Origin: Ornithinimicrobium faecis
GTDB taxonomy: Bacteria > Actinomycetota > Actinomycetes > Actinomycetales > Dermatophilaceae
Assembly: GCF_023923225.1 (NCBI RefSeq)
Contig: NZ_CP099489.1
Location: 2,790,001-2,854,000 of the forward strand
Reading direction: 5' to 3'
Length of the DNA stretch: 64,000 nucleotides
Both the position numbers and the translations under genes were made by a program. The notes below the pieces were generated by a model that was not told the DNA's origin, did no database searches, and was given only the letters and a program-made list of their open reading frames with translations. Below are positions 1 to 64,000 of the stretch, one piece after another (position 1 is the first letter of the stretch; the number at the start of each line of letters is the position of its first letter).

Positions 1-300
1 GCTCAGGGGGTGGTCCACACCGAGGGAGGTGACCTCCAGGGTGTAGGGCGCCGAACCCATCGCGTCGGAGTCATCGAGCCCGACTCCAACGGCCCGGCTG
101 GCCTCGGCCACCTCATCGAGGGTGAGCGGCTCCACAGCACTGGTCAGGTCCTGCGCGAGCAGGTCGCTCACGTCACGAGCAACTCCCACACGCACCAGGC
201 GACGTTTGCCAGCGGGGTGCACCGCGACGTCCTCGACGACGACACCGCTGTCCGCGAGCGCGGCTGCTGCCGCCTCCCGAACCTGCTCGGCCTGTCCCAT
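1..300 (-). CDS. rimP: Ribosome maturation factor RimP (N-terminal part, cut by window edge)
   Basis: RimP assists maturation of the 30S ribosomal subunit in the cytoplasm. Only the first 100 residues are present; the gene runs off the left edge. The signature near the end of the visible part reads LEVTSLGVDHPLS, close to the family motif L-E-V-(S/T)-S-P-G-(L/V)-D-(R/H)-P-L. The ATG start at 300 has a good ribosome binding site (GGGAGG, 8 bases upstream). In actinobacteria rimP normally leads into nusA and infB and is divergent from a DUF4439 gene, which is what is seen on its right. Identification is from the motif and the context. Confidence 0.9.
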   Translation of the reverse strand, partial: MGQAEQVREAAAAALADSGVVVEDVAVHPAGKRRLVRVGVARDVSDLLAQDLTSAVEPLTLDEVAEASRAVGVGLDDSDAMGSAPYTLEVTSLGVDHPLS

Positions 301-401
301 GCTGGGTGCCTCCCTCTTCTGCTGTCGCGATCACGATCGATCGTGCCGGACTGACACCGGAACGGCCACTCTAGCCGCTCCGGTGTGTCAAGATCGCCGT
401 C

Positions 402-1526
402 ATGGCCAATGCAGTGACGCGTCGTTCCGTGCTGGCCGTGATCGGGGTGGGACTCGGGGCAGCGCTGGCAGGTTGCGACAGCGGCGAGGAACCCACCGTG
501 AGCACGGCCACGCCCGGTCCCGAACAGCCCGAGGACCCCGCAGACCTGAGCGACCCCGAAGAGACCGACGCCCCAGCGCCCGCCACGGCCGCCGACTCCG
601 CAGCGCTCGTGCTGGCCCTCGAGCGGACCCGCGCGCTGGCGACTCGTTGTCAGCAGATCCGCGGCGCGACGGGCGGGCACCTGAAGACTCAGCAGCAGGT
701 GCAGGAGGCCCTGGACCTGCAGGCACGTGTGCTGACCGACGTCCTGGAGGCCGGCAGTGTGGCCCTCCCCGAGCCGAGCACGGCCCCCACAGGTGACGCG
801 TCCGCGGGTGACGGGGCGGCCTCAACCGGTGCTCCGGGTGACCAGTCGACCTCCACCAGCGACCAGTCGGGAGCCACCGCTGGCCCAGGCGGCGACGGGG
901 ACACCGCGACGGCCACGATGCCGCCGGCCGAGCGGGCTGCTGCCGACCTGCGGGCGCTGGGCAAGGCGTGCCTGGAGGACGTTGCTCCGGCCGCCCTGAC
1001 GTCCCTGAGTGAGGTCAGCGCCGAGAACCTGCCCATGCTGCTCTCGATCGCCGGGCAGCGCGGGGCCACCGCGCACCTGCTGGGGCACCAACCCCGGTGG
1101 GAGGAGCTGTCCGGACCGACCGGTGACCCGGCCGCAGCGGTGCTGGATGCCTACCGCCCCGCGGTCTACGGTTTCGAGGTCCTCGCCGCGCGTGCCTCCG
1201 GGGACGAGCGCACGGCATACGAGAGTGTCCTGACCTCCCTGCGCGCCGTGACCCGCCAGCTCACCCAGCTCGCCGGTGACGCGGCCTCACCGGCACCCCT
1301 GGGCTACGGACTCCCAGGTGGCACTGCGGGACAGGAGGGACGCGCCGCCCTGGCGAGCGACCTGCTGGCCGTCCTGCCGCCGACGATCATGGGGCCAACC
1401 GCCGGCTTTGCTGGCGACCCGGCCTCGGTGGCGGGGGCGGTCCGGCTGCTGGCCGAGTCCGTGCGACTCGCCCAGCCCTGGCGGCCTCTCACCGGGTTCC
1501 CGGGGATGCAGGTGCCCGGTGCCTGA
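402..1526 (+). CDS. DUF4439 domain Tat-type lipoprotein
   Basis: A 374-residue predicted lipoprotein. The N-terminus has a twin-arginine (TRRSVL) followed by a hydrophobic stretch and lipobox LAGC, with Cys25 as the likely lipidated residue. A long low-complexity linker rich in Ala, Thr, Ser, Pro and Asp (about residues 28-70 and 125-175) separates it from a C-terminal helical domain (about 230-370) of the ferritin-like DUF4439 type. The function of the family is unknown to me. It is divergent from rimP, the usual actinobacterial neighbourhood, and its last 8 bases overlap the start of the next gene, so the two are probably translated together. A CAAGAT hexamer seven bases before the ATG may be a weak -10 box of a leaderless transcript. 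Confidence 0.82.
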   Translation: MANAVTRRSVLAVIGVGLGAALAGCDSGEEPTVSTATPGPEQPEDPADLSDPEETDAPAPATAADSAALVLALERTRALATRCQQIRGATGGHLKTQQQVQEALDLQARVLTDVLEAGSVALPEPSTAPTGDASAGDGAASTGAPGDQSTSTSDQSGATAGPGGDGDTATATMPPAERAAADLRALGKACLEDVAPAALTSLSEVSAENLPMLLSIAGQRGATAHLLGHQPRWEELSGPTGDPAAAVLDAYRPAVYGFEVLAARASGDERTAYESVLTSLRAVTRQLTQLAGDAASPAPLGYGLPGGTAGQEGRAALASDLLAVLPPTIMGPTAGFAGDPASVAGAVRLLAESVRLAQPWRPLTGFPGMQVPGA

Positions 1527-2496
1527 GGCGGGGTCCGAGCCACTCCCCCGAGCCGTCACCGACCTGGTGCCACCAGGGCTCATCGAGCGCCTGCGACGGC
1601 AGGTTCCCGCCCCAGGGTTTGTCTCCGGCACGCAGTTCCTGCCCACGCTCCCCCGGCTGGTCCAGGACCTGCTCGATGCGTGGGGCCTGGTGGCGGACGG
1701 TCCTGCGCGGCACGGTTATGCGGCGCTGGTGCTCCCAGTCACCGGTGCGGACGAGCCCGCCGTGCTCAAGATCGCGTGGCCGCACCCGGAGGCTCGCGAT
1801 GAGCACCGAGCGCTGCGCGCCTGGGCCGGCGGCGGTGCGGTGCGGTTGCTGGCCGCGGACCCGACCCGGTGGGCCGTGCTCCTGGAACGGCTGGATCCGC
1901 GGGACCTGGACGGACCGCCCGTGGGAGTCCTGGAGTCCTGTGAGGAGATCGGACGGCTGGCCTCCGTGCTCGAGCGCCCCGCCCCACCGTGGGTGAGTGT
2001 GCGGGCCAGCGACAGCCTGCGCCTCCTGGTGGAGGACCTCGACGAGGTGCGAGCGGGCGAGCACGCGGGTGCCCTCCCGCGCCGGATCCTGGACCGCGGC
2101 CGCGCCCTGGCCCTGGAGCTTGCGGACGAGCCGGGCATCGACGCCGCCCTGGTGCATGCCGATCTGCACCAGGAGAACGTGCTGTGGCGACCTGACCCCG
2201 GTGAGTGGGTGGCCATCGACCCGCAGGCGATGGCCGCCGACCCGGCCTGGGTGGTGGCACCAGCGCTGTGGAACCGCTGGGCGGAGGCCGTGGCTGCGCA
2301 CGACACCCGAGTGCACCTGGGCCTGCGTCTGGAGGTGCTGTGCGAGGCCGCCGGCCTCGACCCGGACCGGGCCCGGGTGATCACCGAGTTGCGGATCCTG
2401 CGCAACGCCGTCTGGGACGTGCAGGAGCAGCCGCCCGACCTGGCCGAGGCGCTGACTCGCCACGTCACGATCATCAAGGCGATGCAGCCCGCCTGA
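1519..2496 (+). CDS. Aminoglycoside phosphotransferase-family kinase (APH(6)-like)
   Basis: A 325-residue small-molecule kinase. The start chosen is GTG 1519, which overlaps the end of the DUF4439 gene; an upstream extension would only duplicate that gene in another frame. Visible kinase elements are an ATP-binding Lys84 in VLKI, the catalytic loop VHADLHQENVLW with Asp215 and Asn220, and the metal-binding Asp234 in WVAIDPQAMA. The I-D-P motif followed by DPAWVVAPALWNRW resembles the streptomycin 6-kinase / hydroxyurea phosphotransferase group (PF04655 type). The substrate cannot be read from the sequence; resistance to an aminoglycoside is only one possibility because many chromosomal members phosphorylate other alcohols. 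Confidence 0.82.
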   Translation: MPEAGSEPLPRAVTDLVPPGLIERLRRQVPAPGFVSGTQFLPTLPRLVQDLLDAWGLVADGPARHGYAALVLPVTGADEPAVLKIAWPHPEARDEHRALRAWAGGGAVRLLAADPTRWAVLLERLDPRDLDGPPVGVLESCEEIGRLASVLERPAPPWVSVRASDSLRLLVEDLDEVRAGEHAGALPRRILDRGRALALELADEPGIDAALVHADLHQENVLWRPDPGEWVAIDPQAMAADPAWVVAPALWNRWAEAVAAHDTRVHLGLRLEVLCEAAGLDPDRARVITELRILRNAVWDVQEQPPDLAEALTRHVTIIKAMQPA

Positions 2497-2508
2497 CCTG
2501 TGCACCTT

Positions 2509-2551
2509 TTCTCTGGTGGGTGGGGTCGGCTTCTCTGGTGGGTGGGTCGGC
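2509..2551. repeat. Two-unit tandem repeat, about 22 bases
   Basis: Unit 1 (2509-2530) and unit 2 (2531-2551) both read TTCTCTGGTGGGTGGG followed by a GTCGGC-like end; they differ by a single base deletion. It fills most of the 69-base gap between the convergent kinase and DUF1206 genes. No clear hairpin was seen. Confidence 0.8.
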
Positions 2552-2565
2552 GCTGGCAGCGTGGG

Positions 2566-3375
2566 TCACATGCTGGCGTAGCGTGCCCGCGCGAAGGAGT
2601 ACAGCCCGTAGGCCGCCAGACCGATGGCCACGAGCAGCAGCATGACCCCGCCCAGCGGCTGGTCGCTCAGCGTCTTCAGCGCGGCGTCCAACCCGGTTGG
2701 TTGATCCGGGTCGGCCTGCAGCGCAGCCACTGCGATGAGTCCGCCCACCACGCCGAGGGCCGCGCCCTTGGCGACGTAGCCGGTCACGCCGAGCACCTCG
2801 ACGGCGCGCGTGACCTCCCGCTGACCGGTCCCCTGCAGGTCCTGCACGAACTTCTTCGAGACGCCCTTGTAGACGTGGTAGGCGCCCACGGCCAGCACGA
2901 CCAACCCGATCGCCCCGACCAGGAACCGCCCTGCGGGTGCCGACATCAGGGTGGCTGTCGCCTCCGTCGTGGTCTCCCCGCTGTCGGCTCCTGAGCCGGT
3001 CACCACCTGCAGCGCCGTCCACCCGAGCGCACCGAAGACGATCCCCTTGCCCACCGACTTGCCACGGTCGACCAGTTGCTCACGGGTCGGGCCGTGGTGC
3101 GGCACAACAGCCTCGATCAGGTGCCACACGGCCAGGGCGGCAAAGCCCGCCACGCACACCCACAGCAGGACTGCCCCGCCGGGCGAACCACCCACCTGTT
3201 CCAGGGCGCCCGCCTCGTCGGCCTCTCCGGAGGAGGAGCCGAGCGCGACCTGACCCGCGATCCAGGCGATCAACAGATGGACAAGCCCACTGCCGGCATA
3301 CCCAAACCTGGCGAGGAACTCGAGGGTCTGGCTCCGCCCCGCCTGCTCGGCGAGGTCCTGCACGTCATTGCTCAC
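2566..3375 (-). CDS. DUF1206 family integral membrane protein
   Basis: A 269-residue membrane protein with about six hydrophobic segments grouped in three pairs, the layout of DUF1206 proteins (three internal repeats of two helices). Repeats are visible as the recurring pattern G-Y-(A/V)-(G/K)-x-G-(A/L), for example FGYAGSGLVHLL near residue 25 and VTGYVAKGAALGVVGG near 195. The start is GTG 3375. Function is unknown. It lies 12 bases downstream of the kinase-like gene on the same strand, so the two probably form a transcript. Confidence 0.85.
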   Translation of the reverse strand: MSNDVQDLAEQAGRSQTLEFLARFGYAGSGLVHLLIAWIAGQVALGSSSGEADEAGALEQVGGSPGGAVLLWVCVAGFAALAVWHLIEAVVPHHGPTREQLVDRGKSVGKGIVFGALGWTALQVVTGSGADSGETTTEATATLMSAPAGRFLVGAIGLVVLAVGAYHVYKGVSKKFVQDLQGTGQREVTRAVEVLGVTGYVAKGAALGVVGGLIAVAALQADPDQPTGLDAALKTLSDQPLGGVMLLLVAIGLAAYGLYSFARARYASM

Positions 3376-3387
3376 GGGGTGATCTCA

Positions 3388-4413
3388 TCACAAGGTGCGA
3401 GGCCGGCCCGGATAGACCGCGTCGACGTCGCCGTCGAACAGTCGCCAGCAGAAGTCGTTCATCGTGGCCGCGGCGCGCGCGTGACGGCTGATGATGCCCG
3501 CAACGGCAGCCGGCACGTCCTGCGGGATGTCGCCGCGTGCGCATCGACGGACGTAGTCATTGCGGGCGGCCAGGCCACCCTGGCTCGTCACCGAGACCCC
3601 GCACACCGTGGTGACGAGCCAGTTCACGAGTCGCATCGACGCATAGTCGGCATCGTGCTCGACGTTGGCTGCGACAAAGTCACGCTCGACGTCGCAGAGA
3701 TCGAACCGCGCCGAGGTGGCCAGACCGAGGTCGACGAGGTAGAGCTGATCATCGTCGGCCCGCAGGTTGCCGAAATGTCCATCCAGGTGAAGCACCTCGC
3801 GGCTGCGCAGGAACGCAACGGCCTCCATCAGTTGCCGCTCAACCCGCTCGGCACCATTCACCGGGTCCCGCAGTGTGTCGAGCAGCGCGTGGGGCAGGTG
3901 CTCGAGGAACAGGACGAGGCTGCAGTCGGCCCGGTCCAACTCCTCGAGGCGGGTGCGCACCGCCTGGTTGCCGTCGAACTGGGCGACGACCGCGTCGATG
4001 TCCTGGTGCTCGGAGGGCACGGGTGGTCGTCCTGGCAGCACGCGCCAGTGGTGCAGGAGAGCAAAGGCCTCGGACTCACCGGACAGGACACCCTCGGTGA
4101 GGATCAGGTTCGCGGCCAGCTCTCGCCACGCGCCGAATCCGGGACCCGCAAGGGGGTGCATGCCGTAGTGGCAGGAGGTGGGCAGGTCGAACAGGTTCGC
4201 CGTGCTGTGTGGCTGTGCCAACTCGCGGTCGGTGATCGGGATCGCCTTGGCGAAGACGGTGACGCCGTCAACCTCGAGCAGCGAGGACGCACCACCAACG
4301 CCCACGGCGCCGGTCGGTGCCGCCTGCAGCAACGCCGCCAGCTCGTCATCGTCGCGGGCCGCGAGCGCAGCGGCCACGGTGTCGTGACGGGCGCGTCGAG
4401 TGCTCAGCATCAC
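3388..4413 (-). CDS. Protein-kinase-like (phosphotransferase) protein
   Basis: A 341-residue protein with kinase-fold landmarks: a Gly-rich start of the N-lobe (GVGGASSLLEV near residue 37), a candidate ATP-binding Lys in VFAKAIPIT, a catalytic loop HLDGHFGNLRAD (Asp and Asn as in H-x-D-x-x-x-x-N kinases) and a metal-binding D-L-G in YLVDLGLATS. It is shorter in the C-lobe than eukaryotic-type Ser/Thr kinases and lacks a transmembrane segment or PASTA domains, so its substrate could be a small molecule. It is transcribed away from mraY. It could equally be a regulator of envelope synthesis or an unrelated kinase. Confidence 0.68.
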   Translation of the reverse strand: MMLSTRRARHDTVAAALAARDDDELAALLQAAPTGAVGVGGASSLLEVDGVTVFAKAIPITDRELAQPHSTANLFDLPTSCHYGMHPLAGPGFGAWRELAANLILTEGVLSGESEAFALLHHWRVLPGRPPVPSEHQDIDAVVAQFDGNQAVRTRLEELDRADCSLVLFLEHLPHALLDTLRDPVNGAERVERQLMEAVAFLRSREVLHLDGHFGNLRADDDQLYLVDLGLATSARFDLCDVERDFVAANVEHDADYASMRLVNWLVTTVCGVSVTSQGGLAARNDYVRRCARGDIPQDVPAAVAGIISRHARAAATMNDFCWRLFDGDVDAVYPGRPRTL

Positions 4414-4531
4414 CCCATCCTGCCTGCACCGTGGCGTGTCGACGCTGGAGGGTAAATCGATCGCATACGGTGGTTAATCGGCGGGTGCCGTGTGGGGTCA
4501 GTTGTCCAGGCGTGGTGTGGAAAGAAGGCAG

Positions 4532-5644
4532 ATGGTCAACGTCCTCCTGGCGGGCGGGATATCGATGGTTGTGGCGTTGCTCGGGACGCCGCTGCTGATC
4601 AAGTTCCTGGTCCGCAGGCAGTACGGCCAGTTCATCCACGACGACCTCACCCAGCACCATCACAAGCGGGGCAAGCCAACGATGGGCGGGGCCGTCATCA
4701 TCGGCGCCGCGATCGTCGGCTATCTCGGATCACGACCGGTGCTGGCAGCCATGGATGCCAGCGGCCTGGTGGACGTCCGGCCCAGTCCGCTCACGCTCAG
4801 CGCACTGCTGGTGATCTTCCTCCTGGTCGGCCTCGGTGTTGTGGGCTTCTTCGACGACTACACCAAGATCTCCAAAGAGCGCAGCCTGGGGTTGACCTCG
4901 ACCCAGAAGCTGATCGGCCAGACCCTGGTCACGGTGGTCTTCGCCCTGCTGGCACTCCTCGTGAAGGACGAGCAGGGGCGCGCGCCTGCCTCCACCGCGA
5001 TCTCTTTCGTGCGGGACACGAGCATCGACCTGGCCTTTGCCGGCCCCGTGGTTGCCGTCGTCCTGTTCCTCCTCTGGGCGAACCTGCTGATCACTGGCGC
5101 CTCCAACGGAGTGAACATCACCGATGGCCTCGACGGCCTCGCAACCGGAGCCTGCGTGATGGTCTTCGGCGCCTACACACTGATCAGCCTGTGGCAGTTC
5201 AACCAGAACTGTTCCTCCGTGCCCGGGCCGGGGTGTTACGAAGTCCGAGACAGCCTGGACCTGGCGATCATGGCCTGTGCGATCGCTGGGGCCTGCTTCG
5301 GCTTCCTGTGGTGGAACGCCTCACCGGCTCAGATCATCATGGGCGACACCGGCTCGTTGTCGCTCGGGGCCGCACTGGCGGGGATGGCCATCCTCACCCA
5401 CACCCAGCTGCTGCTCGTGATCCTGGGCGGCCTCTTCGTCATGATCACCCTGTCGGTCATCATCCAGGTCACCAGCTTCAAGCTCACCGGCAAGCGGGTC
5501 TTCCGCATGGCACCGCTGCACCACCATTTCGAGCTCCTCGGTTGGGCCGAGGTCACCATCGTCATCCGCTTCTGGATCATCGCCGGCACCTGTGTCGCCG
5601 TCGGACTCGCCCTCTTCTACGGAGACTGGGCCGTGACTCTCTGA
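4532..5644 (+). CDS. mraY: Phospho-N-acetylmuramoyl-pentapeptide-transferase
   Basis: MraY transfers phospho-MurNAc-pentapeptide from UDP to undecaprenyl phosphate, making lipid I at the inner membrane. The 370-residue protein has about ten hydrophobic segments and all landmark residues: FFDDYTKI (Asp108, Asp109), NITDGLDGLA (Asn195 region), NASPAQIIMGDTGSLSLG (Asp272) and the histidine-rich LHHHFE loop near 330. ATG 4532 was chosen because it has the ribosome binding site GAAGG seven bases upstream; longer starts have none. No other dcw genes (murF, murD, ftsW, murG) lie beside it, which is unusual. It stands alone between a divergent kinase-like gene and a toxin-antitoxin pair. It may be a second copy or a relocated sole copy. 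Confidence 0.95.
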   Translation: MVNVLLAGGISMVVALLGTPLLIKFLVRRQYGQFIHDDLTQHHHKRGKPTMGGAVIIGAAIVGYLGSRPVLAAMDASGLVDVRPSPLTLSALLVIFLLVGLGVVGFFDDYTKISKERSLGLTSTQKLIGQTLVTVVFALLALLVKDEQGRAPASTAISFVRDTSIDLAFAGPVVAVVLFLLWANLLITGASNGVNITDGLDGLATGACVMVFGAYTLISLWQFNQNCSSVPGPGCYEVRDSLDLAIMACAIAGACFGFLWWNASPAQIIMGDTGSLSLGAALAGMAILTHTQLLLVILGGLFVMITLSVIIQVTSFKLTGKRVFRMAPLHHHFELLGWAEVTIVIRFWIIAGTCVAVGLALFYGDWAVTL

Positions 5645-5684
5645 GAGCCGCTTCGGCCGGATGGACCAGCGAATGGACACTTAG

Positions 5685-5715
5685 CACTTCATAAGTGGCC
5701 ACTTGAAGATATGCT
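5685..5715 (+). promoter_or_regulatory. Antitoxin promoter with palindromic operator
   Basis: TATGCT (5710-5715) fits the actinobacterial -10 pattern TAnnnT and ends 7 bases before ATG 5723, as in leaderless transcripts. Immediately upstream is the perfect 12-base palindrome AAGTGGCCACTT (5693-5704). A further CACTT at 5685-5689 pairs with AAGTG 5693-5697, and another CACTT lies at 5678-5682. The palindrome sits in the -35/-10 spacer, where a DNA-binding antitoxin could repress its own operon. No good -35 hexamer is visible. Confidence 0.6.
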
Positions 5716-5722
5716 GGTGGCT

Positions 5723-6055
5723 ATGAGTGAGTCGATGACAATCAACCCGGCGCACCTGTCTGACGAGAGTTGGGCGTCGCTTCGTGCATTCCTGGAGGCA
5801 GCGAAGGCGCGTGGCGAGGTCGTCGATGTGTCGGCCCGGCTGGAACTGCTCTCGCCTGCCGAGGTGGCGAGGCGCCTGGGGATGTCGCGCTCGACGGTGC
5901 TGCGGCGGATCGCCGAGGGCGACCTTGCGGCCACGAAAGTTGGCACTCACCACCGAATCCCTTTGGCCGAGTTCGAGCGGTACAGCCACGAACTGATGCA
6001 GCGGATGGCCCAGGCTAGCGCCGCGGACATCGAGGCCGAGTTGTTCGGTGAGTGA
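5723..6055 (+). CDS. Excisionase/MerR-type HTH protein, probable antitoxin
   Basis: A 110-residue DNA-binding protein. The centre contains a helix-turn-helix of the excisionase type (SPAEVARRLGMSRSTVLRR), followed by EGDLAATKVGTHHRIP, the wing usually seen in these proteins. The C-terminal tail (residues after about 85) is helical and acidic and probably holds the toxin. It overlaps the PIN-domain gene by 8 bases. ATG 5723 is preferred because a TATGCT -10 box lies 7 bases upstream; ATG 5711 or 5735 are alternatives. The pair matches known type II systems with an HTH antitoxin and PIN toxin. Confidence 0.78.
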   Translation: MSESMTINPAHLSDESWASLRAFLEAAKARGEVVDVSARLELLSPAEVARRLGMSRSTVLRRIAEGDLAATKVGTHHRIPLAEFERYSHELMQRMAQASAADIEAELFGE

Positions 6056-6707
6056 GCCCGCGGTCCTGTTCTTGGACGCCAACAGTCTGGCCTCCCCCGT
6101 CACCCGGACCCTGGTGATTGCGGGCGCCCGTGCCGACGGGCTGGAGGTCACCTGGTCTGCCCACGTCGAAGGCGAAGCCGACCGGCATACCCGAGGTGAG
6201 GCATCGCTTGTCTCGACTGTCCGCACCGGCATCTTGGGCATGGAATTGTCGCCCACCGCCACGAGCACGGAGGGGCTGGTGACGGTTTCTGTAGAGGACC
6301 AACAGGTAGTGGCCGATGCGATCCGGGCCGATGCGCGGTATCTGCTCACCATCGATGTGGACGATTTCGCGGTCGAGGATCTCACTGGGGGCCGTATGAG
6401 CGCGGTCAACCCGGACTACTTCATGGCGCTTCGCTTTACCGAGCGCGCCTACCGCGAGGGGGTGGGTCTGCTCGCCGAGGTAGCCAAGAACCCACGGCGC
6501 ACCGAGGCTGACGTGCATCGCATGCTGGGTCGTCGGCACCCGCATCTGACGCGGCGCTTCGCCAACGCCTACGACACGGCGCCGGTTCCAGCAGACCAAG
6601 ATCAGCCGAGCGTGCTGTTCCGGGGCGTCGCTTGTCTGCGTTGCGAGTCACGCTTGGAGGTCGGGGAGGGCGGGCGGCTCGGGCTGTGTGTGCGGCATCG
6701 GGATTGA
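6048..6707 (+). CDS. PIN-domain ribonuclease toxin with Cys/His-rich tail
   Basis: A 219-residue protein, GTG start inside the antitoxin gene. The PIN fold is shown by FLDANSL (Asp10), the acidic SAHVEGEADRH (Glu41/Glu43), and ADARYLLTIDVDDFA (Asp103-Asp106), the four acidic positions that bind metal in PIN nucleases. Toxins of this kind usually cleave tRNA, rRNA or mRNA. It is longer than common VapC proteins (about 130-140 residues): after residue 125 there is a helical region and a tail with Cys196-x2-Cys199 and Cys214-x2-His217, a plausible zinc knuckle. The RNA target is unknown. Confidence 0.75.
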   Translation: MSEPAVLFLDANSLASPVTRTLVIAGARADGLEVTWSAHVEGEADRHTRGEASLVSTVRTGILGMELSPTATSTEGLVTVSVEDQQVVADAIRADARYLLTIDVDDFAVEDLTGGRMSAVNPDYFMALRFTERAYREGVGLLAEVAKNPRRTEADVHRMLGRRHPHLTRRFANAYDTAPVPADQDQPSVLFRGVACLRCESRLEVGEGGRLGLCVRHRD

Positions 6708-6840
6708 TGCCCCCGACCGAGGCACTCTCATTCGGCGTCCTCCTGGCTAGGCTGAACGCACCAGCATCCCGAGAATCTGCTTCATGTATCACTCTCACTG
6801 ACTAGAAGCGAGACACGCATACGCGTGCCACTCGTAAGGA

Positions 6841-8862
6841 GTGAAGAAGATCGCCAACCGTCTCGCCAACGCGACCAGCCCCTATCTCCTCCAGCACGCC
6901 GACAACCCGGTGGACTGGCGCGAGTGGGGTGATGAGGCCTTCGCCGAGGCACGGCGGCTGAACCGCCCGATCTTCCTGTCCGTGGGCTATGCCGCCTGCC
7001 ACTGGTGCCACGTGATGGCCCATGAGTCGTTCGAGGACGAGGGCGTCGCCGAACTGCTCAACGCCAGCTATGTGCCCGTCAAGGTCGACCGCGAGGAGCG
7101 ACCGGACGTCGACGCCGTCTATATGGACGCCACGGTGGCCATGACCGGCCAGGGCGGGTGGCCCATGACCTGTCTGCTCACCCCGGAGGGCGAGCCGTTC
7201 TGGTGCGGCACCTATCTGCAGCGACCGCAGTTGCTCCAGCTCCTCACCGCCATCGGCGGCGCCTGGTCGGACCAGGAGGCCCAGGTGCGCGCCAGTGGGA
7301 CAGCAGTCGTCGAGGCCCTGACGAAGGCGCAGTCCGGCTCCGCCCAGTCGCTCCCGCTGAGCGCAGAGCTGCTCGACGCCGCCGTGGCCACCCTGACCCG
7401 CAGCTATGACCAGGAGCACCCCGGGTTTGGCTCGGCGCCGAAGTTCCCGCCGAGCATGGTCCTGGAGTTCCTGCTGCGCCACCACGCCCGCACTGGCAGC
7501 TCCACGGCCTGGCGGATGGCACAAGAGACGGCCACCGCGATGGCCAGGGGCGGCCTCTATGACCAGCTCGCCGGGGGTTTCGCACGGTATGCCGTGGACC
7601 GCGCCTGGGTGGTCCCCCACTTCGAGAAGATGCTCTATGACAACGCCCAGTTGCTCCGCGTCTATGCGCACCTCTGGCAGGCTGCGGTGCGCGACGACGA
7701 GGCAGACACGGCAGCCCTGGCCGAGCGGGTGGTCCGCGAGACCGTGGCCTTCCTGCTCGAGTCGCTGCGCACCCCCGAGGGCGGCTTCGCCTCCTCTCTG
7801 GATGCGGACACCGAGGGTGTGGAGGGCTCGACCTATGTCTGGACCCCGGCCCAGCTCGAGGAGCTGCTGGGTCAACAGGACGGCAGGCGCGCCGCCACCC
7901 TGCTCACGGTCACCGCGTCAGGGACCTTCGAGCACGGCACCTCCACCCTCCAGCTGCTCAACGACCCGGACGACCCCACCTGGTGGGCCACGACGCGAGC
8001 CAGCTTGAAAGCGAGACGTGACCTGCGTCCGCAACCCGCCCTGGACGACAAGGTCGTCACGGCGTGGAACGGCCTGACCATCGCGGCTCTGGCCGACGCC
8101 GGATCGCTGCTGGACGAGCCGTCCTGGGTGGCGGCAGCGGCCGACGCAGCTCGGCTCGTCCTCGACCTGCATTTCGTCGACGGACGCCTGCGCCGCAGCT
8201 CGCGTGCTGGCCGGGTGGGGGCGGCCGAAGCGGTCGCCGAGGACTATGGCGACCTGATCGAGGGGCTGGTCGCGCTGCACGCGGCCACCGCCGACGCTCA
8301 GTGGCTCAACGCAGCCGGCACCCTGCTGGAGGATGCGGTGGCGCGCTTCGGCGACGGGCAGGGCATCTTCCACGACACCGCTGCCGATGCGGAGGAGTTG
8401 GTCCTGCGCCCGCGGGCACGCGGCGACAACGCGGAGCCGTGCGGGCAGTCGGCGCTGGCCAGCGCGCTGCTCGCCCACGGAGCCGCGGCAGGCTCCGCCC
8501 AGCACCTTGAGCTCGGCACGCAGGCGTTGGCACCGATGGGGGTCATCGCCCAGCGGGACCCGCGCTTCGCCGGGTGGGCGCTGGCCGCTGGTGAGGCAGC
8601 CCAGGCGGGTCCGCTGCAGATCGCGATCAGCGAGGGCACCGGGCAGCGCGACCTGGTGGACGTCGCCCGGCAGTCCGTCGGGGCGATGGTCGTCGTGGGC
8701 TCCCCAGATCAGGCGCCGCCGCTGCTCGATGGCCGGCCAGACGTGGATGGCCAGGCTGCCGCCTACGTCTGCCGAGGCACCGTCTGCGACCTGCCAGTCA
8801 CCTCCCCCGCCGATCTGCGCGAGGCCCTGACCCGCGGCCGGGGCAGCCAGCTGACTGACTGA
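6841..8862 (+). CDS. Thioredoxin-domain protein, DUF255/YyaL family
   Basis: A 673-residue cytoplasmic protein of the YyaL/SPATA20 group. The N-terminus (about 5-165) is the DUF255 thioredoxin-like domain, beginning [20 protein letters not shown] and carrying the redox motif C53-H-W-C56. The rest is an (alpha/alpha)6 barrel of the kind found in N-acylglucosamine 2-epimerases, with [15 protein letters not shown] and [13 protein letters not shown] as family signatures. GTG 6841 is used since the conserved N-terminus starts immediately after; the only AAGGAG overlaps the start, so initiation is not obvious. The physiological substrate of the family is not settled. Confidence 0.9.
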
Positions 8863-8887
8863 GCCCACGCCCGCGTGGCCAGCCCAC

Positions 8888-8907
8888 CTGAGTCCGACCC
8901 GACTCAG
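8888..8907 (+). terminator. Hairpin after the DUF255 gene
   Basis: CTGAGTC (8888-8894), six-base loop, GACTCAG (8901-8907). It lies 25 bases beyond the stop codon and between two direct copies of CCCGCGTGGCCAG (around 8870 and 8915). There is no U-tract, as is common in high-GC actinobacteria. Confidence 0.5.
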
Positions 8908-8950
8908 CCCACTCCCGCGTGGCCAGAACCGCACGCCCAGCCATGCGTCA

Positions 8951-8956
8951 TACAGT
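8951..8956 (+). promoter_or_regulatory. -10 box for leaderless capA-like mRNA
   Basis: TACAGT matches TAnnnT and ends six bases before the ATG at 8963, leaving no room for a ribosome binding site. The spacing is the one typical of leaderless actinobacterial transcripts. No convincing -35 element. Confidence 0.5.
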
Positions 8957-8962
8957 GCGAGC

Positions 8963-10297
8963 ATGTCCTCCCGTGGCGGCACCCGACTGCACACCCGTGC
9001 CCTGGCTCTGGCCGTGGCTCCCCTCCTGCTGCTGAGTGCGTGCGGCGGCGGTGACGAGTCGGGGCTGGAGCCACCCCCGCTGGACGCCGCAGAGAGCACG
9101 GCCACGGGCAGCGAAACCGGCGCCGAGACCGACCAGCCGACAGGGCAGGTTGCTCCCCCCGACGGTTGGGAGGCTGGCGGGGACGAGGACGACCCGAGCG
9201 GCTCACCCACGCAGGACGCTGGCGGCGAGCAGACCGAGGAACCCACCACCGAGGAGGCCTCCGAGCCCAAGGAGGTCACGATCGGCGCGGCCGGCGACCT
9301 GCTCTCCCACGCCCCCGTGATCGCCAACGCCCAGGCCAACGCGGGTGGGCAGGGCTATGACTTCTCCCCGATGTTCGCCGACGTCAAGGATCTGCTCACC
9401 GACAACGACCTCACCGTCTGCCACATGGAGACACCGCTGTCGCCGGACAACACCGACATCACCGTGCCGCGGGTGCTGGTCTTCAACACTCCCCACGAGC
9501 TCGCGGACGCCGTGGCCGATGCTGGTTATGACGGGTGCGACTTCGCCTCCAACCACACCTGGGACCAGGGGCTGAGCGGGCTGGCCGACACCCAGCAGGT
9601 GATCGAGGACGCCGGGCTGCAGTATGCCGGGCCGGTCGGCGACGAGGCCGACGCCGGGCACTATGCGAGCTATCAGGTCAATGACGTGGACGTCGCGCAG
9701 CTGGCCTACACCTACACGATCTATAACTCAGGCCAGCCGACGACCGACATCCCGCCCGAGGCGCCCTGGCTGGGTGAGTCGCTCTGGCCCGTCATCGGCG
9801 CCGAGGGCATCATCGAGGATGCGGAGGCAGCCAAGGCGGACGGTGCCGACTTCGTCGTGGTGAGCATGCACTGGGGCAACGAATACTGGACCGACCCCAC
9901 GGACCAGCAGCGCGAGATCGCCGCCGAACTGCTCGAGTCCGACGCTGTCGACCTGATCCTCGGCACGCACGTCCACGTGATCCAGCCGTGCGAGAAGATC
10001 AACGGCAAGTACGTCATCTATGGCCTGGGCAACTTCTTGTCCAACCAGTCACCCGACACCACCGCGGGCAAGTTGCGAGCGGAGACCCAGGAGGGCATGT
10101 TCGCCCGCTTCCACCTGGCCAAGGACGAGAACGGCAAGGTCACCTCCCAGATGGACTTCCAGCCAACGCGGGTGCAAATCGACAACCACGTGATCCGGTT
10201 GGCGACCCCGGACCAGAACGCCGAGACCTATCACCGGGTCGTGGAGACGATGGACCGCCTCGGCGAGGACGCCTGCGACGCCGAGCCGCTGAGCTGA
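8963..10297 (+). CDS. CapA-family (PGA_cap) lipoprotein
   Basis: A 444-residue exported lipoprotein: signal peptide with lipobox LLSAC (Cys27), then a Gly/Asp/Glu/Thr-rich linker to about residue 105. The remainder is the CapA metallophosphatase-like domain found in poly-gamma-glutamate capsule proteins: GAAGDLLSH at its start, CHMETPLSP, FASNHTWDQGLSGL, MHWGNEYW and LGTHVHVIQPCEK, with YGLGNFLSNQ close to the end. In Bacillus, CapA acts with CapBC in polyglutamate synthesis, but no such partners are present, so a solitary role at the envelope is more likely. The stop codon is part of a four-unit GCTGA tandem (10288-10307). Confidence 0.88.
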   Translation: MSSRGGTRLHTRALALAVAPLLLLSACGGGDESGLEPPPLDAAESTATGSETGAETDQPTGQVAPPDGWEAGGDEDDPSGSPTQDAGGEQTEEPTTEEASEPKEVTIGAAGDLLSHAPVIANAQANAGGQGYDFSPMFADVKDLLTDNDLTVCHMETPLSPDNTDITVPRVLVFNTPHELADAVADAGYDGCDFASNHTWDQGLSGLADTQQVIEDAGLQYAGPVGDEADAGHYASYQVNDVDVAQLAYTYTIYNSGQPTTDIPPEAPWLGESLWPVIGAEGIIEDAEAAKADGADFVVVSMHWGNEYWTDPTDQQREIAAELLESDAVDLILGTHVHVIQPCEKINGKYVIYGLGNFLSNQSPDTTAGKLRAETQEGMFARFHLAKDENGKVTSQMDFQPTRVQIDNHVIRLATPDQNAETYHRVVETMDRLGEDACDAEPLS

Positions 10298-10316
10298 GCT
10301 GAGCTGAGGGACGACG

Positions 10317-10377
10317 CCAACTGCGCGCATCCTTCACGCGACATGCCGATCGGGCCGTGAAGGATCCATGCAGTTGG
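10317..10377. repeat. Dispersed inverted-repeat element, copy 1
   Basis: Outer arms CCAACTGC (10317-10324) and GCAGTTGG (10370-10377), inner arms ATCCTTCACG and CGTGAAGGAT, and a 17-base centre holding CCGATCGG. The same architecture recurs at 45410-45468 and 61056-61114. This copy lies between the convergent 3' ends of the CapA-like and choice-of-anchor genes and could also act as a two-way terminator. Function unknown. Confidence 0.85.
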
Positions 10378-10476
10378 TCGGGTGAGTGGGCTGACGGTGG
10401 TGACCTGAGTGCCCCATCACGCGCCGGTGCCCGCCCACGACAAGCGTGAGCGGGCACCGACTGGACGACACCTGCG

Positions 10477-13107
10477 TCAGGGCAGGAACTGCTCCAGCGA
10501 GTCCAGGACGTCCTCGGCCACTGCGACCGGACCACCGAGCACGAGCACGCGGGTCGGGCTCAGCCGCTCCAGCGACTCGGCGGTGACCTCGGTGAGCTTG
10601 TCGGCGCGGGTGAGCAGGATCGGCACCTCGCGGGAGCCGGCCACGGCAGCACCGGTCAGCGCGTCCGGATAGTCGGCGCCACTGGCAACGAACGACAGGT
10701 CAACCGGCCCCTCGAAGCGCTCGGCCAGCAACCCGGCCGTCTCGTAGCGGTCACCGCCACCCACACGCGTGACCTCGGCACCCGTCGCCTCGTCGACCAG
10801 GTCCGCGACGTCCTCAGAGATCGCGATCGGGCCGCCGAGCAGCACGACCTCGGTCGGCTCCAGCGCGGCCAGTGCCGTCGCGGTGGCCTCCGGCAGGTGG
10901 TCCGGTCGGGTCAGCAGGACCGGTGCCTCCTCGATCGCCGCGGCGGCGCTGCCGACGAGGGCGTCGGGATAGGTCACGCCACTGGCGAGGTAGACCCGCT
11001 CGGTGTCGGAACCGTATTCACCGGCGATCGCGGCTGCGGTCTCGTAGCGGTTCTGGCCCTCGTGGCGCACGGTCTCGGCGCCGAGCTCAGCGATGTCCTC
11101 CTCGACCCCGGGCAGCACGGCACCGGGCCCGCCGACGATCACGACGTTCTCCGGAGCCAACCGCTCCAGCTCGGCGCGGGTCGCCGAGGAGAGGGCAGTC
11201 GGGCGGGTCAGCAGCACGGGAGCGTCCTGCAGTCCGGCTCGGGCCGCCGCGACGAGCGCGTCGGGGTAGGCCTGGCCGGTCGTCACGAAGACGGTGTCGC
11301 TCGAGGCGCTCGGGAACTGCTGCGACAGCTGGACGGCCGTCTCGTAGCGGTCGTCACCGGCGACGCGGTCGACACCGCCCAGCTCAACGTCGAACACCGA
11401 GGTGCTGCCGGAGACCTCGTTGGCCACAATCACCAACGGGGCACCCGTGGGGCTGTCCTCGGCCGCGACGAACTCAACGCCCTCGGCACCCAGGTCACCC
11501 ATGCCCTCGACCCACTCGCCGTCAACCTCGACGTCCCAGTTGCGGTTGTTGACGTAGTCGACGTAGCGCACGTTGGCCGGGTCGGTCACGTCGAAGGTCA
11601 TCACGCCGCCGATGCGCTCCAGGCCCACGAAGGCGAAGCTGTGCGAGCCGACCTGACCGATCGTGACGTATTCGGGCTCGGGGCCCTTGTCGTCGGACCG
11701 GTTGTCGAACGACGGGGTCTCGTCGTTGGTGGCGTTAAACGCCTCCTCCGGCAGCTCGCCGGCCTCAATCAGGTCGACGATGGCCTGCTCGATCATGCCC
11801 GCGGAGTCGAAGACGACCTCGCCATCGGTTGACAGGATGCTGAAGCTGCGCGCGCCAAAGACCTCGATCTGCTCGAAGCAGTCCGCGCCCTCGCGCAGGC
11901 CGGAGCCGATGGAGGCGTTGAGGCGACCGAGGTTGGCCTCCTCCTTGAGCTGGGCCACGCCCTCAGCGCCGCCGAAGGCGTCCTCGCACAGCGGATAGGC
12001 GTCATCCGCGATGCGCACCGACTCGACGTAGTCGCCCCACTCGCGGGCGTCGCCCTCGTTGGCGGTGACGATCAGCTGCTCGTCACCGGCGGTGTAGGTG
12101 TCGATGCCGTCGGGCATGGCCAGGCCGAAGACCGGGGCGTTGCGCAGGTTGATCGCGCCCTCGCCGTCCTCACCGTCCCGGTTGGAGGTGTCCAGGACGT
12201 TGCCCTCGGCACTCCAGTCCTTCAGCGCGATGGACCACAGGTCGGTGACCTCGGCGGTCTCCAGGTCGATGGTGGCGATCGCGTTGGCCTCCTGCAGCGA
12301 GACATAGGCGAAGGCGCTGTCGTCACTGATCGCCGAGAACTCCGGCTCGAGGTTGCGGGCCACCCGCCCGGCGGGCTCGTGGCCCTCGGGGACCTCGACG
12401 TCCGGGCCGAAGACCCGGACACCGTCGGGCAGGTCGGTGTCCTCGTCGTATGCCGTGAAGCGGGCCGTGCGGACATCGTCCTGGGACACCTCGGCCGGGT
12501 CCGCGACGTCGATCACGGAGACCGTGCCCTCAGGGTCGGAACTGAAGTCATCGGCCGGCTCGCCCTCGTTGGCCACGACAACCTTGGTGCCGTCAGGGGT
12601 CACGGTGATGGCGTCCGGCAGTGAGCCGACCTGGACGCCGCCGAGAGCCTCGCCAGCGGTGGAGTAGAACAGCGCCCAACCGGGGTCAACCTTGTTGGGG
12701 GCCTCGACCGCCACGGCGATCCAGTCGCCGTGGACCTTCACCGAGTTGACGGTGGCACCCTCGGGGAGGACGGTGCCGTCGGACAGCTCCGCCCCCGCCG
12801 TGGAGAGGGTCTCGACGTAGGTCGGGTTGCTGGGGTCCGACCCGTCCAGGATGTCGATGGCGCCCTTCTGGGCGTTGACCACGAAGATCCGCTGAGTCGC
12901 CGGATCGAAGGAGGTGATCTCCGCCGCCGACTCGTCAAACTGTTCGGTCTCGTGCACGCCGGCGAGCGTCAGAGAGAGCCGCGGGTCAACGGCCGCGGGG
13001 GTGCTGTCAGAGGGATCGTCACCTGGGCTGGCGAGGGCTGCCGGCATCATGCCGATGCTGAGAGCAGCCGCCGCCAGGAGGCTCACGGATCGAGATGGTG
13101 TGTTCAT
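10477..13107 (-). CDS. Secreted choice-of-anchor I protein with three cell-wall-binding (CWB2) repeats
   Basis: An 876-residue exported protein. A signal peptide (cleavage near ALASPG, about residue 27) is followed by a long beta-propeller-like domain of the choice-of-anchor I type, with phrases such as AEITSFDPATQRIFVVNAQ and VGSHSFAFVGLERIGGVM. From about residue 580 there are three PF04122-type repeats, each containing R-(V/Y)-x-G-x-(D/N)-R-Y-E-T-A and later YPDAL and PVLLTR, ending in V-V-I-V-G-G-P-like strands. CWB2 modules bind wall polymers without covalent attachment. The N-domain family includes putative extracellular phosphoesterase-like proteins, but the activity here is unknown. 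The gene is alone on its strand and is preceded by 11-base direct repeats. Confidence 0.88.
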   Translation of the reverse strand: MNTPSRSVSLLAAAALSIGMMPAALASPGDDPSDSTPAAVDPRLSLTLAGVHETEQFDESAAEITSFDPATQRIFVVNAQKGAIDILDGSDPSNPTYVETLSTAGAELSDGTVLPEGATVNSVKVHGDWIAVAVEAPNKVDPGWALFYSTAGEALGGVQVGSLPDAITVTPDGTKVVVANEGEPADDFSSDPEGTVSVIDVADPAEVSQDDVRTARFTAYDEDTDLPDGVRVFGPDVEVPEGHEPAGRVARNLEPEFSAISDDSAFAYVSLQEANAIATIDLETAEVTDLWSIALKDWSAEGNVLDTSNRDGEDGEGAINLRNAPVFGLAMPDGIDTYTAGDEQLIVTANEGDAREWGDYVESVRIADDAYPLCEDAFGGAEGVAQLKEEANLGRLNASIGSGLREGADCFEQIEVFGARSFSILSTDGEVVFDSAGMIEQAIVDLIEAGELPEEAFNATNDETPSFDNRSDDKGPEPEYVTIGQVGSHSFAFVGLERIGGVMTFDVTDPANVRYVDYVNNRNWDVEVDGEWVEGMGDLGAEGVEFVAAEDSPTGAPLVIVANEVSGSTSVFDVELGGVDRVAGDDRYETAVQLSQQFPSASSDTVFVTTGQAYPDALVAAARAGLQDAPVLLTRPTALSSATRAELERLAPENVVIVGGPGAVLPGVEEDIAELGAETVRHEGQNRYETAAAIAGEYGSDTERVYLASGVTYPDALVGSAAAAIEEAPVLLTRPDHLPEATATALAALEPTEVVLLGGPIAISEDVADLVDEATGAEVTRVGGGDRYETAGLLAERFEGPVDLSFVASGADYPDALTGAAVAGSREVPILLTRADKLTEVTAESLERLSPTRVLVLGGPVAVAEDVLDSLEQFLP

Positions 13108-13140
13108 GACCAGATCTCAGTCGTGCCGGGTGACTGCTCT

Positions 13141-13168
13141 GTGGCCCTGACGTGGCCCTGACGTGGCC
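13141..13168. repeat. 11-base direct repeats upstream of the wall-binding protein gene
   Basis: GTGGCCCTGAC occurs twice head to tail (13141-13151, 13152-13162), followed by a third partial unit GTGGCC. The spacing equals one helical turn and the array is 34-61 bases upstream of the start codon of the minus-strand gene, so it could be a regulator site. No regulator is known from the window. Confidence 0.6.
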
Positions 13169-13205
13169 GCCGGGTGTCCGTTGGTGAACGGCCGGTTGCC
13201 GCGGG

Positions 13206-13991
13206 TCAGCCGGTGAACTGGGCGTAGGTGTCGTAGCCGATCTTGAGGATGAAAGCCACCAGCAGCACGACGAACACACTCCGGACAAAGCCGCTCCCGC
13301 GGGCCACCGCTGTGCGTGCCCCGAGATAGGCACCGAGCATGTTGCACACGCCCATCAGCAGGCCGACCTTCCACATCACCGCGCCCATCGGGATGAACAC
13401 GGCCAGGGCGGCCACGTTGGTCGCCCAGTTGGCGATCTTGGCCTTGGCGCTGGCCTGCAGGAAGCCATAGCCGAGCAGTCCCACCAGGGCAAAGACAAAG
13501 AACGACCCGGTGCCGGGGCCGAGCGCCCCGTCATAGACCCCGACGCCCAACCCGATCAGGGCGGCGACCACCAAGTGGGAGCGCCCGGAGAACCGCAGCG
13601 CCGAGATCTGGCCCATGCTGGGCTTGGCGAGCGTGTAGATCCCCACCCCCACCAGGACGACCAGGATGATCGGGTTGAAGGCCGACTTGGGGATCATGCT
13701 GGCGATCAGCGCGCCGCCCAGCGCGCCGAGGAAGGCGAAGCCGGCGAGCGGCAGGGCGGTCGAGAGGTCGGGGCGCACCCGGCGGAAATAGGTGATCGAG
13801 CTGACGGTCGTGCCGCAGATCGAGCCGAGCTTGTTGGTGGCCAGGATCTGCACCGGTGTGGCACCGGGAAAGCCGAGCAGCAGGGCCGGCAACTGGATCA
13901 GCCCGCCCCCGCCCACGACCGCGTCGATCCAGCCGGCGGCCAACGCGGCCAGGCCCATCAGGACATAGAGCCAGATGGAGGGGTCATCCAC
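13206..13991 (-). CDS. TSUP (TauE/SafE) family membrane transporter
   Basis: A 261-residue integral membrane protein with about eight hydrophobic segments. The N-terminal GWIDAVVGGGGLIQLPALLL and the second half motif GVYDGALGPGTGSFFVF are the paired Gly-rich signatures of TSUP permeases, which export or import sulfite, sulfoacetate and other small anions. GTG 13991 is chosen because it overlaps the preceding HAD gene by 8 bases and starts just ahead of the first membrane helix; a longer reading frame continues upstream, but that sequence is antisense-like and Arg/Ser-rich. The transported anion is unknown. Confidence 0.88.
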   Translation of the reverse strand: MDDPSIWLYVLMGLAALAAGWIDAVVGGGGLIQLPALLLGFPGATPVQILATNKLGSICGTTVSSITYFRRVRPDLSTALPLAGFAFLGALGGALIASMIPKSAFNPIILVVLVGVGIYTLAKPSMGQISALRFSGRSHLVVAALIGLGVGVYDGALGPGTGSFFVFALVGLLGYGFLQASAKAKIANWATNVAALAVFIPMGAVMWKVGLLMGVCNMLGAYLGARTAVARGSGFVRSVFVVLLVAFILKIGYDTYAQFTG

Positions 13992-14721
13992 CGGCGTGTC
14001 CGGAGTTCCAGCCAGCAACGATGCCCGCGATCTCCGCGAGCGAGTGGGCCACGGCGTCCGGGGTGGCGTCGACCTCGACCCGTTGCTCGGTCGGGATGTC
14101 ACTGTGCGGCACCAGGATCGCGCGCATGCCGACCTGCTGGGGTCCGTGGACGTCCTCAAACAGGCGGTCCCCGACATAGACGCAGTCGCGTGGCTCGGTG
14201 TCCACGGCGGCCGCCGCGGCGAGGAAGGCCTCCGGGTGCGGCTTGGTCCACGGGATCTCGCTGCTGTAGACGTCACCGTCGATCAGGTCCAACACCCCGT
14301 CCCGCTCAAAGATCCCGCGGTGGTGGTCACGCGACCAGAGCGTGTTGGACAGCACACCGACGGCCATCCCGCTCGCCCGCAGCCCCTCCCAGAGTGGACG
14401 GACCAGCGGGTCGGTGTGGGTGTGCGGCTCCCAGAACCGGTCATAGGCGCTGCGTGCCCGCCCGTATGCCGAGTGCTGGCTGCCGTAGCCCAGCTCGGCC
14501 AGGATCTCCTCCACCCGGGCGCTGCGGTGCTCGGTGCGGGCCTGCTGCCAGGCCAGGCCCTCGGCCTCGAGGATCCGGGCAGCCAGGTCGGCCACGTCGT
14601 CCCCGGTGGTCGCGACCTCGCTGGCGAAGCCGTGCCACTGCGCGACGTGGTCAATCTGGTGCCAGGGCGTGAGCGTGCCGCCCCAGTCGAACAGGACGGC
14701 ACGCACCCGCCCACGGCTCAT
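13984..14721 (-). CDS. HAD-superfamily hydrolase (phosphatase-like)
   Basis: A 245-residue soluble enzyme. HAD motif I is AVLFDWGGTLTPW, with the nucleophile Asp but Gly at the usual second Asp position, as in one common HAD branch. Motif II is the Ser in GVLSNTLWS, motif III the Lys in IPWTKPHPEAF, motif IV GDRLFEDVHG. The cap inserted between motifs I and II makes it a subfamily I (haloacid dehalogenase/phosphoglycolate phosphatase) member. Substrate unknown. It lies 27 bases downstream of proS and overlaps the TSUP gene, suggesting a proS-HAD-TSUP transcript. Confidence 0.87.
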   Translation of the reverse strand: MSRGRVRAVLFDWGGTLTPWHQIDHVAQWHGFASEVATTGDDVADLAARILEAEGLAWQQARTEHRSARVEEILAELGYGSQHSAYGRARSAYDRFWEPHTHTDPLVRPLWEGLRASGMAVGVLSNTLWSRDHHRGIFERDGVLDLIDGDVYSSEIPWTKPHPEAFLAAAAAVDTEPRDCVYVGDRLFEDVHGPQQVGMRAILVPHSDIPTEQRVEVDATPDAVAHSLAEIAGIVAGWNSGHAGG

Positions 14722-14748
14722 CAGGGCGCTCCCATCAGAGCACTCCCA

Positions 14749-16527
14749 TCAGGCCCCGGCGCCGGGGCGCACCTCGGCGACGATCTCACCGGCGGCGTCG
14801 GCCACGGCAACCTCGCGCCGCTCGCCGGTGCGACGGTCCTTGATCTCGATGGTGCCCTGCTCCAGGCCCCTGCCGATCACGACGATGGTCGGGACACCGA
14901 TCAGCTCGGCGTCCTTGAACTTCACGCCCGGAGAGACCTTGAAGCGGTCGTCATAGAGCACCGTCAGGCCCTGGGACTCCAGCTCGGCGACCAGGCCGTC
15001 GGCGTGCTCGAAGACCGCGGGGTCCTTGCCGGTGGCGACCACGTGCACGTCGGCGGGGCTGATCTCGCGGGGCCAGCACAGGCCTATCTCGTCCAGGGTG
15101 TCCTCGGCGACGGCGGCGACGGCGCGGCTGACGCCGACGCCGTAGGAGCCCATCGTCACCGTGGTGAGCTTGCCGTTCTGGTCGAGGACAGACAGACCCA
15201 GCGCCTCGGCATACTTCCTGCCGAGCTGGAAGACGTGGCCCATCTCGATGCCACGTGCCAGCGTCAGGGTGCCGTTGCCGTCCGGGCTCGCGTCGCCCTC
15301 ACGGATGTCTGCCGCGTGGATGACACCGTCCGCGGTGAAGTCACGGCCGTGCACCAGGTTGAACACGTGCTTGCCGTGCTCGTCGGCACCGGTGATCCAG
15401 GCGCTGCCCTCGCCGATGGAGGCGTCGAGCAGATAACGAATGCCCGAGGCACGCTCCTCGCCCAGCACGCCCGGGCCGATATAGCCCTTGGCCAGGGCGG
15501 GGTGTGCGGCAAAGTCCTTGTCCTCGAATGCGCCGGGCTCGGCCGGGGACACCTGGGCCTCCAGACGCTTGGCGTCGACCTCGCGGTCCCCGGGCACGCC
15601 GATGGCCAGCGGCTCGCGGGTGCCGTCGGGGTGGGTGAGCATGACCAGCACGTTCTTGAGGGTGTCGGCCGCGGTCCACTCCCGGCCGTCCTCGCGCGGG
15701 TGACTCGCGTTGGCTGCGGCCACGAGCGTCTCGATGGTCGGGGTGTCGGGGGTGTCGTGGACCTGGGCCGCGGGGACCCCTGAGGCATCCACCGGCGCGG
15801 GCGTGGGCACGTGCACGGCCTCGACGTTGGCGGCGTAGTCACCGGTGGTGCTGCGCACGAAGGTGTCCTCGCCGTGCGGGCTGACCGCGAGGAACTCCTC
15901 GCTGGCCGAGCCGCCCATGGCGCCCGAGTCGGCGTGCACGATGACGTAGTCGAAACCGAGGCGGTCGAAGATCTTGACGTAGGCCTCACGGTGGCGCTGG
16001 TAGGCCGCCTCGAGACCCGCGTCGTCGACGTCGAAGGAGTAGGAGTCCTTCATGATGAACTCACGCCCGCGCAGCAGCCCGGCGCGCGGACGCGCCTCGT
16101 CGCGATACTTGGTCTGGATCTGATAGAGGCTGACCGGCAGGTCCTTGTAGGAGCTGAACAGGTCCTTGACCGTGAGGGTGAACATCTCCTCGTGCGTGGG
16201 GCCGAGCAGCATGTCAACGCCCTTGCGGTCCTGCAGCCGGAACAGGTTGGGGCCGTACTCGGTCCACCGGTTCGTGGCCTCATAGGGCTCGCGGGGCAGC
16301 AGCGCGGGGAAGCTCAACTCCTGGGCGCCGATGGCGTCCATCTCCTCGCGCACGATGGTCTCGACATTGCGCAGCACCCGCAGGCCCAGCGGCAGCCACG
16401 AATAGATGCCCGGGGCCGCGCGGCGGATGTAGCCCGCCCGGACCAGCAGCTTGTGGCTCGGCAGCTCAGCGTCCGCCGGGTCCTCGCGCAGGGTCCGCAG
16501 GAACAGGGTCGACATCCGCAGTGCCAC
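14749..16527 (-). CDS. proS: Prolyl-tRNA synthetase
   Basis: ProRS charges tRNA-Pro with proline. The 592-residue protein is the bacterial type with an editing domain inserted in the class II catalytic core. Visible are motif 1 region around [15 protein letters not shown], motif 2 with [19 protein letters not shown], the insertion from about residue 220 to 390, motif 3 [13 protein letters not shown] near 450 and the anticodon-binding domain at the C-terminus. GTG 16527 is used because AAGGAG sits five bases upstream; ATG 16515 is an alternative. It is a member of the conserved ispG-GNAT-proS-rimP block, here separated from GNAT by the liv genes. Confidence 0.97.
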
Positions 16528-16568
16528 GTGGGCTCCTTCATCTTGACGATATGCATCGTGGAGGTATG

Positions 16569-16591
16569 CCGACCGCCGGCTGGGCGGTCGG
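16569..16591 (-). promoter_or_regulatory. Strong hairpin in the proS leader
   Basis: CCGACCGCC, loop GGCTG, GGCGGTCGG: nine perfect base pairs, about 40 bases upstream of the proS start. On the minus strand a TATCCT box with a TTCAGG hexamer 18 bases further upstream precedes it, so the hairpin would be in the mRNA leader if that promoter is used. It shows none of the conserved T-box parts I could look for. Confidence 0.4.
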
Positions 16592-16650
16592 GGTCACCGA
16601 CCGAGGATATCCGCTGGGCGGCGGGCTCCTGAACCGGTTTGCCCGTGGCC

Positions 16651-16656
16651 TAACCT
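16651..16656 (+). promoter_or_regulatory. -10 box for leaderless esterase mRNA
   Basis: TAACCT, six bases before GTG 16663. There is no separate ribosome binding site, consistent with a leaderless transcript. Confidence 0.5.
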
Positions 16657-16662
16657 GCCGGG

Positions 16663-17604
16663 GTGAGTGCAACTCCCGGGCCGGGCGCCCTGCGCCGCTA
16701 TCCGCGGCGCCGCAGGGTGGTCGGCGACCTGCGGTTCTGGCGCGACGTGCCGCTCCCCGGTCTGGACCGCCGCAGTGACCTCTACGTCTGGTTGCCGCCG
16801 GGCTATGACCGCAACTCCTCGCGGCGCTATCCGGTGATCTATCTGCACGACGGGGCCAACCTGTTTGACCGCAAGACCGCGTTCATTGGCGTCACCTGGT
16901 CGGCCGACCGTGCTCTGATGTCGCTGCACGAGAAGGGCATTGACGTCATCGCGGTGGGTGTCCCCTGCTCCCCCGACCGCCGGATCGAGGAATACTCCCC
17001 CTATCACCAGGTCGGCATCGGTGGCGGGAACGCGGACGCCTATGTCGCCTTCCTGACCGAGCGTCTCAAGCCGTGGGTCGACGCGGCGCTGCGCACCCGC
17101 CCCGAGCGCGAGCACACCCTGACCGCCGGCTCCTCGATGGGCGCGGTGGTGAGCATGCACGCCTGGGTGCGACGGCCGGATGTCTTCGGTGGTGTCGGCG
17201 CCTTCTCCCCGGCCCTCTGGGTGCCCGGTGAACCGCACCTGCGCGACATCGAGGCCGCCCTGCACGCGCCCCACGCCCCGACCAGGTTCTATGTTGACGT
17301 GGGCGGGCACGAGGAGCCGGACAACCCGAGCGCGCAGGCTGCCTATGTGCAGGACAGCGAGCGGGTGGTTGGTGCGCTGCGAGCCGCGCGGGCGCCGGTG
17401 CGCTATGTCTATGACTCCGCGGCCTTCCACACCGAGTCGGCGTGGGCGGAGCGGCTCCCCTCGGCGCTGGCCTGGCTGCTGAGCGGGTATGCCGTGCAGC
17501 GGCCGGGTGCGCAGGCCCGGGGCGAGCGTGGGCTGGGTGCGGGGCTGCGACGCCTCACGGGGAGCCTGCAACGGCTCTCGCGCCGGGGTCAGATGCCGAG
17601 GTAG
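16663..17604 (+). CDS. Esterase of the alpha/beta-hydrolase fold (PF00756 type)
   Basis: A 313-residue hydrolase without a signal peptide. YPVIYLHDGANLFD provides the oxyanion region, GSSMG contains nucleophile Ser158, and VDVGGHEEPDN and FHTESAW supply candidate Asp/Glu and His of the triad. The family includes S-formylglutathione hydrolase-like, mycolyltransferase-like and Fes-type siderophore esterases; the sequence does not decide among these. Its last 16 bases overlap the 3' end of the convergent livF gene. Confidence 0.87.
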   Translation: MSATPGPGALRRYPRRRRVVGDLRFWRDVPLPGLDRRSDLYVWLPPGYDRNSSRRYPVIYLHDGANLFDRKTAFIGVTWSADRALMSLHEKGIDVIAVGVPCSPDRRIEEYSPYHQVGIGGGNADAYVAFLTERLKPWVDAALRTRPEREHTLTAGSSMGAVVSMHAWVRRPDVFGGVGAFSPALWVPGEPHLRDIEAALHAPHAPTRFYVDVGGHEEPDNPSAQAAYVQDSERVVGALRAARAPVRYVYDSAAFHTESAWAERLPSALAWLLSGYAVQRPGAQARGERGLGAGLRRLTGSLQRLSRRGQMPR

Positions 17605-18299
17605 GCCTGGATCACGCGGTCGTCGGCCAGCAGGTCGGCGGCTGGACCCTGGTGGGCGATCTCACCGCTCGACAGGACATAGCCGTGATCAGCGGCCCGC
17701 AGCGCACGCCGGGCGTTCTGCTCGATCAGGACGACGGTGGTGCCGGAGGCACGGATCTCCTCGATGGTCGAGAAGACCTCGTCGACGATCTTGGGCGCGA
17801 GCCCCATCGACGGCTCGTCGAGCAGGATCAGGCGCGGACGGGCCACGAGGGCCCGGCCGATGGCGAGCATCTGCTGCTCACCCCCAGAGAGTGCACCAGC
17901 GGGCAGGTCCCGGCGCTCGGCCAGCACCGGGAACCGCTCGTAGACCTCGCCGATCGCTGCGGCGTCGTTGGTGTGCCAGCCACCGAGCTGGAGGTTCTCG
18001 TGGATGGTGAGCGTGCCCAGGATCTGTCGCCCCTCCGGGACCTGCACCAGGCCCTCACCGACGAGTTTGTGGGCCGGCACCTTGGTGATGTTGCGACCCT
18101 CGAAGGTGATGGTGCCCGAGCGGGGTCGAACGATGCCGGATACGGCGTTGATGATCGAGGACTTGCCGGCACCATTGGCACCGACCAGCGTGATCAGTGA
18201 GCCCGGCGCGGCCTCGAACGAGACGCCGCGCACCGCCTCGACGCGGCCATAGGTCACGACCAGGTCGGTGACCTTGAGGATCGGCTCGACCATGCTCAT
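17589..18299 (-). CDS. livF: Branched-chain-amino-acid-type ABC transporter ATP-binding protein
   Basis: A 236-residue ATPase. Walker A is GANGAGKSS, the signature LSGGEQQML, and Walker B LILLDEPSMGL, the last being characteristic of LivF. It energises uptake through the LivH/LivM-type permease at the inner membrane. The start codon overlaps the livMG stop by four bases (ATGA). It is the last gene of a livK-livH-livMG-livF series on the minus strand. The ligand may be a branched-chain amino acid, but this transporter class also imports amides, urea and organic acids. Confidence 0.93.
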   Translation of the reverse strand: MSMVEPILKVTDLVVTYGRVEAVRGVSFEAAPGSLITLVGANGAGKSSIINAVSGIVRPRSGTITFEGRNITKVPAHKLVGEGLVQVPEGRQILGTLTIHENLQLGGWHTNDAAAIGEVYERFPVLAERRDLPAGALSGGEQQMLAIGRALVARPRLILLDEPSMGLAPKIVDEVFSTIEEIRASGTTVVLIEQNARRALRAADHGYVLSSGEIAHQGPAADLLADDRVIQAYLGI

Positions 18300-19975
18300 G
18301 ATGCGTCCTCCGACTCGGAGCTGCCGAGATAGGCCTCGACGACAGCGGGGTTGTTGGCGATCTCATCGGGAGTACCGGTGGCGATGACCTGACCGAAGTT
18401 GAGCACGACGATGCGGCTGCAGGTCTTCATCACCATGCCGACGTTGTGCTCGATGAGCAGGATCGTCAGGCCGTCCTGGGCCAGGGAGGAGATCAGGTCG
18501 GACAGAGCGTCCGCCTCAACGTGGTTCATGCCAGCAGCCGGCTCATCGAGGATCAACAACGAGGGGTCCGAGGCGAGCGCACGGGCAATCTCCAACCGGC
18601 GCTGGTCGCCATAGGACAGGGCCGAGGCCTTGGTGCCCGCTTTGTCGGTGAGGCCGACGCGCTCCAAGCACGCTGCGGCGTGGACCATCAGTTGGCGCTC
18701 GTCATGACGGGCCGACGGCAGCCAGAGCAGTCGTCGCAGGAAGGTCGGCTTGCTGACCAGGTGACCGCCCACCATGACGTTCTCCAGTGCGGACAGTCGG
18801 GCAAACAGCTTCGAGTGCTGGAAGGTGCGGCTGACTCCGGCCGCGGCGATCTTGTGCACCGCTGCCTTGCCTGGCTGCAGCCCCAGCACCTCGGCGGTGC
18901 CGGAGGTGCTGCGGGCGAGTCCGCTGATCATGTTGACCAGGGTGGTCTTGCCGGCCCCGTTCGGACCAATGAGGCCGATCACCTCACCACCGGTGACGTG
19001 CAGATTGATGTCCTTGTTGGCGTGGACACCGCCGTAGTCCTTGCCGAGGCCGACCAGCTTGACCACGGTCTCCCCCGTTGCTGGGTGGGCCCGCTGCGAG
19101 AGCCCTCCAGCGTCGGCGGCAGCGGTCGCGGCCACCAGCTTGCGGCTGCGCCGCGGCAGGAGACTGGCGATTCCGCCGGGCAGGAACAAGATGACCAGCA
19201 GCATCAGCAGACCGGCGAGGAACGGTCGGATCCAGCCCGCCTCGATGCCGATGGCTCGCTGGACCTCGGGAACCATCTCGAGGAAGACGCTGCCCAGCAG
19301 CGGGCCGAAGAAGGCAGTGGACCCGCCGACCACCGCAGTCACGAGGCCGTCGATGGCCTTGCTAAAGCCGAAGTCCTCGGGCGCCAACAACCGGACGAAG
19401 TAGGCCCACAGGACGCCATAGAGTCCGGCGAGGGTGCCGGCGGTGACGAAGGCCGACAGCCGGTGGCCGCCCACATCGATGCCCATGGCCCGCGCGGCCA
19501 GCTCGTCCTCGCGGATTGCCTCGAGGGCGCGGCCGTAGCGCGAGTTGGCCTGCCGCCAGAACCAGTAGGCCACCACGGCGAGGATCACCCAGGCCATCCA
19601 GGGCTCAACGACCTTGGGCACGGACATGCCCTGGGCACCGCCGGTCCAGTCCATGTTGATGATCAGGATGCGGATTGCCTCGGCGAACGCCAGGGTGGCG
19701 ATGGCCAGGAAGACGCCGCGCAACCGCATCGTGGGCAGTCCGAGCACGACGGCGGTCAGCGCTCCCACGGCCATGCCGATCACGATCGCGATCAGCAGGG
19801 CGGGCAGGTCACCGACATCATCCGGCGAGGGGGCCAGGCTGGCAGCGGTGAAGCCTGCGATCGAGGCGAAGCCGGCCTGGCCCAGGCTCAACTGGCCAGC
19901 GACCAGCACGGCATAGAAGGAGTAGGCGAAGATCGCGCCGAGCGCGATGAAGACGAAGGTCGATTCGGTGAACAC
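18296..19975 (-). CDS. Fused LivM permease - LivG ATPase of ABC importer
   Basis: A 559-residue fusion. Residues about 1-290 form a LivM-type permease (SLGQAGFASIAGFTAASLAP, LRLLAPEDFGFSKAIDGL) with around eight to nine helices; residues about 310-555 form a LivG-type ATPase with Walker A GPNGAGKTTLVN, signature LSYGDQRRLEIARAL and Walker B LLILDEPAAGMN. The linker is about 20 residues rich in Arg, Ala and Ser. The GTG start follows the livH stop codon directly with no spacer. The stop overlaps livF. Fused LivM-LivG proteins occur in several actinobacteria. Confidence 0.93.
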   Translation of the reverse strand: MFTESTFVFIALGAIFAYSFYAVLVAGQLSLGQAGFASIAGFTAASLAPSPDDVGDLPALLIAIVIGMAVGALTAVVLGLPTMRLRGVFLAIATLAFAEAIRILIINMDWTGGAQGMSVPKVVEPWMAWVILAVVAYWFWRQANSRYGRALEAIREDELAARAMGIDVGGHRLSAFVTAGTLAGLYGVLWAYFVRLLAPEDFGFSKAIDGLVTAVVGGSTAFFGPLLGSVFLEMVPEVQRAIGIEAGWIRPFLAGLLMLLVILFLPGGIASLLPRRSRKLVAATAAADAGGLSQRAHPATGETVVKLVGLGKDYGGVHANKDINLHVTGGEVIGLIGPNGAGKTTLVNMISGLARSTSGTAEVLGLQPGKAAVHKIAAAGVSRTFQHSKLFARLSALENVMVGGHLVSKPTFLRRLLWLPSARHDERQLMVHAAACLERVGLTDKAGTKASALSYGDQRRLEIARALASDPSLLILDEPAAGMNHVEADALSDLISSLAQDGLTILLIEHNVGMVMKTCSRIVVLNFGQVIATGTPDEIANNPAVVEAYLGSSESEDAS

Positions 19976-20851
19976 TCAGACCTCACGCACCTTGCGCGCC
20001 CCGAAGAGCCCCTGCGGGCGGACCAGCAGGATCAGGAAGAGCAGGCCGAAGGCGACCAGGTCGCGCCAGCTCGAGGAGAGGTACTGGACCGCGAACACCT
20101 CGGCGAGACCGAGCAGCAGGCCACCCACGAGTGCTCCTGGCAGGGAGCCCATGCCCCCGACGATGATCACGGCCAGCCCCTTGAGCTCGATCGCCGTGCC
20201 CATGCCGAGCTGGGCGCTGTTGACGTTCATGGCGAACAGCGCGCCCGCCACGGCTCCCAGTGCCGACGAGATCGCGAAGGTGGTCATCGTCACCCGGTCG
20301 ACGTTGATGCCCAGCACGCGGGCCGCAGTCGGGTTCTCGGCGACGGCCCGCATCCCGCGACCGAGCCGGGACTTGGCGACGAGCAGGGTCAGCGCGATCA
20401 CCAGACCCACCGAGATGACCATGATGGCCACCTGCACCAGGGTGACCTGGGCGCCGAACACGCTGAAGGTTGTGTTCGGGAAGGAGTCGGCCGGGAAACG
20501 CCGGGTGTTGGGGCCGTAGCGCCACTGGAGCAGCGCGATGAACATCCCCGCCAGGGCGATGGAGGAGATCAACCCCGCGAAGTGGGCATCCGGTCTGTTC
20601 TTCAGCGGTCTGAAGGCGACCCGTTCGATGATCATTCCTAATATCCCGCCGACGACGAAGACGATCGGCAGGGCGAGCCAGATCGAGAGGCCGGCCACCT
20701 CGACCAGCTCGATCCCGACGAAGGCGGACACGGCGAACACTGCTGGGTGGGCCAGGTTCAGCCGGTCCAGCACGCCGAAGACCAGCGTGAAGCCGATCGC
20801 GAACAGCGCGTAGATGGACCCGATGAAGAGTCCGTTGAGCAGTTGTTGCAT
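19976..20851 (-). CDS. livH: Branched-chain-amino-acid-type ABC transporter permease
   Basis: A 291-residue inner-membrane permease with about eight helices. LNGLFIGSIYALFAIGFTLV at the N-terminus and SALGAVAGALFAM plus GMGSLPGALVGGLLLGL in the second half are LivH features. It is followed without a gap by the fused livMG gene and preceded, 43 bases away, by livK. Together they complete one importer. Confidence 0.93.
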   Translation of the reverse strand: MQQLLNGLFIGSIYALFAIGFTLVFGVLDRLNLAHPAVFAVSAFVGIELVEVAGLSIWLALPIVFVVGGILGMIIERVAFRPLKNRPDAHFAGLISSIALAGMFIALLQWRYGPNTRRFPADSFPNTTFSVFGAQVTLVQVAIMVISVGLVIALTLLVAKSRLGRGMRAVAENPTAARVLGINVDRVTMTTFAISSALGAVAGALFAMNVNSAQLGMGTAIELKGLAVIIVGGMGSLPGALVGGLLLGLAEVFAVQYLSSSWRDLVAFGLLFLILLVRPQGLFGARKVREV

Positions 20852-20894
20852 GGGTGTCCGCCTCCGTCAGGGGTCAGAGCTGGGTGCCGGTGGA

Positions 20895-22073
20895 TCAGTC
20901 GAGGACGGCGAAGGCGCCGTTCTCAATCACCTGGACGACAGCCTCGTGCTCGGCGTCGCGGTTCTCGTTGATGGTGATGGAGCCCAGCACGGTCGGCAGG
21001 TCTGTGATGTTGCCCAGACCGGCCTGGATGCCCTCGCGGCCACCGTCGCAGCCCTCGCGCACGGCGTGGTCGATGATCGTCATCGCGGCATAGGCCTGCG
21101 CGGCGAACTGGTCGGGCCCGCTGCCGAACTCCGCCTCGTAGGCCTCGAGGAAGTCAGCGTTCTCGGGGTTGTCCGAGGCGGAGTTCCAGGCGGCACCCAC
21201 GACGACACCCTCGGCGGCGTCCCCGGCGTCAGCCATGAGCTGGGGGTTGTTGAAGCCATTGCCACCGACGATCGGCACGTCGATGCCGAGCTCGCGGGCC
21301 TGGGTGACCAGCGGGATGGCAGCCTCGATGAGGCCGGAGACGAAGATGGCGTCGGGGTCGGCGTTCTTGGCCTCAGTCAGCAGGGCCCGGAAGTCGGTGT
21401 CGGCCTTGGAGAAGGTCAGCGTGTCGGCGACGGTAATGCCCTCCTCCTCCAGCGAGGAGGCCATGACGTCATAGCCCGACTCGGTGAACGCGTCGTCGTT
21501 GGAATACATGACGATGACGTTCTCCAGGCCGTAGGTCTCCACGGCCGCGGCGACGGTCTGCGGGATGACCTGGCCCTCGGTGAGGGAGTCACGGAAGATC
21601 CAGTCGCCCTGCTCAGTGATGCCCTCGGCGGTGTTGGAGATCGCCAGCACGGGGACGCTCTCCTCCTGCGCGATCGGCTGTGCCTGGAAGGCCGTGTTGG
21701 ACAGGGTCGGGCCGATGATGATGCTGGTGTCGTCGCCCGCGAAGCCCTCGAAGACGCTGATGGCCTGCTTGGGGTCGGTCTGGTCGTCCTCAACGGTCAG
21801 GGCGTAGGTCACGCCCTCCTTCTCGTTGAGGTGCTTGGTGGCGAGCTCGAGACCGTTCTGCTGGGACTCTCCGTAGGACGCGGCGGCACCGGTCAGCGAC
21901 AGCGCGGCGCCGACGGGCACCTCGCCCTCGATGACGCAGTCGTCGCCGGTGCCCTCGCCGGCGAGGGCACCGCCGTCTCCACCGCCGTCTCCACCGTCGT
22001 CGGACCCGCAGGCGCTCAGGGTCAGTGCCAGGACGCCCGCTGCTGCGGACAGCTTGAACAGGTTGGTGCGCAT
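20895..22073 (-). CDS. ABC transporter substrate-binding lipoprotein (LivK/Leu-binding type)
   Basis: A 392-residue lipoprotein: lipobox TLSAC (Cys22), Asp/Gly-rich spacer, then a periplasmic-binding-protein type I fold (VPVGAALSLTGAAASYGESQ; VAETYGLENVIVMYSNDD-like central strands). It presents ligand to the LivH/LivM-type permease. The ribosome binding site GGAGG is eight bases upstream of the ATG. The left end of an IS5-type element begins only 22 bases upstream of the start codon, so the natural promoter is not adjacent. Ligand specificity cannot be inferred. Confidence 0.92.
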   Translation of the reverse strand: MRTNLFKLSAAAGVLALTLSACGSDDGGDGGGDGGALAGEGTGDDCVIEGEVPVGAALSLTGAAASYGESQQNGLELATKHLNEKEGVTYALTVEDDQTDPKQAISVFEGFAGDDTSIIIGPTLSNTAFQAQPIAQEESVPVLAISNTAEGITEQGDWIFRDSLTEGQVIPQTVAAAVETYGLENVIVMYSNDDAFTESGYDVMASSLEEEGITVADTLTFSKADTDFRALLTEAKNADPDAIFVSGLIEAAIPLVTQARELGIDVPIVGGNGFNNPQLMADAGDAAEGVVVGAAWNSASDNPENADFLEAYEAEFGSGPDQFAAQAYAAMTIIDHAVREGCDGGREGIQAGLGNITDLPTVLGSITINENRDAEHEAVVQVIENGAFAVLD

Positions 22074-22095
22074 GAATTTTCCTCCAGGGGGTTAG

Positions 22096-23293
22096 GGAAG
22101 CGCTGATTTTCTCGCGCGGTCGGGGCCGTGTCGTGTCCTGAGGCGTGGGGGCCGGTCGGGGAGAATGGGGTATGCGTAGCGAGCAGCCTTCGTTCACTGA
22201 TGTTGAGTACGGCAACCGTCGGCGGGTCTCGCGTCGGGAGAAGTTCTTGGAGTCGATGGACTCGGTCATCCCGTGGGCACGGTGGGTGGGGTTGATCGAG
22301 CCGCACTACTACGACGGCAAGAAGGGGCGTAAGCCCAAGCCGGTGGAGACGATGCTGCGGATGTACTTGCTGCAGGTCTGGTTCTCCCTCTCGGATGAGG
22401 GTGTGGAGGAAGCGATCTACGACTCGTACGCGATGCGCAAGTTCATGGCCCTGGACTTCGCGGTCGAGCAGGTCCCGGATGCCACCACGCTGTTGCACTT
22501 TCGGCATCTGCTGGAGGAACACGACCTGGGTCAGAAGCTGTTTGCCGACCAGAACGAGATCTTCGATGCCCAGGGGTGGGTCATGCGCGGCGGGTCGATC
22601 GTGGACGCCACGATCATCGCCGCACCGTCGTCGACGAAGAACAAGGCTGGTACGCGGGACCCGCAGATGCACCAGAGCAAGAAGGGCAACCAGTGGTACT
22701 TCGGCATGAAGGCCCACATCGGTGTTGATGCTGGCACCGGGTACGTGCACTCCGTGACTGCGACCGCCGCGAACGTGCACGACCTGGACGAAACCGTCCA
22801 CCTGTTACGCCCCGATGACCGGGTTGTCTACACCGACGCCGGCTACCAGGGCATCGCGAACCGTCCCGAGATCACCGACGATGAGCACCTGAGCAAGGTG
22901 GAGTTCCGGGTCGCGGCACGCAAGGGTGTGCTCAAGACGATGCCCGAACCGGACCGGGCGGCGCAGTCGGCTCAGGCCGGGGTGCGGGCCAAGGTCGAGC
23001 ACCCGTTCCTGATCGTCAAGCGCGACTTCGGGTTCACCAAGACCCGCTACCGCGGACTCGGCAAGAACCTCAACCACCTGAACGTGTTGTTCGCTTCGGC
23101 GAACTGGCTGATGCGCGCGCGTGCCGTCGCCCTGATGGGGTGACGGCAAGGCGCCAGCCTGCCCGAAACGGCCCAGGAGTCCCGAAACCGGGACCGCAGG
23201 GCCGGGAAACGGAGCCTGTCCCCGCCCGCTGAGCACTCCCAGGACACAGCCGGGCAACTTCACGGCCCGAATCGCTATTAGATCAGCGATTCC
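22096..23293 (+). mobile_element. IS5-family insertion sequence, 1198 bp, complete
   Basis: Terminal inverted repeats are GGAAGCGCTGAT (22096-22107) and, read inward from the right, GGAATCGCTGAT (23293-23282): 11 of 12 positions agree. The element is flanked by the four-base duplication TTAG (22092-22095 and 23294-23297), which fits the YTAR target of the IS5 group. A single transposase gene fills it and is intact. The right TTAG contains the TAA stop of the hydroxy-acid oxidase gene; the left end lies 5' to the livK ribosome binding site. A 150-base non-coding tail separates the transposase stop from the right end. Confidence 0.9.
22172..23143 (+). CDS. IS5-family transposase
   Basis: A 323-residue DDE transposase. 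N-terminal DUF772-type region (ETMLRMYLLQVWFSLSDEGV, YDSYAMRKFM). Catalytic acids are Asp in GSIVDATII, Asp in VVYTDAGYQG and Glu in KVEHPFLIVKRDFGFTKTRYRG, whose Y-(2)-R-(3)-E-(6)-K spacing resembles IS4/IS5 enzymes. ATG 22172 is preferred over an upstream in-frame ATG because a purine-rich GGGGAGAATGGGG precedes it. The reading frame is uninterrupted, so the copy may be active. Confidence 0.93.
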   Translation: MRSEQPSFTDVEYGNRRRVSRREKFLESMDSVIPWARWVGLIEPHYYDGKKGRKPKPVETMLRMYLLQVWFSLSDEGVEEAIYDSYAMRKFMALDFAVEQVPDATTLLHFRHLLEEHDLGQKLFADQNEIFDAQGWVMRGGSIVDATIIAAPSSTKNKAGTRDPQMHQSKKGNQWYFGMKAHIGVDAGTGYVHSVTATAANVHDLDETVHLLRPDDRVVYTDAGYQGIANRPEITDDEHLSKVEFRVAARKGVLKTMPEPDRAAQSAQAGVRAKVEHPFLIVKRDFGFTKTRYRGLGKNLNHLNVLFASANWLMRARAVALMG

Positions 23294-24583
23294 TTAGGCG
23301 TTGTGTGCGGGTGCGTGGGTGCTGGCCGGGTGCAGCACGGCGTGATCCGGCGTGAGTTGGTCGAGCGAGGTGACGCCGAGCAGACGCATGGTCCGGTGGA
23401 CCTGACTGGTCAGGATCTCCAGGGCACGGGCGACTCCCGCCTCGCCACCGGCCATCAGCCCGTAGAGGTAGGCCCGCCCGACGAGCACGGCGTCGGCGCC
23501 GTTGGCCACGGCCGCAACGATGTCCCCACCGTGCATCACCCCGGTGTCGAGCAGGACGGGGACCCGCCCGCCGACGGCCTCGGCGATCTGCGGGAGCACC
23601 TCGAGTGGCGTCACCGAGCGATCGAGTTGGCGACCCCCGTGGTTGGAGACGATCAAGCCATCGGCCCCGAGATCGACGAACTCCTTGGCGTCCTCGACGT
23701 TCTGGATGCCCTTGAGCACGATCGCCCCTGACCAGTTCTCCCGGAGCCAGACCAGGTCCTGCGTGTTCAGCGTCGGATCGAACATCTTGTTGACCAGCGA
23801 CTCGACCGTGCCGCCGGACTCGCGCAGGGAGGCGAACTCCAGCGGCTCCGTGGTCAGCAGGTTGGCCCACCAACGAGGGTGCAGCGCCATGTCGGCGAGG
23901 GTCTTGGGCGTGAGCTGCGGTGGGATCGTCATCCCGTTGCGCACATCGCGCAGGCGCTGACCGGCGATCGCGGTGTCAACCGTCAGCACCAAGGTGGTGA
24001 ACCCAGCGGCCTGGGCGCGCTGCATCAGGGCCAGGGAGGCCTCTCGGTCCTGCCACAGATATAACTGGAACCAGCGTTGCAGGTCCGGCAGCTCGGAGGC
24101 GATGTCCTCCACTGACACCGTGCCCATGGTGGAGATCGCGTAGGGGACGCCGGCAGCCGCGGCGGCGCGGCCGACGGCCCGCTCCCCCTCGTGCTGCATC
24201 ATCCGGGTGAACCCAGTCGGTGCCAGGATCAGCGGGATCGGGCTGCTCACGTCCAGGATCCGGACTGCGGTGTCCATGCCGGACACATCGCGCAGCACCC
24301 GGGGACGGAACTCGACGCGACCGAAGGCCTCGCGGGCCCGGGACAGGCTGACCTCGCTCTCGGCGGCACCGTCGACGTAGTCGAAGGCGGACCTGGGAGT
24401 GCGGCGTCGGGCGAGGTGGCGCAGGTCCTCGATCGTCTGGGCTCGCTCGAGACGTCGTCTGGTGACCTGCAGGGTCGGCCTGTCGATCTTGACCAGCGGT
24501 CTGAGTTCCTCAACCCTGGGGAGCCGTCGCTTCACCCGTGCCATCTGCGGCGTCCTGCGCTTCCTGTTCGGCTGCATATCCAT
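23294..24583 (-). CDS. lldD: FMN-dependent alpha-hydroxy-acid oxidase/dehydrogenase
   Basis: A 429-residue flavoenzyme of the L-lactate dehydrogenase / glycolate oxidase / lactate monooxygenase family. FMN-site features: PLILAPTGFTRMMQHEGE, the YLWQDR strand, TVDTAIAGQRLRD, catalytic His and Arg in VSNHGGRQLDRS, and the phosphate loop LLDTGVMHGGDIVAA plus VLVGRAYLYGL. It oxidises a 2-hydroxy acid to a 2-keto acid; the exact substrate is unknown, so lldD is a family label. The TAA stop overlaps the TTAG duplication left by the insertion sequence; removal of the insertion would put the stop 18 bases ahead of livK. Confidence 0.88.
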   Translation of the reverse strand: MDMQPNRKRRTPQMARVKRRLPRVEELRPLVKIDRPTLQVTRRRLERAQTIEDLRHLARRRTPRSAFDYVDGAAESEVSLSRAREAFGRVEFRPRVLRDVSGMDTAVRILDVSSPIPLILAPTGFTRMMQHEGERAVGRAAAAAGVPYAISTMGTVSVEDIASELPDLQRWFQLYLWQDREASLALMQRAQAAGFTTLVLTVDTAIAGQRLRDVRNGMTIPPQLTPKTLADMALHPRWWANLLTTEPLEFASLRESGGTVESLVNKMFDPTLNTQDLVWLRENWSGAIVLKGIQNVEDAKEFVDLGADGLIVSNHGGRQLDRSVTPLEVLPQIAEAVGGRVPVLLDTGVMHGGDIVAAVANGADAVLVGRAYLYGLMAGGEAGVARALEILTSQVHRTMRLLGVTSLDQLTPDHAVLHPASTHAPAHNA

Positions 24584-24611
24584 GCAGTCCTGCGAATAGT
24601 TCTTCGGAGGA

Positions 24612-24617
24612 TCCTAG
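24612..24617 (-). promoter_or_regulatory. Candidate -10 box for the hydroxy-acid oxidase gene
   Basis: TAGGAT on the minus strand, 28 bases before the ATG, leaving room for the AGGA ribosome binding site. No clear -35. If real, it would have driven the oxidase together with the liv genes before the IS inserted. Confidence 0.35.
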
Positions 24618-24701
24618 CCTCACGCGGCACGCCCTCTGGCACCGTTGGCCCGCTGTGGCCAGATCGTGACCCCGTCGTGACCCGTCGCCCAGAAACGGGA
24701 C

Positions 24702-25544
24702 TCAGAGCAGGACCGTGGCGAAGGTCCCCGTCTGCACGAAGCCGACGTGCCGATACGTCGCCAGCGCGGGCGTGTTGAAGTCGTTGACATAGAGCGTCAC
24801 GGTCTGCGCAACGTGCCGCAGCACATGCTCAACGACTGCGGCCATGGCCGGCACCGCGATGCCCCGACCGCGCCAGCGCGGGTGCACCCACACGCCCTGG
24901 ATCTGGGCGACGTCGAGGGCGACACTGCCGATGTCCGCTTTGAAGATGACCTCGCCGTTCTCGATCCGCACCAGCGACCGGCCGTCCCGCACGAGGGCAC
25001 CGACGGACAACCGGTAGGCACGGTCCGAGCCGCGAAAAGGTGGATAGCCGATCTCCTCCGTGAACATGGCGGCAGCTGCGGGCACCACCAGGTCGAGCTC
25101 CTCGGCGGCGGCCGGGCGGACGGCCGTGTCGATCGGGACGCCCAGCACGCTCGGCGCGGAACGGATGGTCATCACCGGCTGATTGCCTCGCACCTCTCGC
25201 GGCGGACCCCACTGCGGTGCGAGCACCTCCCACAGGGGCAGCACCTGGTCGACCGGGCCAAACAGTGAGGAGGCCCAGGCCCGACGCTTGACGACCTTGG
25301 CGGCCAGCGGCTCCACCATGTCGGAGGACACCTCGACCGGCACGACGTTGGCGGAGGTCCAGCACAGACCGGTGCGCCCGCCACGGTCATAGCCGAGCAC
25401 CGAGTTGCGTCCGCCGGTGAGCCCACCCTCCAGGATCCGAGCCGCGACAAAGACATTGGAGACGGGGTCACGCCCGCAGATCTCTAGGGCCTGGGTGGCG
25501 TCGGCCATTCCCAGGCCACGCACCGGGGCCGGCATGCGGAGCAT
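24702..25544 (-). CDS. GNAT-family N-acetyltransferase (DUF4081-containing)
   Basis: A 280-residue protein. The C-terminal half has the GNAT acetyl-CoA loop VHPRWRGRGIAVPAM and final strand YRHVGFVQTGTFATVLL; the N-terminal half is a DUF4081-type domain. In many actinobacteria this gene lies directly after ispG and before proS; here glycerol and other genes intervene on one side and the liv cluster on the other, which supports the view that those cassettes are insertions. Substrate unknown. The transcript may be leaderless (TAGTCT six bases before ATG). Confidence 0.85.
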   Translation of the reverse strand: MLRMPAPVRGLGMADATQALEICGRDPVSNVFVAARILEGGLTGGRNSVLGYDRGGRTGLCWTSANVVPVEVSSDMVEPLAAKVVKRRAWASSLFGPVDQVLPLWEVLAPQWGPPREVRGNQPVMTIRSAPSVLGVPIDTAVRPAAAEELDLVVPAAAAMFTEEIGYPPFRGSDRAYRLSVGALVRDGRSLVRIENGEVIFKADIGSVALDVAQIQGVWVHPRWRGRGIAVPAMAAVVEHVLRHVAQTVTLYVNDFNTPALATYRHVGFVQTGTFATVLL

Positions 25545-25550
25545 CTGCCC

Positions 25551-25556
25551 AGACTA
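25551..25556 (-). promoter_or_regulatory. -10 box for leaderless GNAT mRNA
   Basis: TAGTCT on the minus strand ends six bases before the ATG at 25544; no ribosome binding site is present. Confidence 0.5.
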
Positions 25557-25557
25557 G

Positions 25558-25599
25558 CGACTGGTCAACCCACAACGGCTCACCACCGCTTACCAGTTG
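25558..25599. promoter_or_regulatory. Inverted repeat between GNAT and glpD
   Basis: CGACTGGT (25558-25565) and ACCAGTTG (25592-25599), seven of eight positions complementary, 26 bases apart. It lies in the divergent control region and may bind a regulator of the glp operon. Confidence 0.35.
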
Positions 25600-25659
25600 C
25601 GCCGTAGTGCCGCGGGGCGCGAGGATCGGTGGACAGTCACCACTACGTAGGAGATGCTC

Positions 25660-27414
25660 GTGCAGCCACGCCCCCTGACCACGAAGAGCCGGCAGGCAGC
25701 GCTGGCAGCACTCGCCGACAGCGGAGCGGGCGGCGCAGAGATCGATGTCCTGGTCATCGGTGGCGGGGTGACCGGCGCTGGCACCGCTCTCGATGCCGCC
25801 ACGCGCGGACTGTCCACGGTTGTCGTGGAGGCGCAGGACTGGGCCTCCGGCACGTCCTCGCGCTCGACCAAGCTGGTCCACGGCGGCCTGCGCTATCTGC
25901 AGATGCTTGATTTCAAGCTGGTGCACGAGGCCCTCACTGAGCGTGGGCTGCTGCTCAGCAAGATCGCGCCGCACCTGGTCAAGCCGATGGCTTTCCTCAT
26001 CCCGCTGGAGCACCGCATCTGGCAGCGTGCCTATTACGGCGCGGGCGTCAGCCTCTACGACCTGCTCGCCAACATCATGCCGGGCCGCCGCGCACTCCCG
26101 ATCCACCAGCACACGACCCGCAAGGGCATGTTGAAGCAGTTCCCAGACCTCAAACACGACACGGCGATCGGCGCCGTGAAGTACTGGGACGCCACCGTCG
26201 ATGACGCCCGGCTGGTCGCCACCCTGATCCGCACGGCCACGACCTATGGCGCGCACGCCGCCACCCGCACCCAGGTCACCAAGCTCACCAAGGACGCGTC
26301 GGGCCGCGTCAACGGCGCGATCCTGCAGGACCTGGAGACCGGCGCGGAGATCACGGCACGGGCTCGCCACGTCATCAACGCCACCGGCGTGTGGACCGAG
26401 GACACCGAGCAGCTGGCCGACACCAGCGGCGGTTTGCGGGTCCTGGCGTCCAAGGGCATCCACCTGGTGATCCCGCGCGAGCGCATCAAGGGCACCTCGG
26501 GGCTGTTCTTGCAGACCGAGAAGTCCGTGCTCTTCTTCATCCCCTGGTCGCGCTATTGGATCCTGGGCACGACGGACACTCCCTGGGAGCTGGACCCGCA
26601 GCACCCGGTCCCCACGGCGGCGGACATCGACTATGTGCTGGCCCACGCCAACGAGGTCCTCACCACCCAGCTCACCCGGGAGGACGTCGTCGGCTCGTAT
26701 GCCGGACTGCGGCCCCTCCTGCAGCCCGGCACCAAGGAGGGCACGGACTCGGCCAAGGTGAGCCGTGAGCACACGGTGGCCAGCCCCGTGCCGGGGCTGA
26801 CCATCGTCGCCGGAGGCAAACTGACGACCTACCGGGTGATGGCCAAGGACGCCGTCGACTTCGCCATCGGCGGTGAGGCCGTGGAGACCCCGAGCATCAC
26901 CCACGAGATCCCGTTGGTGGGTGCCGAGGGCGAGAAGGCCGTGCGCCGTCAGGCGGCGCGCTGGCGCAAGGAGTTTGACTGGTCCGAGCAGATGGTGGAC
27001 CACCTGCTGCACCGCTACGGCTCGCTGCTGACCGAACTGGTCGAGAGCATCCGCGAGGACCCCTCGCTCGGCCGTCCACTGCAGGGGGCTCCGGCCTATC
27101 TGAGAGCCGAGATCGCCTACGCCGCGAGCCACGAGGGCGCCCTGCACCTCGAGGACATCATGTATCTGCGGACGCGGCTGAACTACGAGGCAGCCGATCG
27201 TGGCCAGGCCGCCCTGGTCGAGATCGCCGGGCTGGCCGGTGACGTGCTGGGCTGGGACGAGGAGCGGCGCCAGCGCGAGGTCGACGCCTACCGCGCGCTG
27301 GCTGCTGCCGAGGAGCAGGCAGCCCTCCAGCCCGACGACGAGTCCGCCGAGCGTGTCCGCAGTCAAGCACCTGACCTCACACCGATGGCTCCCGTTGGCA
27401 CGCAAGGAAACTGA
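25660..27414 (+). CDS. glpD: Glycerol-3-phosphate dehydrogenase/oxidase
   Basis: GlpD oxidises sn-glycerol-3-phosphate to dihydroxyacetone phosphate at the membrane, passing electrons to quinone. The 584-residue protein starts with an FAD-binding VLVIGGGVTGAGTALD, followed by GTSSRSTKLVHGGLRYL, the family signature; the C-terminal domain (after about 400) is the DAO_C type. GTG 25660 is preferred because GGAG lies six bases upstream, whereas the in-frame ATG six bases earlier directly abuts the GGAG. It begins a glpD-glpF-glpK series. Confidence 0.95.
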   Translation: MQPRPLTTKSRQAALAALADSGAGGAEIDVLVIGGGVTGAGTALDAATRGLSTVVVEAQDWASGTSSRSTKLVHGGLRYLQMLDFKLVHEALTERGLLLSKIAPHLVKPMAFLIPLEHRIWQRAYYGAGVSLYDLLANIMPGRRALPIHQHTTRKGMLKQFPDLKHDTAIGAVKYWDATVDDARLVATLIRTATTYGAHAATRTQVTKLTKDASGRVNGAILQDLETGAEITARARHVINATGVWTEDTEQLADTSGGLRVLASKGIHLVIPRERIKGTSGLFLQTEKSVLFFIPWSRYWILGTTDTPWELDPQHPVPTAADIDYVLAHANEVLTTQLTREDVVGSYAGLRPLLQPGTKEGTDSAKVSREHTVASPVPGLTIVAGGKLTTYRVMAKDAVDFAIGGEAVETPSITHEIPLVGAEGEKAVRRQAARWRKEFDWSEQMVDHLLHRYGSLLTELVESIREDPSLGRPLQGAPAYLRAEIAYAASHEGALHLEDIMYLRTRLNYEAADRGQAALVEIAGLAGDVLGWDEERRQREVDAYRALAAAEEQAALQPDDESAERVRSQAPDLTPMAPVGTQGN

Positions 27415-27446
27415 GCCTCACAGCGTGCGCCTCTAGCACATCTGCC

Positions 27447-27465
27447 GCAGCGTCTGTCACGCTGC
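27447..27465 (+). promoter_or_regulatory. Small hairpin between glpD and glpF
   Basis: GCAGCGT, loop CTGTC, ACGCTGC: seven perfect pairs about 33 bases after the glpD stop. Could be a weak attenuator or processing site in the operon mRNA, or an operator. Confidence 0.4.
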
Positions 27466-27505
27466 CCTCAACTAATCCGCTCAACGATGAGAATGGAGTC
27501 CCCGC

Positions 27506-28240
27506 ATGGGAGATATCTTCCTCTACGAGATTATGGGCACCGGCCTGCTCACCCTCCTGGGTTGTGGCGTGGTGGCCAACGTGGTCCTGCCCAAGACCAA
27601 GGGCAACAACGGCGGTTGGCTGCTGATCAACTTCGGCTGGGGGCTGGCGGTCTTCGCCGGCGTCTATGCAGCCTGGAAGACCGGCGCCCACCTCAACCCC
27701 GCCGTGACCTTCGGCATCCTGGCCAGCGGAGCCGATTTCTATGACGGCGCGCTCGAAAACATCCCGGTCAACTTCGGCAACACCATCGGTTATCTCGCCG
27801 CCGAGATGATCGGCGCCTTCCTGGGCGCGGTGATCATGTGGCTGGCCTACAAACAGCACTTCGACCAGGACGCTGAGCCAGCCACCAAGCTGGCTGTCTT
27901 CTCCACCGGCCCAGAGATCCGCAACCCGCTGTGGAACACCCTCACCGAGATTGTCGGCACCTTTGTGCTGGTCTTTGTCATCCTCATGTTTGGCCATTCC
28001 CCCGCGGGGCTTGGCCCGTTAGCCGTCGCGCTCCTGGTGGTTGGCATCGGCGCCAGCCTCGGTGGTCCCACCGGCTACGCCATCAACCCGGCCCGTGACC
28101 TCGGGCCCCGCATCGCGCACGCACTCCTACCCATCCCGGGCAAGGGCGGCAGCGACTGGGGCTACTCCTGGGTCCCGATCGTCGGCCCGATCCTCGGTGG
28201 AGTCCTGGCCGGAGTCCTCTACATGGGGGCCTTCGCCTGA
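27506..28240 (+). CDS. glpF: Glycerol uptake facilitator (MIP/aquaporin family)
   Basis: A 244-residue channel with six helices and the two half-helix motifs HLNPAVT and AINPARD. The second is followed by Asp (NPARD), as in glycerol-conducting aquaglyceroporins rather than strict water channels. It admits glycerol for GlpK. Ribosome binding site GAATGGAG lies seven bases before ATG. Neighbours glpD and glpK confirm the role. Confidence 0.95.
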   Translation: MGDIFLYEIMGTGLLTLLGCGVVANVVLPKTKGNNGGWLLINFGWGLAVFAGVYAAWKTGAHLNPAVTFGILASGADFYDGALENIPVNFGNTIGYLAAEMIGAFLGAVIMWLAYKQHFDQDAEPATKLAVFSTGPEIRNPLWNTLTEIVGTFVLVFVILMFGHSPAGLGPLAVALLVVGIGASLGGPTGYAINPARDLGPRIAHALLPIPGKGGSDWGYSWVPIVGPILGGVLAGVLYMGAFA

Positions 28241-28257
28241 CCTGACCCAGCACGTGA

Positions 28258-28291
28258 GCCGGGTGCCCACCACCCGTGATGAGCACCCGGC
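28258..28291 (+). terminator. Intercistronic hairpin between glpF and glpK
   Basis: GCCGGGTGC (28258-28266) and GCACCCGGC (28283-28291), nine perfect pairs around a 16-base loop. It is within the operon and may lower read-through into glpK, or protect the glpDF message. Confidence 0.55.
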
Positions 28292-28346
28292 CTGACACCT
28301 CGGCACAACCCATCCCGTACACAACGAAGTGAAGGAGCGCTCAGCA

Positions 28347-29900
28347 ATGGCTGACACAGCAACGCCGAACTACGTCCTCGCGATCGACCAGGGCACCACG
28401 AGCACCCGGGCCATCGTGTTCACCAAGTCCGGCGAGATCCACTCCGTGGGTCAGAAGGAGCACGAGCAGATCTTCCCGAAGGCGGGGTGGGTCGAGCACG
28501 ACCCGGCCGAGATCTGGGACAACACCCGCGAGGTGATCGGGCTGGCGATGGGCAAGGGCAGCCTGGCCAACTCCCAGCTGGCAGCCATCGGCATCACCAA
28601 CCAGCGCGAGACCGCTGTGGTGTGGGACAAGAACACCGGCGAGGCGGTCTACAACGCGATTGTCTGGCAGGACACCCGCACCGACAAGATCGTTGCCGAG
28701 CTCGCCGGTGACGAGGGCGCGGACAAGTACAAGGCGATCTGTGGCCTGCCGCTGGCGACCTACTTCTCCGGCCCCAAGGTGAAGTGGATCCTGGACAACG
28801 TCGAGGGCGCCCGAGAGAAGGCCGAGGCCGGTGATCTGCTGTTTGGCAACACCGACACCTGGACGCTGTGGAACCTCACGGGCGGGGTGGACGGCGGCGT
28901 GCACGTCACGGACGTAACCAACGCCTCTCGCACCATGCTGATGGACCTGAAGACCCTGAGCTGGGACGAGAACATCGCCTCCGACATGGGCATCCCGATG
29001 TCCATGCTCCCGGAGATCAAGTCCTCCTCCGAGGTCTACGGCGAGAGCACCAAGCTCGGTGTCCCGATCGCCGGCATCCTGGGCGATCAGCAGGCTGCCA
29101 CGTTTGGCCAGGCGTGCTTCGAGAAGGGCATGTCGAAGAACACCTACGGCACCGGCAACTTCATGCTGCTCAACACCGGCACGGAGATCGTCCCGTCCGA
29201 GAACGGTCTGCTGACCACGGTCTGCTACAAGATCGGCGAGCAGGACACGGTCTATGCCCTCGAGGGCTCGATCGCCGTCACTGGCTCCCTGGTGCAGTGG
29301 CTGCGCGACAACCTCGGCCTGATCAAGGAGGCTCCGGAGGTCGAGGACCTGGCCAAGAAGGTCGACGACAACGGTGGTTGCTACATCGTGCCCGCGTTCT
29401 CCGGCCTGTTCGCGCCCTATTGGAAGGACGACGCGCGCGGTGCGATTGTCGGCCTGACCCGCTATGTCAACAAGAACCACATCGCCCGGGCCTCCCTGGA
29501 GGCCACGGCCTTCCAGACCCGCGAGGTGCTGGATGCGATGAACGCCGACTCCGGCGTGGACCTTGCCGAGCTGCGCGTCGACGGCGGCATGATCGCCAAC
29601 GAGACGCTGATGCAGTTCCAGGCCGACATCCTGGGCGTGGACGTCGTGCGCCCCAAGGTCGCCGAGACCACAGCGCTCGGCGCGGCCTACGCCGCCGGCA
29701 TCGCGGTCGGATTCTGGCAGGGCGAGCAGGACGTCATCGACAACTGGGCCGAGGGTGCCCGCTGGAGCCCGAAGATGGGCGACGCCGAGCGCGACCGGCA
29801 GTATCGCCAGTGGAAGAAGGCCGTGACCAAGACCTTCGACTGGGTGGACGACGACGCTGAGGCCGTCGAGGAGAAGGCCGCCGAGGCAGCCGAGGGCTGA
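28347..29900 (+). CDS. glpK: Glycerol kinase
   Basis: GlpK phosphorylates glycerol to glycerol-3-phosphate with ATP. The 517-residue FGGY kinase has the phosphate loop [15 protein letters not shown], the catalytic Asp in [24 protein letters not shown] and the C-terminal [19 protein letters not shown] 28347 is chosen because AAGGAG lies nine bases upstream; a GTG 18 bases earlier overlaps that site. An acidic Glu/Ala tail (about 20 residues) follows the fold. Last gene of glpDFK. Confidence 0.97.
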
Positions 29901-29917
29901 TCACCCGAGCACGTTGG

Positions 29918-29948
29918 AGCCCGGCCCCGCACTGCGCGGGGCCGGGCT
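29918..29948 (+). terminator. Terminator of the glp operon
   Basis: AGCCCGGCCCCGC (29918-29930), five-base loop, GCGGGGCCGGGCT (29936-29948): thirteen perfect G/C-rich pairs 18 bases past the glpK stop. An A-rich rather than T-rich stretch follows; on the opposite strand it could also stop the marR transcript. Confidence 0.85.
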
Positions 29949-29963
29949 CCCGCAAAAAGATAA

Positions 29964-30041
29964 AGGTCTCGTACGCCCCACCCGCATTTTCGTACAGGTC
30001 TCGCACGCCCCTCCCGTCATCTCGCAGAGGTCTCGCACGCC
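29964..30041. repeat. 32-base imperfect tandem repeat, 2.4 units
   Basis: AGGTCTCG(T/C)ACGCC begins at 29964, 29996 and 30028, exactly 32 bases apart; the intervening halves are CCACCCGCATTTTCGTAC and CCTCCCGTCATCTCGCAG. It lies between the glp terminator and marR. Too few units and no spacers for a CRISPR array. Confidence 0.8.
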
Positions 30042-30080
30042 GAGACCATCGCCGCGGCCAGACAGCAGTCCTCGGGTGTC

Positions 30081-30557
30081 TCAGTCGTCGCTGCGGGACT
30101 CTTGCAGGACCGTCAGGGCCTCGCGGCAGGCACGGGTCATCGCCTCGAGCTGGGTGGACGCCTCGTTGGGTGACACTGGCAGCCGGTCCGCGAAGGCCAG
30201 GTAGCCCCGCCCGAAGGCACTGCGCGCCGCGGCCATCGTCACCTCTCCCTCAGGCGTGATCCACAACTGGTGGCGCCGACCGTCACGTGGGTCCCGCTCC
30301 CGGCGGACCACGCCCAGGCTGGTCAGCCGCCCCACCCACTCGGCGATCGTGGTCAGCGGCGTCGAGAACTGCACAGCCAACTGGCTCGCGCTGATGCCCG
30401 GCTCGTCGGAGATGGCACTGGCCACGCCGTAATCGTGCGCATTCAGGGGGCTGTCCCGCATCGCCTCGCTCAGCAGGGCGGCGACCGCACGGTCCAGGAC
30501 GAGGGCGTGCAGAAGCGGCGTGGGGGCGGTCGGGCGATCAGAGTCACGGGCTGGCAC
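30081..30557 (-). CDS. MarR-family transcriptional regulator
   Basis: A 158-residue dimeric winged-helix regulator. The DNA-binding region spans about 45-100: ISASQLAVQFSTPLTTIAEW, then wing VVRRERDPRDGRRHQLWITP with the D-x-R conserved in MarR. The start is GTG 30557; a TAGACT box ends seven bases upstream, so the mRNA may be leaderless. It is divergent from the PQQ-type dehydrogenase gene, with a palindrome between, which suggests auto-repression and control of that gene. The ligand is unknown. Confidence 0.9.
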   Translation of the reverse strand: MPARDSDRPTAPTPLLHALVLDRAVAALLSEAMRDSPLNAHDYGVASAISDEPGISASQLAVQFSTPLTTIAEWVGRLTSLGVVRRERDPRDGRRHQLWITPEGEVTMAAARSAFGRGYLAFADRLPVSPNEASTQLEAMTRACREALTVLQESRSDD

Positions 30558-30564
30558 AGCCGAG

Positions 30565-30602
30565 AGTCTAGTCCGTGAATCACTACGATTCCGTAGTAGT
30601 TT
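30565..30602. promoter_or_regulatory. Divergent promoters with MarR-type operator
   Basis: Minus-strand -10 box TAGACT (30565-30570) serves marR; plus-strand -10 box TAGTTT (30597-30602), six bases before ATG 30609, serves the dehydrogenase. Between them is ACTACGATTCCGTAGT (30582-30597), perfect 6-base arms around ATTC, which touches the plus -10 box. A single MarR dimer here would block both promoters. Confidence 0.65.
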
Positions 30603-30608
30603 GCAACC

Positions 30609-31958
30609 ATGGCAAATCGCCCGATCCTCCGCACCTCTGCCCTTGCTCTGTGCATCGGCGCTCTGGCCGCCTGCTCGGGCACTGCCGACGAGGAGGCGAC
30701 GGCGCCCACCACGAGCCAGTCCGGTGACACGAGCACGACTTCTTCGCCGGGCCCGGACGCGACCATCTCGTCGTCCGGCCCCGACGAGGCCAGCACCTCA
30801 GCGGTCGCGGCACCGGGACTGGGCGCCGAGCTGGAGGTCCTTGACGTCACGGTGACGGCCCCTCGGGAGGTCGTCACGCTGGACGACGGCGGGCTGCTGA
30901 TCTCCGACCAGGCCGGGCTGGTGCATGTGGTCGGGGCCGACGGGACGGCCCGCACGGAGCCCCTGCTCGATGTGTCGGACTCCATCAAAACCCCCAACCG
31001 CGGCGCCCTGGAGGCCGGACTTGCCGGGTTCGCGCTCGCACCGGACTTCGCCAAGTCCGGACACTTCTACACGACGACCACTCACGCCCCGGACGACATC
31101 AGCGCATCGCTGCCCCAGGGCACCCGCCAGGTCAGTGTGCTGTCCCGGTGGACCGCCGATCCGGCCTCCTTGGTGACCGACCCGGACAGCGAGGAGCAGC
31201 TGATGGTTCTGCCCTCGCGCGACGCCGACCACGTCGGCGGCGAGATCGTCTTCGACGACCAGGGGCTGCTCTACACCGCCCTCGGTGCCCCCTCGCGTGA
31301 TGAGGTGGCGCAGGACCCCCACAACTATTCGGGCACGGTCCTGCGCATCGACCCGACCCCCGCCGAGGGTGCGGCGCAGGAGGACCGGGCCTACGGCATA
31401 CCGGAAGACAACCCGTTTGCCGACGGTGAGGGTGGGCTTCCGGAGATCTACTCATACGGCTACCGCAACCCCTGGCGGTTGACGTGGGACGCCGAGCACG
31501 GCCTGCTCGTGGGCGAGGCAATGTCCCGGGACAAGGACCAGCAGCTCGGCCAACCAGCGCCCGGCGACGACGCCGGCTATCCCGAGGTGTCGGGGGCGTG
31601 CTGGGAGGGCGATCAGGTGGCCGACGCCTGCCAGGAGACCGAGGCCGGGGTGCCGATCGCGCCGCCCGTGCTGGAGTATGGCCCCCAGGTGGGCGAGATC
31701 CTCAGCGGAGTGGCGATCGGCACGGGTGGTGACCTCCAGGGGCGGGTCGTTGTGACCGACTGGCTGGGCGACGTCCTCGTGGCCGATGCCGGGCCGGCTC
31801 CGTGGGACTACGAGGTGCTGACCGACGGCCAGGACATCGTGGGTCGCGCGTCCTATCTGTGGGATGTGGACGCCGAACCGGACGGGTCGCTCTATGTGCT
31901 GACCGCCGACCGTGCCCTCTCCGACGGCGGCGGCGCCGTCCACCGTCTCGCGCCGTAG
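30609..31958 (+). CDS. PQQ-dependent sugar (aldose) dehydrogenase-like lipoprotein
   Basis: A 449-residue exported lipoprotein: lipobox LAAC (Cys22), Ser/Thr/Asp linker to about residue 70, then a six-bladed beta-propeller of the soluble glucose dehydrogenase (GSDH) type. Signatures include LLISDQAGLVHVV, RGALEAGLAGFALAP, HVGGEIVFDDQGLLYTALG, YSYGYRNPWRLTWD and the C-terminal blade. Such enzymes oxidise sugars outside the cell with pyrroloquinoline quinone or are catalytically unproven members. No PQQ synthesis genes are in the window. Divergent from marR. Confidence 0.87.
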   Translation: MANRPILRTSALALCIGALAACSGTADEEATAPTTSQSGDTSTTSSPGPDATISSSGPDEASTSAVAAPGLGAELEVLDVTVTAPREVVTLDDGGLLISDQAGLVHVVGADGTARTEPLLDVSDSIKTPNRGALEAGLAGFALAPDFAKSGHFYTTTTHAPDDISASLPQGTRQVSVLSRWTADPASLVTDPDSEEQLMVLPSRDADHVGGEIVFDDQGLLYTALGAPSRDEVAQDPHNYSGTVLRIDPTPAEGAAQEDRAYGIPEDNPFADGEGGLPEIYSYGYRNPWRLTWDAEHGLLVGEAMSRDKDQQLGQPAPGDDAGYPEVSGACWEGDQVADACQETEAGVPIAPPVLEYGPQVGEILSGVAIGTGGDLQGRVVVTDWLGDVLVADAGPAPWDYEVLTDGQDIVGRASYLWDVDAEPDGSLYVLTADRALSDGGGAVHRLAP

Positions 31959-31965
31959 GTCGACC

Positions 31966-32670
31966 TCAGGGGAGCTCCAGCCACTGGGGCTCCTCGGGGT
32001 CCGGGTCGATCAGCGCCGGTCGCTGCAGGTCGGTGTTGTCCAGGATCCAGGTGGGTGGGTGCAGGCGGGCCTGCTGCAGATAGAGCCGTTGCCCGCCGAC
32101 ATAGCGTGCGTTGGCCTCGTGCGCCGGGTCGTCGGTCCCCGCCCGCTGTGGGAAGCGGGAGTTGCCGCGCGGCACCGAGACCGCCAGTGGCACCCACAGC
32201 ATCAGGGTGGCGTCCCACTCCCCCGCCAGCTCGGGGCGGCGCAGGAAGACCCCGTCGACCACCAGCAGCGCGTCCTCGCTCGCGACCACCGGAGCCGGTG
32301 ACACCGCAGCATCCGTGGCCACGTCGTGCACGGCAGGCACGAACGGCCCGCCGGCTCGGAAGGGTCGCAGCACCGACTCACGGAAGGCGTCGTAGTCGTA
32401 GGAGTCCTGGTAGAAGGTCTCCGGGCCGGCGCCCCGGGCGTGCCGTCGCTCACGCGGGTGGTGAAAGCCGTCGATCGACACGCTGCGCACCTCGCGCCCG
32501 GCGACGTGCGGTGCGATGGCCACCAGCTCGGCGGCCAACCGGCTCTTGCCAGCGCCATCCACGCCGTCCACCGCGATGATGGCCCGCTCCCCCGGCCGCA
32601 CCGCCACCATCATCGACAACAGGTCCACCAGGACCAACTGACGGACAGGGAGGAAGCTGGGTGCCGGCAT
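31966..32670 (-). CDS. Uridine-kinase-like P-loop protein
   Basis: A 234-residue nucleoside/small-molecule kinase-like protein. Walker A is AVDGVDGAGKSRLA (about 33-46); VSIDGFHHPRERR and TFYQDSYDYDAF resemble uridine kinase substrate loops, and VVDGVFLRRPEL the B-motif strand. It starts four bases after ispG ends, so it may be co-transcribed from ispG. The physiological substrate is not certain; many actinobacterial members are annotated simply as uridine kinase. Confidence 0.8.
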   Translation of the reverse strand: MPAPSFLPVRQLVLVDLLSMMVAVRPGERAIIAVDGVDGAGKSRLAAELVAIAPHVAGREVRSVSIDGFHHPRERRHARGAGPETFYQDSYDYDAFRESVLRPFRAGGPFVPAVHDVATDAAVSPAPVVASEDALLVVDGVFLRRPELAGEWDATLMLWVPLAVSVPRGNSRFPQRAGTDDPAHEANARYVGGQRLYLQQARLHPPTWILDNTDLQRPALIDPDPEEPQWLELP

Positions 32671-32673
32671 ACG

Positions 32674-33849
<1,176 letters not shown>

Positions 33850-33883
33850 AGGTTCAGTATCTCCTTGCTGGGACGCGGAAACA

Positions 33884-35209
33884 TCATCCGGCGAGACGGA
33901 CGGGGTTGACAAGGTCGGCATAGACCAGCAACAAGGTCATGCCGATCAGGGCAATGGCCACCGTGTAGGCGACCGGGAGCGCCTTGGCGATGTCGACCGG
34001 AGCGGGCTCGGGCAACCCGCGCAACCGGGCCCAGCCCTTCTTGACCGCCTCCCACAACGCACCGGCGATGTGGCCACCATCCAGCGGCAGCAGGGGCACC
34101 ATGTTGAACACGAAGAGCGCGATGTTGAGCGAGGCCAGCAGCGACAGCAGCATGACGGCCTTGCCCTCGAAGGTGTCCGTCAGCGCGCCCAGGGAGCCGT
34201 CGGTGACCTCACCGGCGACCCTCCCGACGCCGACGACCGACATGGGGCTCTCGACGTCGCGCTCCTGGTCACCGAAGGCCGCCTGAGAGACGCCGACGAG
34301 TTTCTCGGGGAGCTTCAGGAAGATCCGGGCGGTGTCAGCCACGGCACCACCGACGAAGGCGGGCGCCTCGGTGATCGGCTGCGCGACATACTCGATGGAG
34401 CCGCTGGCGCCGAAATAGCGGCGGGGCTCCATGACGGGCTCGCCGGCCGCATCCACCTGGATGCTGCCGTCAGCGTTGTAGACGGGGCGGTCGCGCTCGA
34501 CCAGGCTCGCCTGGAGCTCGACATCCTGCCCGCCGCGGTCGACCACGAAGGTCGCCTGCTCGGGCGAGTTCTGGATCTCGTAGCTGGCCTCGGCCCAGTT
34601 GGCGACGGGCACACCGTTGATCTCGGTGATCCGGTCACCGACCTCCAGGTCGGAGGCCAGCGCGGGCGAGGCGGGCTCGCCCTCGCAGTCGGTCGCCATC
34701 ACATCGGTGGGCGCGCACTGGCTGATCGAGGAGATCTTGGCCGTGCTGGTGGGCAGGCCGAGCAGGACGAGGATGCCAGTGAGCACGACGGCGGCGATGA
34801 CCAGGTTCATCAGGGGGCCACCGAACATCACGATGATCCGCTGCCAGACGGGCAGTTTGTAAAAGACGCGGTCCTCGTCGCCGGGGCCGATCTCCTCCAT
34901 CGACTCCGCGCGGGCCTGGTCTGCCATCTGGCTGAACCGGCCGGTCGAGGAGGCGCGCAGTTTGCCGCCGTCCTGCGGGCGCGGCGGGAACATGCCGATC
35001 ATCCGCACATAGCCGCCCAGCGGGACGGCCTTGATGCCGTATTCGGTCTCTCCCTTGCGGCGGGACCAGATCGTGGGGCCGAACCCGACCATGTACTGGG
35101 TGACCTTGACCCCGAACTTCTTGGCCGGCAGCAGGTGCCCGATCTCGTGCAGGGCGATGGACAGGGCGACGCCAAAGGCCATCAGCAGCACCCCGAGCAG
35201 GTACATCAT
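33884..35209 (-). CDS. rseP: Site-2 intramembrane metalloprotease, RseP/Rip family
   Basis: A 441-residue inner-membrane zinc protease that cuts anti-sigma factors and other membrane substrates. The zinc motif is [15 protein letters not shown] (HExxH) in the first helix, the second ligand region [15 protein letters not shown] (LDG) in the third, and one PDZ domain ([18 protein letters not shown]) lies between. About four transmembrane helices. ATG 35209 overlaps the dxr stop by four bases. The dxr-rseP-ispG order is widespread. Confidence 0.95.
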
Positions 35210-36504
35210 GACTGGCTCTCTCCCTGGGACGACTGGCCGATCAACTCCTGGGCGCACTCCCTCGCCCACTGGTCGGCGGCCAACACGACATCAACCGACA
35301 AGTCATCAACCGACCGGGCCGGGGAATCGTTCCCCTGCGGGCCCGATTCTACGCCCGACAGGGCGCTGACACGGCCTTCGGCCACGGCACTGCCTGGGTA
35401 TGCCGAGGGGCCGGCCCGGTGGGCATCGACCACCTGGGCGACGGTGTCGACGATGTCCAGGAACCCGATGGTCCCGTCGTGGAAGGCGTCGACGCAGACC
35501 TCGTTGGCCGCGTTGTAGACGGCCGGGTGGGTGCCGCCGGCCTCGCCGACCTGGCGGGCGAGCCGGACCGCCGGGAAGGCCTGGTCGTCCAGGGGGTGGA
35601 ACTCCCAGGTGCTGGCCGTGCTCCAGTCACTGGGCGTGTCGATGTCCGGCAGGCGGTCCGGCCAGGACAGCCCCAGCGCGATCGGCACGAGCATCCGCGG
35701 CGGACCCGCCTGGGCGATCGTCGAGCCGTCGTGGAACTCGACCATGGAGTGGATCTGCTGCTGGGGGTGGACCACGACGTCAATCTGCTCGTAGTCGACA
35801 CCGAACAGCAGGTGCGCCTCGATGACCTCCAGCCCCTTGTTGACCAGCGTGGCCGAGTTGGTGGTGACCACCCGGCCCATCGCGAAGTTGGGGTGCTTCA
35901 ACGCCTGGGCCGGCGTGACCGTGGTCAACTCCTCCCGGGACCGCCCGCGGAACGGCCCACCGCTCGCGGTGAGCACCAGGCGCCGGACCTCCTGCGACCG
36001 GCCGGAGCGCAGGCACTGCGCGATCGCGCTGTGCTCGGAGTCCACGGGCACGATCTGACCGGGAGCAGCGGCCGCGGTCACCAGTGGCCCACCGACAATC
36101 AGCGACTCCTTGTTGGCCAGTGCCAGGGTGCTGCCCGCCGCGAGGGCCGCGAGGGTGGGGCGCAACCCGATGCTGCCGGTGATGCCGTTGAGCACCACGT
36201 CGGCGCCGTTGCCGGCGACCTCGACAGCCGCGTCCGGCCCGGCCAGGATCTGCGGGAGCCGCGCTCCGGGACCGCTGAGATCGTTGAGGGCACGGGTGAG
36301 CTCGTCGATCGCGTCCTCGGAGGCGATGGCAACCTGTTCAACACTCAGGGCGACGGCCTGCCGCGCCAGCTCCGGGATGTTCGACCCCGCGGCACTGATC
36401 GCCCGCACGGTGAACGCCTCGGGGTTGGCCAGCACGACCTGCTCGGCCTGGGTGCCGATCGAGCCGGTCGAGCCGAGCAGGGTCAGGGTGCGCGGAGCGG
36501 TCAT
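35206..36504 (-). CDS. dxr: 1-deoxy-D-xylulose 5-phosphate reductoisomerase
   Basis: Dxr makes MEP from DXP with NADPH, the first committed step of the MEP pathway. The 432-residue enzyme has the NADPH loop LLGSTGSIGTQ, catalytic loops ALANKESLIVGG, VDSEHSAIAQCL, LTASGGPFRG and LKHPNFAMGRV. It has an extended C-terminus (about 30 residues longer than the E. coli enzyme). The stop overlaps rseP. Confidence 0.97.
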   Translation of the reverse strand: MTAPRTLTLLGSTGSIGTQAEQVVLANPEAFTVRAISAAGSNIPELARQAVALSVEQVAIASEDAIDELTRALNDLSGPGARLPQILAGPDAAVEVAGNGADVVLNGITGSIGLRPTLAALAAGSTLALANKESLIVGGPLVTAAAAPGQIVPVDSEHSAIAQCLRSGRSQEVRRLVLTASGGPFRGRSREELTTVTPAQALKHPNFAMGRVVTTNSATLVNKGLEVIEAHLLFGVDYEQIDVVVHPQQQIHSMVEFHDGSTIAQAGPPRMLVPIALGLSWPDRLPDIDTPSDWSTASTWEFHPLDDQAFPAVRLARQVGEAGGTHPAVYNAANEVCVDAFHDGTIGFLDIVDTVAQVVDAHRAGPSAYPGSAVAEGRVSALSGVESGPQGNDSPARSVDDLSVDVVLAADQWARECAQELIGQSSQGESQS

Positions 36505-36561
36505 CCACCCATTGTGACCCGATCCCGTCCGCCAACCGTCGCCGACACCGGGCGACCCGCC

Positions 36562-37767
36562 TCAGCCGGTGGTCTCGTCGCTCAGGTAGGCCAGGGCCGC
36601 CACCACCAGGGCCTCCGTGCCGGTCCGCAGGGTCGGCTGCGGGTCCGGAGCGAAACCAGGGTTGTGGTTGCCGACCACGTCGCGGCCGGGGAGGAAGCCC
36701 CCGTTGCCCCAGTAGGTGTAGGGCACTCCGAAGGCGTCGGGGATGACGCTGAAGTCCTCGGAGGCGGTGGCGGGAGTCATCTGTTCCACCCGCTCCGCCC
36801 CGAAGTGGCGCCGAAAGGCTGCGGTGACGGTCTCGGTGACGGCCGCGTCGTTGGTGGTCAACGGATAGCTCTCGTAGTCCTCGAACTCGGGCTCGCGCGG
36901 GGACCCCGAGGCGGCGCACTCACCGCGGACGATGCGCTTGATCGCCTCGATGATCCGGGTCTGGACGTCCGGGTCATAGGCGCGGATGTTGACCAGCAGC
37001 ACGGCCTCGTCGGGGATGATGTTGGCCGTGGCGCCCGCCTGCAGACTCCCCACGGTCACCACCCCAAACTCGTCCGGCGCGAGCACCCGGGAGACGATGG
37101 TCTGCAGTCGCGTCACGATGCTGGAGGCAAGGACCACCGGGTCGATGGACAGGTGCGGCATTGAGCCGTGAGAGCCCTTGCCGTGCACCGTGATCCGCAG
37201 CGAGTTGGCCGCTGACAACACCGGGCCGACCGCGGTCGCGACATGGCCGGACACTGGCGCTCCGAGCACGTGCTGTGCCACGCAGACCGTCGGTGTGGGC
37301 ACCTTGCTGGTGAGGCCATCGTCCACCATGGAGCGGGCCCCAGCTCCCACCTCCTCGGCGGGCTGGAACAGTGCGACGTAGGTGCCCGACCACGCCTCCC
37401 GCGTCTGAGCGAGCAGCTCGGCGGCCCCCAGGGCGCACACGATGTGGGTGTCATGACCGCAGGCGTGCATCACGCCCTCGGTGGTCGAGGCGTAGGCCAG
37501 CCCGGTGTCCTCGGTGACCGGCAGAGCGTCGATGTCGGCCCGAGCCAGGACCGTCTCGCCAGGGCCGTTGTCCAGCACCCCGACGACTCCGCCCCCGATC
37601 TGCTGGGTCTGATAGCCCATCGCGTCCAGCCGCTGCGTGATGATCCCGCGGGTCCGCTCCTCGTTGAAGGAGAGCTCCGGGTGCTGGTGGAGGTCCTCAT
37701 AGAGCACCTCCTGCCACTGGGAGGTCTCCTCGAGCCCGGCCAGGACCTGGGTCACGACATCCGACAT
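36562..37767 (-). CDS. M20-family amidohydrolase
   Basis: A 401-residue metal hydrolase of the N-acyl-amino-acid / hippurate hydrolase type. Visible metal ligands: HACGHDTH, the Glu-Glu in LFQPAEEVGAGA, and His in the final GNHNPGF; the dimerisation insertion is around SLRITVHGKGSHGSMPHL. ATG 37767 with AGGAGA three bases before it defines the start; the open frame extends further, but without a start signal. It is separated from dxr by 57 bases. Substrate not known. Confidence 0.92.
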   Translation of the reverse strand: MSDVVTQVLAGLEETSQWQEVLYEDLHQHPELSFNEERTRGIITQRLDAMGYQTQQIGGGVVGVLDNGPGETVLARADIDALPVTEDTGLAYASTTEGVMHACGHDTHIVCALGAAELLAQTREAWSGTYVALFQPAEEVGAGARSMVDDGLTSKVPTPTVCVAQHVLGAPVSGHVATAVGPVLSAANSLRITVHGKGSHGSMPHLSIDPVVLASSIVTRLQTIVSRVLAPDEFGVVTVGSLQAGATANIIPDEAVLLVNIRAYDPDVQTRIIEAIKRIVRGECAASGSPREPEFEDYESYPLTTNDAAVTETVTAAFRRHFGAERVEQMTPATASEDFSVIPDAFGVPYTYWGNGGFLPGRDVVGNHNPGFAPDPQPTLRTGTEALVVAALAYLSDETTG

Positions 37768-37786
37768 GGCTCTCCTCTCGTCGCCG

Positions 37787-39043
37787 TCAGTGTAGGGGCG
37801 AGGACCGCCGGCCACGCTCGCCGCTGTAGATCCCGCGCAGGCGGAACCGCATGGCGGGCTCGGCCAACTCCTCGAGGGCGTGCGCAGTCCACCCTGCGGT
37901 GCGGGCGCAGGCGAAGATGGCTGGCCCCACGTGGCGGGGCAGCCCGTGCAACCGCACGAGCAGAGCGATCGCGAGGTCGATGTTGAGGACCCAGCCACGG
38001 CGCTCGAGCAACTCTGACTCCAGCAGCGTCACCGCCGCCCACTGCTGCGTCGGGACGCTCGGCGCCAACAGGTCCAGGAGGATCTGGGCCCGCGGATCCA
38101 CCTCGGTGTAGATCAGGTGCCCGAATCCTGGTGGCGGCCGATCACTGACCAGCGCTGCGTCGAGAGCGTCCTGGGGAGCTGCCAGTGCTGTCCCCAACCA
38201 GTCGTTGGCCTGCAGCGAGGCGGCCACGTGCTGCGGGCTGTCCGCGGCTGCCAGCCCTGCCAGCAGCGCGCTGTAGGGGTCGGCCCCCGAGGAGATCGCC
38301 ACCCGCACGGCGGTCGTGGAGACGGCGAGGTCGTGATCGGCCAGCAGCACCAGTGTCGCATCGAGCAGGTGGGCCGGGCACGGTTTCAGGGCCGTCGCGA
38401 GCGTGTCGGCCAGGGACGGTCCCACGGTGGGATCGACGGTGGGCTCGATGGTCGGTTCAGGGGTGGACTTGACGGGCGGCACGAGGGTGGCCCCCGGCAG
38501 GGTCAGGGCCATCAGCAGCGCCGCCCGTCTGCCGGCTCGCGCGATGGCCGACGGCTGGCGATCCTGGCGGCCGGGGTCCGTCGTCGCGCCGACCAGCACC
38601 GCGTGCTTGAACCGATCGAGGGGTGCTGACTGGGCCGGCAGCACGGACATGACCGCAGCCAGACTCTCCTGCTCAGCCGCGGTGGGAGCACCCGACACAC
38701 CCGAGTCTCCCGTGAGGAGCGCTCGCACCTGCTCATAGCTCGAGCGTCCGGCCAACTCGGCGATGTCGGTGCCCCGATAGGCCAGGGTGCCCGCGGTGAT
38801 CTCGGTGATGGTGGTGCGCACATCGTCGCTGGCAGCTGGCTGCCGCGCTCGACGACCGCCCCGCCCACCGCTGACCAGGGTCTGCACGTCGTCGAGGCGG
38901 AACAGACTGCCGGTTCCAGGCTCCTTGCGGGCCGGTGTGAGGACACCCCGACTGACGTAGGCATAGACGGTTTGGACCTTCACCCCCAGGTAGTCGGCAA
39001 CCTGCGCCGTGGTGAGCTCGCCGCTCACCGGAGCACTCCGCAT
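37787..39043 (-). CDS. Citrate-synthase-like protein with N-terminal helix-turn-helix
   Basis: A 418-residue fusion. Residues about 9-55 are a MerR/excisionase HTH (LTTAQVADYLGVKVQTVYAY, then GVLTPARK and SLFRLDDV as wing). Residues about 75-418 are citrate-synthase fold: LADHDLAVSTTAVRVAISSG (235 region), a degenerate SPQHVAAS (His272) for the usual GPLHGGA, PPGFGHLIYTEVDPRAQ (His309) and NIDLAIAL (Asp356). The triad positions align, yet glycine-rich surroundings are lost. A Pro/Thr/Glu insertion (about 191-210) is unusual. Divergent from a canonical citrate synthase, it may be a regulator, an enzyme or both. Confidence 0.8.
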   Translation of the reverse strand: MRSAPVSGELTTAQVADYLGVKVQTVYAYVSRGVLTPARKEPGTGSLFRLDDVQTLVSGGRGGRRARQPAASDDVRTTITEITAGTLAYRGTDIAELAGRSSYEQVRALLTGDSGVSGAPTAAEQESLAAVMSVLPAQSAPLDRFKHAVLVGATTDPGRQDRQPSAIARAGRRAALLMALTLPGATLVPPVKSTPEPTIEPTVDPTVGPSLADTLATALKPCPAHLLDATLVLLADHDLAVSTTAVRVAISSGADPYSALLAGLAAADSPQHVAASLQANDWLGTALAAPQDALDAALVSDRPPPGFGHLIYTEVDPRAQILLDLLAPSVPTQQWAAVTLLESELLERRGWVLNIDLAIALLVRLHGLPRHVGPAIFACARTAGWTAHALEELAEPAMRFRLRGIYSGERGRRSSPLH

Positions 39044-39055
39044 ACGGACTCTGAC

Positions 39056-39088
39056 ATTGACTCGATCAACGTTGACACAGTCATCAAT
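39056..39088. promoter_or_regulatory. Palindrome-rich control region between the citrate synthase genes
   Basis: ATTGA at 39056, TCAACGTTGA perfect palindrome at 39066-39075, GTTGAC at 39071-39076 with GTCA at 39080-39083, and TCAAT at 39084-39088: four TTGA/TCAA half-sites in alternating directions within 33 bases. This fits cooperative binding of an HTH dimer between the divergent genes. Confidence 0.55.
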
Positions 39089-39106
39089 CCTAGGGACGCT
39101 CACACC

Positions 39107-40288
39107 ATGACCACAACCCAGTTGCTGCCCGACCACCTGATCGCCCCGCCTGGCCTCAAGGGGGTCGTGGTGGCCGACACGAGCACCGGCGACGTGCGAG
39201 GTCAGGAGGGCTTTTATCACTTCCGGGAGTTCTCAGCGGTGGAGCTGTCCCTGACCCGCGCCTTCGAGGAGGTGTGCCACCTGATGCTTGAGGGCGCCCT
39301 GCCGACGCCGGAGCAGGCCACCGCCCTCCAGAGCGAGCTGGCCGAGGCTGCCGTGCTGCCTCCTGACCTGATCGCCGTGTTGCCAGCCATTGCGCGATCG
39401 GGCCCAGACCGCGCCTCCCTCTCCCGCCTGCGCACGGCCGTCTCACACCTGGGGGCGCTGGAGGGCTTCGGGCCGACCTACGGCGCTGACGCCGCCCAGG
39501 TGCGTGCCGACGTCCTGCGGATGGTCGCCGCCGTGCCGGTGATCCAGGCCGCGCTGCACCGGCTGCGCGCCGGTCTGGAGCCGTTGCCGGCCCGCCCCGA
39601 GCTCGGGGCGGCCGGCAGCTGGCTGTGGATGGTCACGGGAGCGGAGCCGTCTGCGGCTCACCGGTCAGCCATCGGCGCCTATCTCACCTCGACCATCGAC
39701 CACGGGTTCAGCGCCTCCACGTTCGCCGCCCGCGTCGTGACGTCGGCGGGCTCGGATGTCGCCTCGGCAGTCGGCGCGGCCATCGGGACCTTTGCGGGGC
39801 CGCTGCACGGTGGCGCTCCCGATCGCGCCCTGGACTCGCTCGATGAGATCGGCAGCCCGGACCGTGCCCGGGCGTGGGTCCGGGCCAGCGTCGAGGTGGG
39901 TGAGCGGATCATGGGCTTCGGGCACCCGGTCTATCAGACGATGGATCCTCGCGCGGCGATGCTCCGTGACATTGCGCTGCAGCTGGGCGGGCCGCTCGCC
40001 GACCTCGCCGTGCAGGTCGAGCAGGAGGTGATCCAGGCCCTCAGCGAGCTCAAACCGGGCCGCGAGCTGCACACCAACGTGGAGTTCTACGCTGGCGTCG
40101 TCATGGAGCTGTGCGGCCTCCCGCGAGAGTTGTTCACCCCGACCTTCGCCACCGCCCGGGTCGTGGGCTGGGGTGCGCACATCCTCGAGCAGTCACAGAG
40201 CAGCAAGATCTTTCGGCCGTCCGCACGCTATGTCGGGCCGCCCGCACCGGCACCGCTGCCCTCCCCCACTCAGGCGTTGCCAGCCTGA
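39107..40288 (+). CDS. Citrate synthase / 2-methylcitrate synthase
   Basis: A 393-residue enzyme. Citrate-synthase landmarks are intact: LTSTIDHGFSASTFAARVV, FAGPLHGGAPDRAL, IMGFGHPVYQTMDPRA, and NVEFYAGVVM, where Glu stands in place of the common Asp of NVDFYSG, a variation I recall in other actinobacterial enzymes. It condenses oxaloacetate with acetyl-CoA or propionyl-CoA; the sequence does not decide. ATG 39107 follows the palindromic region; a longer frame would overlap the divergent gene. The 3' end overlaps the next (convergent) gene by 19 bases. Confidence 0.9.
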   Translation: MTTTQLLPDHLIAPPGLKGVVVADTSTGDVRGQEGFYHFREFSAVELSLTRAFEEVCHLMLEGALPTPEQATALQSELAEAAVLPPDLIAVLPAIARSGPDRASLSRLRTAVSHLGALEGFGPTYGADAAQVRADVLRMVAAVPVIQAALHRLRAGLEPLPARPELGAAGSWLWMVTGAEPSAAHRSAIGAYLTSTIDHGFSASTFAARVVTSAGSDVASAVGAAIGTFAGPLHGGAPDRALDSLDEIGSPDRARAWVRASVEVGERIMGFGHPVYQTMDPRAAMLRDIALQLGGPLADLAVQVEQEVIQALSELKPGRELHTNVEFYAGVVMELCGLPRELFTPTFATARVVGWGAHILEQSQSSKIFRPSARYVGPPAPAPLPSPTQALPA

Positions 40289-41130
40289 GCGCCCAGGGCC
40301 TCTCGGAGCAGGTCCGCGATGGCACCGTCGGGGTCGACTGGGTGATAGGTGAGGGAGTCGTGGGACCGGAAGCTGCCGCCCGGTCCCAGGGCGAGCATCT
40401 GGCTCACCGGCTCGGCCGGCGGGACGCCCTCGCCCACCCCGGTGATCAAACTCGTCTCCACCAGGACGGTCGGGCTGCCGAGAGCCTCGAGCAGCTCCTC
40501 CACGGTGCCGTCCAACGACTGCACGCCGCCCTGTCCGGCAATGGCGTCAGGCGGTTTGATGAACTCGGCCACCGCGTCCTGATAGCGGTCCGGGAAGACG
40601 GGCAGGAAGCTGTGCATCCCGTCGTCGGTGACGTCCTCGATGACGGCGATCTCGCGGTGCAGGTGCAGATAGCGCACGGCCGACGTGCCCTCCGACTCAG
40701 GACCTCCGGACTGAGCCTCCTCGCGCAGAGCCCCCAGCTCCCTGCGCAGAGCCAGGACGGTCGGCGCCAGCTCGCGCAGGGTCAGCGTCAGCCCGAGCGG
40801 CTCTGCGGCCTCCCATGCGACGCCGGCCTGTTGGGCGGCACCCGTCTGCTGGGTGGCACCGGCGTCCTGGGCGGCACCGGCCTGCTGGGCGGCACCGGCC
40901 TGCTGGCTGGCACCGGTCGGCAGGACCAGTCCACGGGCCATCAGACAGCGCAGCGCCACGGAGCGGACCAGGTCCGTGGCCGCTGGGTCAGCCAGCTCCG
41001 GCAGGCGGGCCGGCACCACCCCCAGGGACCCGTTGGTCAGGGTGAGCAGCTCCTCCTCGGTCAGCGTCAGCGCCGGTCGCAGCGGCAGGGTGTCGTCGCT
41101 CCCCGCCAGTGCCGCAGTCCCCGCCTCCAT
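40270..41130 (-). CDS. Hypothetical protein, possibly EspG-like T7SS chaperone
   Basis: A 286-residue soluble protein. Start and previous stop share one base (TGATG). The N-terminal pattern LTLTEEELLTLTNGSLGVVP, then RSVALRCLMARGLVLP, and the middle TLRELAPTVLALRRELGAL resemble the EspG fold by eye, and the YLHLHREIAVIEDVTDDGMHS part would be its beta-sheet; this is inference. Residues about 72-101 are a hexapeptide repeat (Gly-Ala-Ala-Gln-Gln-Ala). EspG proteins guard WXG/PE-PPE substrates of type VII secretion, which fits its two upstream partners. Confidence 0.5.
   Translation of the reverse strand: MEAGTAALAGSDDTLPLRPALTLTEEELLTLTNGSLGVVPARLPELADPAATDLVRSVALRCLMARGLVLPTGASQQAGAAQQAGAAQDAGATQQTGAAQQAGVAWEAAEPLGLTLTLRELAPTVLALRRELGALREEAQSGGPESEGTSAVRYLHLHREIAVIEDVTDDGMHSFLPVFPDRYQDAVAEFIKPPDAIAGQGGVQSLDGTVEELLEALGSPTVLVETSLITGVGEGVPPAEPVSQMLALGPGGSFRSHDSLTYHPVDPDGAIADLLREALGAQAGNA
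40825..40914 (-). repeat. 18-base tandem repeat encoding G-A-x-Q-(Q/D)-A
   Basis: Five in-frame units, most with GGTGCCGCCCAGCAGGCC or one to four changes from it. They lie in the coding sequence of the EspG-like protein. The near-identity at the DNA level suggests recent slippage or unequal exchange. Confidence 0.85.
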
Positions 41131-42401
41131 CAGAAGAGCTTTCCGAGCGTGGGCAACACGATGCCGAGACCGACCCCGGTGAGGGTCGGTGGCGGGATCA
41201 CCGGCAACCGCGGTCCCGGCGCGACCGGCACCCTGGGGATCGCGATGGGGCCGCCAATGCCCGGCACCCAGCGGCCCAGGTCGCGCAGCCTCGGGAGGTC
41301 GGGCAGCAGATCCTTGGCATCCGGCAGCAGCGGGATCATCGGTCCCAGCGGGCCGAGGGGGAACTCTGGGGAGGGCCGGAGGACCTTCTGGGCGGTCTCG
41401 ATCAGCTTGTCCTTCTTGCCGAGGATCGTCTTGCCGACCTGGAGCAGAAACATCCGGTGGTCCCAGATCGCATAGCCACCCTTGGTCAGGCCGTAGACGC
41501 CGACCGCCACCGCGCCCAGCCCAGCCACCACGGGGTGTGGCAGCACCATCGCGATGCTCCCGGGGATGGCAAGGGCTGCGGTCACTCGCAGGGCGAACCC
41601 CCGGACCCCGCGGTAGCCACCCCCGGTCCGCAGGTCCTCGAACGCGCTCGGGATGACCGTGAGCGGGATAAGCACCCGAAACGGAAGCTTGGCGAGCAGG
41701 AAGATGACTGGAGGTTTGCGAACCACCTTGAGCAGTCGAGCCAGCTTGACCTCGAGGGCATAGCGCGCGAACGGGTTGAGGTCCCGGGCCAGCTTGGCTG
41801 CGGTCAGCACCACCCGAGTCCCGACGATGAGCAAACCGCCGCCGCGCCAGATCGGCGCCAGCTCCTGGCCCATCTCGATCAGGTCCTTGAGCTCGTCGAT
41901 GCCGAGGCCGACCCAGGAGCGGCGGAGCATCCGGTCGACCACGCCCCGGCCCTGCTCGAGCTTGTCCTCGGCCCAGTCGATCTCATCGTCTGAGCGGCGG
42001 ATCACCTGCTCCAGCGCCAGGATGCGCCCCCGGATCGACTCGATGGTCTGCGGGTCCGTCGCACCGCCCAGCAGGCCGATCTGGCGGATCCGCTCCCCCG
42101 TCGCATCGTCCTTGGCCCCCTGCGCCGCCCGCACCACAACCTGGGCCTGCTCGGCCTGGTCCGCGAAGACCCCCAACGCTGCGGCCACCTCCTCCGCCGG
42201 ACCGCACCGGGCCAGCACCGCCGTGGCCACCCGCTGGGTCGCGAGCCGCTGTCCGAGCGCTGCCACGCCCTGCCAGCCGCTGGCCGACTCCGCCTCGGCC
42301 CGGCGCACCCGCTGGCCCACCTCACCAAGCTCAGCAGCCGCGCCGAGCAGGGTCCGTGCCGCCAGACGCAGATCGTCCGGTCGCGTTGCCAGGGCGGTCA
42401 C
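41130..42401 (-). CDS. WXG-domain protein with hydrophobic central region (putative T7SS substrate)
   Basis: A 423-residue protein of unknown function. The first 100 residues are an alpha-helical hairpin with the turn W43-Q-G45, as in WXG100 proteins; a coiled-coil-like stretch follows (about 130-165). The middle (about 190-330) has alternating hydrophobic and basic helices, among them GLLIVGTRVVLTAAKLA and PPVIFLLAKLPFRVLIPLTV, and ALAIPGSIAMVLPHPVVAGL. The C-terminus is Pro/Gly/Leu-rich. It overlaps both neighbours (GTGA; TGATG), so the trio is tightly coupled. No catalytic signature was recognised. Confidence 0.6.
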   Translation of the reverse strand: MTALATRPDDLRLAARTLLGAAAELGEVGQRVRRAEAESASGWQGVAALGQRLATQRVATAVLARCGPAEEVAAALGVFADQAEQAQVVVRAAQGAKDDATGERIRQIGLLGGATDPQTIESIRGRILALEQVIRRSDDEIDWAEDKLEQGRGVVDRMLRRSWVGLGIDELKDLIEMGQELAPIWRGGGLLIVGTRVVLTAAKLARDLNPFARYALEVKLARLLKVVRKPPVIFLLAKLPFRVLIPLTVIPSAFEDLRTGGGYRGVRGFALRVTAALAIPGSIAMVLPHPVVAGLGAVAVGVYGLTKGGYAIWDHRMFLLQVGKTILGKKDKLIETAQKVLRPSPEFPLGPLGPMIPLLPDAKDLLPDLPRLRDLGRWVPGIGGPIAIPRVPVAPGPRLPVIPPPTLTGVGLGIVLPTLGKLF

Positions 42402-42703
42402 GGGGTGACCACCGGCGTCAGTGCCATGCTGGTCTGCAGCTCCACCATGCGATAGGCCAGGGCCGCCTGCTCAGTGGCGCGTGACAGGGCAGCCCCCGCC
42501 TCGGCATACGTCTGCAGTCCGTCGCGCCACTGCCGAGCCGCCGCGGCCCCGCTGGAGGCCAGGGCGCCGGATCCGCCGGCCCCTCCCGCCAACTGCAGTG
42601 CTCGACCGATCCGATCTGCCGCCTGGCGCATCTCCTCGGCCGTGCCCCGCAGCGTCGCTCCCGCGCTGTCAATCGCCCGCGCGTCGACCTCGAACGTGCT
42701 CAT
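42398..42703 (-). CDS. WXG100-like small protein
   Basis: A 101-residue protein: two predicted helices around residues 10-40 and 55-90 joined at a Gly/Ala/Ser loop, with W59-R-D-G62 (W-x-x-G) near the turn. This resembles Esx-type WXG100 proteins. ATG 42703 is preceded by AAAGGGG, six bases away. It is the first gene of the three-gene series and probably pairs with the WXG domain of the next protein. No secretion ATPase (EccC) or other ESX part is in the window. Confidence 0.65.
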   Translation of the reverse strand: MSTFEVDARAIDSAGATLRGTAEEMRQAADRIGRALQLAGGAGGSGALASSGAAAARQWRDGLQTYAEAGAALSRATEQAALAYRMVELQTSMALTPVVTP

Positions 42704-42811
42704 CGTGTCCCCTTTCCGATGCCGTGACGCACACCGTAGGGGCAAGAACGAGCCGCGCGCCGAAGTTGTCCACAGGCACGACGCCGGCCCAGGGTCGCGC
42801 AGACGGCTCGG

Positions 42812-43903
42812 TCAGTCCGGCAAGGACGTGCGGGCGCTCATCGGGGCGGTGACGTCCGGGTCATGCGGACCCAGCACCACGGCATACGGCCGGCCGCGGG
42901 CAAAGTCCAGATTCACGCGCGCCTCGGCCTCGTCATACATCCGACCGAGCAGCCGGTCGTGCTCCCGGGTGAACCCGCCGGACGACCCGGGCAGCGGCGT
43001 CAGCTCACCGAGCATGACGCCGTCGGGCACCTGATAGAGGTCCACCCGCACGAACGGGACCGGCACCGCCTTCGACAGCACCCTGGCCACCTCAACCATG
43101 TGCGCCAGGTCGCGCGGCACGGCGATGTCCGGGTCGTGCCGGTGCCGCTCCTGCACCTGACCCCGGTCCTTCCCCTCAGCGTCCAGGAAGCGATAGGTGA
43201 AGGAGCTGATGTCGTTGTGCTTGGTGACCCGCCGCAGCATCACGTCGGCGACCTCGCCCTGGAAGCTGAAGATCTTCACGTCGTCGGGCAGGACCGCGCC
43301 GGTGCCGGGCAGGACCTCCTCCACGAAATAGGGAGCCGCCAGGCCGCGAGCGCCCTGGTAGTGCGCGACGATCTCCTCCGCAGTGATGCCCTCCCCCGAG
43401 TCCAGGAAGCAGAAGCTGTCCCCCTCACGGCGCAGCGGCAGCACACCGTTGCCGCTGTAGCCGCGGTTGCTCTTGACGACGAACGTCTCGGGCAGCTCGT
43501 CCCAGGGGATCTCGGTGACCTTCGGCCAGGAGCCGATCACCCGCGGCGTGGCCACGCCATAGCTGCGGGCCAGCTCATAGTTGTGCAGCTTCTCCAGCAG
43601 GTGGCGGCGCGGGAACTCGCGCTGGGTGTCCTTCGTGGACAGGAACCGCCCGACCCGCGCCTGCTCCATGATGCGCGTGTGCCAGGACGGCTCCTTCGGC
43701 GAATACTTCTGGCCCGCAGCCTGACTCAGCGCGAGGTCCCGCTCCTGCTCCGCCTCGGCCAGCTGCTCGGTCGCCTTCGCCAGGCGCCCCTCCGCCTTGG
43801 CCACCCGCGCTCGCAGCGTCTTCTCGCTCTGCCGCAGCTCGGCGATGCGCTCGTCGCGCCAGGCGATGGCGGGCAGTCCTCGCAGGTGCGCGCGCAGGCC
43901 CAC
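42812..43903 (-). CDS. TupA-like ATP-grasp protein with N-terminal coiled coil
   Basis: A 363-residue protein. Residues about 16-70 are a heptad-rich coiled coil of Ala, Glu, Lys, Arg. The remainder shows ATP-grasp features of the TupA (teichuronopeptide) family: LEKLHNYELARSYGVATPRV, FVVKSNRGYSGNGVLPL (nucleotide-binding Lys and Gly-rich loop), APYFVEEVLPG, VKIFSFQGEVADV, and VPFVRVDLYQVP plus LGELTPLPGSSGGF (metal-binding acids). ATP-grasp ligases of this type add amino acids to polysaccharide or peptide acceptors. Acceptor unknown. Confidence 0.8.
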   Translation of the reverse strand: MGLRAHLRGLPAIAWRDERIAELRQSEKTLRARVAKAEGRLAKATEQLAEAEQERDLALSQAAGQKYSPKEPSWHTRIMEQARVGRFLSTKDTQREFPRRHLLEKLHNYELARSYGVATPRVIGSWPKVTEIPWDELPETFVVKSNRGYSGNGVLPLRREGDSFCFLDSGEGITAEEIVAHYQGARGLAAPYFVEEVLPGTGAVLPDDVKIFSFQGEVADVMLRRVTKHNDISSFTYRFLDAEGKDRGQVQERHRHDPDIAVPRDLAHMVEVARVLSKAVPVPFVRVDLYQVPDGVMLGELTPLPGSSGGFTREHDRLLGRMYDEAEARVNLDFARGRPYAVVLGPHDPDVTAPMSARTSLPD

Positions 43904-44032
43904 TGGTCCTCCTCGTGTTGAGCCACGGATCGGCTGCCACGCTGAGCGCTGCCCCTCCCCTTGGTCTGACTGCCGATGCTAACCCGGACGGTCGCTCATC
44001 CGTCGCACCCGGGAACGTCGCCGCCCGCCCAC

Positions 44033-44038
44033 TAGGGT
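44033..44038 (+). promoter_or_regulatory. -10 box for leaderless LOG mRNA
   Basis: TAGGGT, six bases before ATG 44045; no ribosome binding site present. Confidence 0.5.
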
Positions 44039-44044
44039 CTGCCT

Positions 44045-45211
44045 ATGGTTCCGGCAGATCGCGACGACCACGAGGTGCGTTATCACCGCGCCTTCCGCCC
44101 TCCCGTGCCCGGGCTGATCCACGAGATCTCTGACCTGGCGACCTTGGACTCCCTCCTCACGGCGGGCGCGTCCCTGCGGGGCTCGCGGTGGCAGGGGCTG
44201 GACCTGAGCGCTCACGAGGAGGCGCTGCTGGCGCGCGAGGACCTGACCGGGATCGTGGTGCTCGGGGGCGTCCTCACGCCGGCCCTGGAGCTGCACCTGC
44301 GACGGCAGGGGGCGATCATCTTCCCCGCTGCCCCGGACGCGCCCGTACGGCCCTACCGCGGCAGCCTCTACACCGCCGACGAGCTCTATGACGGCCTGGC
44401 CGACCACGGCTATGCCGCCACGACCGACGCACGCGCCTATGAGTGGCTCCAGGACGCCGCGGTCCGCCACGACGCCTATGTCACGGTCCTCCGCGCGATC
44501 CATGACGACGCGATGACCGACGCGCTGGTGGACGTGGTCTCCGAGCGCCGGGTCGTCGGGGTGATGGGTGGGCACGCCCTGGCGCGCGGGACGGCTGGGT
44601 TTGCGGCCGCGGCCCACCTCGGCTTCACGCTGGCACACGCCGGGTATGCCGTGGCAACAGGCGGCGGTCCCGGCGCCATGGAGGCGGCGAACCTGGGCGC
44701 CTGGTGCCGCACCGAGGACCAGGTGGCACCGGCACTGCAGAAGTTGGCGACCGTGCCGCACTTCGCTGAGGGCATTGGGCCCTGGGCTCTGGTCGCCCTC
44801 GAGATCGTCCACGAGGCCCACGGCACCGACTCGGCTCCCGGCCCGTTGCGCAGTCTCGGGATCCCCACCTGGCACTACGGGCACGAGCCGCCCAACGTCT
44901 TCGGCGACCTGATCGCGAAGTTCTTCAGCAACGCCCTGCGCGAGGATCTGCTCCTGCACCACAGCAGCGCGGGCCTGATCGTGCTGCCCGGCGCGGCAGG
45001 CACCGTCCAGGAGGTCTTTCAGATGGCCACCCGCCTCTACTACGAGGTGGACGGCCAGCTGCCTCCGATCGTGCTGGTGGATCGTGCGCACTGGACCGAG
45101 CACCTGCCGGTCTATCCGCTGCTGCAGGCGCTCGGCCGGGACCGGGCGATGGCCGACGCGGTGCACCTGGTCGACACCGTCGACGAGGCCGCAGCGCTGC
45201 TGATCCACTAG
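44045..45211 (+). CDS. LOG-family (TIGR00730-like) nucleotide-binding protein
   Basis: A 388-residue protein. The C-terminal two thirds have the Rossmann-type LOG fold: VGVMGGHALARG, VATGGGPGAMEAANLGA and IVLPGAAGTVQEVFQ, the last with Ala in place of the second Gly of PGGxGTxxE. The N-terminal 140 residues precede it and are not in the short LOG proteins. Typical LOG enzymes cleave cytokinin riboside or other nucleoside 5'-monophosphates. Here the longer form may act on other nucleotides. Confidence 0.85.
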   Translation: MVPADRDDHEVRYHRAFRPPVPGLIHEISDLATLDSLLTAGASLRGSRWQGLDLSAHEEALLAREDLTGIVVLGGVLTPALELHLRRQGAIIFPAAPDAPVRPYRGSLYTADELYDGLADHGYAATTDARAYEWLQDAAVRHDAYVTVLRAIHDDAMTDALVDVVSERRVVGVMGGHALARGTAGFAAAAHLGFTLAHAGYAVATGGGPGAMEAANLGAWCRTEDQVAPALQKLATVPHFAEGIGPWALVALEIVHEAHGTDSAPGPLRSLGIPTWHYGHEPPNVFGDLIAKFFSNALREDLLLHHSSAGLIVLPGAAGTVQEVFQMATRLYYEVDGQLPPIVLVDRAHWTEHLPVYPLLQALGRDRAMADAVHLVDTVDEAAALLIH

Positions 45212-45247
45212 CGTCCACCAGCACCAGGAAAGTCTGAGGAAACGCGA

Positions 45248-45285
45248 AACCCGAGCGCCACGTCCGTCCGGACGGGTCTCGGGTT
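45248..45285 (+). terminator. Terminator after the LOG gene
   Basis: AACCCGAG (45248-45255) pairs with CTCGGGTT (45278-45285), with the palindrome CCGTCCGGACGG in between; AGGAA and TTCCT outside extend it with a bulge. It starts 36 bases past the stop codon. Confidence 0.7.
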
Positions 45286-45409
45286 CACTTCCTGACGCGG
45301 AGCGCGCCAGACACCAGCAGTATGCGCCAGTCCTCCGACAGAACCAAGCGACGGTCTCCGAACCTCGGGTGACGCGCACGGTGGTCAAGCTGTGTGTCAG
45401 TCACCCCAG

Positions 45410-45468
45410 CAACTGCATGGATCCTTCACGCCCCGCCCGGCGTGTCACGTGAATCATCCATGCACTTG
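45410..45468. repeat. Dispersed inverted-repeat element, copy 2
   Basis: CAACTGCATGG then ATCCTTCACG on the left, CGTGAATCATCCATGCACTTG (as CGTGAATCAT plus CCATGCACTTG) on the right. It is in the 301-base gap (45212-45512) between the convergent LOG and rlmN genes, which otherwise holds only the LOG terminator. Related to copies at 10317 and 61056. Confidence 0.85.
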
Positions 45469-45512
45469 CGCAACTTCTAGCCGGTGCGGGTGCTGCCGCT
45501 GGAGCACGAAGA

Positions 45513-46679
45513 TCAGACGGTGGCGGCGAGCTGCCCGCAGGCTCCGTCGATCTCCGATCCGCGGGTGTCGCGCACGGTCGTGGGGATGCCGTGGGCCAGG
45601 AGTCGCTCGACGAACTGCTGCTCGACACCGGGGCGGGAGGCCGTCCACTTCGAGCCCGGGGTCGGGTTGAGCGGGATCGGGTTGACGTGCACCCAGCCGC
45701 GGCCACGGGCGTTGAGCTTCTCCCCCAGCAGGTCCGCGCGCCAGGCGTGGTCGTTGATGTCCTTGATCAGCGCATACTCGATGCTGACGCGGCGGCCAGT
45801 CGTCTCGTAGTAACGGTGGGCAGCATCGAGGGCCTCGTCGACCTTCCACCGGGTGTTGATGGGGACCAACTCGTCGCGCAGCTCGTCGTCGGGGGCGTGC
45901 AGGGACAGCGCGAGGGTCACGGGGATGCCCTCCTTGGCCAGTTTGTCGATCGCGGGGACCAGGCCCACGGTGGACATCGTGACACCGCGGGCCGACATGC
46001 CGAGGCCCTCGGGCGAGGGGTCAACCAGGCGGCGGATGGCGTCGACGGCCTTGCGGTAGTTGGCCAGCGCCTCGCCCATGCCCATGAAGACGACATTGCT
46101 CACCCGCAAGGCCTCGGCGGTGTCACCAGCGCCGTCGCTGCCACCGCCCAGGTCCCCGTGGCGCAGATAACGCGCCGCTGCCACGACCTGCTCGACGATC
46201 TCGGCCGTCGACAGGTTGCGCGTCAGGCCCGCCTGCCCCGTCGCGCAGAACGGGCAGTTCATGCCGCAGCCGGCCTGGCTGGAGATGCACATGGTGACGC
46301 GGCCCGGATAGCGCATCAGGACCGACTCCACCATCGCCCCGTCGTGCAGTCGGTGGACCTGCTTGACCGTGGCACCGTCGTCGGTGGACAGGGTGCGGAT
46401 GGGCGTGAACAACTGGGGCAGGACCCCGGTGACCAGCTCGTCACGGCCTTCCTTGGGCAGATCGGTCATCTGCTCCGGGTCGGTGACGAGGCGCTCGAAA
46501 TAGTGTCGCGAGATCTGGTCGGCGCGGAACGGCTTGTGCCCGAGCTCACCGAGCCAGGCTCGTCGCCCGGCCATGTCGAGGTCGGCGAGGTGCTGTGGCG
46601 CCTTGCCCCGCTTGGGCGCGCTGAAGGTCAGCGTGCCGGGGGCCGGACCGGTGCTGGGGCTGGGCAGGTCAGTGGTCAT
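45513..46679 (-). CDS. rlmN: 23S rRNA (adenine-C2)-methyltransferase RlmN
   Basis: A radical-SAM enzyme that methylates A2503 of 23S rRNA and A37 of tRNA. The 388-residue protein has the cluster motif [14 protein letters not shown] (C-x3-C-x2-C), the SAM site GMGEALANY, and the C-terminal Cys in [15 protein letters not shown] required for methyl transfer. The ATG is immediately downstream of GGGGG. In the backbone it usually follows cdsA; here an MFS gene is between the two. Confidence 0.96.
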
Positions 46680-46722
46680 CGCCCCCTAGTCTCCCAGGTC
46701 CGAGCACGATTTGCCCATTCCC

Positions 46723-48132
46723 TCACGCCCGTCGCGCCAGCGGGACCATCAGCAGGGCGAGCAGGCCAAGTCCACCGTAGATCCCGGCAGAGGCCATCAC
46801 CCGCTGGTCGGGCGCCGCCACCACCCAGGCGATCGCGGAGGCGGTCACCGTGGCCACCAGAGCAGTCCCGATCGCCTCGGCCATGACCAGGGCCTGTGCC
46901 GCGACGCTCGTCCCGATGCCGTCCGGCTCGGCCGGTTCGTCGAGCACCCGGTTGAGCGTGTCGACATAGCTCAGCCCCATCCCGGCGCCACTGAGCGTCC
47001 AGCCGAGCAGATGCAGCTCCCACCCGACCCCGGAACCGGCCACAAGCGACAGCGCCAGGGTCGCAAACCCCGTGGCAAGCAGTGCAGCAGAACCCGCGAC
47101 CCGCCAGCGGTATGCCGTGGCGCGCCTGGCCGGCCACCGTCCACAGACCACTCCGAGGACAGACCAGGCGACCCCACCGGCGCCCAGCAGGAGGGCCAGG
47201 TCACCGGCGTCGCGGCCGAGCAGGTCGTGGGCGGTGATGGCCACGACGGCGTGGCCGCCGAAGTAGACCGCGCACAACAGGCCCATCAGCAGGATCGCCG
47301 CGGGTCGCCCGGCGCGGGCTCGGAACGTGCCGCCCGGCAGGATCCGGGCGGCGGCCATCAGCACCAGGACGACACCGGCCCCGGCCACGACCGTGCCTGG
47401 CAGGGACGTGCCCCAGAGGGAGACCAGGGTGATGCCCCCGGCCAGGCCAAGGGCCGGCAACAACCTGAGCGGCTCCCGGCCTCCCTGCTCGGCCCGGTCG
47501 AGTTCACGCAGGCGGAGGATCACCACCGCCCGCGCGGCCAGGAAGAGCGGGAGGTAGGCGACCAGCGCCCACCGCCACCCGATCACCGAAGCCGCCCATC
47601 CGGCATACACCGGTCCGACCACCGACGCGACCAGCCAGACCAGCGCATAGCCCGCCAGGACCAGCCTCCGCCAGCTCGGGGGCAGGGCCGTGGCCAGGGC
47701 AGACAACGAGACCGTCATCAGGGCACCGGCGGCCAGGGCTGCCAGCACGCGCCCGGACAGGAACAACGTGAAGGTGGGTGCGAGCGCGCTCAGCACGCCC
47801 CCGGCCACGACCACCGGGGTGAGCCAGGCCAGCATCCGGGCTGCTGGCCAGCGGGACAACAACGCTGCCCCCAGCGGCATGGTCAGGAACATCGCGGCCT
47901 CCGTGGAGGCCACGAGCAGGCCGTATCCGTCCTGAGCCTGCAGGTCGTGAGCCATCAGCGGCGTGATGGTGGTGGTCAGGTAGGACTGACAGGCTGCCAC
48001 CAGCTCGACCATGAGCAGGGCCGCCGCCAGGGTGGCCGCTGCGGCGCCGCCGGGGCGCGACCCGGATCCGTCAGCAGCAGTGCTGCCGCCAGCAGGGCGG
48101 TCGGTGGAGCGGTCAGTGGAACGGAAGATCAC
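46723..48132 (-). CDS. Major facilitator superfamily transporter
   Basis: A 469-residue membrane transporter with twelve or more hydrophobic helices. N-terminal half includes the MFS-like GRVLAALAAGALMTVSL and the loop ALPPSWRRLVLAGYAL; the first 35 residues are a Ser/Thr/Gly/Asp-rich cytoplasmic tail. It looks like a drug/H+ antiporter-type exporter, although no motif pins the substrate. GTG 48132 follows a TAGCAT box six bases upstream. It separates cdsA from rlmN, so it may be an insertion in the backbone. Confidence 0.87.
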   Translation of the reverse strand: MIFRSTDRSTDRPAGGSTAADGSGSRPGGAAAATLAAALLMVELVAACQSYLTTTITPLMAHDLQAQDGYGLLVASTEAAMFLTMPLGAALLSRWPAARMLAWLTPVVVAGGVLSALAPTFTLFLSGRVLAALAAGALMTVSLSALATALPPSWRRLVLAGYALVWLVASVVGPVYAGWAASVIGWRWALVAYLPLFLAARAVVILRLRELDRAEQGGREPLRLLPALGLAGGITLVSLWGTSLPGTVVAGAGVVLVLMAAARILPGGTFRARAGRPAAILLMGLLCAVYFGGHAVVAITAHDLLGRDAGDLALLLGAGGVAWSVLGVVCGRWPARRATAYRWRVAGSAALLATGFATLALSLVAGSGVGWELHLLGWTLSGAGMGLSYVDTLNRVLDEPAEPDGIGTSVAAQALVMAEAIGTALVATVTASAIAWVVAAPDQRVMASAGIYGGLGLLALLMVPLARRA

Positions 48133-48138
48133 ACCAGA

Positions 48139-48153
48139 ATGCTAGCACTCTAG
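48139..48153 (-). promoter_or_regulatory. -10 box and palindrome before the MFS gene
   Basis: On the minus strand TAGCAT (48144-48139) ends six bases before GTG 48132. It overlaps the palindrome CTAG-AGTG-CTAG (48153-48142), a possible operator, all within the 30-base gap after cdsA. Confidence 0.45.
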
Positions 48154-48162
48154 TTTGCTGTC

Positions 48163-49041
48163 TTACGTAGGGACCAGGATCCCGAGCAGCAGCCAGCACA
48201 ACGGTGCGGTGATCAGCAGCGAATCGAGCCGGTCCATCAGTCCACCGTGCCCGGGGAGCAGGTTGCCCATGTCCTTGATGCCCAGGTCGCGTTTGAGGGT
48301 GGACTCGGACAGGTCGCCAATGGTGGCGAAGAAGGCCAGCGGCACACCCAGCAGAGCACCGGCCCACCAGTCTCCACCGAGCAGCAGGGGCACGCTGATC
48401 GCCCCGGCCAACGCGCTGGTCGCCAGGGAGCCGGCGAAACCCTCCCAGGACTTTTTGGGGCTGATCGAGGGTGCCATCGGGTGCTTGCCGAACAGCACGC
48501 CCACGGCATAGCCGCCGATGTCGCTCATCGTCGTCAGCAGCGCATAGACGATGATGCGCTGGCCACCGTCCGGGGAGTCGATCAACAGCGCCGCAAAGCT
48601 GGCGAGCAGCGCCACGTAGGTCACGATGAAGACGCCCCCGGCAATGTCTCGGATGGCGCGAGTGGGTCCCTCGAGCGCCCGCCAGACCAGGATCGAGAGG
48701 CAGACCAACCCGTAGCCCACCACGAGAGCGTCGCTGCCCCACACATAGGCCATAGGGACCAGGGCTGCCCCGAGCAGGACAGGGATGAGCGGCGGGTTGA
48801 TCCGGCCGGCACGCAGCGCGGTGGTCATCTCCAACGACCCGATCACCACCACCACGGTGACCACGGCCACGAACGAGGGCGGGAGGAACAGCGCCGTGAC
48901 GACAATCAGCGACCCCAGAGTGACGCCCACGCCGATCGCGGCCGGGAGATTCCGACCGGCTCGCGACGGCACTGAGCCCGTCGCAGTCTCGGGGTGCCGC
49001 TGCCGTGCCCGGTGGGCTCGACGCGACGTCGCGTCCATCAT
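48163..49041 (-). CDS. cdsA: Phosphatidate cytidylyltransferase
   Basis: CdsA makes CDP-diacylglycerol from CTP and phosphatidic acid in the membrane. The 292-residue protein has about eight helices and the C-terminal CDS signature, with GDLSESTLKRDLGIKD then NLLPGHGGLMDRLDS. The first 35 residues are a basic, charged tail. It follows frr by 22 bases, as in many bacteria. Confidence 0.95.
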   Translation of the reverse strand: MMDATSRRAHRARQRHPETATGSVPSRAGRNLPAAIGVGVTLGSLIVVTALFLPPSFVAVVTVVVVIGSLEMTTALRAGRINPPLIPVLLGAALVPMAYVWGSDALVVGYGLVCLSILVWRALEGPTRAIRDIAGGVFIVTYVALLASFAALLIDSPDGGQRIIVYALLTTMSDIGGYAVGVLFGKHPMAPSISPKKSWEGFAGSLATSALAGAISVPLLLGGDWWAGALLGVPLAFFATIGDLSESTLKRDLGIKDMGNLLPGHGGLMDRLDSLLITAPLCWLLLGILVPT

Positions 49042-49063
49042 GGTTCCTCGGGTTCGCTGGTCC

Positions 49064-49630
49064 TCAGACCTCCATCAACTCGGCTTCCTTGAGCTTGAGG
49101 ACCTCGTCGATCTGCTCGACGTACTTCTTGGTGGTTGCCTCGATCTCTTTCTCGGATCGGGTGCCCTCGTCCTCGCCGATGTCGCCGTCCTTGACGGCCT
49201 TGGAGATGGCGTCCATCGTGGCGCGGCGCACGTTGCGCACCGAGACCTTGGCGTCCTCACCCTTGGTGCGCGCCAGCTTGATGTATTCCTTGCGGCGGTC
49301 CTCGGTCAGCTGCGGCATGACGATCCGGATCGCGTTGCCGTCATCGCTCGGGTTGAGCTGGAGCTCGCCCTCGCGCAGCACCTTCTCGATGTTGGACATG
49401 GCACCCTTGTCGAACGGGGTGATCAGGACCGTGCGGGCGTCCGGGATCTGGAACGACGCGAGCTGCTGCAGCGGTGTCGGGGCACCGTAGTAGTCGACGG
49501 TCAGTTTGTTGAACATGCTCGGGTGGGCTCGGCCGGTCCGGATCGTGGCCATGTCGTCACGGGCCACCTCGACGGCCTTGCCCATCTTCTCCTCGGCCTC
49601 CATGACGGCCATCTCGATCGCTTCAGACAT
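49064..49630 (-). CDS. frr: Ribosome recycling factor
   Basis: RRF with EF-G splits post-termination ribosomes. The 188-residue protein has the usual length and landmarks: RTGRAHPSMFNKLTVDYYGA, TPLQQLASFQIPDARTVLIT, and the helical C-terminus KKYVEQIDEVLKLKEAELMEV-type end. It lies between pyrH and cdsA, the classical order. Confidence 0.97.
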   Translation of the reverse strand: MSEAIEMAVMEAEEKMGKAVEVARDDMATIRTGRAHPSMFNKLTVDYYGAPTPLQQLASFQIPDARTVLITPFDKGAMSNIEKVLREGELQLNPSDDGNAIRIVMPQLTEDRRKEYIKLARTKGEDAKVSVRNVRRATMDAISKAVKDGDIGEDEGTRSEKEIEATTKKYVEQIDEVLKLKEAELMEV

Positions 49631-49703
49631 CAGCTCGTGCTCCTTGTCGTCGGTGCGCCCGGTGGTGGCGCGGGTCCTGGGTCAGGCTGCTCGGGTCGGG
49701 CGC

Positions 49704-50519
49704 TCAGTCAGCGGAGACCAGTGTGCCGATCTTCTCACCACGCAGGGCGCGGGTGATGCTGTCCTCGCCGCCCATGCCGAAGACCAGCATGTCCAGCCGG
49801 TTCTCCATGCACAGGCTGAACGCCGCCGCATCGATCACCTTGAGGTTGCTGGCGAGGGCGTCGGCATAGGTCAGGGTGTCGAGCTTGACCGCGTCCGGAT
49901 CGGTGCGCGGGTCAGCTGTGTAGACGCCGTCGACACCGTGCTTGCTCATCAGCACGACGTCACAGTGGATCTCCAGGGCGCGCTGGGCGGAGACCGTGTC
50001 GGTGGAGAAATAGGGCATGCCGGCGCCGGCACCGAAGATGACCACCCGACCCTTTTCCAGGTGGCGGATGGCGCGGCGCGGGATGTAGGGCTCAGCGACC
50101 TGGCCCATCGTGATGGCGGTCTGCACGCGGGTGGGGATGCCCTCCTTCTCCAGGTAGTCCTGAAGGGCCAGGCAGTTCATCACCGTCCCGAGCATGCCCA
50201 TGTAGTCGGCGCGGGCACGGTCCATGCCGCGCTGCTGCAGTTGGGCGCCGCGGAAGAAGTTGCCACCGCCCATCACCACGGCGATCTGGACGCCCTCGCG
50301 GGCTGCGCGAGCGATCTGGTGGGCAATGCCCTTGACGACATCGGGGTCCAGGCCCACACTGCCGCCGCCAAACGCCTCCCCAGAGAGCTTCAGCAGCACG
50401 CGGCGGCCGGGCTCCGCACCCTCAGGGGCGTCGTCCAGTGGCTCACTGACCGGGTCGCTCAACGGGTCACTGACCGTCGGCGGGAACACTTCGTGGGTGG
50501 TGGTTAGGCGCTCGGACAC
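49704..50519 (-). CDS. pyrH: Uridylate (UMP) kinase
   Basis: PyrH phosphorylates UMP to UDP. The 271-residue protein has the core start [14 protein letters not shown], the nucleotide loop [13 protein letters not shown], and [16 protein letters not shown] 50519 is chosen because AGGAGG lies four to five bases upstream. About 37 residues precede the usual start of the family; they contain an acidic repeat ([13 protein letters not shown]) encoded by imperfect DNA repeats, probably unstructured. The alternative would be a shorter form, but no good start codon occurs at the core. Confidence 0.95.
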
Positions 50520-50619
50520 GAAGCCTCCTGTGGTTCTGCAGCGGTCAGGGGTCGCTCGATCCTGCCATACCCGGGCGACTGCGCCCCATTTCGGCTGGTG
50601 GATGACACGCTCGTCGGCC

Positions 50620-51354
50620 TCAGAAGGCCAGTCGCCAGGCCAGGGACCCGAACAGCACACCGAGACCATTGGTCGCCCAATGCATCCCGATGCTCGCCAG
50701 GACACTGCCGCTGCGTCGGCGCAGCTCGCCGGCCACCAGACCACCCACCGCGGTGAACAGCACCGTGCCCACGATCAGGGCGGCGGTCGCGTAGGCACCG
50801 AGGTTGGAGAACACGGAGGAGATCGCGGCATTGCCGGTGGCCGACGCCGAGGCCGGGATCACGTGCCACAGGCCAAAGAGCAGCGACGAGCCCAACAGCA
50901 CCTGCCACATGCGTGCGTGCCGCGCGAGCATGCCCCACAGCACCGAGCGGAAGGCGACCTCCTCGAGCAGGACCGTGCCAAGCGGGATCAGCACGAAGGC
51001 GGTCAGCAGGATGCTCGCCGGGGGCAGGTGATAACGGACGTCGAGGAAGGCCGAGCGAGTCGCTGGGAGCAGGACCCCGACGAGATAGACGACCGCGACC
51101 GCGGCAATGACGCCCCCGCCCCACCGCAGACCTGCGGCATGGGTGCTGCGGGCCAGTCCGAGCTGGCGCCAGCTGAGTCCAGAGGCGCGAGCGAAGGCGA
51201 TCAGGGCCAGGGCGCCCACCGGTCCGAGCCACAGCGAGTCCCAGCCGAGCAGGTGGTTGGCCAGGTTCAGTCCGAGCAGACCCAACACCACGGTGATCGT
51301 GGCAGCCGGGGCGAACAGCTGCCGGACTGCGGGCTCTGCCATCGCGTGACTCAT
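50620..51354 (-). CDS. CPBP-family intramembrane metalloprotease
   Basis: A 244-residue membrane protein of the CAAX protease/bacteriocin-processing (Abi) family. The active site is spread over [12 protein letters not shown] (EExxxR), FGLWHV (FxxxH) and [10 protein letters not shown] (HxxxN). Six to eight helices. Start ATG 51354 is a choice; a TAATCT box ends eight bases upstream and no ribosome binding site is seen, so a leaderless mRNA is possible. ATG 51342 is another option. It breaks the tsf-pyrH pair found in most relatives. Confidence 0.85.
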
Positions 51355-51402
51355 CGCAAGGCAGATTACCGGGAGAGGGCGACTGGACCGAACCACAGCA
51401 CG

Positions 51403-51447
51403 ATGCCGTGAGGCCGGGCCCCGAAGGGAAACCCGGCCTCACGGCAT
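51403..51447 (-). terminator. Terminator of the rpsB-tsf operon
   Basis: ATGCCGTGAGGCCGGG (51403-51418) and CCCGGCCTCACGGCAT (51432-51447), sixteen perfect pairs around a 13-base loop, 23 bases after the tsf stop. No U-tract. Confidence 0.88.
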
Positions 51448-51469
51448 ACGGAACTGGAGTGCGTCAGGC

Positions 51470-52297
51470 TCAGATGCCGACCTTGAAGCGGGCGAAGGCG
51501 GTGACCTCCGCGCCGCCGTCCTTGGCGACCTGGGCGACCGACTTCTTCGGGTCCTTGGCGAACGGCTGGTCGAGCAGCACGTTCTCCTTGAAGAAGCCGT
51601 TGACGCGGCCCTCGACGATCTTGGGCAGCGCCTGCTCGGGCTTGCCCTCCTCGCGAGCGGTCTCCTCGGCGATCCGGCGCTCGTTGGCGACGGTGTCCGC
51701 GTCGACCTCATCACGGGTGAGGACAGTCGGGCTGAACGCCGCGATGTGCATCGCGATGTCACGGGCGGTCTGCTCGTCACCACCGGCGGTCGCCACCAGC
51801 ACACCGATCTGCGCGGGCAGGTCGGGGCTGGTCTTGTGCAGGTAGGAGACGACCTGGTCACCCTCGAGGCGGGCGACACGGCGGATCTCGATCTTCTCGC
51901 CGATGGTCGCGTTGGCCTCGTCGATGACCGCCTGGACGCTCTTGCCGTCGAGGTCGCTGGCCAGCAGCGCCTCGGCGTCAGCGGCGCCGGTGGTCACGGC
52001 CTGGGCCAGCACCTTGTCGGCCAGCTCGACGAACCTCTCGCCCTTGGCGACGAAGTCGGTCTCGCAGTTGATCTCGACCAGGGTGCCGACGTTGCCGTCG
52101 ACGTGGGCGGCGACCAGGCCGTTGGAGGCCGAACGGCCCTCGCGCTTGGTCACGCCCTTCAGGCCCTTGACCCGCAGGATCTCGGTCGCCTTGGTGGCAT
52201 CGCCCTCGGCCTCGTCCAGGGCCTTCTTGACGTCCATCATGCCGGCGCCCGTCGACTCGCGCAGGGCCTTGATGTCAGCGGCGGTGTAGTTCGCCAT
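51470..52297 (-). CDS. tsf: Translation elongation factor Ts
   Basis: EF-Ts recycles EF-Tu by releasing GDP. The 275-residue protein has the N-terminal UBA-like YTAADIKALRESTGAGMMD, VKKALDEAEGD, LVEINCETDFVAKGERF (the core EF-Ts motif) and NVLLDQPFAKDPKKSV. It follows rpsB by 51 bases with AAGGAG ahead of the ATG. Confidence 0.97.
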   Translation of the reverse strand: MANYTAADIKALRESTGAGMMDVKKALDEAEGDATKATEILRVKGLKGVTKREGRSASNGLVAAHVDGNVGTLVEINCETDFVAKGERFVELADKVLAQAVTTGAADAEALLASDLDGKSVQAVIDEANATIGEKIEIRRVARLEGDQVVSYLHKTSPDLPAQIGVLVATAGGDEQTARDIAMHIAAFSPTVLTRDEVDADTVANERRIAEETAREEGKPEQALPKIVEGRVNGFFKENVLLDQPFAKDPKKSVAQVAKDGGAEVTAFARFKVGI

Positions 52298-52348
52298 GGA
52301 TCGGGTTCGCTCCTTCGTCAGGGAACTTCGTGGATGGGTGTGTGCGGC

Positions 52349-53323
52349 TCAGGACTGCTCGGCCGGTGCGGCCTGGTCCTCGGTCGCCTCAGCAGCGGGG
52401 GCCTCAGCCGGAGCCTCGGCCGGAGCCTCAGCGGTCTCGGTGGCGGCCTCAGCCGGAGCCTCAGCAGTCTCCGTGGCGGTGGCCTCAGCAGCCGGAGCCT
52501 CCGGAGCCGGGGTCTCGGCAGCCTCCGCCGCGGGGGCAGCAGCCTGCTCACCCTCGGAGCCGGAGAGCAGCTCGCGCTCCCACTCGGCCATCGGCTCAGC
52601 CGGAGCGGCGCCCTCCTCGGAGGTGCCACCGCCCGCGCGGGACATCAGGCCGTCGGCGACCGCGTCGGCCATGACGCGCGTCAGCAGCGCAACCGAGCGG
52701 ATGGCGTCGTCGTTGCCGGGCACCTTGTAGTCGACCTCGTCCGGGTCGCAGTTGGTGTCCAGGATCGCGATGACCGGCACGCCGAGCTTGCGAGCCTCGG
52801 TGACGGCCAGGTGCTCCTTCTTGGTGTCGACAACCCACACGGCCGAGGGAACCTTGCCCATGTCGCGGATGCCGCCCAGGGTGCGGTCGAGCTTCTCGAA
52901 CTCGCGGCGCATCATCAGGAGTTCCTTCTTGGTGTGACCGGAACCGGCCACCGCGTCGAAGTCGATCTCCTCGAGCTCCTTGAGGCGGCTCAGCCGCTTG
53001 GAGACCGTCTGGAAGTTGGTGAGCATGCCGCCCAGCCAGCGGTGGTTCACGTAGGGCATGCCGACGCGGGTCGCCTGCTCGGCGATGGCCTCCTGGGCCT
53101 GCTTCTTGGTGCCGACGAACAGGATGGTGCCACCGTGGGCGACCGTCTGCTTGACGAAGTCGTAGGCCTCGTTGAGGTAGGTCAGCGACTGCTGGAGGTC
53201 AATGATGTAGATGCCATTGCGCTCGGTCATGATGAAGCGCTTCATCTTGGGGTTCCAGCGACGGGTCTGGTGCCCGAAGTGGACGCCGCTCTCGAGGAGC
53301 TGGCGCATGGTGACGACGGCCAT
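52349..53323 (-). CDS. rpsB: 30S ribosomal protein S2
   Basis: S2 binds the head of the 30S subunit. The 324-residue protein starts [20 protein letters not shown] and carries [26 protein letters not shown] and [17 protein letters not shown] motifs. It is longer than standard S2 (about 240-280): the last 70 residues are an Ala/Glu/Pro/Thr repeat, an acidic disordered tail. ATG 53323 was chosen because the conserved N-terminus begins there. Confidence 0.97.
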
Positions 53324-53460
53324 GCCGAGGTCTCGCTTTCTTCTAGGGTGCAGTTGTCTCCTGGCACGGGCGACGTCCTCCACCCGACCCCCATGGAGGG
53401 GACGGGACCGCGGAGGCGCGTCCCGGCATACCTGGCCTGGGACCGAAGGTCTCAGGTGGT
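53324..53460 (-). promoter_or_regulatory. rpsB upstream leader with three stem-loops
   Basis: Hairpins CCTCCA/TGGAGG (53377-53399), CGGGAC/GTCCCG (53403-53425) and CCTGGGACC/GGTCTCAGG (53436-53456, one mismatch). Ribosomal-protein leaders often carry autoregulatory structure; a role here is inference. The region lies between rpsB and the divergent aminotransferase gene. Confidence 0.4.
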
Positions 53461-53537
53461 GGGCCGGTGAGCTCGTGCGCGAATTCGTCCGGCGCGCTCG
53501 CAAGCGGGCACACCACACGTGTCATTCATTCTACGGC

Positions 53538-53543
53538 TACGGT
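53538..53543 (+). promoter_or_regulatory. -10 box for leaderless aminotransferase mRNA
   Basis: TACGGT, seven bases before ATG 53551, without a ribosome binding site. Confidence 0.5.
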
Positions 53544-53550
53544 CGGTGAC

Positions 53551-54711
53551 ATGCGAAATCCCCTCGTGACACGGATGACCGGCTTCGGCTCGACGATCTT
53601 TGCGGAGATGACTCAGGCCGCGCTGCGCTATGACGCGGTGAACCTCGGGCAGGGTTTCCCGGACACCGACGGGCCCCAGGAACTGCTCGACATCGCTCGT
53701 GAGTCGATCGCCTCTGGTCTCAACCAGTATTCCCCCGCGATCGGCATGCCCGTGCTGCGCGAGGCGGTTGCTGCGCACCAAGAGCGGTTCTATGGCATCA
53801 CCGTCGACCCGGACACCGAGGTGCTGGTCACGGTGGGGGCGACCGAGGCCATCGCCGCCTCGATCCTGGCCCTCGTCGAGCCCGGCGAGGAGGTGGTGAC
53901 CTTCGAGCCGTTCTACGACTCGTATGCCGCCTCGATTGCCCTCGCCGGAGGGGTGCGCCGCACAGTCCCCCTCCGCTTCCCCGACCTAGCCGTTGACGAG
54001 GCCGCTCTGCGCGCGGCGTTCGGGCCGAAGACCCGGGCGGTCCTGCTGAACACACCGCACAACCCGACGGGCAAGGTCTTCACGCGCGCCGAGTTGGAGC
54101 TGGTGGCCGAGCTGGCCCGCGAGCACGATGCGGTGGTGATCTCCGACGAGGTCTATGAGCACCTCACCTTCGACGGGACGACGCACATCCCGATCGCGAC
54201 CCTGCCGGGGATGGCCGAGCGGACCCTAACCATCAGCTCCGGGGGCAAGACCTTCTCCGTCACCGGCTGGAAGGTCGGCTGGGTGCACGGTCCCGGCGAG
54301 CTGGTCGCGGCGGTGCGTGCGGTCAAGCAGTTCCTGACCTTCGTCGGCTCCGGGCCGTTCCAACCGGCCGTCGCCCACGGACTCTCCCTGCCGCCCGAGT
54401 TCTTCAGCGGCTTCGCTGCCGAGCTGCAGGCCAAGCGGGACGTGCTGGTTGAGGCGCTGACCGGTGCCGGACTGCCCGTCATGCCCTGCCAGGGCACCTA
54501 TTTCGTCATCGCCGACGCTGCTCCCCTGGGCGTCACGGATGCCGTCGAGTTCTGCCGACGCATGCCGGAAGAGGTCGGTGTCGTCGGCGTGCCCGTCTCG
54601 GCCTTCTGTGACACCACCGAGCCGGTGGCCACACTGGTGCGCTTTGCCTTCTGCAAGCGTGAGGAGGTGCTGCGCGAGGGCGCGCGCCGCCTGCAGGCGC
54701 TGAAGCAGTAG
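53551..54711 (+). CDS. PLP-dependent class I/II aminotransferase (DapC/KAT-like)
   Basis: A 386-residue enzyme. VNLGQGFPDTDGPQEL and SGLNQYSPAIGMPVLR at the start, the PLP-contacting VGATEAIAASI, NTPHNPTGKVF, VISDEVYEHL and SSGGKTFSVTGWKVGW with Schiff-base Lys233. It resembles N-succinyldiaminopimelate or kynurenine/glutamine-type aminotransferases; the specific donor is not readable. ATG 53551 is preferred over longer starts that would precede the TACGGT box. Confidence 0.9.
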   Translation: MRNPLVTRMTGFGSTIFAEMTQAALRYDAVNLGQGFPDTDGPQELLDIARESIASGLNQYSPAIGMPVLREAVAAHQERFYGITVDPDTEVLVTVGATEAIAASILALVEPGEEVVTFEPFYDSYAASIALAGGVRRTVPLRFPDLAVDEAALRAAFGPKTRAVLLNTPHNPTGKVFTRAELELVAELAREHDAVVISDEVYEHLTFDGTTHIPIATLPGMAERTLTISSGGKTFSVTGWKVGWVHGPGELVAAVRAVKQFLTFVGSGPFQPAVAHGLSLPPEFFSGFAAELQAKRDVLVEALTGAGLPVMPCQGTYFVIADAAPLGVTDAVEFCRRMPEEVGVVGVPVSAFCDTTEPVATLVRFAFCKREEVLREGARRLQALKQ

Positions 54712-54847
54712 CCACCCCGCATCGCCGGCGCGCCTCCGCCCCAGCGCGCCCCCGCCCCGGCGTGTCGCGCACAAGGGCCCGCGTGTCGTGCACCGTGCCG
54801 AGATCGTTGCGGCGTGTCCCGCGTTGGAGCCCCATGTTGGCAACGCC

Positions 54848-54897
54848 GATCCGGCACATCCTCGTCAGGCGCGATCCGGCACATCCTCGTCAGGCGC
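54848..54897. repeat. 25-base perfect tandem duplication at the xerC stop
   Basis: GATCCGGCACATCCTCGTCA plus GGCGC occurs twice without mismatch (54848-54872, 54873-54897). The second unit contains the TCA (TGA) stop codon of xerC. The duplication lies outside the coding sequence except for its last 8 bases. Confidence 0.9.
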
Positions 54898-55882
54898 GGG
54901 GGTGGGCCTGACGATAGGCCGCGCGCAGACGGTCGACCGAGACGTGGGTGTAGATCTGGGTGGTGGCCAGGCTGGCGTGACCGAGCATCTCCTGCACGGT
55001 CCGCAGGTCCGCCCCGCCCTCGAGCAGGTGAGTGGCGGCGCTGTGCCGCAGCCCGTGCGGTCCCAGGTCAGCAGCGTCGGGAAGGTGCGCCAGCAGTTCG
55101 TGGACGACGCTGCGCACCTGGCGTTGGTCCACGCGACGACCGCGCCGCCCCAGGAAGAGCGCGGGACCGGACTCGTTGGTGGCGAGCCGCGGTCGTCCCT
55201 CCTCCAGCCACGCGCGCAGGGCCTCGACGGCCGGGGCGCCGAAGGGCACAGTGCGTTCCTTGGCGCCCTTGCCGAGCACCCTCGCCACCTGCCCCGGCAG
55301 GTCCACGTCGTCCACGTCCAGCCCGGTGAGCTCGCCCACGCGCATGCCGCTGGCATAGAGCAGCTCCAGGATGGCGCGGTTGCGGTTGTGCACGGGGTCG
55401 TCGTCATCGGCGGCAACAGCAGCCAGGTCCATCAGGCTGTCTGCCTCAGCCTGTTTGAGCACACCCGGCAGGTGTCGCCCCTTGCTGGGTGCCCCCAGTC
55501 GCACAGCCGGGTCCTTCTCGATCCGACCCGTCTGCTTGGCCCAGCGCAGGAAGGTCCGTGCTGCGGCTGAGCGGCGCGCAATGGTTGACGACGCGGAGCC
55601 CTGTGCTGCCATCTCACCCAACCAGGTGCGAAGGTCACTCAGCGTGATGTCGGAGAGGCCGCTGACTCCGGCCGTGGCGAGCGCGTGTGACAGTGCGGTC
55701 ACGTCACCGACATAGGCCCGCACGGTGTGCTCAGAGCGGTTCCGTTCGGCGCTGAGGTGCCGTTGGAAAGCGTCCAGCACGTCGTCGTCGACCGCCCCCG
55801 GCGTCGGCTTGTGCACGCCTTGCCCCCCGCTCGTCACCTTCTCGCGGGGCTCTCGGCTCGGCTCCACAGCGGGCTGGTCCAT
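54890..55882 (-). CDS. xerC: Tyrosine recombinase XerC
   Basis: XerC with XerD resolves chromosome dimers at dif. The 330-residue protein has an N-terminal SAM-like core-binding domain and catalytic residues Arg in [13 protein letters not shown], Lys in [11 protein letters not shown]-x-x-R in [11 protein letters not shown], His in [12 protein letters not shown] and Tyr in that last motif. ATG 55882 is used; a GTG/ATG farther upstream gives a longer, charged N-terminus with less support. Its start region is duplicated at 57117-57175. Confidence 0.92.
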
Positions 55883-55923
55883 CCGACCACGGTGCCACGG
55901 ACACCCGCGAACACGGTGGAGGA
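55861..55923. repeat. Direct repeat copy A at the xerC start
   Basis: TGGTCCATCCGACCACGGTG then CCACGGACACCCGCGAACAC and GGTGGAGGA. A copy differing by about eight bases and small gaps lies at 57117-57175. This copy includes the xerC ATG. Confidence 0.8.
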
Positions 55924-55951
55924 CCCGCACGGTGGCGACGCGAACGAGCCG

Positions 55952-57043
55952 CTAGAGAAGCCTGGACAGAGCGCCCTCGGTCAGCGTCGGGCCGAGCTCC
56001 TCGAAGTCCCACTCACCAGATTCGCTGCGAGCCTGGGTGCTGCTCCAGAAGACGAACGCACCACCGTCGGTTGTGCGGGCTAGCTCGCCGTAGGAGTGGG
56101 CGTTGCCGCCGTTGTGCCACGCCAGAGGTTGATCCTCGTGCTCCGTGATGACCCACCCGTACCCGTAATGGGTGTCATCGGGTTCCTCGCGCACACGGGG
56201 CTCGAACAACTGACCCTTCGCGTTCTCGTCGAGGATGTCGTTGCCGAGGAGCGCGAGATGCCAGCGGTACATGTCCCTCGCGGTGGAAAGCAGCCCGCCG
56301 TTTCCACGCAGATTCCACCACGGCCCGTCATCTGCCCACTCATGGTCGAGGGGCGACCCTTGAGCACCACTGCCTTGGTCGTACTCGACTGCGACATCGT
56401 GCGCGGTCCAGTCGGGCAGGACGTATCCGGTGGAAGCCATCTCGGAGGGCGCGAAAAGATGCTCGGCAAGGAACTGCTCGTATCCGTCGCCAGAGGCGAT
56501 CTCGACGATCGCGGCGAGCAGGCTGTACCCGAGGTTCGAGTACGCGTAGGTGCCCGGCTCAAACTGCAACGGCGAGTCCATCGCGGCGGCGACGAGTTCG
56601 TCGCGTGTGATGGGGTCATCATCATCTCCGAGCTGATCGCCCAGCCCAGATGTGTGAGTGAGCAACTGCTGAATCGTGATGGACTGCTTGTCCTCGGGCA
56701 CTCCCTCGAGGTAGTCGCCGATCGGGTCGCTGACGTCGAGTTCCCCGAACATCTGCAGTTTCAGGACCGCCGCGGCGGTGAACTGCTTGGTCATCGACAT
56801 CACATCCACGACCGTGTCGCAGCCGAATTCAACCTCGCGGACGTCGTCCGCGAGTCCCCACCCCTCACACAGCACGAGATCGTCCCCCTGGGCAGCAGCG
56901 ATCACGCCGCGCGAACCATCCGGTGTCGTGTCCTGGACGAACGCATCGATGGTGTCCGGCCCACCAGCGCCACAGCCGGTCAGCAGTCCCAGCGACAGTG
57001 CAAGGCATAGTGCTACCCACCCCACCCGGGCTGACCCCCGCAC
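55952..57043 (-). CDS. Beta-lactamase-family serine hydrolase lipoprotein
   Basis: A 363-residue lipoprotein: lipobox LLTGC (Cys24), then a class C beta-lactamase/DD-peptidase-like fold. Catalytic elements: Ser83-Met-Thr-Lys86 (SxxK), YAYSNLGYSLL (YxN) and AWHNGGNAHSYG (HxG, taking the place of KTG). FTAAAVLKLQMFGEL and LLTHTSGL are typical of esterase-like members. Start GTG 57043 is inferred from the signal peptide; the frame is open upstream. It is set between M23 and xerC, where the conserved block normally has nothing, and is bracketed by direct repeats. Substrate unknown. Confidence 0.85.
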   Translation of the reverse strand: MRGSARVGWVALCLALSLGLLTGCGAGGPDTIDAFVQDTTPDGSRGVIAAAQGDDLVLCEGWGLADDVREVEFGCDTVVDVMSMTKQFTAAAVLKLQMFGELDVSDPIGDYLEGVPEDKQSITIQQLLTHTSGLGDQLGDDDDPITRDELVAAAMDSPLQFEPGTYAYSNLGYSLLAAIVEIASGDGYEQFLAEHLFAPSEMASTGYVLPDWTAHDVAVEYDQGSGAQGSPLDHEWADDGPWWNLRGNGGLLSTARDMYRWHLALLGNDILDENAKGQLFEPRVREEPDDTHYGYGWVITEHEDQPLAWHNGGNAHSYGELARTTDGGAFVFWSSTQARSESGEWDFEELGPTLTEGALSRLL

Positions 57044-57116
57044 AGGGTCCCGCGAAGAAGCATCCTCTCGCCTGGCATTTCCTCGACCGTATACGCGATG
57101 CCGACGCCGTGCAGTT

Positions 57117-57175
57117 GCTCCAGCGAGTTGGTCCACCCGACCACAGTGCCACGAACCCCGCGACCACGGTGGAGA
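57117..57175. repeat. Direct repeat copy B upstream of the serine-hydrolase gene
   Basis: GCTCCAGCGAGTTGGTCC, then ACCCGACCACAGTGCCAC and GAACCCCGCGACCACGGTGG, about 85 % identical to copy A but lacking the ATG. It fills part of the 203-base gap before M23. Confidence 0.8.
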
Positions 57176-57246
57176 AATATAGGGACGGGGACTCGCGCCA
57201 CTGGTTGACCGCAGCGCGGTGCCTCCCACTGCGGCGTGGGCGCCAG

Positions 57247-57894
57247 TCAATCGTGCGGGAGCAGCGTCAACTCCCACGGCTGCAGGAACAGCAGTGGGTC
57301 CAGGTAGTTGTCCTTGCCCCGGACAGCCCCCAGGTGCAGGCAGGTCCGGAGCAGGCAGTGACTCCCCACGGCACCGAGATAGCCGATCCGATCACCACCG
57401 GAGACCTGCTCCCCCTCGTCGATGCGCTCGGTCACGGGTTGGTAGGTGCTGCGAATGCCATCGGGGTGGGTGACCGAGACGATCCCGATGCCCGCGATGC
57501 TCCCGCTATAGGTGACGGTGCCGGCTGCCACGGCAAGCACTGGCGCGTAGGTGTAGCCCGCGAGGTCGACGCCTCGGTGTCCCGGCAGCCAGCGCTTCTC
57601 TGGCGGGTCGAAGAACTTGACGACCTCGCGTGGTCCAGGCAGGGGCCACTGCCAGTCAGCTCGCGGTGCCACCTCGTGCGGCCCACTCGGCGGGTCGACG
57701 TTCCCGTGTGCAGCCACTTCCTGCATCCGGGCCGCCTCCCTCGCCAGTCCCGCCACTGCACGAGAGGCGCCGGCAAAGAAGGAGGTGATGCGCGGACCGT
57801 CGCCGTCTCGTTCGGCCGGTGGTTGTTGCCCCGTGGCCACGGCGACGGGCAGCACGAGGGACAGTCCCAGCAGCCAGGCAATGAGCAGTCGCAT
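57247..57894 (-). CDS. M23-family peptidoglycan endopeptidase-like protein
   Basis: A 215-residue exported protein: signal peptide (first 23 residues), then a LytM-type domain from about 95. The first metal motif HRGVDLAG (HxxxD) is present. At the second motif the usual H-x-H is C-L-H (TCLHLGAVRG), so the general-base His is replaced by Cys, as in a recognised actinobacterial subset near rpsB; activity is therefore uncertain. The start shares one base with the dprA stop (TGATG). Confidence 0.87.
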   Translation of the reverse strand: MRLLIAWLLGLSLVLPVAVATGQQPPAERDGDGPRITSFFAGASRAVAGLAREAARMQEVAAHGNVDPPSGPHEVAPRADWQWPLPGPREVVKFFDPPEKRWLPGHRGVDLAGYTYAPVLAVAAGTVTYSGSIAGIGIVSVTHPDGIRSTYQPVTERIDEGEQVSGGDRIGYLGAVGSHCLLRTCLHLGAVRGKDNYLDPLLFLQPWELTLLPHD

Positions 57895-59003
57895 CAGGCT
57901 CTCCCCCAGCCGTCAAGACGCAGCTCAGCCATCCCCCGGCTCTGCAGGTCTCCGAGCGCACCGAGCACCTCGCGGGCCGACAGCCCGGCCTGGATAGTGA
58001 TCTCCTCGACCGTCTTGGAGCGGAAGGGCGCGAGGGTGGACCACACCAGGTGCGGCTGTGGATCCAGCTGATCCTCCGGCCTCTCCGGTCCGCGTTTGCG
58101 CGGGGCCAGGTCGGCACCACCAATCTCGCCGAGGAGATCCACCACCTCCCCCGCGTCCGTGACTAGGGTGGCGCCTTCGTCACGGACGGCCTGGTGGCAC
58201 CCGGCGGAGGCCATCGACGTCACTGGCCCCGGCACCACGGCCACCGGTCGCCCGATGGTGGCCGCGTCTCGCAGTGTGCGCAGCGACCCGGATCGAAGGG
58301 CTGCCTCCACCACCACGGTGCCCGTCGTCATGGCAGCGATCAGCCGGTTGCGTGCCAGGAACCTTGGCCGGGTCGGTGAGCTGGCCGGTGGCACCTCGCT
58401 GACCACCACGCCGACACGGGCAATCTGCTCGATCAGATCGGTGTGGGCCGGCGGATAGGGCCGGTCCACCCCGCCAGCAAGCACAGCCACGGTCGGGACT
58501 TCAGCTGCCAGTGCTGCCCGGTGGGCGGCCGCATCGATCCCGAATGCCGCACCAGAGACGATCGTGAAACCGCGCAGACCGGTGCCAGAGGCGAGCTCGG
58601 CTGCCATGTGGTTGCCATAGGGCGTGCTCGCCCGGGCTCCCACAATGGCCACGCTCCGGTCAGACACCTCACTGAGGTCGAGCGGTCCCCTCACCCACAG
58701 ACACCACGGTGGGATCTCCAGGTCGTCCAGGGCCTCAGGCCACTCGGCATCGCCTGGCACGAGCGTCCTGACTCCGAGCCGCGCACAGACCTCCCGGTCC
58801 CGCTCCAGGTCCAGGTCCGTCAATCTCGCTGTGAAGCGGTCGACTTTCACTCCGGACGGGGACAGGCCTCCCCGCGCAGCGACCTCGAACGCGTCCAGAT
58901 AGCCGAACCGCTCGATGAGGGCGACCGCGACTGAGTCGGTGGGCTCTGCGAGCCGCGCCCAGGCCATCCGTGCGGTGATCTCGTCGGTGACGCCGTGGCT
59001 CAT
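57894..59003 (-). CDS. dprA: DNA-processing protein DprA
   Basis: DprA binds incoming single-stranded DNA and loads RecA. The 369-residue protein has the Rossmann-like core: SVAIVGARASTPYGNHMA, IVSGAAFGIDAAAHRAAL, VAVLAGGVDRPYP, FLARNRLIAAMT, and SGSLRTLRDAATIGRPV, plus a C-terminal winged helix (VEEITIQAGLSAREVLGAL). It overlaps comM by four bases (ATGA) and M23 by one. Confidence 0.96.
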   Translation of the reverse strand: MSHGVTDEITARMAWARLAEPTDSVAVALIERFGYLDAFEVAARGGLSPSGVKVDRFTARLTDLDLERDREVCARLGVRTLVPGDAEWPEALDDLEIPPWCLWVRGPLDLSEVSDRSVAIVGARASTPYGNHMAAELASGTGLRGFTIVSGAAFGIDAAAHRAALAAEVPTVAVLAGGVDRPYPPAHTDLIEQIARVGVVVSEVPPASSPTRPRFLARNRLIAAMTTGTVVVEAALRSGSLRTLRDAATIGRPVAVVPGPVTSMASAGCHQAVRDEGATLVTDAGEVVDLLGEIGGADLAPRKRGPERPEDQLDPQPHLVWSTLAPFRSKTVEEITIQAGLSAREVLGALGDLQSRGMAELRLDGWGRA

Positions 59004-60535
59004 GCCGCCACCTCCGAGCTGGTGCGCAGGGCGAGCGCCATGCCCAGGTGCGTCGGCCCGGGTCGCTCAGCACCGGCCAGGTCGGCCAGGGTCCACGCGA
59101 TCCGCAGACACCGGTCATAACCACGTAAGGTCAGCTCGCCCAGATCCATCGCTCGCTCCAGCGGGCGGGTGACCGAGCGCGCCAGGCGCCAGTCGTCGCC
59201 GCGCAGCAGGCTGCCAGGAACCTCGGCGTTGACGGCCCACGGCGTGTGCGACCACCGCGCCAGTTGACGGTCCCGGGCGGCCCTGACCCGCTGGGCCACC
59301 TCGAGCGTGGACTCCCCAGGAGGACCGGCCAGGGCTCGGAGGCTGACCGGCAGCAGGCTCACCCGGACGTCGATCCGGTCCAGCAGGGGGCCACTGAGTT
59401 TGCCGAAATAGGTCCGGCGGGCCAGCGGGGTGCACTCACACCGCTCGCCCTTGCCAACGCCACGCCCGCACGGACAGGGGTTGGCAGCAGCGACCAGTTG
59501 GAAGCGGGCCGGCAACCGGGTCTGCCGGTCGGCCCGGGCGATGACAACCTCACCGCTTTCCAGTGGCTGACGCAGACCGTCAAGGACATCGCGGCGGAAC
59601 TCAGGGGTTTCATCCAGAAACAGCACGCCGCGGTGGGCGCGGGAGACCGCCCCGGGCCGCACCCGCGAACTGCCACCGCCGATCACCGCAGCCATCGACG
59701 CGCCATGGTGCGGCGCCACGAACGGCGCCCTCGCCACCAGCGACCGGTGGTCATCCAGCACCCCGAGGACCGAGTGGACCGCCGTGACCTCGAGGGCCTC
59801 GGAGCGCGCCAGCTCGGGCAACAGTCCCGGCAGTCGCTCCGCGAGCATCGTCTTGCCCGCGCCCGGCGCTCCGACCATCAGCATGTGGTGGCGGCCGGCG
59901 GCCGCCACCTCCAGGGCGGCCCTGGCCTCGGGCTGTCCCACGACGTCCGCGAGGTCAGGGATGTGCTCGTCGGGCTCTGGGTCCGGTGCAGTGGTGGCCG
60001 GTGCGGGGACGGCACCGGTGTGCGCAGCGAGGTGCAGGTCGATCAGTTCGCGCAGCGAGGCCACCCCGAAGACCCGGACCCCGGGCACGAGGGCTGCCTC
60101 ACTGATGTTGCCGCTCGGCACGATGACGGTCTTCATCCCTGCCGCGGCTGCTGCGACGACCATCGGGAGCACCCCGGCGACAGGCCGCACGGCCCCGTCC
60201 AGACCCAACTCACCGATGTGCACCACGGTCTGCGCCACAGCCTGGGGCAGGACCTCGATCGCGACCAGTTGGGCAACCGCGATGCCGACATCAAAGCCAC
60301 TGCCGGTCTTGGGCAACCAGGCCGGAGTCAGGTTGATGGTCCAGCGCCGTTGGGGAATCGTCAGGCCACAGTCCTCCACCGCGGCCCGGATCCTGTTGGG
60401 CGCACGCGAGCAGGCCGCATCCGGCAGACCGCTCATCGTCATCGCCGGGAGCCCCTGCGCCATGTGCGCCTCGACCTCCACGAGGCGGCCCTCGACCCCG
60501 CTGAGGGCGACGGCGTGGGTCCGCCCGAGCCCCAT
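59000..60535 (-). CDS. comM: YifB-family Mg-chelatase-like AAA+ ATPase (ComM)
   Basis: A 511-residue helicase-like ATPase involved in branch migration during natural transformation. N-terminal LON-like domain (GLGRTHAVALSGVEGRLVEV), Walker A in MLMVGAPGAGKTMLAERLPG, Walker B in GVLFLDETPEF, and a zinc-finger-like C-x-C-x7-C-E-C (NPCPCGRGVGKGERCEC). It begins where yraN ends (shared base) and overlaps dprA. Confidence 0.94.
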   Translation of the reverse strand: MGLGRTHAVALSGVEGRLVEVEAHMAQGLPAMTMSGLPDAACSRAPNRIRAAVEDCGLTIPQRRWTINLTPAWLPKTGSGFDVGIAVAQLVAIEVLPQAVAQTVVHIGELGLDGAVRPVAGVLPMVVAAAAAGMKTVIVPSGNISEAALVPGVRVFGVASLRELIDLHLAAHTGAVPAPATTAPDPEPDEHIPDLADVVGQPEARAALEVAAAGRHHMLMVGAPGAGKTMLAERLPGLLPELARSEALEVTAVHSVLGVLDDHRSLVARAPFVAPHHGASMAAVIGGGSSRVRPGAVSRAHRGVLFLDETPEFRRDVLDGLRQPLESGEVVIARADRQTRLPARFQLVAAANPCPCGRGVGKGERCECTPLARRTYFGKLSGPLLDRIDVRVSLLPVSLRALAGPPGESTLEVAQRVRAARDRQLARWSHTPWAVNAEVPGSLLRGDDWRLARSVTRPLERAMDLGELTLRGYDRCLRIAWTLADLAGAERPGPTHLGMALALRTSSEVAA

Positions 60536-60903
60536 CAGGCCACCCCGACCAGGTGCTCGATCTGCGCCGGAGCGCTGGGAGGGCTCAGGACACCGATAAC
60601 GTCGATGCGCACCTCGTCGGCGTGCTGGTCGTGGGCCCGCAGCCAGCTGATGGCCAGTCTGCGCAGGCGGGCCGCCTTGGCCGGGGTCACCGCCTCGACG
60701 GGGCTCCCGAAGGCCGTTGAACGACGAGTTTTCACCTCACAGAACACGAGGCTGGCGCCGTCGCGCGCCACGATGTCCAGCTCCCCCTGGTCGCACCGCC
60801 AGTTGCGGTCGATCAGCTCATAACCCAGGTCGGTCAGGAACTCGCAGGCCAGGTCTTCGCCATAGGCCCCGATCGCACTCGCGACCCGATGAGACATCCC
60901 CAT
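60535..60903 (-). CDS. YraN/UPF0102 family nuclease-like protein
   Basis: A 122-residue protein with a PD-(D/E)xK fold: Asp/Glu in CDQGELDIVARD and Glu-x-Lys in LVFCEVKTRRS. ATG 60903 is used because GGAGG is eight bases upstream; the frame extends further without such a signal. It precedes comM, the standard neighbour, and may act in DNA processing; biochemical role is not settled. Confidence 0.93.
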   Translation of the reverse strand: MGMSHRVASAIGAYGEDLACEFLTDLGYELIDRNWRCDQGELDIVARDGASLVFCEVKTRRSTAFGSPVEAVTPAKAARLRRLAISWLRAHDQHADEVRIDVIGVLSPPSAPAQIEHLVGVA

Positions 60904-61055
60904 CTGCACCACCTCCGCGACCACCGTCGCCTCGTGGGCGGGCGGCCGGAAGGTCGACGGTCGGACCTGTGGATGGTGACCACGTCACGCGCACCCTGGG
61001 GAGGAGCGAGCGCCCAGACGCTCCCGGCCTGGCTCCGGCGATCGCACCACCGCGG

Positions 61056-61114
61056 CACGTGGATGCATCCTTCACGCGACACGCTGGGCGGCCTGTGAAG
61101 GTTCCATGCACCTG
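61056..61114. repeat. Dispersed inverted-repeat element, copy 3
   Basis: ATCCTTCACG on the left and TGTGAAGGTTCCATGCACCTG (TGTGAAGG plus TTCCATGCACCTG) on the right with a central CGACACGCTGGGCGGCC. The most degenerate copy. It lies in the 305-base gap 60904-61208, which also holds the nine-base tandem repeats. Confidence 0.8.
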
Positions 61115-61122
61115 CACCCTCA

Positions 61123-61167
61123 GGTGGTGCGGGTGGTGCGGGTGGTGCGGGTGGTGCGGGTGGTGCA
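61123..61167. repeat. Nine-base tandem repeat, five units
   Basis: GGTGGTGCG four times followed by GGTGGTGCA (61123-61167). It is non-coding, 41 bases beyond the DUF2469 stop. More loosely related GGTGGTGC copies follow to 61210. Confidence 0.9.
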
Positions 61168-61208
61168 GTTGGGCGGGTGGTGCCGGTGCTGAGGTGGGCA
61201 GGTGGTGC

Positions 61209-61529
61209 TCAGGAGTTGCGGTCCAACTTCGTCAGATCGAGGTCTGACTTGGCAATCTCCTCGACGTTGACATCCTTGAACGTGATGACCCGGACGGTCT
61301 TGACGAACCGGGCGGGCCGATAGACGTCCCACACCCAGGCATCGGTCATCGTCACCTCAAACCACGTCTCACCGTCGCCGGTGCGCACCTGGACATCGAC
61401 CTCGTTGGCCAGATAGAAGCGCCGCTCGGTCTCCACGACGTGGCTGAACAGACTCACCACATCGCGATACTCCCGATAGAGCTGCAGCTCCATGTCGGTC
61501 TCATACTTCTCGAGGTCCTCGGCGCTCAT
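61209..61529 (-). CDS. DUF2469 family protein
   Basis: A 106-residue acidic protein of unknown function, nearly universal in actinobacteria between rnhB and yraN. Family phrases: [20 protein letters not shown] and [18 protein letters not shown], ending [18 protein letters not shown]. Start ATG 61529 overlaps the rnhB stop by four bases. Confidence 0.94.
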
Positions 61530-62290
61530 GCTGGGTTCATCTCCCTCGCCTCGTGCGGAACGGTCATGTCCCGGTCGCTGGTGTTGGTGCCGGTGATGTT
61601 CCACGACCGGCGGTGGTGGGCACACGGCCCCAGGGTGCGCAGCGCCTCCTGGTGCTCGGGCGCGGCATAGCCCTTGTTCAACTGCCAGGAGTATGCCGGG
61701 TGCTCGGGGGCGATGGCGATCATGTGGTCGTCGCGGGTCACCTTGGCCAGGACACTGGCGGCAGCAACCGACGAGCAGGTCAGGTCGGCCTTGATCAGGG
61801 TCCGGACGGGCACCTGGGGCGGGGCGGCCGGGTCGGCCAGCGCCAGCAGGCCATCCCGGGCGGGATCGGTCAACCAGTCATGGTTGCCGTCCAGCACGAC
61901 CAGATCTGGTGCCACCTCCAGCTGGGCCAGTGCCCGCTGGCCGGCCAGGCGCAGCGCCGACATGATGCCGATGGCGTCGATCTCCTCGGGCCAGGCGTGA
62001 CCGACACCCCAGTCCAGCGCCCAGGCGCGGATCCTCGGTGCCAGTCGCTCACGCACCTGCTGGGAGAGCAGTTTGGAGTCTTTGACCCCCTGCGGGGCAC
62101 TGCGGATCGTCGCGTCGATCGCGACGACACCCACGGAGACCGGTCCGGCCAGAGCTCCCCGGCCGACCTCGTCCATGCCGACCAGGACCGAGTGGCCCTC
62201 GCGGAGCAGTGCACGCTCCAGGCGCAGGCTCGGGCGGGTGCTGCGCGGCGTGGTCCGCCGGCGCGTGCCTGCTCGAACGCCCTGGGTCAC
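61526..62290 (-). CDS. rnhB: Ribonuclease HII
   Basis: RNase HII nicks RNA in RNA-DNA hybrids. The 254-residue protein has the active-site start [16 protein letters not shown] (Asp, Glu), [23 protein letters not shown] (Asp) and [19 protein letters not shown] with Asp and Lys of the DEDD site. GTG 62290 overlaps the lepB stop (GTGA). Confidence 0.96.
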
Positions 62291-63204
62291 TGCCCCTCCG
62301 CCACGGGCTCGGGGACCGACCCGAAGGCGTCCTGCGGGTTGCTGAACCAGTCAAACCGGTCCAGTGGCCAGATCAGCACGAAGGCCTGCCCGACGACTCG
62401 GTCTGCCGGGATCGACCCTGCGGTGCCGGTGCCATCGTCGTGGGCACGGGAGTCGCGAGAGTAGGAACGGTGGTCGCCCATCATCCAGTAGTGATCCTCC
62501 GGCACGGTGATGTCGAAGTTCTCCAGGCTGGGCTCGTCGCCCTCGAACAGATAGGTCTCGTTCAACGGCTCGTCGTTGACGGTGAGCCGGCCCTGGTCGT
62601 CACAGCACACGATGTGGTCACCACCGACGCCGATCACCCGCTTGATCAGGTGATGGCTCTCGCCCTCGGGGGCCACTCCCACGAACTTGGCGGCCTCCAT
62701 CAGCGGCCCGAGGATCGGCCCACGATCCACCTCGTCGGTCGGGGGCAACCAGCCGCCCGGGTCCTCGAAGACGATCACGTCGCCCCGCTCCACGGACATC
62801 GGACCGGCCTGGATCTTGCTGACCAGCACGCGGTCGCCATAGACCAGGGTCGTCTCCATGGATCCCGAGGGGATCCAGAAGGCCTGCACCAGGAAGGTCT
62901 TGATCAGGAACGAGATGATCAGGGCCGTCACGCCGATGATGAGCACCTCGCGCACGAAGTGCAGCACTGGGTTGCGCGGTTTGCGGCCGAGGGCGCTCGA
63001 GCGCTCGCGACCGGGGGCCACCGCTGTCGCACCTGCCGCTGTCGCACCTCCCTCTGTGGGACCGTCCGAGGCCGCGCTTGCCGACGTGGCGCCGCCCGCC
63101 GTCTCATCCACGCGAGCCGCGGTCGTGTTCGTGCTGTCCACCGTGCTACCCGGATCGGTCGGGGGTCCCCCCACACTCTCCTCGGATCGCGGGTCTTGCG
63201 TCAC
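62287..63204 (-). CDS. lepB: Signal peptidase I
   Basis: LepB cuts signal peptides at the outer face of the membrane. The 305-residue protein has a cytoplasmic Ala/Thr/Gly-rich tail (about 70 residues), one transmembrane segment ([20 protein letters not shown]), catalytic Ser in [10 protein letters not shown] and Lys in [13 protein letters not shown], and box [15 protein letters not shown] 63204 is used since AAAAGGA lies eight bases upstream. The tail is longer than in E. coli and lacks a second helix. Confidence 0.95.
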
Positions 63205-63353
63205 GGGTGAAGTCCTTTTCTGCCAGTGGTCGGTCGGGTGTTGCGCTGCACCGACACTAGTACGCCTCACTGGGTGTCAACGTTCCCCCCACGCCGCCGG
63301 TGCCGCAAGCGGTCCGTCCAGCCGCTCGCGCGTCAGCGGCGGGGACAAACGCA

Positions 63354-63387
63354 CGCCGCCCCGGGCCAGACGGCTCGGGGCGGCGTT
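63354..63387 (-). terminator. Terminator after rplS
   Basis: ACGCCGCCCCG (63354-63364) pairs with CGGGGCGGCGT (63377-63387); GGCC/GGCT inside extend it. It begins 26 bases after the rplS stop, between rplS and lepB. Confidence 0.8.
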
Positions 63388-63412
63388 GTGCAGAAGTGTC
63401 TCGTGACGCGCC

Positions 63413-63772
63413 TCAGGAGGTCGGAGCGTTCTCGCGCTTCTCCTTGATCTTGGCAGCCTTGCCGCGCAGCTCGCGCAGGTAGTAGAGCTTGGCGCGACGG
63501 ACGTCACCGCGGGAGGCAACCTCCACCTTCTCGACGTTCGGGGAGTGCAGCGGGAAGGTGCGCTCGACACCGACGCCGAAGCTGATCTTGCGCACGGTGT
63601 AGGTCTCACCGATGCCACCACCGTGACGACGGATGACGACGCCCTGGAAGATCTGGATACGCGAGCGCGAGCCCTCGATGACCTTCACGTGAACCTTGAT
63701 GTTGTCGCCGGCGCGGAAGTCCGGGATGTCGTCGCGCAGGCTGGCTGCGTCAACGTCGTCGAGCTTGTGCAT
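63413..63772 (-). CDS. rplS: 50S ribosomal protein L19
   Basis: L19 sits at the 30S-50S interface. The 119-residue protein has [40 protein letters not shown] and [20 protein letters not shown], the full family core. ATG 63772 is used; an upstream in-frame start has no support. It precedes lepB on the minus strand. Confidence 0.97.
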
Positions 63773-64000
63773 GATCAGTTCGCTTTCTCGTCGGTGCCAC
63801 AGGTCACCCACGGCGGTGTGCCGTCACGGTGGACGGGCGTTGGTCAAGGGGTGTGTCAGCCCGTCCTGATCGCACTCTTCCCCCTGTGGCAGGGGCACGA
63901 TGTCGTCGTCCGGGCGGACGCAAGGGTCAAGTTTGCCACAGCGGTGGCCCCTGGGGCCAATCCGGGAGGTGACGATGCCGCACCCCCGACCCACGGCATA
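63773..64000 (-). promoter_or_regulatory. rplS upstream region with hairpins (window end)
   Basis: No gene is recognised. It holds two short stem-loops: CCCCTG-TGG-CAGGGG (63881-63895) and TGGCCCCTGGGGCCA (63945-63959). On the minus strand a TTGACC hexamer occurs twice, candidate -35 elements. It probably contains the rplS leader and promoter and the end of trmD beyond the edge. Confidence 0.4.

Follow-up and report, generated by a model that had tools for sequence, protein, structure and literature searches.

Operon polarity belongs to the known consequences of insertion sequences (IS): when an element inserts between two neighbouring operon genes, the reading frames on either side stay open. 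Members of the IS5-type group have a length of about 1.2 kb. For IS5, passages of two published accounts give YTAR as the target that is duplicated on insertion (PMC10359306, PMC5493358). An element of this type is located in a stretch of 64,000 nucleotides from Ornithinimicrobium faecis (NZ_CP099489.1, positions 2,790,001 to 2,854,000), designated the window below, where it separates a gene for a hydroxy-acid oxidase from livK, the first gene of a putative importer. An earlier reading made from the letters alone (the sequence-only reading) had proposed that the element splits a former operon at this junction. We regard it as highly likely that an insertion at a YTAR site in the oxidase stop codon split a former oxidase-livKHMGF unit, left its genes whole and probably altered the expression of the importer. 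The element and its borders comprise the following features (coordinates are those of the window):

22096..23293, plus strand: IS5-family (YTAR-type) insertion sequence of 1198 bp, a single copy in the 4.62-Mb genome
22092..22095, no strand: left target duplication TTAG, assigned from the sequence and the YTAR rule in related elements
23294..23297, no strand: right copy of the target duplication, TTAG (read as CTAA on the operon strand), holding the TAA stop codon of the oxidase gene
22096..22107, plus strand: left terminal repeat GGAAGCGCTGAT
23282..23293, minus strand: right terminal repeat GGAATCGCTGAT, identical to the left repeat at 11 of 12 positions
22145 (GTG) or 22172 (ATG) to 23143, plus strand: transposase with DUF772 and DDE_Tnp_1 domains, reading frame uninterrupted
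22081..22085, minus strand: GGAGG ribosome-binding site of livK, intact in the sequence

The transposase matches the NCBIfam family IS5_4 (NF033581) with 293.6 bits at a cut-off of 140, and the Pfam families PF01609 (DDE_Tnp_1) and PF05598 (DUF772) are above their cut-offs. The element thus shows the characteristics of the IS5-type group, which are a DDE transposase, a length of 1198 bp with short terminal inverted repeats starting with GG, and a 4-bp duplication of the YTAR type. Both the family and the anatomy given by the sequence-only reading (1198 bases, 12-base ends, TTAG duplication) were correct, the latter to the base. At the right end, positions 23269-23292 form a near-palindrome (GAATCGCT, 8 nt, AGCGATTC), for which a hairpin in the oxidase mRNA immediately 3' of the stop codon is predicted.

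On the minus strand, the oxidase gene ends with GCC TAA, and this TAA is located within the right TTAG and thus retained. livK starts at 22073 on the same strand and is separated from the left end of the element by 22 bases, TTAG included. Joining of the flanks without the element and one TTAG yields GCCTAACCCCCTGGAGGAAAATTCATG, i.e. TAA, 18 bases and ATG with GGAGG kept, which is the restored junction that had been proposed. The junction of an element-free relative (G006), GCCTAACCCCTGGAGGAAAACATG, has 15 bases from stop to start and is almost identical to this empty site; the species itself is represented by one genome. The TTAG on the plus strand that holds the oxidase stop would have served as landing site for the low-copy element. 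Because the 4-base duplication kept the stop codon on one side and left the ribosome-binding site of livK untouched on the other, both coding sequences are intact in the present sequence, in agreement with the earlier statement that both genes remain whole. The genes of the split unit, all on one strand, are the following:

23294..24583, minus strand: FMN-dependent 2-hydroxy-acid dehydrogenase/oxidase, first gene of the unit (Pfam FMN_dh, 437 bits; adjacency in relatives)
20895..22073, minus strand: livK-like substrate-binding protein (Pfam Peripla_BP_6, 178 bits)
19976..20851, minus strand: livH-like permease (profile matches)
18296..19975, minus strand: livM-livG fusion with permease and ATPase domains in one ORF of 559 amino acids (profile matches)
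17589..18299, minus strand: livF-like ATPase, last gene of the unit (profile matches; gene order)

Evidence for the former unit comes from 31 genomes of the genus, the own genome included, of which three are less than 90% complete. A livK match (identity of at least 68%, E<=1e-50) is present in 18 of them, the own genome counted, and in all 17 others an oxidase ortholog (66-91% identity) is located directly upstream of livK on the same strand. None of these 17 has an insert between the two genes, and the order oxidase-livK-livH-livMG-livF is conserved in each, while the 13 genomes that lack a livK match contain no oxidase match above 54% identity. The comparison with orthologous loci free of the IS, which the sequence-only reading had proposed as a check, is therefore in favor of its former oxidase-livK operon, as are the five-gene order and the near-identical junction of G006. 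The five genes occur together in two genomes (G018 and G029) with none of their other window neighbours in a 16-kb stretch (the contig of G022 is too short to judge), which points to their moving jointly. Where the gap from oxidase stop to livK start was measured, in 15 of the 17 relatives, it was between -4 and 81 nt; G013 was omitted from this count on account of a TGA in its oxidase frame. Stop and start codons overlap in G018 and G029 and, as read by eye, in G008; the junction of G016 has 39 bases and a TGA stop, so that junction length varies among relatives. The oxidase of G013 (L152), with its in-frame TGA and a C-terminal part that is apparently in another frame, is possibly a pseudogene or reflects a sequencing error.

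Outside the genus, livK (E<=1e-100) was found in six genomes of a family sample of 149 genomes, and in four of these (G045, G507, G565, G580) the oxidase gene is adjacent on the same strand. The other two are the cases that could speak for oxidase and livK never having formed one operon, with the empty site being a coincidence: in G548 the genes are 3.3 kb apart on opposite strands, and in G552 they are located on different contigs. In a further genome of the sample (G036), an oxidase with 69% identity is present but livK at this threshold is absent. Operon status is derived here from gene order and spacing, which is a further point for that explanation, but in all 17 genus relatives and in four of six other family genomes the two genes adjoin on the same strand; together with the overlapping stop and start codons in three relatives, this makes it extremely improbable. 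A single ancestral transcription unit of the oxidase gene and livK-livH-livMG-livF with an 18-base oxidase-livK junction is well supported by the empty site and the gene order in relatives, and the ancestor of the present locus would have carried this unit.

The substrate of the split unit can be narrowed only tentatively. The oxidase scores below the curated cut-off for L-lactate dehydrogenase (320 vs. 376) and also below that for MftD, and the solved structures closest to it in sequence are those of lactate oxidases and mandelate dehydrogenases. For livK the nearest solved structures by sequence are binding proteins of the HAAT family, some of whose members have presumably been solved with 2-oxo acids. 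Our guess is that the transporter imports a 2-hydroxy or 2-oxo acid for the oxidase. The 559-residue permease-ATPase fusion protein has a match in 17 of 17 genus relatives. Divergently upstream of the unit, at 25654-29900, glpD, an aquaglyceroporin-like gene and a gene that resembles glycerol kinase by the start of its sequence are located beside a DUF4081-GNAT gene, and glpD and the GNAT gene are close to the unit in 14 of the 17 relatives.

The sequence-only reading had stressed that the element sits exactly between stop codon and ribosome-binding site; the position is true, but it is not remarkable, since the YTAR target rule predicts such a seat. Among 81 loci with related transposases, L176 included, a 4-bp duplication was found in 38 and none in 40, and three loci had no qualifying ends. 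YTAR accounts for 36 of the 38 duplications, the other two being TAAA and CTAC. End pairs were selected for terminal repeats matching at 10 or more of 13 positions and GG ends, with a scoring bonus for a duplication of any sequence and none for YTAR; in view of these 36 cases the TTAG duplication in O. faecis is not a matter of chance. In 464 kb of the genome (the window and 20 evenly spaced 20-kb stretches, 68% GC, both own target copies counted) there are 327 YTAR sites, of which 174 are intergenic, 114 are located in genes and 39 are stop codons of called genes; their density is 0.28 per kb within genes vs. 3.1 per kb in intergenic regions. Random choice among these sites would hit a stop codon in about one of eight cases (12%, 39/327) and spare coding sequence in about two thirds.

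The related insertions were classified with a home-made gene caller that was trained on the own genome and is less reliable for other organisms: 33 of all 43 are intergenic, five are on a stop codon and five reach a gene, and for loci of at least 60% GC (n=21) the numbers are 14, five and two. As 37 of 82 loci had no YTAR-flanked ends and L130 was dropped because it is the same insertion as L056, the count of insertions is 44 instead of 45, and the classification covers 43 because for L103 a different end pair scored higher. Six frames with a coding score end in the duplication; Pfam backs four of them (a LacI-type regulator, a FitA-like antitoxin, GlnD and another transposase) and gives no match for two. 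The Pfam scan covered these six and L078, which lacks a coding score, while long frames without coding score at L052, L059, L072 and L121 were outside it. At L060 (3211-3444), a copy of a related element in Micropruina is located on the stop codon of the FitA-like antitoxin gene, possibly at an operon seam.

With the own insertion and five of the 21 related ones at loci with 60% GC or more on a called stop codon, it might be supposed that the element actively targets stop codons, but the YTAR baseline of 12% suffices for these numbers (6/44, p 0.43; 5/22, p 0.11; one-sided), there is no significant excess, and we rejected active targeting as very improbable. The exact landing position is that expected from the YTAR rule, and no special targeting of stop codons is needed. 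What decided the seat of the element was probably the scarcity of YTAR in GC-rich genes and its clustering in spacers and in TAA or TAG stop codons, as seen in the measured densities. Literature searches combining IS or IS5, stop codon and target found no paper on the coincidence of YTAR and stop codons, which is not proof that none exists.

G016, the closest of six relatives compared, carries the same IS elsewhere, its DNA being 87% identical, and the closest copy by protein identity among the matches listed (92%) is from Ornithinimicrobium murale. Over 1400 bases, the IS locus of G016 is identical to the record of O. murale DSM 22056, from which the genus of these relatives was taken to be Ornithinimicrobium. 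A class sample of 393 other genomes gave a match to the element DNA in one genome (E<=1e-60), and 96 other relatives gave matches in six (E<=1e-20), mostly partial; the IS5_4 family at E<=1e-40 is present in two of 31 genus genomes, the own included. A plasmid source was considered and rejected, the seven records found each having a partial coverage of 10-16%. In G013 there are four partial IS matches (75-85%; L133, L136, L137, L138), three of them at contig starts, which suggests divergent copies that break the assembly.

The importer genes are now cut off from the oxidase gene by 1.2 kb of IS DNA; the transposase reads away from livK toward the oxidase gene, and a transcript of the operon strand would cross the element in antisense. 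According to the sequence-only reading, the importer no longer receives its natural transcription from upstream, a claim that goes beyond the evidence given below. The 22 bases before livK are too short for a full promoter, and at the standard scan threshold no promoter was found on either strand of 21900-24800. In a consensus scan of the same region the operon strand was free of intrinsic terminators, and the only terminator-like site is on the plus strand inside the oxidase gene. A stretch of 54 nt at the right end of the element was considered as terminator on the operon strand and rejected, since its hairpin (GAAUCGCU...AGCGAUUC, -18.5 kcal/mol, z -1.9) is not followed by a U-run. Because of the missing intrinsic terminator on the operon strand, read-through from the oxidase gene into livK is possible. 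A looser scan gave one candidate within the element:

22106..22134, minus strand: candidate outward promoter at the left IS end facing livK, ACGACA (22129-22134), 17 nt, GAAAAT (22106-22111), 8 of 12 matches, weak

The -10 sequence of this candidate ends 32 nt upstream of the livK ATG. If active, such a promoter would drive livK-F independently of the oxidase gene and uncouple uptake from oxidation, which we consider possible but doubtful. It would have a parallel in E. coli IS5, which according to part of one study creates promoters for neighbouring genes (PMC11894529). Of 1260 random 120-mers, 3.9% score at least 8/12, as do 2.5% of 118 operon-internal ones and 13.9% of 122 from divergent upstream regions, and the related element L051 has an 8/12 match at the same place. 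Against such a promoter, the match is weak and under the standard scan threshold, and its -10 sequence lies within the conserved end of the element, where conservation may serve transposase binding; of 10 related elements, most do not share its -35 sequence. The best left-end scores of 11 elements are 8, 7, 7, 8, 6, 6, 6, 6, 6, 7 and 6, and 15% of random 110-mers reach 7; the best right-end scores are 5-7. Judged by its sequence, the match is a weak lead and not a promoter.

Complete silencing, in which polarity over 1.2 kb of IS DNA would stop oxidase transcripts before livK and make livK-F a dead unit, is favored by the lack of room for a full promoter in the spacer and of a promoter at scan threshold, and by single comparisons in which N/S is greater for the own branch (G000) than for that of G016 (livK 0.62 vs. 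0.35 with outgroup G002; livH 0.30 vs. 0.14 with outgroup G006). But all four liv reading frames are intact, and the sums over the liv genes for own branch vs. G016 show no excess with any of three outgroups (34/136 vs. 42/161 with G006, 29/152 vs. 38/143 with G002, 32/162 vs. 42/135 with G005), a test that would not register a recent insertion. Although single genes vary either way (livK 0.28 vs. 0.61 with outgroup G005), relaxed selection on the liv genes was rejected on these sums. Judging from these substitutions, the importer is apparently not decaying or has been so too briefly to show, and silencing appears unlikely. The absence of a terminator on the operon strand, the weak outward match and the absence of relaxed selection together leave lost transcription as more than the data carry; expression of the importer has probably changed in level, through partial read-through and/or an outward promoter at the left IS end, rather than simply ceased.

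The insertion is real and exact, but it is an ordinary event, and it makes a modest point on YTAR elements in GC-rich genomes. As a natural case it is clean, with 17 undisturbed relatives as controls, a conserved cluster separated and no gene damaged, and the numbers show that a short target rule and base composition decide where an IS can land, so that "exact" positions are less surprising. It may be speculated, with more doubt than confidence, that in GC-rich genomes the YTAR target amounts to a preference for gene ends and spacers. Such elements would then do little harm to coding sequences as they spread; their main effect would be to part operons at gene junctions and to supply an outward promoter, here uncoupling substrate uptake from oxidation.

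In comparison with operon polarity as caused by IS elements elsewhere, the locus differs in that the duplication retains the upstream stop codon and no coding sequence is damaged, and polarity is only putative here. With E. coli IS5 and the IS5-type (YTAR) group, as they are described in parts of two accounts, the element shares the DDE transposase, the short terminal repeats and the duplicated YTAR (PMC10359306, PMC5493358), while differing from E. coli IS5 in being actinobacterial. The IS5-activated fucAO operon with its fusion promoter, as presented in part of one study (PMC11894529), is similar in that an IS5 end can lend promoter parts to an adjoining operon. There the IS is co-directional with the downstream genes and the transposase promoter reads into the operon, whereas in O. 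faecis the IS is opposite to the downstream genes and the candidate outward match is located on the strand opposite to the transposase.
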